The notes under the pieces: model-generated
Told to the model about the DNA's origin: nothing
Databases searched by the model: none
Seen by the model: the letters and a program-made list of their open reading frames with translations, nothing else
Program-made: the position numbers and the translations under genes
Shown here: positions 1 through 20,358 of the stretch, in pieces
How the letters are laid out: every line of letters starts with the position of its first letter
Numbering within the stretch: position 1 is the first letter of the stretch
From: a virus
Reading direction: 5' to 3' (one strand)
DNA: 20,358 bases
Virus record (IMG/VR): IMGVR_UViG_3300000232_000011
Coordinates: 1-20,358 of that record

Positions 1-449
1 GTCCTGCCGCTTATGAAAAGATTTATAACTGACTTATATTTATCATTAAGGCAAGATATTGTGCTTCTTAATGCAGTCTTTATTTCACTACTGATGTACA
101 TATCTTTAACATCTTCAATATATTCATGCTTCGACCTATCCTGACTACCAACATCTACAACTTCATCAAGATAAATCATATCTTCCTTTGGTTTGAACTT
201 CCTATTATAAGCATTCATAATTTCATATTTAACTTTATCAGTAGCGAATGTAATAAACTTAACTCCCAAATCTGGATTAAATTCATTTACTGCTTCATTG
301 ACTTTTATCAAACCTAATTGAAATAAGTCATCCTTGAACGTTTCCTCTCTAGCAATCCTATGAACATATCCCCAAACTAATCTGTAATGCTGCTTTAAAA
401 AGTCTTCAAGTGCTATCCCTCCAAGCTTAGCTTCCATAACAGTTGGCAT
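1..449 (-). CDS. Sigma-70 family RNA polymerase sigma factor, 3' part outside window
   Basis: The frame is open from an ATG at 449 to the window edge (149 residues visible). GGAGGGG sits 5 nt upstream of the ATG. Residues about 40-86 match sigma-70 region 2: DDLFQLGLIKVNEAVNEF, then PDLGVKFITFATDKVKYEI, the usual D(L)xQxGxxGLxxAxxxFDPxxGxxFxTYAxxxIRxxI pattern. Residues 133-149 (CLNDKYKSVINLFISGR) look like the start of region 4, which continues outside. No region 1.1 or clear region 3 is seen between them. It is probably a phage sigma factor that redirects host RNA polymerase to later phage promoters; which promoters cannot be told. It is preceded by its own promoter of the shared TAGAGTG type. 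Family assignment is firm from motifs; the role in timing is inference. Confidence 0.85.
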   Translation of the reverse strand, partial: MPTVMEAKLGGIALEDFLKQHYRLVWGYVHRIAREETFKDDLFQLGLIKVNEAVNEFNPDLGVKFITFATDKVKYEIMNAYNRKFKPKEDMIYLDEVVDVGSQDRSKHEYIEDVKDMYISSEIKTALRSTISCLNDKYKSVINLFISGR

Positions 450-481
450 TTTAACCCCTCCTTTATTATCCTTATAGTTTA

Positions 482-510
482 ATTATATCACTCTATTCAC
501 AATATGTAAA
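482..510 (-). promoter_or_regulatory. Promoter P1 (sigma-A-like, shared TAGAGTG family) for the sigma-factor gene
   Basis: On the minus strand TTTACA (505-510), a 17-nt spacer and TATAAT (482-487) preceded by TGA, an extended -10. The spacer ends in ATAGAGTGA. The downstream part TTAAACTATAAGGATAATAA is shared with P2, and the stretch from the -35 to just past the -10 is identical to P3. Confidence 0.85.
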
Positions 511-530
511 TTTCTTTTTAAAAAGAATGA

Positions 531-557
531 CAAAAAAGGACTGGCGTTAACCAGTTC
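531..557 (-). terminator. Intrinsic terminator after the 84-aa gene
   Basis: Minus strand: stem GAACTGG / CCAGTCC (551-557 with 538-544, one mismatch), loop TTAACG, then six T (532-537). It lies just after the stop codon of the gene ending at 563 and before promoter P1. Confidence 0.8.
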
Positions 558-562
558 TATAA

Positions 563-817
563 TTATTCAACTACTACATATTCTTGAAATAAAGTTAATA
601 CTTCGTCATAACCTCCAGCTTCAAAACAGCGATTCTCCATTTCCTTTGCATGTCCTTTATATCCGGCTTTCTTAAGTGCCTTTGAAACTATACCTATAAG
701 GTTGAATACATTACCATTCTCACATGTTAGTTCAACCGTAGGCCTTTCACCTCTATCAATTCTTGGAAGTCTTTCAATTACCGGTGTTGTAGGGACTTCC
801 TTCTTTATTTTCTGCAT
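563..817 (-). CDS. Small conserved-type phage protein, 84 aa, unknown function
   Basis: The start at 817 (MQKIKKEVPTTP) is chosen because GGGGGAGG lies right upstream; a longer open frame to 868 would overlap the preceding gene and has no such site. The protein has a charged N-terminus, then VELTCENGNVFNLIGIVSKALKKAG, a predicted beta-turn-helix segment, and an acidic C-terminus ending EYVVVE. Small phage proteins with a similar ENGNxFxLIGxVxKALKKAG stretch are common as far as I recall, but no function is known to me. Last gene of the P2 unit, followed by a terminator. Confidence 0.8.
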   Translation of the reverse strand: MQKIKKEVPTTPVIERLPRIDRGERPTVELTCENGNVFNLIGIVSKALKKAGYKGHAKEMENRCFEAGGYDEVLTLFQEYVVVE

Positions 818-821
818 ACTA

Positions 822-1082
822 TTACCTCCCCCAATATTGTTCACCAACATCTTCAAACTTAGGACCATAACCTAATTGCTTTCCTTCGCAAAGATATACC
901 TCCTCAGTTTCGCACGAATCGTCTTGAACTACTGATACATTGCCTACTGAGAGTACAAATGGCCAGTTTGGTTGATGAAGCATCCTTATAACATAATCTT
1001 CTTTTCCTTCTTCAATCATTTGCTCCATTAAATCATGAAGTCCTTGTACTGTTAACTCGTTTCTTCCTCTTTCAAACTTCAT
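822..1082 (-). CDS. Small hypothetical phage protein, 86 aa
   Basis: The start is taken at ATG 1082 (MKFERGRNEL): AAGGAG lies 8 nt upstream, while the longer frame would use a GTG at 1091 that overlaps this site. The protein opens with a helix (LTVQGLHDLMEQMIEEGKEDYVI), then strands with NVSVVQDDSCETEEVYLCEGKQLGYG. The pattern (helix, then a beta sheet ending in VYL..GkqlGYG) resembles a recurrent phage protein family of unknown role. It is 4 nt from the next gene and co-transcribed with peptide deformylase. Confidence 0.8.
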   Translation of the reverse strand: MKFERGRNELTVQGLHDLMEQMIEEGKEDYVIRMLHQPNWPFVLSVGNVSVVQDDSCETEEVYLCEGKQLGYGPKFEDVGEQYWGR

Positions 1083-1094
1083 ACCAATCACTCC

Positions 1095-1316
1095 TTATAC
1101 AAAGTCCTTAATGTAATACCTTGAACCGTAACTTATGAAATAAGGTTCTCCTTTAGCATTATATCTTATTTTTGCAGTTCTTTTTCTACCAAGTCTGTCT
1201 CCGCAAAAATCTTGAAATACTACAGCATCATCGATTCCATGCTTTATTTCACTAATATTTAAACCAGAATCATTTGAGAATAAAAACGATTTTGATACTT
1301 TTTCAATATTTTCCAT
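1095..1316 (-). CDS. Hypothetical protein, 73 aa
   Basis: ATG at 1316 with GAGGTGAT upstream. Overall charged, with a basic central part (GRKRTAKIRYNAKGEPYF) and a tyrosine-rich end (SYGSRYYIKDFV). No membrane segment, cysteine pair or known motif. It sits between peptide deformylase, whose stop is 5 nt from its start codon, and the 86-aa gene, whose ribosome site overlaps its stop codon, so the genes look translationally coupled. Function unknown. Confidence 0.75.
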   Translation of the reverse strand: MENIEKVSKSFLFSNDSGLNISEIKHGIDDAVVFQDFCGDRLGRKRTAKIRYNAKGEPYFISYGSRYYIKDFV

Positions 1317-1320
1317 ATTA

Positions 1321-1770
1321 TCACCTCAATCCTACTTTACATACTCCGTTTAAATGATCGATTTCGTGTTGTACAATCCTTGCTTGCATACCTTCCATCG
1401 AATATTTCATAAGTATTCCAGATACTGAATTCCCTTCAACAGATATTTCGTTTGCTCTTTTTATAGTTTTCCTTCTGCCTGGGTAGCTCAAACAAGCTTC
1501 TATTTCAGATTTTGTATCATCTTTAGAATAGTATGTAATTCGAGGATTTACCAAAGATACTACGTTTCCGTTTTCCAAATCCGTGAATGCAATTATTCTA
1601 TGAAATATTCCAATCTGATTTGCTGCAAGCCCTATCGCTTTCCTAAAATTATCCTTAAGCGTATCCTCTAAGTCTTTCACCTCGTTCCTTACTTCTTCAT
1701 TAAATTCATTTACTTCCTCACATTTTCTTCTAAGCGCTGGATGTGGACTTGTCAAAATTCTTTTTACCAT
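1321..1770 (-). CDS. def: Peptide deformylase
   Basis: Removes the N-formyl group from nascent proteins at the ribosome exit using a bound metal. All three family motifs are present: motif 1 as AIGLAANQIG (45-54; the usual first G is A45), motif 2 as EACLS (91-95; the usual EGCLS with A92 for G), and motif 3 as QHEIDHLNG (134-142). Metal ligands C93, H135, H139 and catalytic E136 are intact. At 149 aa it is shorter than most bacterial enzymes because it ends soon after motif 3; short deformylases are known in phages. The start is set by GGGGG upstream of ATG 1770. It is first in a four-gene unit behind promoter P2. Likely active, giving faster maturation of phage or host proteins; the benefit is inference. 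Confidence 0.92.
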   Translation of the reverse strand: MVKRILTSPHPALRRKCEEVNEFNEEVRNEVKDLEDTLKDNFRKAIGLAANQIGIFHRIIAFTDLENGNVVSLVNPRITYYSKDDTKSEIEACLSYPGRRKTIKRANEISVEGNSVSGILMKYSMEGMQARIVQHEIDHLNGVCKVGLR

Positions 1771-1804
1771 TGCAGTGACCCCCTTTTATTATCCTTATAG
1801 TTTA

Positions 1805-1833
1805 ATTATATCACTCTATACATCTGAAGTAAA
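1805..1833 (-). promoter_or_regulatory. Promoter P2 (TAGAGTG family) for the peptide deformylase unit
   Basis: Minus strand TTTACT (1828-1833), 17-nt spacer, TATAAT (1805-1810) with TGA before it. From TATAGAGTGA through the transcribed ATAAGGATAATAA it is the same as P1, although the upstream half of the spacer differs. Confidence 0.85.
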
Positions 1834-1855
1834 TTTCTTTTTGTCTTTAAATATG

Positions 1856-2146
1856 CTAATCAATACATTCTGAAAAGTCATAATCAAAATCCAATGCAGT
1901 CATTTTGATTATATTTATTTGATATTCTTGCCTTGAGCATTCAAGTTCAGGGAAGTCTTTATCACAGTTGTGTTGTATATCTAATGAACGATTACAATCG
2001 CAACTCCAATTTCCATCACAATAAATAAATGCAATAGTCTCAGCATCCATAGTGTCTGAAAACTCTTTTATAAAAGTAAATTCTTTACCATCATACTGAG
2101 GTAGTCCTTTTGTACTACATTTATATACAATCTCAACTCTTTTCAT
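1856..2146 (-). CDS. Cysteine-rich hypothetical protein, 96 aa
   Basis: Start ATG 2146; the 14-nt overlap with the preceding gene and a weak GGCAGG site suggest translational coupling. Cysteines cluster in CDGNWSCDCNRSLDIQHNC and again at ELECSRQ, with a histidine nearby, so a metal-binding centre is possible. The N-terminal part has a strand-rich MKRVEIVYKCSTKGLP. No catalytic motif is recognised. It ends the operon that starts at promoter P3. Confidence 0.75.
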   Translation of the reverse strand: MKRVEIVYKCSTKGLPQYDGKEFTFIKEFSDTMDAETIAFIYCDGNWSCDCNRSLDIQHNCDKDFPELECSRQEYQINIIKMTALDFDYDFSECID

Positions 2147-2291
2147 GAATTTTGCCTGCCTTTCTTAACAACGGAAGGCCTTGATACTTCCTTCTATTGT
2201 TTGAATACTTCCACGGCTTATTGATTTTGTCAATCAATAAGTTTGCTTTGTCTATCTTTTCTTGTATTTTATCAAATTCTTCTTTATTCAT
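2133..2291 (-). CDS. Hypothetical protein, 52 aa
   Basis: The start is chosen at ATG 2291 (MNKEEFDKIQEKIDKANLL): the upstream stop TGA is one base away and GGATGG precedes it; the longer frame to 2348 would overlap the previous gene by over 50 nt. The N-terminal half is a predicted amphipathic, perhaps coiled-coil, helix; the C-terminal half is basic (KYSNNRRKYQGLPLLRKAGK). Function unknown. Confidence 0.65.
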   Translation of the reverse strand: MNKEEFDKIQEKIDKANLLIDKINKPWKYSNNRRKYQGLPLLRKAGKIHEKS

Positions 2292-2292
2292 A

Positions 2293-2487
2293 TCAACCAT
2301 CCGTCCATTCATGACTACAATCGTTACAATGAAGTTTGAAATAACCATTGCCTAAATCGTCTATTACATGATTGTTAGTATGCAAACAATCCGGAAACAA
2401 TGGATTTATATTTTCTGGTACATTTGAACTGTTAAGTTTGTCTGCAGCCTCTTTAACTATGTTTGAAATATTTTCATTCTTTTCCAT
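2293..2487 (-). CDS. Hypothetical small protein with a C-terminal zinc-ribbon-like motif, 64 aa
   Basis: The start at ATG 2487 (MEKNENISN) is preferred because GGAGAG lies at normal distance; the site overlaps the stop of the upstream gene. The C-terminal half has PDCLHTNNHVID...YFKLHCNDCSHEW, with Cys/His at the first knuckle and CxxC at the second, the layout of a small zinc ribbon. A nucleic-acid-binding role is possible, but no family is recognised. Confidence 0.7.
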   Translation of the reverse strand: MEKNENISNIVKEAADKLNSSNVPENINPLFPDCLHTNNHVIDDLGNGYFKLHCNDCSHEWTDG

Positions 2488-2488
2488 T

Positions 2489-2824
2489 TTATTCTCTCCT
2501 TTCAAATTTTGCTAAGTATTGTTTGTTATCGTCGAATATGTTTATTATTGCCATGAACTTTTTATATTGCTCTTCATCCATTTCAGATGCTATATCCATA
2601 TCAAGTATTTTTGTTTCAGTAATTAAGGTCTTTAATGCACTTTTGGCTGCGAATATTATCTCTGTCATACCGGCGACATGATAACAAATGCTATGTTCTT
2701 TCATAGAATCAAATTCAGATCGAGCAACATCATGCACTACCTTTTCAAGCATTTTTGGAATTACTTCATATGAATCTAAATTATTGAAAAGATTTTCAAA
2801 TGTTTCATTTAACATCTCTCCCAT
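2489..2824 (-). CDS. Hypothetical helical protein, 111 aa
   Basis: ATG 2824 follows GGAGGGG and overlaps the stop of the upstream gene as TAATG, so coupled translation is likely. The protein is almost wholly predicted alpha-helical and acidic, without cysteine pairs, a membrane segment or a known motif. Second gene of the P3 operon. Function unknown. Confidence 0.75.
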   Translation of the reverse strand: MGEMLNETFENLFNNLDSYEVIPKMLEKVVHDVARSEFDSMKEHSICYHVAGMTEIIFAAKSALKTLITETKILDMDIASEMDEEQYKKFMAIINIFDDNKQYLAKFERRE

Positions 2825-3063
2825 TATTGCCCCTCCGCTTCAAACATTGATATGCATGTACCAAGTTCTGTATTGAGATGAAAGTCCATCTCATTGTATT
2901 TCTTTTCAAACTCATTAATACCATTTATGCCACTAAATTCAACTTGTTGAGCCTGCTCGCTTGCAATACTGCATTTATTCGGAACCATTATTCCTTTCCA
3001 GAATTTATTATTTCTAAGTCTTGATTTTACCTGCAGTTTTGAAAGTTTTACATAATTACTCAT
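2824..3063 (-). CDS. Hypothetical protein, 79 aa
   Basis: First gene behind promoter P3; ATG 3063 with GAGGAGG upstream. The N-terminus is basic (KLSKLQVKSRLRNNKFWKG), the C-terminal half is acidic. No recognised domain. Its last codons carry the ribosome site of the next gene. Confidence 0.75.
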   Translation of the reverse strand: MSNYVKLSKLQVKSRLRNNKFWKGIMVPNKCSIASEQAQQVEFSGINGINEFEKKYNEMDFHLNTELGTCISMFEAEGQ

Positions 3064-3099
3064 AGTAACCTCCTCACACCATATTTATTCCTTTATTTA

Positions 3100-3128
3100 A
3101 TTATATCACTCTATTCACAATATGTAAA
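3100..3128 (-). promoter_or_regulatory. Promoter P3 (TAGAGTG family) for five small genes
   Basis: Minus strand TTTACA (3123-3128), 17-nt spacer, TATAAT (3100-3105) with extended -10 TGA. The stretch from the -35 to TTAAA after the -10 is identical to P1, so this is a recent duplicate or under strong constraint. Confidence 0.85.
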
Positions 3129-3193
3129 TACAAGACAGTGTCAAATTATCACCTATTTATATTATATCAATATGAATTCTTTTATTAATGCAT

Positions 3194-3224
3194 AAAAAAA
3201 GCCCCACAGTCAGTAGGGCTTTTT
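3194..3224 (-). terminator. Intrinsic terminator after the 287-aa gene
   Basis: Minus strand stem AAAGCCC / GGGCTTT with loop TACTGACTGTG, followed by a run of seven T. The stop codon of the gene ending at 3228 is directly upstream. Confidence 0.9.
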
Positions 3225-3227
3225 AAA

Positions 3228-4091
3228 TTACTTTGAACCAAGTTTTGCAAGTTCCTCTGGAGTTAGTTTAGTCGTAATAACAGGTCCATTCTTTGCATGA
3301 GATTGATTGTCTTTATCAAGGTTTCTGCCTTTTTGAGTTCCATTTTTGGCATTATCTTTTTTAGTATTATCTTTCTTTTCAGCAGGTTTTGTTTCTTTCT
3401 TTACTTCATCTTTCTTTTCAGCAGGTTTTGTTTCTTTATTTGCCTCTTTTTTATCCTTTTCTTCTTTCGAATCAGAACGTTTCTTTGGTTCAAACTTTTT
3501 AATAGCCTCATCAATAAGCTTAACGGCAGTAGCAGTATTGTCGCCAATGTATATCCATCTGCAAGTACCCATATGCTTATCACTTGCTTCTTTCTCTGTT
3601 AAGCTTGTTAAACCATCAACTTCTGAAACAGCGACATTGAGTTCGATCTTAAAACCTTTTTTGGTTTCAATAAATTTGAATGTCCTTGTTCCTTCAGTAC
3701 CAAAGAATGTAATTCCAGAATTGTTTTCCTTTTCCTTGAACTTATCTTTCGGTACTATTACCCTAATTTTTTCCAAAGTCTTTACATATGATTGATGCGC
3801 TTTCTCAAGTTCTTCTTTTACCTTTTCTGTGTCCTGAACTTCTTCTTTCTTTTCTTCAGGCTTTGTTTCTTCTTCTTTCTTTTCTTCAACCGCTGGTTCA
3901 TGTTTTGGTAATACATCTCCAATTGAGAACGGCTTTTCGTTTAAATCAACCCTAGGGTCTAATGCTGGTTGAGCATTTTCTTCAACCTTTGTTTCTTCAA
4001 CCTTTGTTTCTTCAACCTTTACTTCAGGTTCTTTCTTAACTACGTCTTTACCTTTCGTTGTATCTTTCTTTGTTGTACCATTTTTAGCCAT
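3228..4091 (-). CDS. Lys/Glu-rich protein with one central globular domain, 287 aa
   Basis: ATG 4091 (MAKNGTTKK) is chosen over the longer frame to 4172 because GGAGGGTG lies 8 nt upstream and promoter P4 would cut through the longer version. Residues 1-95 are low complexity (repeats of KVEET, then EEKKEEETKPEEKKEE). About 95-205 looks folded: a helix, then GITFFGTEGTRTFKFIETKK, KIELNVAVSEVDG and KHMGTCRWIYIGDNTATAVKLIDEAIKKF. The last pattern (K.HmG..rWIYI...... V..LIDEAI) vaguely recalls the DUF5655/MmcQ-like fold, but I do not claim membership. The C-terminal 80 residues are again Lys/Glu/Asn rich with two ETKPAEKKD copies. It is a single-gene unit (own promoter and terminator), so probably made in quantity. 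Function unknown. Confidence 0.85.
   Translation of the reverse strand: MAKNGTTKKDTTKGKDVVKKEPEVKVEETKVEETKVEENAQPALDPRVDLNEKPFSIGDVLPKHEPAVEEKKEEETKPEEKKEEVQDTEKVKEELEKAHQSYVKTLEKIRVIVPKDKFKEKENNSGITFFGTEGTRTFKFIETKKGFKIELNVAVSEVDGLTSLTEKEASDKHMGTCRWIYIGDNTATAVKLIDEAIKKFEPKKRSDSKEEKDKKEANKETKPAEKKDEVKKETKPAEKKDNTKKDNAKNGTQKGRNLDKDNQSHAKNGPVITTKLTPEELAKLGSK
3369..3437 (-). repeat. Two direct repeats of 30 nt, period 39
   Basis: The same 30 bases occur at 3369-3398 and 3408-3437 and encode the ETKPAEKKD copies in the C-terminal tail of the Lys/Glu-rich protein. In-frame spacing of 13 codons; likely to expand or contract by slippage or recombination. Confidence 0.9.
3981..4025 (-). repeat. Three tandem 15-nt units in the N-terminal tail
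   Basis: Units TTCAACCTTTGTTTC at 3981-3995 and 3996-4010 are identical; 4011-4025 differs by two bases. They encode KVEET-type repeats of the Lys/Glu-rich protein. Confidence 0.9.
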
Positions 4092-4135
4092 AATATTCAC
4101 CCTCCAATTTTGATTTGGTTTAACCTTATAGTTTA

Positions 4136-4164
4136 ATAATAACACTCTATGCACTATTTGTAAA
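4136..4164 (-). promoter_or_regulatory. Promoter P4 (TAGAGTG family) for the 287-aa gene
   Basis: Minus strand TTTACA (4159-4164), 17-nt spacer with CATAGAGTGT, -10 TATTAT (4136-4141) preceded by TGT. The transcribed TTAAACTATAAGG matches P1 and P2. The stretch 4165-4310 upstream holds only AT-rich sequence with a short GACCT/AGGTC hairpin near 4261-4277; no gene is seen there. Confidence 0.8.
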
Positions 4165-4310
4165 TATATCATTCACATCTTTTTATCTTTTATTTTCAGA
4201 ATATAAAATTTTTATATATTATATTAAAAGGAAATTCTGGAATTATTTAGCGCCTTCCTAGACCTTAAATAGAGGTCAATAATACCTTATTTAATAATTT
4301 ATACCATAAA

Positions 4311-4338
4311 CAAAAAGGGCCTCTCTAAATGGCCCTCT
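4311..4338 (-). terminator. Intrinsic terminator after the 154-aa gene
   Basis: Minus strand stem AGGGCC / GGCCCT (4331-4336 with 4316-4321), loop ATTTAGAGA, then TTTTTG. It ends the P5 unit 25 nt past the stop at 4363. Confidence 0.85.
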
Positions 4339-4362
4339 AATGTCATACCAATAGTTTTTATT

Positions 4363-4827
4363 CTATTTCCAAAGTTCAACAATCCTTAAAAGAATTTCTT
4401 CCATTATCTTGTTTTGAAGTTTCGAATTATTCAAAACTTCTGCAGCTCCGCTCATAACTCTCACACTACCGGATGTTGAGATTGCAGTTTGCAATAATCT
4501 TTTATTGTCTTCACTCAATAAACCAATTTTACTTTCAACATATTCTATTATATCATTCTCTTCTTGAGAAGGTTGAGAGTAAAGTCCGTTTTTATAAAAG
4601 TTCTTACAAAGACTTGCAAAATAACTTATAGGCTTGTCAAGATTCTTCTTCATTGCAGTCCTATTAATTGCTTCAGAAATATATTTATAAGCATCTACTC
4701 CTCTTGCCAAACCAAACTTATAATAGAATTCCAAAGTTCTTCCGTCTTTATCACTCAATTTACCAAATGAATTATAAAATTTAGATTTTAATTCTATAAC
4801 TTGAGTATTTACATCTTCTATTTCCAT
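4363..4827 (-). CDS. Hypothetical helical protein, 154 aa, weakly DnaD-like
   Basis: ATG 4827 with TTAGGAGG upstream. Predicted all-helical. Residues about 35-80 (YYKFGLARGVDAYKYISEAINRTA, then KPISYFASLCKNFYKNGL) have the shape of the DnaD/DnaB-loader C-terminal motif, in which a helix with AI..A is followed by pairs like YI..IL.NW...G. The similarity is only a pattern by eye. If true it could be a replication-initiation or helicase-loading accessory. A short hairpin (AGGCT/AGCCT, 4840-4852) lies before its ribosome site. Last gene of the P5 unit. Confidence 0.75.
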   Translation of the reverse strand: MEIEDVNTQVIELKSKFYNSFGKLSDKDGRTLEFYYKFGLARGVDAYKYISEAINRTAMKKNLDKPISYFASLCKNFYKNGLYSQPSQEENDIIEYVESKIGLLSEDNKRLLQTAISTSGSVRVMSGAAEVLNNSKLQNKIMEEILLRIVELWK

Positions 4828-4858
4828 ATGACCTCCTAAGGCTTTTAGCCTACCACAG

Positions 4859-5251
4859 TTATCTTCTACGTCTCATTCGCTTTCTTCTTGATTCTTCTTC
4901 TTTTTCAAGTTTTTCTTGCTCTTTAATCTTCTTTTCCCAATCTTCATCCCATTCAAATTCATAATAGTCATTAGTAAACCAACCGCTTTTTATTTTGTAT
5001 CTAAACTTCCAAATACTGCCGTTTACATATACTAACAATTTTTTAATTTTCATAAAGTCTATATCAAGCAATTCAAAATGTTGACATCCATCTGCAAAAG
5101 CCTGATAAGCAAACATATGTTGACGAGATGTAAACCTTGGGATTTGGTTTTCTGCTAACATATTAATCCTTCGTTTTGATTTATACATACCTATTAGGGT
5201 ACGATGGGTATGTATAACTTCTAACCACCCAAATTCTGCATATAACTCCAA
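4859..5251 (-). CDS. Hypothetical protein with charged C-terminal tail, 130 aa
   Basis: Uses a TTG start at 5251 with GGGGGTGAT just upstream; the first ATG in frame (22 codons later) has no ribosome site. The N-terminal 95 residues look like a mixed alpha/beta fold rich in aromatic residues (VNGSIWKFRYKIKSGWF, NDYYEFEWDEDW). The last 30 residues are a Lys/Glu/Arg helix ending in an Arg tract (RRKRMRRRR), plausibly nucleic-acid binding. Second gene of the P5 unit. Function unknown. Confidence 0.75.
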   Translation of the reverse strand: MELYAEFGWLEVIHTHRTLIGMYKSKRRINMLAENQIPRFTSRQHMFAYQAFADGCQHFELLDIDFMKIKKLLVYVNGSIWKFRYKIKSGWFTNDYYEFEWDEDWEKKIKEQEKLEKEEESRRKRMRRRR

Positions 5252-5263
5252 TGTATCACCCCC

Positions 5264-5545
5264 TTATATTGTCTTACAAATTCCAATCATCTTAACCTCA
5301 TCAACTCCTATCTCATTTAATTTTGTCTTAATTTCGTTTGCAAATTCTATGTTTGCAGTTTTTATTTCGGCCACATAAGCATTCGATTTTGGTTGGAATG
5401 CAAAGTCATAGCTTCCATCGCAATGAAAATCATCTGTTATTTGAACACCAAGCTTCTCAATGTTTGCAGATAACCATTCATTAAATTGTTCGAACTTTTT
5501 GTCGTCCTTATCTCTTCCAAGTACTGTGTGTAGTTCATAATTCAT
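5264..5545 (-). CDS. Hypothetical protein, 93 aa
   Basis: ATG 5545 with GGGGGA 8 nt upstream; first gene behind promoter P5. The pattern is alpha/beta: a helix (FEQFNEWLSANIEKLGV), strands around DGSYDFAFQPKSNAYVAEIKTANIEF, then a helix and a strand (VDEVKMIGICKTI). Two cysteines only. No family is recognised. Confidence 0.75.
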   Translation of the reverse strand: MNYELHTVLGRDKDDKKFEQFNEWLSANIEKLGVQITDDFHCDGSYDFAFQPKSNAYVAEIKTANIEFANEIKTKLNEIGVDEVKMIGICKTI

Positions 5546-5576
5546 TATTATGTCCCCCTGTTTTATTTATAATTTT

Positions 5577-5605
5577 ATTATATCACTCTAGATGCATTAA
5601 TAATA
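5577..5605 (-). promoter_or_regulatory. Promoter P5 (TAGAGTG family, weak -35)
   Basis: Minus strand CTAGAGTGA followed by TATAAT (5577-5582) keeps the family core and extended -10, but the hexamer 17 nt upstream is TATTAT (5600-5605) instead of TTTACA. Serves the 93/130/154-aa genes. Confidence 0.65.
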
Positions 5606-5712
5606 CCATAGATAGGTATTAAATTTTCTGTGTGTATACAACATATCCCGCGCTAATCAGAATACATTCAAACGAATAAAAACGCGTATATATAATAGGA
5701 AACTCAGGCGTA

Positions 5713-6180
5713 TTACAGATAACAAACTAATATCTCAATATCAAAATGTTTAAATTCTTCAGTCAATATTTCTTTTACTTTACTCCATTGCAATCCGTCT
5801 AAACCGCATCCAATCTTTGGCATTGCTATACATTTAATATCAAGCTCTACACACTGTTTTCTCAAGTCTGTTAAACTATTTGTCAAAGTCTTATATGTTG
5901 GTTTATTCCAATACATATTTTTAGTTATTAGATTAAACACTCTAATCCATTGATTATTTTCATACTTTGAATATAGACAGCATGTACCAATACCGTCAGT
6001 TTCTTTTCTTATCATTACTATATTCTTCATTTCTGGGAACTTATCATTGAACAATGCCGCTATACCAAATCTTTTACCAGCATTAGAGATTCCCATTGCT
6101 ACGTCATCTGAAATGCAATGAACGAGTGCATATTTTCCAACCAGTTCAAACAAATCTTTTTTCTCTTCTTTAAGTATCAT
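5713..6180 (-). CDS. TARG1/OARD1-like macrodomain protein (ADP-ribosyl hydrolase)
   Basis: The start at 6180 (MILKEEKKDLFELVG) is chosen for TTGGAGGTT upstream; a longer frame to 6240 lacks a site. The 155-residue protein is a single macrodomain. CISDDVAMGISNAGKRFGIA (22-41) is the ribose-binding loop region, NLITKNMYWNKPTYKTL (83-99) and MPKIGCGLDGLQW (120-132) match the ALC1/TARG1/DarG branch, including the lysine in ITK (K87) and the aspartate in GCGLD (D128) that TARG1 uses for catalysis. Known relatives remove ADP-ribose from glutamate, from DNA thymidine marked by DarT, or hydrolyse O-acetyl-ADP-ribose. It may counter a host ADP-ribosylating defence such as DarTG, or clear NAD-derived metabolites; that is inference. 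Divergent from the SASP gene. Confidence 0.88.
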   Translation of the reverse strand: MILKEEKKDLFELVGKYALVHCISDDVAMGISNAGKRFGIAALFNDKFPEMKNIVMIRKETDGIGTCCLYSKYENNQWIRVFNLITKNMYWNKPTYKTLTNSLTDLRKQCVELDIKCIAMPKIGCGLDGLQWSKVKEILTEEFKHFDIEILVCYL

Positions 6181-6266
6181 AATAACCTCCAATTGGTTAA
6201 AATTTTCGCTAATTGCGTTTGTTTTAATCATGCGACGCATAAGCGCCGTTTGTAATTTTTTACCAT

Positions 6267-6295
6267 GTTTAATAAAGATTCATAATGGTTATAAT
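6267..6295 (+). promoter_or_regulatory. Possible plus-strand promoter for the SASP gene
   Basis: TATAAT at 6290-6295 lies about 45 nt before the ATG. No good -35 lies at 16-18 nt (best GTTTAA at 6267-6272). A forespore sigma-G type -35/-10 pair at the right spacing was looked for and not found. Confidence 0.35.
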
Positions 6296-6339
6296 AATAT
6301 TTGTAACACCAATAAACCAATTCAAAGGAGGAAAACACT

Positions 6340-6546
6340 ATGCCTAATAATAGGAACAGAGTTGAAATCCCTGAAGCAAAGAAGGCCTTGAACAAAATGA
6401 AACTTGAAGTTGCCAATGAACTTGGTATAACTGATTATGACAAAGTAGATAAAGGCGACCTTCCTGCAAGAGTCCATGGTAAAGTTGGTGGTAACATGGT
6501 GAAGCGTATGATTAAACTTGCTGAAGAAAGTATGTCAAATCAATAG
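6340..6546 (+). CDS. Alpha/beta-type small acid-soluble spore protein (SASP)
   Basis: The only convincing plus-strand gene. ATG 6340 with AAAGGAGG upstream. The 68-aa protein shows both SASP family blocks: PEAKKALNKMKLEVANELGI (11-30), holding the site where spore protease GPR normally cuts (LEVANEL), and LPARVHGKVGGNMVKRMIKL (41-60), the GG..VKRMI..AE signature. These proteins coat spore DNA, put it in an A-like state and protect it from UV and hydrolysis; they are rarely found outside spore formers. A phage copy could protect phage DNA carried in a spore, or bind DNA during infection; both are inference. It ends in a terminator shared with the convergent ligase gene. Confidence 0.93.
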   Translation: MPNNRNRVEIPEAKKALNKMKLEVANELGITDYDKVDKGDLPARVHGKVGGNMVKRMIKLAEESMSNQ

Positions 6547-6558
6547 TTTCATTAAATA

Positions 6559-6588
6559 AAAGAGGGCCCCTTTCAGGGCCTTCTTTTT
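6559..6588. terminator. Bidirectional terminator between SASP and DNA ligase
   Basis: Plus strand AAGAGGGCC / GGCCTTCTT (about 6560-6568 with 6577-6585) with loop CCTTTCAG, T-run after it on the plus strand, and TTTTATTT on the minus strand. It stops both converging genes. Confidence 0.85.
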
Positions 6589-6589
6589 A

Positions 6590-7822
6590 TTATTCGATAA
6601 CACATTCAAATGCATTTTTATCATCGCGAATCCTTATAAATCTAGGTTCACGCAATGCACCAGTCTTTGGAACTTGTTCCATTGCAAATACTTCTGCAAC
6701 CATTCCTTTATATTTGTCCTGATTTTCTGTAAACTCTTGTCTCATTTCATCTTTTATACCAGAAGTATAGCCAACTTCTACAAGCTCACCATCTTTATAT
6801 TGACCAAATGATACTGAACCTATCCACCCATAATAGTGGAATTTAGTAATAGGTTTAACTTGCATACCATCAGACATACCTCTATCAGTAGCTTGTTCAA
6901 GTCCAGTAGCTGTAAACTTATGCCCATCGTCTGTCATCCAATATGACCAGCTAGTTATATCTTTTCCGGTATAATCAACTTCTGCTGGTTTAAATCCAGT
7001 TATAACTACATCGAAAGTATCACCTTTCTTCCACTTTAGCCATGGTATAAACAAAATACCTTTCTTTTTATTTGCGCGAACTTTAGAAGGATGACCTTTA
7101 CCGTCTCTTATCTCACCTTCATAATATAAAGAATTTTTATGTTTAAGAATCATACCTTCTCCGCCGTCTGCTACAATTTGCTCCCATCTTTCTTTACTTC
7201 CTTCAAATGGTACTATTTCTGAGATATGGAAAAAATCCTTAATGTCTTTACATAAAATTTCTTTTGTTACCGGATGCTCAAAGTACCAATCCCTATTCAT
7301 ATAAAGCATTTCTTGATAAAAATCTTCAAGAATCCTTCGTCTTTCGTGATATTGTACCCTTCTAAAGTCAGTACCTTTATATTGAATCATATCGTACATC
7401 ATGTAATGAACAAACCCTTTTTCAATTTGATTTGCCAAAGAAGTTTCAGGTAACCCGCCAATCATTGAAGTTATGTCGTGAGACCTGCATCCTGGCTTCC
7501 ATATCTCACCATCTGGAATTGTACCGTTGAAATTATGCTTTAATATTTTGAGGTGAGGTATATTATCAGTACGCTCTGTAGGCCATGGAGAACCATTTCT
7601 AGCTGTTTCTATTGCAATACTCCTTGTCGTAAACCTTATTATATTGGAAAACCATGAAGGCATTCTATAGCCGTCATATTTAATCTCCCTTATATAGTCA
7701 GGGTCTTCAATGTATTGCACAAGTTCATCATAATTCTTAGGTTTAACCGCACCCATCGGTATAAGCGGCCGAAAATTAAGAATATCTACTTCGCTTTCCT
7801 TATTTTTTTTGATTTTTTGCAT
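6590..7822 (-). CDS. ATP-dependent DNA ligase
   Basis: Seals nicks in phage DNA using ATP via a lysyl-AMP intermediate. Nucleotidyltransferase motifs are in order: motif I EIKYDGYR (46-53, nucleophile K48), motif III PDGEIW (103-108), motif IV GGEGMILKHKN (220-230), motif V PWLKWKKGD (260-268). The C-terminal OB part ends with AEVFAMEQVPKTGALREPRF and IRIRDDK, typical of ATP ligases (LRxPRFxxxRxDK). 410 aa is in the range of phage and small bacterial enzymes. The start ATG 7822 has AAGGAGG upstream; this site and the first 37 nt overlap the end of the GIY-YIG gene. It is the last gene of its unit. Confidence 0.92.
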   Translation of the reverse strand: MQKIKKNKESEVDILNFRPLIPMGAVKPKNYDELVQYIEDPDYIREIKYDGYRMPSWFSNIIRFTTRSIAIETARNGSPWPTERTDNIPHLKILKHNFNGTIPDGEIWKPGCRSHDITSMIGGLPETSLANQIEKGFVHYMMYDMIQYKGTDFRRVQYHERRRILEDFYQEMLYMNRDWYFEHPVTKEILCKDIKDFFHISEIVPFEGSKERWEQIVADGGEGMILKHKNSLYYEGEIRDGKGHPSKVRANKKKGILFIPWLKWKKGDTFDVVITGFKPAEVDYTGKDITSWSYWMTDDGHKFTATGLEQATDRGMSDGMQVKPITKFHYYGWIGSVSFGQYKDGELVEVGYTSGIKDEMRQEFTENQDKYKGMVAEVFAMEQVPKTGALREPRFIRIRDDKNAFECVIE

Positions 7823-8487
7823 TTATCTTCCTCCTTAATTAGTTCATACATATAATGTTTACCAGTTTTAATAGATTGTACTACTTTATGCGATATGTTA
7901 TATTTACTTGCAATTTCATTTTTAGAACAACCGTTGTTCATATCACTTACTATTGACTTAAAAATATCTATTTCAATATAATTGCCTTTTGCTTTAGCTT
8001 TCTTTATCAAAGTATTTAGCGAATAAGTCTTTCCTTTTTTAATTTCTGACATTTTTTTAATAGTTTCTTCAGAATGCTGTTTACCATAGAATCCATTATT
8101 TTCGCCAGAATATTTTTCCGGATGCATAAGTCTATCGAGTTTAACTTTTTCAGATATTTGCTTCTTTAAATATTCTGGTAAAGTGCCTTGATTGCCAGCC
8201 TCTCTTATATTATAACCAAAATTTCTATCAAGGGATTGATATGCCTCCATATAAAATTTTTCTTTTTCAGTAAGTTCATCAAAACCACATTCCTCAAGAA
8301 CTATAAATTCAAAACTTTCTTCATCATATTTATTCCATTCATTTAATAAAATAGGATTGCACTTAACACTGTTAGCTTTTAACGCTTTTATATGTTCATT
8401 CCATCTTTTGTTAAGTTGAATAGATTGACCAATATAAATCTTTCCATTAACTTTATTTTTAATCATATAGATTCCAATTTTATCCAT
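7786..8487 (-). CDS. GIY-YIG homing endonuclease with NUMOD3 and C-terminal HTH
   Basis: Free-standing site-specific nuclease of the Seg/I-TevI type that spreads its own gene into related phages. Residues 5-20 hold GIY...YIG (GIYMIKNKVNGKIYIG), R28/W29 follow in NKRWNEH, and the FEFIVLEEC strand precedes the catalytic glutamate helix. ENNGFYGKQHSEETIKKMSE is a NUMOD3 DNA-binding motif; CSKNEIASKYNISHKVVQSI near the C-terminus is helix-turn-helix-like. The ATG at 8487 has AGGAGG, but both are inside a 16-bp hairpin of the transcript. The gene runs 37 nt into the ligase gene, the probable target neighbour. Confidence 0.93.
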   Translation of the reverse strand: MDKIGIYMIKNKVNGKIYIGQSIQLNKRWNEHIKALKANSVKCNPILLNEWNKYDEESFEFIVLEECGFDELTEKEKFYMEAYQSLDRNFGYNIREAGNQGTLPEYLKKQISEKVKLDRLMHPEKYSGENNGFYGKQHSEETIKKMSEIKKGKTYSLNTLIKKAKAKGNYIEIDIFKSIVSDMNNGCSKNEIASKYNISHKVVQSIKTGKHYMYELIKEEDKCKKSKKIRKAK

Positions 8488-8537
8488 ACAACAACCTCCT
8501 AAAAATATATTTCAATATAATAGGAAGCTGTTGTATG
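8485..8537 (-). promoter_or_regulatory. RNA hairpin sequestering SD and start codon of the GIY-YIG gene
   Basis: In the minus-strand transcript CAUACAACAGCUUCCU (8537-8522) pairs over all 16 positions with AGGAGGUUGUUGUAUG (8500-8485), with two G-U pairs; loop 21 nt. The 3' arm contains the whole AGGAGG and the AUG. The two wobble positions are mismatches on the plus strand, which points to selection on the RNA. A TATTAT (8517-8522) at the loop edge could be a -10 whose transcript lacks the 5' arm, but no -35 is seen. Confidence 0.85.
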
Positions 8538-8545
8538 TTATTATA

Positions 8546-8572
8546 TAATTCCATTGGAATAAGATGGAATTA
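8546..8572 (-). repeat. 9-bp hairpin over the stop codon of the 132-aa gene
   Basis: TAATTCCAT / ATGGAATTA with a 9-nt loop, directly before the SD-sequestering hairpin. No U-run follows on the minus strand, so it is not a typical terminator; it may protect an RNA 3' end or stall readers. Confidence 0.6.
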
Positions 8573-8968
8573 CTCTATTTCTTTTACCACACCTTTCATA
8601 CGTCTATTGGTCCATTCATATAATGATTTTATATCACATATTCCACCAGACTCTATTGCCTTAACTAAGAAAAATTTATCATCGTCTGACAACATAATAG
8701 ATGTAATATCAGACTCATTCTCAATAAGACTTGATGGTACTATTTCTTTTGACATAAGCTCTGTATTGAGAAACTCATTATGCTTTGCCTTCATCTCTTC
8801 ATAACCTTTGAACAAACATTGTACTACCGGGTTTTTTGACTGAGAGGCTTTCTCCTCCCAAATTTTCTGTTCACTCTGCCATTTACCTTGAGAAATTATT
8901 GCATTAGAAAAATCTGAAATAGCCTTTCTGTAACTTTCCTGTTTTTTAAGAATATCATTTATTTTCAT
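8570..8968 (-). CDS. Hypothetical helical protein, 132 aa
   Basis: ATG 8968 with AAGGAGGG upstream. Predicted almost entirely helical, with a charged N-terminal half (QKIWEEKASQSKNPVVQCLF, KGYEEMKAKHNEFLNTELM) and a C-terminal half with DDDKFFLVKAIES and LYEWTNRRMKGVVKEIE. No known domain. It follows the small membrane protein by 12 nt and is followed by a hairpin and the homing endonuclease, which probably inserted between it and ligase. Confidence 0.75.
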   Translation of the reverse strand: MKINDILKKQESYRKAISDFSNAIISQGKWQSEQKIWEEKASQSKNPVVQCLFKGYEEMKAKHNEFLNTELMSKEIVPSSLIENESDITSIMLSDDDKFFLVKAIESGGICDIKSLYEWTNRRMKGVVKEIE

Positions 8969-8980
8969 TTTAAACCCTCC

Positions 8981-9253
8981 TTATAAGAATTTTAGACCTA
9001 TGATTAAAACTATTATGAACCACCATACAACCCATAAAATCTCAACATTCTCATAACGTCCAGTATATTTCTTTATTAATAATCCAGAAAATATTAAACC
9101 AAACATTACTACAGATATTGCAACTATATGAGTAGCATCATACTTTAACATATTAACGCTATGAATAAACCTAAAAGTTGTATTTATGAACCAAATTAGG
9201 TTTATAAGAATAAAAAACAGATTGATTATTGTCAACTTATTATTTGCTTTCAA
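8981..9253 (-). CDS. Small membrane protein, 90 aa, three predicted TM segments
   Basis: TTG start at 9253, chosen for GAGGAGG 7 nt upstream. Hydrophobic segments at about 9-28 (IINLFFILINLIWFINTTF), 43-61 (HIVAISVVMFGLIFSGLLI) and 72-89 (ILWVVWWFIIVLIIGLKF), joined by short polar loops; the KKYTGRYENVE loop is between TM2 and TM3. No signal peptidase site. Could be a superinfection or membrane-effect protein, but nothing identifies it. Confidence 0.75.
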   Translation of the reverse strand: MKANNKLTIINLFFILINLIWFINTTFRFIHSVNMLKYDATHIVAISVVMFGLIFSGLLIKKYTGRYENVEILWVVWWFIIVLIIGLKFL

Positions 9254-9266
9254 AACACTACCTCCT

Positions 9267-9671
9267 CTACTTTATTACTATAGCCATATACCATGTTTCT
9301 TTTTTCTTGGTTTTCCTATGACCTATAGTATCAACATAAGTTTCAAACCTTCTACCAGTATCAATCATTGGAGCAAATCCTTCAGCGTATGCAGAACTTA
9401 AGTAACCGATTTGTTTTCCGTTTGCATAAACTGCAATGGCATTCTTATCATAAGGGTTTTTCGGTTCCCTTACCAAAGTTATTTTAGAAGCCTTTGTTAA
9501 ATGCGATATAATTTCTTGTCTTGAAGTACCATCCGGATTGTTATGTGTTGCTCCAACTACTTTATACTTTGTCATTTTGTTACTGTCAAGTATTGACATC
9601 TTTGACCTCCTTCCAAAACCATATGCTTCGACACCATACATTCTTGCAACTTTATTAAACAAATGATTCAA
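9267..9671 (-). CDS. HIRAN-domain protein
   Basis: Residues about 34-130 form a stand-alone HIRAN domain: KYKVVGATHNNPDG, ISHLTKASKITLVREPKNPY, DKNAIAVYANGKQIGYLSS, then a helix EGFAPMIDTGRRF. HIRAN domains bind DNA 3' ends or stalled-fork structures, mostly as parts of helicases such as HLTF. Two starts compete. The TTG at 9671 has GGAGG 9 nt away, but that site is in a 20-bp hairpin. An ATG at 9599 has a near-perfect AAGGAGGT 5 nt away and would give 110 aa with the full domain. The long form is given; the short form may be made at times when the hairpin is closed. No catalytic domain is fused. Confidence 0.85.
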   Translation of the reverse strand: MNHLFNKVARMYGVEAYGFGRRSKMSILDSNKMTKYKVVGATHNNPDGTSRQEIISHLTKASKITLVREPKNPYDKNAIAVYANGKQIGYLSSAYAEGFAPMIDTGRRFETYVDTIGHRKTKKKETWYMAIVIK

Positions 9672-9673
9672 AG

Positions 9674-9755
9674 CAAATCGCCTCCAATAATTATATTTCG
9701 ACCTAATTATATAATATCAAATTAGAATCAAAAATTAACTATCAGAGGCGATTTG
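9674..9755 (-). promoter_or_regulatory. RNA hairpin sequestering the upstream SD of the HIRAN gene, promoter-like loop
   Basis: In the minus-strand transcript 9755-9736 (CAAAUCGCCUC then UGAUAGUUA) pairs without a gap with 9693-9674 (UAAUUAUUG then GAGGCGAUUUG), 20 bp with three G-U pairs; the 11 outer pairs are perfect. GGAGG of the TTG start is in the 3' arm. The 42-nt loop holds TATAAT (9706-9711) and the overlapping extended -10 TGATATTAT, with only weak -35 matches (TTTTGA at 16 nt). A transcript starting there (near 9699) would lack the 5' arm and expose the site. Confidence 0.75.
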
Positions 9756-9760
9756 TTTAT

Positions 9761-10246
9761 CTATTTTATTTGTTTTAACATCTCTTCTAAATTAAAACTT
9801 GTGTTGTGTGTACATCTTATCCTTGCTGCTGCAAATAATTCTAAGCAATCAGTACCTGCATAGTCGTGCAAATAAACAATTTTCTTAATACCAGAATTAA
9901 TTATTAATTTTGCACAGTCATGGCATGGTTTATGTGTAGTATATAATGTACCACCATAAATTGGAGTACCATTCTTTGCAGCTTGGACAATTGCATTAGC
10001 CTCTGCGTGCGCACCTCTACATACATGCTGACCAGTACCATGCTCAAAACCAAGTTTCCTCTTATAGCATTCGCCAAGACAGTATTTACAATCTGGTACG
10101 CCACTTGGAGCGCCATTGTAGCCGGTTGATGCGATATTTTTGTTTACTACAATAACAGCTCCTTTAGGGTCACTAAAGCATGTATTTCTACTTGCTACTA
10201 CTTTGGATATCATTAGAAAATAATCATCCCAACTTATTCTACCCAT
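9761..10246 (-). CDS. dCMP deaminase (ComEB-like)
   Basis: Converts dCMP to dUMP, feeding dTMP synthesis, and so pairs with the thymidylate kinase in this window. Zinc ligands and the catalytic residue are in HAEANAI (H80, E82) and PCHDC (C108, C111). A second Cys/His cluster (C53, C56, C60, H74, C76) resembles the extra zinc site of T4 dCMP deaminase. GYNGAPSG (42-49) is the substrate-loop motif of the family. ATG 10246 has AGGAGG upstream. The length of 161 aa is normal. No dCTP/dTTP-type regulator can be judged from sequence, though the family is usually allosteric. Confidence 0.93.
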   Translation of the reverse strand: MGRISWDDYFLMISKVVASRNTCFSDPKGAVIVVNKNIASTGYNGAPSGVPDCKYCLGECYKRKLGFEHGTGQHVCRGAHAEANAIVQAAKNGTPIYGGTLYTTHKPCHDCAKLIINSGIKKIVYLHDYAGTDCLELFAAARIRCTHNTSFNLEEMLKQIK

Positions 10247-10255
10247 ATTGACCTC

Positions 10256-10510
10256 CTATATTTTGACAGCTTTTACTATAGCATTCTCATCTACTTCCAT
10301 TTTATATCTTGGAGTTTGTATGTTATAATCAATAAGTTCAAACAAATCTGAATAAGCAACATATTCAATTGCATCTTTATAAAACAAAGATTCTGCTCTA
10401 ACAACTAGCATATTTTCAAGAATATGTTTTGCCAAATCTGAATTTCTTAATATAGTAACTCTATCAATTTCAAATATACCAATTTTTCTTTCAATCATTT
10501 TGTGTTGCAT
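10256..10510 (-). CDS. Hypothetical protein, 84 aa
   Basis: ATG 10510 with GGAGG; this site is formed by the last codons and stop of the upstream GIY-YIG gene (RLEV, stop). The predicted fold is a mix of strands (RKIGIFEIDRVTIL) and helices (DLAKHILENMLVVR, KDAIEYVAYSDLFELIDY). Alternative start M5 is possible. It is 9 nt upstream of dCMP deaminase, but no function in nucleotide metabolism is evident. Confidence 0.7.
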   Translation of the reverse strand: MQHKMIERKIGIFEIDRVTILRNSDLAKHILENMLVVRAESLFYKDAIEYVAYSDLFELIDYNIQTPRYKMEVDENAIVKAVKI

Positions 10511-10511
10511 T

Positions 10512-11168
10512 TTATACCTCCAATCTACAAACCCAATGATAACCTTTTCTTATAGTCGATAATAATGAAGTAATTTCTTCATTATACATAGATTTTATAG
10601 ACTTGTTATCAATACCTTCTTTTATTAATTTATATATTTTTATAATATCTTCATCAGACAAATTTAATTTTCTATTTTTACCTCTTGCAGATAGTTGCAT
10701 TTTCTTTTTAGTTTCTTCAGTATGTTGTTTTCCGGTAAAATTGCTTGCATGCTTTTTAGCAGATGTTGAAATATTCTTTTTCCATTCTTCTGAAAACGTT
10801 ATTTTGCGACCTTTTAATTTTTCAGACATTTTCTTTTTAGATTCTTCAGTATGTCTTCCATACCAACTTTCTTTTGGAGGGTGCATATTATATCCAAATT
10901 TTCTATTTAAAGATTTATATTTATCAATATACAGTTGTTCTATCTCTAGTAATTTATCTTTTGCACATTCTTCTAATATAGAAAATTCAAAGTTTTGTTC
11001 TCCATATTTATTCCATTCGTTTTGAAAATGATTATTTGTACCGTAATATTTTGACTTGCTTAATGTAGACTTATGAATCTTCCATCTCATTTCTATATCT
11101 ATAGAACTACCAACATAAACTTTACCATTAATATTATTAACAATACTATAAATTCCACATATTTTCAT
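10512..11168 (-). CDS. GIY-YIG homing endonuclease with two NUMOD3 motifs
   Basis: The start is ATG 11168 (MKICGIYSIV): AAGGAG is 8 nt upstream and overlaps the GTG (11177) that a longer frame would need. 218 aa. Residues 5-19 are GIYSIVNNINGKVYVG, so the second motif is YVG; MRWKIHK and NFEFSILEEC follow. Two NUMOD3 stretches are seen: YGRHTEESKKKMSEKLKGRK and FTGKQHTEETKKKMQLSARG. The C-terminus (LSDEDIIKIYKLIKEGIDNK) is an HTH-like recognition region. It sits between the sigma-like gene and an 84-aa gene. Its ribosome site is inside a hairpin. Confidence 0.92.
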   Translation of the reverse strand: MKICGIYSIVNNINGKVYVGSSIDIEMRWKIHKSTLSKSKYYGTNNHFQNEWNKYGEQNFEFSILEECAKDKLLEIEQLYIDKYKSLNRKFGYNMHPPKESWYGRHTEESKKKMSEKLKGRKITFSEEWKKNISTSAKKHASNFTGKQHTEETKKKMQLSARGKNRKLNLSDEDIIKIYKLIKEGIDNKSIKSMYNEEITSLLSTIRKGYHWVCRLEV

Positions 11169-11222
11169 TATTATCACTCCTTAAATTATCGTATCATATA
11201 ACTTAATAAAAATGATAATAAT
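11167..11222 (-). promoter_or_regulatory. RNA hairpin sequestering SD of the second GIY-YIG gene
   Basis: Minus-strand AUUAUUAUCAUUUU (11222-11209) pairs with GGAGUGAUAAUAAU (11180-11167) at all 14 positions, three as U-G; loop 28 nt. GGAG and the first two bases of the AUG are paired. The 5' arm starts right after the stop codon of the upstream gene. The stem is AT-rich and so weaker than the one at 8485. Confidence 0.7.
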
Positions 11223-11846
11223 TTATTTTATCTCTGTAAATGAATCATCATCTTCAATACGGCAAGAGTCCTTAAATTTTCTAATATCGCTTAAAAAATT
11301 ATAAAACTGTCTGCAACTACCACCCATGTCATCAAGTCTATTCATTATATTTTTAATTAGAGAATGCGTTCTTGTATAACAAAATCTCCTCTTACCTAAC
11401 TTTTCATTTATTTGCTGTATCGTTAAACGTTCTTCTAAATACTTAATTATACACTGTTCAAACTTACTAAAATTCCTTAATATTTCGCATTCAAGATCGT
11501 TTCTATCAATCTTTGAAAAATCATAATATAATTTAAGTATTTTGAATATACGTTCTATAGCATTTTGCGTTGTTCTCCAGCTATTGTAATTCATTATCTC
11601 TACTATTTCTGAAGTCTTTTTATTTTCATGTACATTTAATTGGTATATGCAAAACTCCTTTGGATTTAAATGTTTCTTAGCAAGCTCATCAATTTCGTCA
11701 AACATCTGACGCCTTTGTTCTTTTAATTCTTCATCTTCTTCAATAACTTCAAGACTTTGAAAATCATATTGCTCCATTGCTTCTTCTAATGGAATATATC
11801 CTAAATCGCCTTTTGTCGCGAAATTTCTTGATGAGCGCTTTCTCAT
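11223..11846 (-). CDS. Sigma-region-4-like helix-turn-helix protein, 207 aa
   Basis: ATG 11846 with GGAGGG. After an acidic N-terminus, residues about 50-105 read like sigma-70 region 4: ELAKKHLNPKEFCIYQLNVH, then KKTSEIVEIMNYNSWRTTQN and RIFKILK, that is, helix, turn and a possible recognition helix. A second similar unit follows: SKFEQCIIKYLEERLTIQQI, NEKLGKRRFCYTRTHSLIKN. No region 2 (core-binding/-10) is present, so it is not a complete sigma factor; it could be a partner of the sigma factor at the left edge, comparable to split phage sigma factors such as SPO1 gp33/gp34, or a plain regulator. The homology is from pattern only. It overlaps closely with the exonuclease gene upstream. Confidence 0.7.
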   Translation of the reverse strand: MRKRSSRNFATKGDLGYIPLEEAMEQYDFQSLEVIEEDEELKEQRRQMFDEIDELAKKHLNPKEFCIYQLNVHENKKTSEIVEIMNYNSWRTTQNAIERIFKILKLYYDFSKIDRNDLECEILRNFSKFEQCIIKYLEERLTIQQINEKLGKRRFCYTRTHSLIKNIMNRLDDMGGSCRQFYNFLSDIRKFKDSCRIEDDDSFTEIK

Positions 11847-11847
11847 T

Positions 11848-12768
11848 TTATAATCCCTCCAGTAACTTCATATTATTTTTTGTTAAAAGACTATGGAACT
11901 TAAGCGTTTCAAAAACTTCTTCAACTTTTTCCATATCTTTTTGAAGTTTCTGGATTCTTATGCCTCTTATGTTTTTATCTATCAATGATAACTGATATGA
12001 TAATCTTAACATATCTTGACCTTGAAGAAGTTTATTCATTGCAGCACTTCGTTTTTCCGGTATAAATAATTCAATTGGTTGGCATTTTATGATTCCATCG
12101 ACTAATTCAAAATGTTCTATAAGAAACTTATCTGCTGTTTTTTCTCCTATGCCATTGATTCCTGGTATATTGTCTCCAGCATCTCCGTTTAATGCAAGAT
12201 AATATGAAAAGTATTTAGGGTCATATCCTCTATCTTCTTTCCATGTTTCTCTCGTCCATAGCTTAATATTATTGGAACCTTTGTGGGCTAACAGGTTCAC
12301 AGAATCATCTATAAGCTGCTGGTAGTCCTTATCGGCGCTTATTAATAAAACTTCCTTACCCGCTTCCATATGCGACTTAGACAGGGTTCCACAAATATCG
12401 TCTGCCTCTTCGCCTTCTTTAAATGCTTGCCGTATTCCTATTATATTTAAGACTCTGCGTGCTTGTTCAATTTGAGTTTTGAAATTTTCGTAATCTTCCC
12501 ATTCGTCTTTATTAGCCCTATTTGCTTTATATTCTGGATATATAGCAGACCTTCTTTTATATCCTCTATCCCATGCAATAATTACCATTGCATCGTCTTT
12601 AAGATAATCTCTTTTTATAGTTAAAATAGAATTTATAAGTCCGAATGTACCACCTGTAAAAACTTTCTTATCATCAATCTTTACACAAGCATCTTTGTGA
12701 ACAGAAAACGCTTTAAAAAACATATTATTTCCATCAACAATGCCTATATCATATCGTTTCTTTGCCAT
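11848..12768 (-). CDS. 5'-3' exonuclease / flap endonuclease (PIN plus H3TH)
   Basis: Removes RNA primers and 5' flaps during phage replication, the role of T4 RNase H or the PolA 5' nuclease domain. The start at 12768 (MAKKRYDIGIVDGNNMFF) is chosen for GGGGTGG upstream; the longer frame to 12843 overlaps the previous gene. Acidic metal ligands: D12, D67 (AWDRG), E120/E121, D123/D124 (GEEADD), D146/D148 (SADKD), D196 and D199. The helix-3-turn-helix is GDAGDNIPGINGIGEKTA (195-212). 306 aa is normal for phage enzymes. It works with the DNA ligase in the same unit; no DNA polymerase is in the window. Confidence 0.92.
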   Translation of the reverse strand: MAKKRYDIGIVDGNNMFFKAFSVHKDACVKIDDKKVFTGGTFGLINSILTIKRDYLKDDAMVIIAWDRGYKRRSAIYPEYKANRANKDEWEDYENFKTQIEQARRVLNIIGIRQAFKEGEEADDICGTLSKSHMEAGKEVLLISADKDYQQLIDDSVNLLAHKGSNNIKLWTRETWKEDRGYDPKYFSYYLALNGDAGDNIPGINGIGEKTADKFLIEHFELVDGIIKCQPIELFIPEKRSAAMNKLLQGQDMLRLSYQLSLIDKNIRGIRIQKLQKDMEKVEEVFETLKFHSLLTKNNMKLLEGL

Positions 12769-12787
12769 TTTTCCACCCCAATCAATG

Positions 12788-12991
12788 TTAGAATCCCAAT
12801 TTAGCTTCACCGGTAAGTGAAATGACAATAATATATAATACAATTAAAGCAACACCTATAGCAAATATTCCAAACAATCTAAAAAATATTTTATTAGTTT
12901 GTGTTTCATATATCCTTGAAGAATTATGTGCTTCAATCTTTCTTTCATTTCTTATTTGTGTCTTTCTAATATTTTCTTCCCAACTTGCCAT
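12788..12991 (-). CDS. Small single-pass membrane protein, 67 aa
   Basis: ATG 12991 with AAGGTGA, which is inside a long hairpin of the leader. Charged N-terminal half (ASWEENIRKTQIRNERKIEA), one TM segment at about 36-59 (FFRLFGIFAIGVALIVLYII), short C-terminus. The positive-inside rule suggests the N-terminus in the cytoplasm. No family is recognised. It is the first gene of the exonuclease unit and is probably driven by promoter P6. Confidence 0.75.
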   Translation of the reverse strand: MASWEENIRKTQIRNERKIEAHNSSRIYETQTNKIFFRLFGIFAIGVALIVLYIIVISLTGEAKLGF

Positions 12992-12995
12992 AAAA

Positions 12996-13052
12996 TCACC
13001 TTCAGATTGATATATTTAATTCCATATATAAATTATATCAATCTGAAGGCAA
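12996..13052 (-). promoter_or_regulatory. RNA hairpin sequestering the SD of the 67-aa gene
   Basis: A perfect 16-bp inverted repeat (CCTTCAGATTGATATA at 12999-13014, its complement at 13034-13049, loop 19 nt) is extended on the minus-strand RNA by G-U, U-G and U-A to 19 pairs. The 3' arm carries AAGGUGA, the SD for ATG 12991. Read-through RNA would be closed; RNA from P6, starting near 13025 in the loop, would be open. Confidence 0.85.
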
Positions 13053-13059
13053 AAATAAA
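13032..13059 (-). promoter_or_regulatory. Promoter P6 inside the hairpin
   Basis: Minus strand TATAAT (13032-13037) preceded by TGA (extended -10); TTTATT 16 nt upstream (13054-13059) is a modest -35. It lacks the TAGAGTG of the left-hand promoters (here CAGATTGA). The -10 lies at the inner end of the 5' arm. Confidence 0.6.
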
Positions 13060-13082
13060 CTGTTAGAGATAATTTTATTTCT

Positions 13083-13322
13083 TTAACCCCAGTGGCCATT
13101 CCTTTTCATTATTTCAATTATCTCATTTATATACGGTTCGTCAATATTAATTACAAGATATTCATTCACTGGTTTTTTATCATTACGTTTCCTACTTCTT
13201 GATAGTTTTGAACTTATGTTTACCAATTGCTTTCTTTCATCATTGTTTAAATATTTAACAGTATCTGCTATCTTATATACTATGAATTTTCTTTTAGCGC
13301 CACAGGCTAACGTATCAGACAT
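13083..13322 (-). CDS. Hypothetical protein, 79 aa
   Basis: ATG 13322 with GGAGG upstream, overlapping the end of the preceding gene by 8 nt. Basic middle part (SSKLSRSRKRNDKKP) between predicted helix (KIADTVKYLNNDERKQLVNI) and an acidic helix (EPYINEIIEIMKRNG). No motif recognised; the charge pattern would fit nucleic-acid binding. Confidence 0.75.
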   Translation of the reverse strand: MSDTLACGAKRKFIVYKIADTVKYLNNDERKQLVNISSKLSRSRKRNDKKPVNEYLVINIDEPYINEIIEIMKRNGHWG

Positions 13323-13554
13323 TTTGTTTTACCTCCAAAAATCTAAAGAATTCTTTATTACAATACGGACAATACTTATAATCGACAGACTTAACATAAT
13401 TTTCTTTAAAATCTATAATAAATACACCGTCTTTGCGTATACAAAACACTTGATTCATAGAAAGTAAATTGCATTTATGAATAGTGTCAATATCGATATA
13501 TTCTTTAGATGGCGGTCTTGGTGGGACTTTAGGTGGATTTGCTTCCATTGACAT
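13315..13554 (-). CDS. Hypothetical protein with zinc-knuckle CxxC, 79 aa
   Basis: ATG 13554 with AAGGAGG; a second ATG two codons on is also possible. The N-terminus is proline-rich (ANPPKVPPRPPSKEY). Strands (VFCIRKDGVFIIDFKENYV) are followed by YKYCPYCNKEFFRFLEV, one CxxC knuckle; two more cysteines earlier (HKC, VFC) could complete a zinc site. The terminator of the HU gene lies just upstream, so expression depends on read-through or an unseen promoter. Confidence 0.75.
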   Translation of the reverse strand: MSMEANPPKVPPRPPSKEYIDIDTIHKCNLLSMNQVFCIRKDGVFIIDFKENYVKSVDYKYCPYCNKEFFRFLEVKQNV

Positions 13555-13570
13555 ATCTCCTCCTTATAGT

Positions 13571-13609
13571 CAAAAAGGAGACCAGCTCTATTAGCCAGTC
13601 TCCTTTTTG
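13571..13609. terminator. Strong terminator after the HU-like gene
   Basis: Perfect 12-bp stem CAAAAAGGAGAC / GTCTCCTTTTTG (13571-13582 with 13598-13609) with T-runs on both strands. In the minus RNA the 3' arm UCUCCUU could also pair with the AAGGAGG ribosome site of the next gene 10 nt further on. Confidence 0.92.
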
Positions 13610-13641
13610 CATCATTATTCATCCGGGATCGAAAAGAGAGA

Positions 13642-13998
13642 TTATTTCTTTGCCTTTTTTTCAGGAGCCTTTGCAGCCATTTTTTCATCATACTTTGCTT
13701 TGCGGGCCCTTTTCTTTATAAGCTTGTCATTATCAACCTTAACCTGTTCTGCAACCTTTGTCTTAAAGGTGTAGTTGAATCTGAATTTCGGAACCATCTT
13801 AACCGGAACCTTGATTGCTTCGCCTGAAGCTACTTTACGGGCATTCTTTTCATCCTGAACGTCAAGGTAAAAAGTACCGAAATCCTGCAGGGTAATCTTT
13901 TCCCCTGTCATAAGTAATTTTCTTATTCCTTCGATCGTGTCTGAAACAGCCTCATATTTTACACCAGCTGCTTTTGCGATATCGCCTATACCTGCCAT
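13642..13998 (-). CDS. HU-family DNA-binding protein with Lys-rich tail
   Basis: Histone-like dimer that bends DNA; phage copies such as SPO1 TF1 are known. ATG 13998 with TAGGAGG. The order matches HU: an N-terminal helical part (GIGDIAKAAGVKYEAVSDTI), GEKITLQDFGTFYLDVQ (32-48), a beta-arm segment ARKVASGEAIKVPVKMVPKF with P70-K-F, and a C-terminal helix. The N-terminal helix pair aligns less well than the rest. Residues 85-118 are an added Lys/Ala-rich tail (KKRARKAKYDEKMAAKAPEK). At 118 aa it is about 28 longer than bacterial HU. The gene is visibly richer in GC and in CTG/GTC/ACC-type codons than its neighbours, which suggests strong expression or recent transfer. Single-gene unit with promoter P7, a long structured leader and a terminator. 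Confidence 0.88.
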   Translation of the reverse strand: MAGIGDIAKAAGVKYEAVSDTIEGIRKLLMTGEKITLQDFGTFYLDVQDEKNARKVASGEAIKVPVKMVPKFRFNYTFKTKVAEQVKVDNDKLIKKRARKAKYDEKMAAKAPEKKAKK

Positions 13999-14032
13999 AA
14001 TGTAACGCCTCCTAAGATTTAATTTTGTTTTA

Positions 14033-14209
14033 GTCTATCGCCTTAATAAACCGACCAATGAATTTCCCGGTTACCATTGTAATTGCCATTTAAACTAATC
14101 TTATAGACTGTTTGGTCGGCTAACTGTAGTGGTTGTCCATATTCATTTCATACTTAACTGGGCCGAAACACCATCTTAAGTATTTGGTCGGTTTATTAAA
14201 GCGATAAAC
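14033..14209 (-). promoter_or_regulatory. Structured 5' leader RNA of the HU-like gene (26-bp closing helix)
   Basis: Positions 14209-14184 pair with 14058-14033 in the minus-strand RNA over 26 consecutive pairs; the only two non-Watson-Crick ones are G-U on this strand and mismatches on the other. The enclosed 125 nt holds a perfect 8-bp hairpin stacked next to the helix (AUACUUAA 14183-14176 with UUAAGUAU 14157-14150) and a weaker one (AAAC.GUCU / AGAU..GUUU, near 14088-14109), so a three-way junction is possible. CCGACCAAA occurs twice, in the 5' arm and again inside, so the 3' arm could pair with either. About 22 nt separate the helix from the HU ribosome site. No known riboswitch class is recognised. 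Confidence 0.75.
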
Positions 14210-14224
14210 CGTGGTTATAATAAT

Positions 14225-14252
14225 ATAATATCACGTTTGGGATAAAAGTAAA
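14225..14252 (-). promoter_or_regulatory. Promoter P7 for the HU-like gene
   Basis: Minus strand TTTACT (14247-14252), 16-nt spacer, TATTAT (14225-14230) preceded by TGA. It lies right behind the thymidylate kinase stop codon. The -10 context GTGATATTATATTAT resembles the loop of the HIRAN hairpin more than the TAGAGTG family. Confidence 0.7.
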
Positions 14253-14260
14253 CGCTTTTT

Positions 14261-14881
14261 TTAAAATTTGAAAATATTTTTAACATAACTCCAAATATCA
14301 TCACTGACTTTATCGATAGTCTGAGTACCATCAACAATTGTCCTGGCTCTTTCGAATCCATCTTTACCACAAGCCTCTAAATACAGATTGCGAACGCCAT
14401 TAAGGAGATTATAGTCCTTCTCGTGTCTATCATTTTCGGCAATACCGTTATCTCCGTATTTTGGGTTTCTTTGCATACTTAATTCTGCCGGAATATCAAC
14501 CAATATTTCTGCATTAGGTTTAATTTGAAAGACTTGTAGTGTATGCAGCCATGTTTTATTCAAACCTTTATAAATTGCATATACTTCTTGACTTAATAAA
14601 TATCTGTCAAGAACAAGAAAATCAACACCTTCTTCATTTAACTTATGGAACCATTGCTGTTGTGCCTGCTTATCTGCAGCCATAATGAGTTCAACAGTAT
14701 ATTTGTCTATATCATATCTTTTGAAAAGCCAATCTTGAATTAGTTTTCCAGTTGGTGTATCGTACCTGTGAAAGTCAGACTGAACCACCTTAAATCCCTG
14801 TTTTTGAAGTTTTTCTGTAAGAATCTTTGTATGTGTTGCCTTACCGCACTTGTCAATACCTTCCAATACAACAATCTTCAT
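14261..14881 (-). CDS. tmk: Thymidylate kinase
   Basis: Phosphorylates dTMP to dTDP with ATP. The P-loop is EGIDKCGKATHT (7-18; G13-K14), the TMP-site DR motif is LVLDRYLLSQEVYA, and the base-binding FHRYDTPTGKLIQ stretch fits the family. Its 206 aa is normal. ATG 14881 is used (a TTG one codon upstream is possible); it overlaps the upstream stop as TGATG, with GAGGGGG 10 nt away. Together with dCMP deaminase this supports dTTP supply for phage replication. The P-loop has K-C where bacterial enzymes mostly have G-A, a tolerated difference. Confidence 0.92.
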   Translation of the reverse strand: MKIVVLEGIDKCGKATHTKILTEKLQKQGFKVVQSDFHRYDTPTGKLIQDWLFKRYDIDKYTVELIMAADKQAQQQWFHKLNEEGVDFLVLDRYLLSQEVYAIYKGLNKTWLHTLQVFQIKPNAEILVDIPAELSMQRNPKYGDNGIAENDRHEKDYNLLNGVRNLYLEACGKDGFERARTIVDGTQTIDKVSDDIWSYVKNIFKF

Positions 14882-15108
14882 CAATTCGAAGCCCCCTCTA
14901 ATTTATAATTACCATCCATTCTTGGAAAAAGACGTATTAAATGGTCTATATTCAATCCTTTAAGTCTTTCAGGATTATTATAGTCTAACATTAAGCATTC
15001 AGCCGGTTTTACTCCATATAGATTTATTAACTGACTTGCTTTAATATGATGCCATTGGCCATCACGACTGCTTCTAACAGGTCCTGGTAATACAACATAC
15101 TTAATCAT
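14881..15108 (-). CDS. Conserved small phage protein, 75 aa
   Basis: ATG 15108 with TTGGAGG. The N-terminal block YVVLPGPVRSSRDGQWHHIKASQLINLYGV is a pattern I recall from many phage and some bacterial small proteins (PGPVRS..DG.WH.I.A..L..LYGV), followed by ECLMLDYNNPERLKGL. No function is established that I know of. It is translationally coupled to thymidylate kinase. Confidence 0.8.
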   Translation of the reverse strand: MIKYVVLPGPVRSSRDGQWHHIKASQLINLYGVKPAECLMLDYNNPERLKGLNIDHLIRLFPRMDGNYKLEGASN

Positions 15109-15135
15109 ATTACTGCCTCCAAATTATGTTTCTAT

Positions 15136-15166
15136 CGGCGTCTTATACGGTTAAAATACGCCGTAT
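15136..15166 (-). repeat. Small element with two mutually exclusive stems
   Basis: CGGCGT (15136-15141) can pair with ACGCCG (15158-15163), or ATACGG (15145-15150) with CCGTAT (15161-15166), but not both. It lies between the GIY-YIG remnant and the ribosome site of the 75-aa gene. No U-run follows. Confidence 0.5.
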
Positions 15167-15440
15167 TTATATTAAACCTTTATTAATACTATCATGCGAT
15201 TTAATCCACTTATTCTCTTTACCAAAGATATGTTGAACCAAACATTCCTCCAAAATAACGAATTCAAAATTATCTTTACCATATTGATTCCAATCATCTT
15301 GAAGATGTTTATTGCACTTCCTTTTGTCATTTTTATTTAAAGGGATAATGTGTTCTTTCCATCTGCGTTCAATATTTTTACTACTACCTATAGGTCTTAT
15401 TATTAACTTTACATTTTATTTCATAAATGCCGCATGTCAT
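15167..15440 (-). pseudogene. Decayed GIY-YIG homing endonuclease
   Basis: From ATG 15440 the reading starts MTCGIYEIKCKVNNKTY, then meets AGG TAG TAG TAA because two bases are missing from the YIG codons. Shifting frame restores GSSKNIERRWKEHIIPLNKN, then KHLQDDWNQYGKDNFEFVIL, EEC and finally HDSINKGLI before a stop at 15167. The rest of the nuclease helix region is shortened (EECLVQHIFGKENKWIKSHD) and the NUMOD3 C-terminal half is absent. Closest in the window to the gene at 16655-17209. It lies between the NusG-like gene and the 75-aa gene, and is probably a dead insertion. Confidence 0.88.
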
Positions 15441-15448
15441 ATTATTAC

Positions 15449-15964
15449 CTATACGGGCCTCAAATGTTCAAGATTTATTTCGACAGATCGCTCAACAACT
15501 CCGAACATTTCTATATAAACCCTTGCCTTATATTTATTTTTGATTATCGTCTTACATGTTCCTATGAAATTAGCAAAAGGTCCGTCGACAATTATTACTC
15601 TTCTGTTTATTAAACCGCTATAATTAACAACCTTTTCAGTGCATTCGATACTCATTAAATGTTCCACTTCTTCATCTGAAATAGGTATTGGTTTATTATT
15701 AGACTCATCTTTCAAAAACGACATAACTGGAGTTAACCTCATTATAGTTTTCCAGATTAATGAATCTTCTTCAAAATTAAACAGAATATAATTGTCAAAA
15801 ATAGGGGCAATTATAACTTCTTTTTTACCTTCTTTTACTACGACTTTAGACATCTTAGGGTACCATATTTCTATATCTTTAAACTCTTCTCTCTTTTCAA
15901 AAGTAGAAGTTAATTGACTAAGATATCCATGATAGAAGCAACCTACAAACCATTTTTTTGCCAT
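15449..15964 (-). CDS. NusG-like transcription elongation factor (NGN plus KOW)
   Basis: Residues 1-105 fit the NGN domain: KKWFVGCFYHGYLSQLTSTF, an E-rich segment with DIEIWYPK and the conserved hydrophobic IFDNYILFNF (cf. FPGYVLV), then W71, LTPVMSFL and PIPISDEEVEHLM. Residues 120-171 are a KOW-type module: RRVIIVDGPFANFIGTCKTI, YIEMFGVVERSVEINLEHLR. 171 aa is close to bacterial NusG. NusG paralogues bind the RNA polymerase clamp and make it process through terminators; a phage copy may favour phage operons. ATG 15964 has GGGGGTGA. The gene lies right behind the terminator in the end of the RuvC-like gene, with no promoter between. Confidence 0.88.
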   Translation of the reverse strand: MAKKWFVGCFYHGYLSQLTSTFEKREEFKDIEIWYPKMSKVVVKEGKKEVIIAPIFDNYILFNFEEDSLIWKTIMRLTPVMSFLKDESNNKPIPISDEEVEHLMSIECTEKVVNYSGLINRRVIIVDGPFANFIGTCKTIIKNKYKARVYIEMFGVVERSVEINLEHLRPV

Positions 15965-15980
15965 TTCTTCACCCCCTGAT

Positions 15981-16652
15981 TTATTTGTAAAAAGGCCTAT
16001 CCAACAATGGAGTCGGATAAGCCTTTGTAACTTCTGTAAATACTTGTTGCTGGGTTTTGTTTAAAGCATTTATATAATCTTTATTCCTATGTAAAAATAT
16101 TTCTATGGTAAGCATTTTTGCTATCCAGTATGCATCAGCTAAATCCTCACCGCTTTTACCATATTGCCCTACATCGAATCCATCCTTATAAGCAGCAAGG
16201 ACCATTTCAGACTTCTCAGCAGAACCGCTACCGGTAGCAAATTTCTTAACTTTAGACGGTTCATATGTTCTGAATGCTATTCCGGAACGATATAGTTGTA
16301 GGCGCAACATTTCTCCAAGTCCGCCTAATTGAAAGACTGAATTTGATTTAGAAGCAGCAAAAGCATAGTCTTCAATAGCTGCATTATCAAATTTATTATT
16401 CTTTAAAAGATTATCTGCAAAACTGAATATGTTGTCTAATCTTTTTGTGTCCATCTCTCTATTAAGTATTGCATGAGGGTCATGACTCTTACTTATAGTA
16501 TTTGTAAAGAATTTAAAATCTACAACTTTAAAATTCTTCATCCATACAAAAGCACTACCGTTTAAACTTTGGTCTATCCCTAATACAAATGCCTGTTCTG
16601 GAGATACCTTTTCTATGGCTAAATTACCTGATTTTTTTAATACCTTCTTCAT
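15981..16652 (-). CDS. RuvC-like Holliday-junction resolvase
   Basis: RNase H-fold nuclease that resolves four-way junctions before packaging. Catalytic acids: D27 (FVLGIDQSLNGSA), E94 (AAIEDYAF), E169/D170 and D173 (GEDLADAYWIAKM). The GSAEKSEM segment (143-150) is the family's conserved lysine motif. 223 aa, longer than RuvC by a tail and an N-terminal extension. ATG 16652 has CGGAGGTAG, which is also the end of the upstream homing endonuclease. The last 15 codons double as a terminator. Functions with the SbcCD-like proteins in recombination-dependent replication. Confidence 0.88.
   Translation of the reverse strand: MKKVLKKSGNLAIEKVSPEQAFVLGIDQSLNGSAFVWMKNFKVVDFKFFTNTISKSHDPHAILNREMDTKRLDNIFSFADNLLKNNKFDNAAIEDYAFAASKSNSVFQLGGLGEMLRLQLYRSGIAFRTYEPSKVKKFATGSGSAEKSEMVLAAYKDGFDVGQYGKSGEDLADAYWIAKMLTIEIFLHRNKDYINALNKTQQQVFTEVTKAYPTPLLDRPFYK
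15988..16026 (-). terminator. Intrinsic terminator embedded in the 3' end of the RuvC-like gene
   Basis: In the minus RNA AAAGGCUUAUCC (16026-16015) pairs at all 12 positions (one U-G) with GGAUAGGCCUUU (16002-15991), followed by UU and then ACAAAUAAAU; the U-run UUUUU is 15992-15988. The stop codon of the gene is at 15981-15983, beyond the hairpin. Confidence 0.8.
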
Positions 16653-16654
16653 CT

Positions 16655-17209
16655 CTACCTCCGGTTCTTCTTTTTGTTTCTTAATTTAAGAGCATCTGAA
16701 ATTTTCTTTTTAGTTTCTTCTGATTGTTTTCTTCCAAACATAGGATTATTAATCCCTTTATTTTTGTCTGGATTATTTTCATATTCTTTTAACAAATTTT
16801 GCCTAAAAAGTTCATTAGTCTTTTTACTTCTAATATAATTTTTAGGATTTCTTTTTCTTGCATTCTTTTGCGATATAGACTGTTTCAACTTAGTTTCTTC
16901 TGATGCCAATACTGCTCCAGAAGAATCGTGAATATTATATCCTGTATCTTTGTTTAAAGAATTAAAACTATCAATCCAATATTGCTCTCTTTCTTTAAAA
17001 CTTTCTTTATTACATTTTTCTATAATAACAAATTCAAAGTTTTCTTCACCATATAAAATCCAATCTTCCCTCAAATATTTATTGCAATATCTATAATTTT
17101 TATTGAGTACTATTTTATGCGTCTTCCAACGTTTTTCAAAATCAATAGTACAACCAATATAAATCTTATTATTAACTTTACATTTAATTGCATAAATACC
17201 ACTGTTCAT
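16655..17209 (-). CDS. GIY-YIG homing endonuclease
   Basis: 184 aa; GIYAIKCKVNNKIYIG at 4-19, EKRWKTH, FEFVIIEKC, then FKEREQYWIDSFNSLNKDTG around the catalytic glutamate, and GRKQSEETKKKISDALKLR, a NUMOD3, at the C-terminus; the region between is basic. ATG 17209 is 10 nt after the stop of the SbcC-like gene and has no clear SD, so it may be reached by re-initiation. No sequestering hairpin is visible here, unlike the other two copies. Inserted between the SbcC-like and RuvC-like genes; its stop CGGAGGTAG supplies the RuvC-like gene's ribosome site. Confidence 0.92.
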   Translation of the reverse strand: MNSGIYAIKCKVNNKIYIGCTIDFEKRWKTHKIVLNKNYRYCNKYLREDWILYGEENFEFVIIEKCNKESFKEREQYWIDSFNSLNKDTGYNIHDSSGAVLASEETKLKQSISQKNARKRNPKNYIRSKKTNELFRQNLLKEYENNPDKNKGINNPMFGRKQSEETKKKISDALKLRNKKKNRR

Positions 17210-17219
17210 ATAATACTTA

Positions 17220-19376
17220 TCAATCCCATCCGAATGTAGAATATTTATCGTATTTTGTTACTTTAATTACATTTGGCAAAACATCTCTAATCTCTGCTTC
17301 ATGTGATATACATAATATCTGATTGAAGTCAAAATCTTCTATTAATGTTTTAGCAAGAAGCTTAAACACATATTGTCTATTAACTTCATCAAGCATTCCA
17401 AATATTTCATCAAAAACTATTAATTTAAGATTAACCCCTATCCTTCTCTGTAATAATCTTACAAAAGCTAATCTAATTGCCAGTGAAATGAGGACTTTAC
17501 CGCCACCTGATTCTAAATTAAAATCAATCTCATTTCCTCCAGTAGTTATGATTATGTTTAGTTCATCCTTCTTTTTCTTTTGTCTTTCATTACCGCATTC
17601 AGGACATTCAGTCTTTCTATAACCTTTTGGAAATGGCATACCGCAAACCAAACAATTTGGTTCCCAAGCATCTAATTCTCTATCAGGCGTAAATTCCAAA
17701 GATATATCTGAACTAACCTTTTCCAAAATGATATTGCCTTCTTCTTCAATTTCTCCAAATGCAGACTCAATTTGATTTGAAGGTATACCGTTCTTACCAA
17801 ACATATAAGAAACAAACTTATGTAAATTATGCTTCTTATTTAGTTCCTCTATATCTTTTTCTGCTTTTATAGCAAGCTGTCTCTTTTCCTTTAATTGTTT
17901 TAACTCTGCCTGTTGTGCTGCTATATCATTTATTATATCACTAAGAGACTTTTTATTATCAGTTATTTTCGCATTTGTTTCGTTTTTTTCACGCTTATAT
18001 TTGTCAACATCAATTGTCTCAAGTTCTTTTAAATTCTTCTCTTTTTGTTCCAATGATTCTTTCTTCTGCTTAAGTAATTCATTCTTTGTTTTAATTTTTG
18101 TATTCAAATAATCTACCTTTTCTTGTATGTCCTTTTTGGTTAGTTCCTTCTTAAGCAGTTTAATTTCATTGAGTTGTTCTTTAATTTTATCCAATTCTTT
18201 TTGTGCAGCATCAACGTCCTTATTAAATCCTTCAATTTTAGTTTCAAGTTTCTTAATCTCAGCGCTTTTAGTAATACCATTTCTACGCAATTCTGTTTTT
18301 GTAGATTCCATTGAACCAGCAGAATCGCATTGCTCTCCGGAAATTGGGCATATACTGTCAAATTCGTTTAGTTTTTCAAATTGAGATTTAAGATTTTTAA
18401 ACTCTGCCTTTAGGGTTGCATGTTCTTGAATTTTTTCTTTAGCAATTTTTTTAGCATCGTCAAGTTTTGTTTTTGCTGCTTCTTCATTGCTAGTATTTAT
18501 ATTTTCTATTTCTTTTAAGCGCTTTTCGTTCTGTTCTGCTTTAGGTATTTTCTTTTTCCAGTCATCAACTTCTTCATTAAACTCAGTAATTTCGTCATCA
18601 ATGTTTTTAACTTCAGTTTTCAATGACTTAACTGATTTTTCAACTTCTGCTAAATCGTTGGCCTTTTTAATTTGGTTATTAATAACCTCTAAAGCCTTAT
18701 TAAGCGTTTCTAATTGCGTATCTAAAGTGGTTTTTTGTGTATTTAATATATTAATACCATTACGAATTTCGTCGTCTCTAACGGGGTCTGGTTTATTATC
18801 AATAACTAATTGTAGCTTATCCATTTCCTTTTGAATATCGTCCATACGTTTTTTTGCTTCTTGTTCAAAGTCTTTCCAATAACCTTTTTCAAGCCATTTT
18901 GAAATTATTTGCTTTTGTCCAGTAGGTCCTGCATCCATAAACGTATGAATATCGCCTTGCAAAAAATACGATGTCATTATAAAGTCTTCATAACATAATC
19001 CTATATATTTGTCAATCTCTTCTTGAATAACCTTTTTATCAGCACCTTCGTAGCCTGTCATATCTAGGATAATATCATTATTAGATGACCTACCTCTTTT
19101 GATTGTTATTCCGTCGTCAAATTCAAGTTCGCAAATCATATCCTCTTCTGGATAATTCTTATTAATAAGAGATATTTCCTTTTTAGCCCTTGTCTTACCG
19201 TATAGAACGTATAATATGATTTCTACAAATGAAGATTTACCGGAACGATTGGAGCGTTTAGGTTCCTTAGACCATTCGCCAACTATTGAAATTATCCTTT
19301 GGTCTTCCTCAAAAGATATTTCATTCCACTCTCCAAAGTGTAGAAAATATTGACATCCAATTCTTTTAAGATTCAT
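17220..19376 (-). CDS. SbcC/Rad50/gp46-like ATPase subunit of recombination nuclease
   Basis: 718-aa SMC-like ATPase that works with the SbcD/gp47 nuclease in end processing. Walker A region is stretched, G33 to SNRSGKSS (42-49), as in some phage-type SbcC proteins. Then a long coiled coil with a hook-like CPISGEQC near residue 345 and a second coiled coil. A zinc ribbon (CLVCGMPFPKGY, TECPECGNE, near 575-600) precedes the signature ESGGGKVLISLAIRLAFVRL (near 622), Walker B LIVFDEIFGMLDE (near 650) and the H-loop CISHEAE. ATG 19376 overlaps the preceding gene; AAAGGTGGG is upstream. Hook spacing is C-x6-C instead of CxxC. Confidence 0.92.
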   Translation of the reverse strand: MNLKRIGCQYFLHFGEWNEISFEEDQRIISIVGEWSKEPKRSNRSGKSSFVEIILYVLYGKTRAKKEISLINKNYPEEDMICELEFDDGITIKRGRSSNNDIILDMTGYEGADKKVIQEEIDKYIGLCYEDFIMTSYFLQGDIHTFMDAGPTGQKQIISKWLEKGYWKDFEQEAKKRMDDIQKEMDKLQLVIDNKPDPVRDDEIRNGINILNTQKTTLDTQLETLNKALEVINNQIKKANDLAEVEKSVKSLKTEVKNIDDEITEFNEEVDDWKKKIPKAEQNEKRLKEIENINTSNEEAAKTKLDDAKKIAKEKIQEHATLKAEFKNLKSQFEKLNEFDSICPISGEQCDSAGSMESTKTELRRNGITKSAEIKKLETKIEGFNKDVDAAQKELDKIKEQLNEIKLLKKELTKKDIQEKVDYLNTKIKTKNELLKQKKESLEQKEKNLKELETIDVDKYKREKNETNAKITDNKKSLSDIINDIAAQQAELKQLKEKRQLAIKAEKDIEELNKKHNLHKFVSYMFGKNGIPSNQIESAFGEIEEEGNIILEKVSSDISLEFTPDRELDAWEPNCLVCGMPFPKGYRKTECPECGNERQKKKKDELNIIITTGGNEIDFNLESGGGKVLISLAIRLAFVRLLQRRIGVNLKLIVFDEIFGMLDEVNRQYVFKLLAKTLIEDFDFNQILCISHEAEIRDVLPNVIKVTKYDKYSTFGWD

Positions 19377-19845
19377 GATTAAATCCCACCTTTCTGATTA
19401 TGTCATCAGCAATTGCAAACACTTCATCAGAATTTTTATGTTTCTTATCAATCAACCATACTTCAACTGCTTTGGTAGGCGATAAGCCTGCTGTAAGTTT
19501 TTTGATTCTTGTTCTTCTTGATTTTATAATCTGAGACACAATTGGTTTTACAATATAAGCATGCAGTCTTAAACTATCCTCAAATTCTTTTATATTTACC
19601 TTATGTGTGTCTTCATAATTAATCTTTACATTTGCTTTAACTATTGCATCTTTTATATCTTCTACATTTATAACGGGAAATTCTACAGTACAACCAGGGA
19701 ATGTAAAGTCAAAGTCAAACTGCGTAAACTTTCTATTAGTTATTTCAATAATCTTTAATCCTGGTATTGAAGAAACATCTAACAATTCTTTAGCTTCAAC
19801 TGGTTTAGCTAAAACCTTCTTAACCTTTTTAATTGGCATTGCCAT
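19366..19845 (-). CDS. Probable Mre11/gp47 cap-domain protein, separate from the nuclease domain
   Basis: 159 aa, ATG 19845 with GGAGGTGGAT. After a basic leader (IKKVKKVLAKPVEAKELL), GLKIIEITNRKFTQFDFDFT looks like the strand and R-F motif that normally continues a Mre11 chain straight after the phosphoesterase core. INVEDIKDAIVKANVKINYE is a helix-strand like the cap domain, and HAYIVKPIVSQIIKSRRTRI, LTAGLSPTKAVEVWL resemble the Rad50-binding end of phage SbcD/gp47 proteins. The upstream gene ends where the core should end. So the two together appear to make one split subunit. By pattern only; alternatively an unrelated partner. Confidence 0.65.
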   Translation of the reverse strand: MAMPIKKVKKVLAKPVEAKELLDVSSIPGLKIIEITNRKFTQFDFDFTFPGCTVEFPVINVEDIKDAIVKANVKINYEDTHKVNIKEFEDSLRLHAYIVKPIVSQIIKSRRTRIKKLTAGLSPTKAVEVWLIDKKHKNSDEVFAIADDIIRKVGFNHES

Positions 19846-20358
19846 TATATATCCACCTCCAAATGAAAGAATGCTTTTGTTTCAGTTCTTTCACCAAAGT
19901 CGTTTATTGATACGCTTCCAGTTATAATTATTGGAGCCCCATGAGGATTTGAAATAAGTTGTGCCTTATGATAATGTCCGTTGAATATATAACTTATCTT
20001 ATCACTTTTCTTTAATACATCTGGGAAATCCTCATGTGCTCCTTTAATCATAAATTCCTCAGCACCTACTGTAGCACCAGTTATATTCATATGCCCAAGA
20101 ACTATATTGCATTCTTCTGGGTCCAAATCCTCCTCCAAAAGTCTTGCCTTGTCATCAATAAATTCCTGGACATTCTTATAACTTTCCTCTGCTGCTCGAG
20201 CCTTCGATATATGAGGCAACGTAATTAAATTAAGACCCTGTCTAATTTCACGATTTACAACATCATGATATATGGTTATGTGCCTAAATCCGACAGCTGA
20301 GATTGGTTCTAGTGCTGAGGTTTTACCTCGTTCGTCAATTACGTCATGGTTGCCGGCG
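19845..20358 (-). CDS. SbcD/Mre11/gp47-like nuclease, catalytic domain, 5' part outside window
   Basis: 170 residues are visible; the frame is open to the right edge. Metallophosphoesterase motifs: GNHD (2-5 of the visible part), VLGHMNITGATVGAEEF, and FNGHYHKAQL, followed by PIIITGSVSINDFGERTETK and FFHLEVDI, as in Mre11-family exonucleases. The first two motifs (D-H and GD) lie outside. Ends with TAATG overlapping the next gene. With SbcC-like protein it forms the end-processing nuclease of recombination-dependent replication. Confidence 0.9.
   Translation of the reverse strand, partial: AGNHDVIDERGKTSALEPISAVGFRHITIYHDVVNREIRQGLNLITLPHISKARAAEESYKNVQEFIDDKARLLEEDLDPEECNIVLGHMNITGATVGAEEFMIKGAHEDFPDVLKKSDKISYIFNGHYHKAQLISNPHGAPIIITGSVSINDFGERTETKAFFHLEVDI

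Follow-up and report, generated by a model that had tools for sequence, protein, structure and literature searches.

The HU mRNA of this phage appears to begin with a long hairpin. On the minus strand of the window (the whole 20,358-nt stretch of viral DNA analysed here), a thymidylate-kinase (TMK) gene, a promoter-like site, a leader of about 220 nt and a gene for a 118-aa HU-family protein follow one another in that order. Sequence comparison with two related phages indicates that the outer helix of the leader, P1, which lies just downstream of the conserved promoter-like site and is 25-30 bp long, is kept by compensatory mutation in all three phages, and that the 95-125 nt domain it encloses diverges fast. 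Covariation marks P1 as a selected structure, here preceding the gene for a nucleoid protein in a phage lineage that is uncultured. The features of the locus are as follows.

14261-14884, minus strand: thymidylate-kinase gene
14225-14252, minus strand: promoter-like site, TTTACT (14252-14247), 16-nt spacer, TATTAT (14230-14225); consensus scan, same site in both relatives (L004 and L005)
14184-14209, minus strand: 5' arm of outer helix P1; inverted repeat, fold, compensatory changes with the 3' arm
14150-14183, minus strand: predicted hairpin P2 (ATACTTAA/TTAAGTAT); MFE and centroid folds, hairpin at the same place in L004, uncertain in L005
14057-14147, minus strand: predicted arm closed by P3 (AATGAAT/ATTCATT); MFE fold
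14033-14058, minus strand: 3' arm of outer helix P1; inverted repeat, fold, covariation
14008-14013, minus strand: Shine-Dalgarno site AGGAGG; from the sequence, about 20 nt downstream of P1 and outside the helix
13642-13998, minus strand: HU-family DNA-binding protein gene, 118 aa; PF00216, phrog_379, PDB HU/IHF chains

The outer helix and its covariation

The original prediction of a structured leader between a promoter and a phage HU gene is borne out in its basic layout. The product of the downstream gene matches PF00216 (E 2.4e-12) as well as HU/IHF chains in the PDB, and the promoter placed ahead of the leader corresponds to TTTACT-16-TATTAT, from which a transcription start near 14218 is predicted. 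This site is one of 14 such consensus matches, with 11.7 expected by chance; its place is conserved, and its sequence largely so, in both relatives. The inverted repeat, predicted as a 26-bp helix with two G-U pairs on the transcribed strand only and about 125 nt inside, was described correctly down to its coordinates: the arms are 26 nt each, 92% complementary and 125 nt apart, the two positions that break complementarity read G-U on the transcribed minus strand and C-A on the plus strand, and one further G-U extends the helix to 27 pairs. P1 is the sole stem of at least 21 contiguous pairs on either strand of the window (G-U allowed, span up to 400). The minus strand of the leader folds to -66.0 kcal/mol against -35.3 +/- 3.8 for dinucleotide shuffles (z -8.0), compared with z -4.7 for the plus strand, and in these calculations the folding strength resides in the outer helix.

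The relatives are two IMG/VR contigs, of 107.6 kb (containing L004) and 111 kb (containing L005), that encode an HU 81% identical to that of the window. Gene order around HU is conserved in all three phages, the leader always lies between TMK and HU, and each relative has its own strongly folded leader at this place (z -7.7 and -8.3). The arm sequences have drifted, with 13-16 of 25 positions identical between phages, yet 24 or 25 of the 25 positions pair when an arm is set against its own partner and only 16-21 when it is set against the partner from another phage. Across the 25 aligned P1 pairs 97.3% of cells are paired and 12 pairs are changed on both sides, in a sample of just three related sequences whose arms were aligned by hand round an invariant TTAA block, an alignment that leans towards the helix. 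None of 500 shuffles reaches any of these measures, and sliding the partner arm by one to three columns destroys the signal. RNAalifold, run on an independent MAFFT alignment of the two relatives, recovered this helix, in which 8 pairs are compensated. Because the arms drift and still pair with their own partners in the same TMK-leader-HU position, P1 is a selected structure rather than a chance hairpin; covariation and conservation of the arms in related phages, on which the original prediction had been staked, are thus both seen here. Its further claim, that the leader lies outside known families, is supported by this covariation in homologous leaders together with searches of Rfam 15, in which no family reached the gathering threshold in the window, L004 or L005 and lax thresholds gave chance-level matches only.

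In searches for further relatives that used HU, terminase, capsid and a conserved protein of 207 aa as queries, only the two phages described above carry this HU; a 42.6-kb contig (G005) shares the capsid protein, and HU was not found in it. GTDB genomes queried with the 5'-3' exonuclease gave distant matches only. In cultured phages the terminase and capsid are about 30% identical and the leader has no match beyond a single one of 21 nt at E 0.5, and on these comparisons there is no close cultured relative. Several candidates were set aside: 21 IMG/VR contigs with AATAAACCGACCAAAT were dismissed as chance (L007, the only one inspected, lacks such a leader), as was L034 with CTAGGTNGCANGGNTAAAGA, and L067 has an unrelated HU and no leader. 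A mobile element of the MITE type was also rejected, as neither the element nor its arms recur in the window and inspection by eye showed no target-site duplication; its occurrence at one and the same place in three phages, with arms that covary, disfavours this reading as well. A leader peptide was discarded on finding no ORF common to all three leaders.

Compensatory change by itself fits DNA too, and the repeat could be an element of the genome rather than of the transcript, extruding as a cruciform by the promoter that is bound by HU and represses transcription. The promoter of E. coli hupA overlaps a large inverted repeat for which this mode of action has been proposed, and P. gingivalis has an inverted repeat of 77 bp linked to one of its HU genes (PMC3969353). 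These loci resemble the present one in having a large inverted repeat at an HU gene, a recurrence possibly tied to the liking of HU for branched structures. They differ from it in that here the repeat is downstream of the promoter, within the expected transcript, and G-U pairs are favoured on the sense strand. That strand has five G-U pairs against one C-A mismatch, although the antisense strand of L004 folds slightly better than the sense strand. Extrusion would moreover be costly with an interior of 95-125 nt, and the tRNA T-arm motif of the relatives, described below, is meaningful only in RNA. The G-U excess, the T-arm motif and the long interior favour RNA over DNA, suggestively and short of proof, and we consider the cruciform improbable.

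The inner domain and the T-arm of the relatives

The three-way junction of the original prediction is present in the MFE fold of the window leader, but on their own the 125 nt inside P1 show no significant stability (z -1.35), and the inner domains of the three phages, folded alone, are all no more stable than shuffles. In a comparison of inner folds that rests on three sequences, the window leader has the outer helix and a P3-like stem in common with its relatives, and its predicted junction lies at the same position. The predicted repeat of CCGACCAAA is real (14111-14119 and 14183-14191; 0.02 expected), but the two alternative pairings drawn from it fared less well: forcing the second copy onto the 3' arm gives -48.7 instead of -66.0 kcal/mol, and the alternative is absent from both relatives. 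At a cost of about 17 kcal/mol, the CCGACCAAA pairing does not qualify as a competing switch.

The Shine-Dalgarno site lies outside the outer helix in all three phages, with a mean unpaired probability of 0.55 in the window, 0.58 in L004 (for a folded stretch without the outer part of the 5' arm) and 0.84 in L005. By these fold predictions the site is moderately to well accessible, and its position and accessibility argue against simple masking of the start site by the leader. They also bear on the suggestion that the leader senses a ligand or temperature, for which its length, its structure and the repeated CCGACCAAA could be cited. Two competing folds that hide an expression platform were not found for the CCGACCAAA alternative, the one tested; a ligand pocket would be expected to be conserved, and the interior is poorly so; and Rfam gave no match. 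With the Shine-Dalgarno site free of P1 and no competing fold, a simple riboswitch or RNA thermometer is very unlikely.

The leaders of both relatives contain a canonical tRNA T-arm sequence, GGTTCGAATCC (GG-TTCGAAT-CC), with a stem of 5 bp in L004 and 4 bp in L005, preceded in both by a small hairpin and the shared block CTAGGTNGCANGGNTAAAGA. This is the only exact copy in the contig of each relative. The motif is absent from the leader of the window, where a predicted apical domain closed by P3 occupies its position. The relatives share this element with tRNA, tmRNA and viral tRNA-like structures, from which they differ in being known by the T-arm alone and not by an acceptor, an anticodon or a CCA end. 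ARAGORN at normal thresholds called no tRNA gene in either contig and no tRNA or tmRNA in the leaders, and lowered thresholds gave inconsistent calls only, none amounting to a reproducible cloverleaf. Both relatives nonetheless allow a cloverleaf, at a cost of 5-7 kcal/mol relative to the free fold. Its acceptor-like stem would be CTTAATAT/ATATTGAG in L005 and TAATG/CATTA in L004, the linker lengths match as read from the sequence, and several pairs differ on both sides. RNAalifold prefers another arm, in a choice between models that rests on two sequences; the T-arm and the outer helix are common to both. In the 21-nt match noted above, a stretch of L005 is identical to part of a Pseudomonas phage gene called as tRNA-Pro by ARAGORN, and at E 0.5 we claim no descent from it. 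We also discarded a suppressor tRNA with a CUA anticodon: TAG serves as a stop codon, L004 has a different loop, and the relaxed ARAGORN calls disagree.

The T-arm raises the possibility that the leader is the precursor of a small RNA, its inner domain released by RNase III (and in the relatives also by RNase P) to act in trans, for example as a tRNA mimic. The duplex is of sufficient length for RNase III, and GGTTCGAATCC stands as a sole copy in contigs without a called tRNA gene. Against this, the inner domain is the least conserved part of the leader, is not stable beyond shuffles, has neither a tRNA nor an Rfam call and lacks the T-arm in the window phage, so that we regard a trans-acting product as rather unlikely.

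Candidate functions of the leader

The explanation we favour, with a probability that we would put somewhat below even, is that the leader is a phage-encoded 5' element acting in cis on the stability or processing of the HU mRNA. Its near-terminal duplex would shield the 5' end of the message from 5'-to-3' exonuclease decay, and/or RNase III would cut the long duplex and leave a defined 5' end near the strong Shine-Dalgarno site; the branched domain at the top, which resembles tRNA in two phages, could serve as a docking or processing module, and the outcome would be an HU mRNA that is long-lived and well translated. This reading draws on the covariation of P1, the strong folds in three phages, the promoter-like site immediately upstream, the synteny and an AGGAGG outside the helix. 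Some features fit it less well. The expected unpaired 5' tail, about 5-8 nt on the predicted start, is longer than in classical stabilisers, and a plain stabiliser could do without a T-arm and with fewer than 27 bp; the length of the helix exceeds what protection requires and would suffice for RNase III.

There are precedents for such a role. In work cited by PMC3997798, 5'-terminal stem-loops stabilise the ompA, papA and aprE-leader mRNAs in E. coli and B. subtilis. The ompA and papA messages of E. coli and the aprE leader of B. subtilis resemble the present leader in their helix near the 5' end and strong Shine-Dalgarno site outside it, both present here on a predicted start position, and differ from it in that our helix is 27-30 bp long with a branched interior of 95-125 nt; its stabilising role is thus proposed by analogy. 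PMC3997798 also describes how RNase J1 trims the B. subtilis HU message hbs up to the initiating ribosome. Like ours, the hbs leader belongs to an HU message, and there the 5' region is trimmed as far as the ribosome-binding site; hbs is a host gene, and the likeness is one of description.

The main rival to a cis-acting stability or processing element is autogenous control, in which the phage HU would recognise its own leader by shape, as a long duplex with a junction, and adjust translation or mRNA decay. A shape kept as the sequence drifts suits a shape-reading protein. HU prefers forks, three- and four-way junctions and bulges (PMC5683647); its RNA partners include rpoS mRNA and DsrA, and that of HBsu is the Alu domain of scRNA (PMC6523023). 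Together with the large inverted repeats at other HU loci (PMC3969353), this junction preference and binding of structured RNA make shape-based control the main rival. A translation block is not obvious with the Shine-Dalgarno site outside the helix, and the HU of the window differs from the well-studied HUs, so that RNA binding is here proposed by analogy. We hold about one chance in four to be a reasonable estimate for this mechanism.

A broader proposal, which we find doubtful and advance as speculation, is that these leaders form a new RNA family: a phage HU-mRNA leader with a tRNA-elbow-like domain atop a 5' helix of 25-30 bp, read by the phage HU or by a host tRNA-processing enzyme to set HU levels, the phage of the window having kept the scaffold and exchanged the apical domain. 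If this is true, a tRNA-like arm that acts in cis within a phage mRNA leader would couple HU expression either to enzymes that process tRNA or to the preference of HU for branched nucleic acids.

Other structured elements and genes

A second long helix lies at 9674-9755 on the minus strand, where CAAATCGCCTCTGATAGTTA and TAATTATTGGAGGCGATTTG form 20 bp just upstream of a HIRAN-domain gene (9267-9671), with a GGAGG ribosome-binding site within the 3' arm and a promoter-like sequence in the 42-nt loop. A matching helix occurs at the same place in one relative (G001, 80004-80083) and not in the other (G002). The helix at 9674-9755 resembles an arrangement known from T4, where the start site is hidden in long transcripts and left open in short ones made from an inner promoter. 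An 18-bp helix is conserved in both relatives (L046:4767-4848 in G001, L055:12475-12556 in G002). It lies a short distance ahead of a small gene that itself precedes the large terminase gene, and the Shine-Dalgarno site is just outside it.

G001 also contains about 800 nt without ORFs of at least 70 aa (L051:1430-2240, about 101.4-102.2 kb of the genome), rich in AGAGCTC-type and inverted repeats and among the most strongly folding parts of that genome, and G002 has a similar repeat-rich stretch (L056:1200-2000, about 81.2-82.0 kb). Neither stretch has an Rfam match; they are possibly an origin, a packaging site or a large non-coding RNA. Three GIY-YIG/NUMOD3 homing-endonuclease-like genes lie within the 20 kb (7786-8487, 10512-11177 and 16655-17209, minus strand), all matching one region of G001, and the minus strand of the window further encodes a NusG-like protein (15449-15964), a macro-domain protein (5713-6240) and a peptide deformylase (1321-1770).
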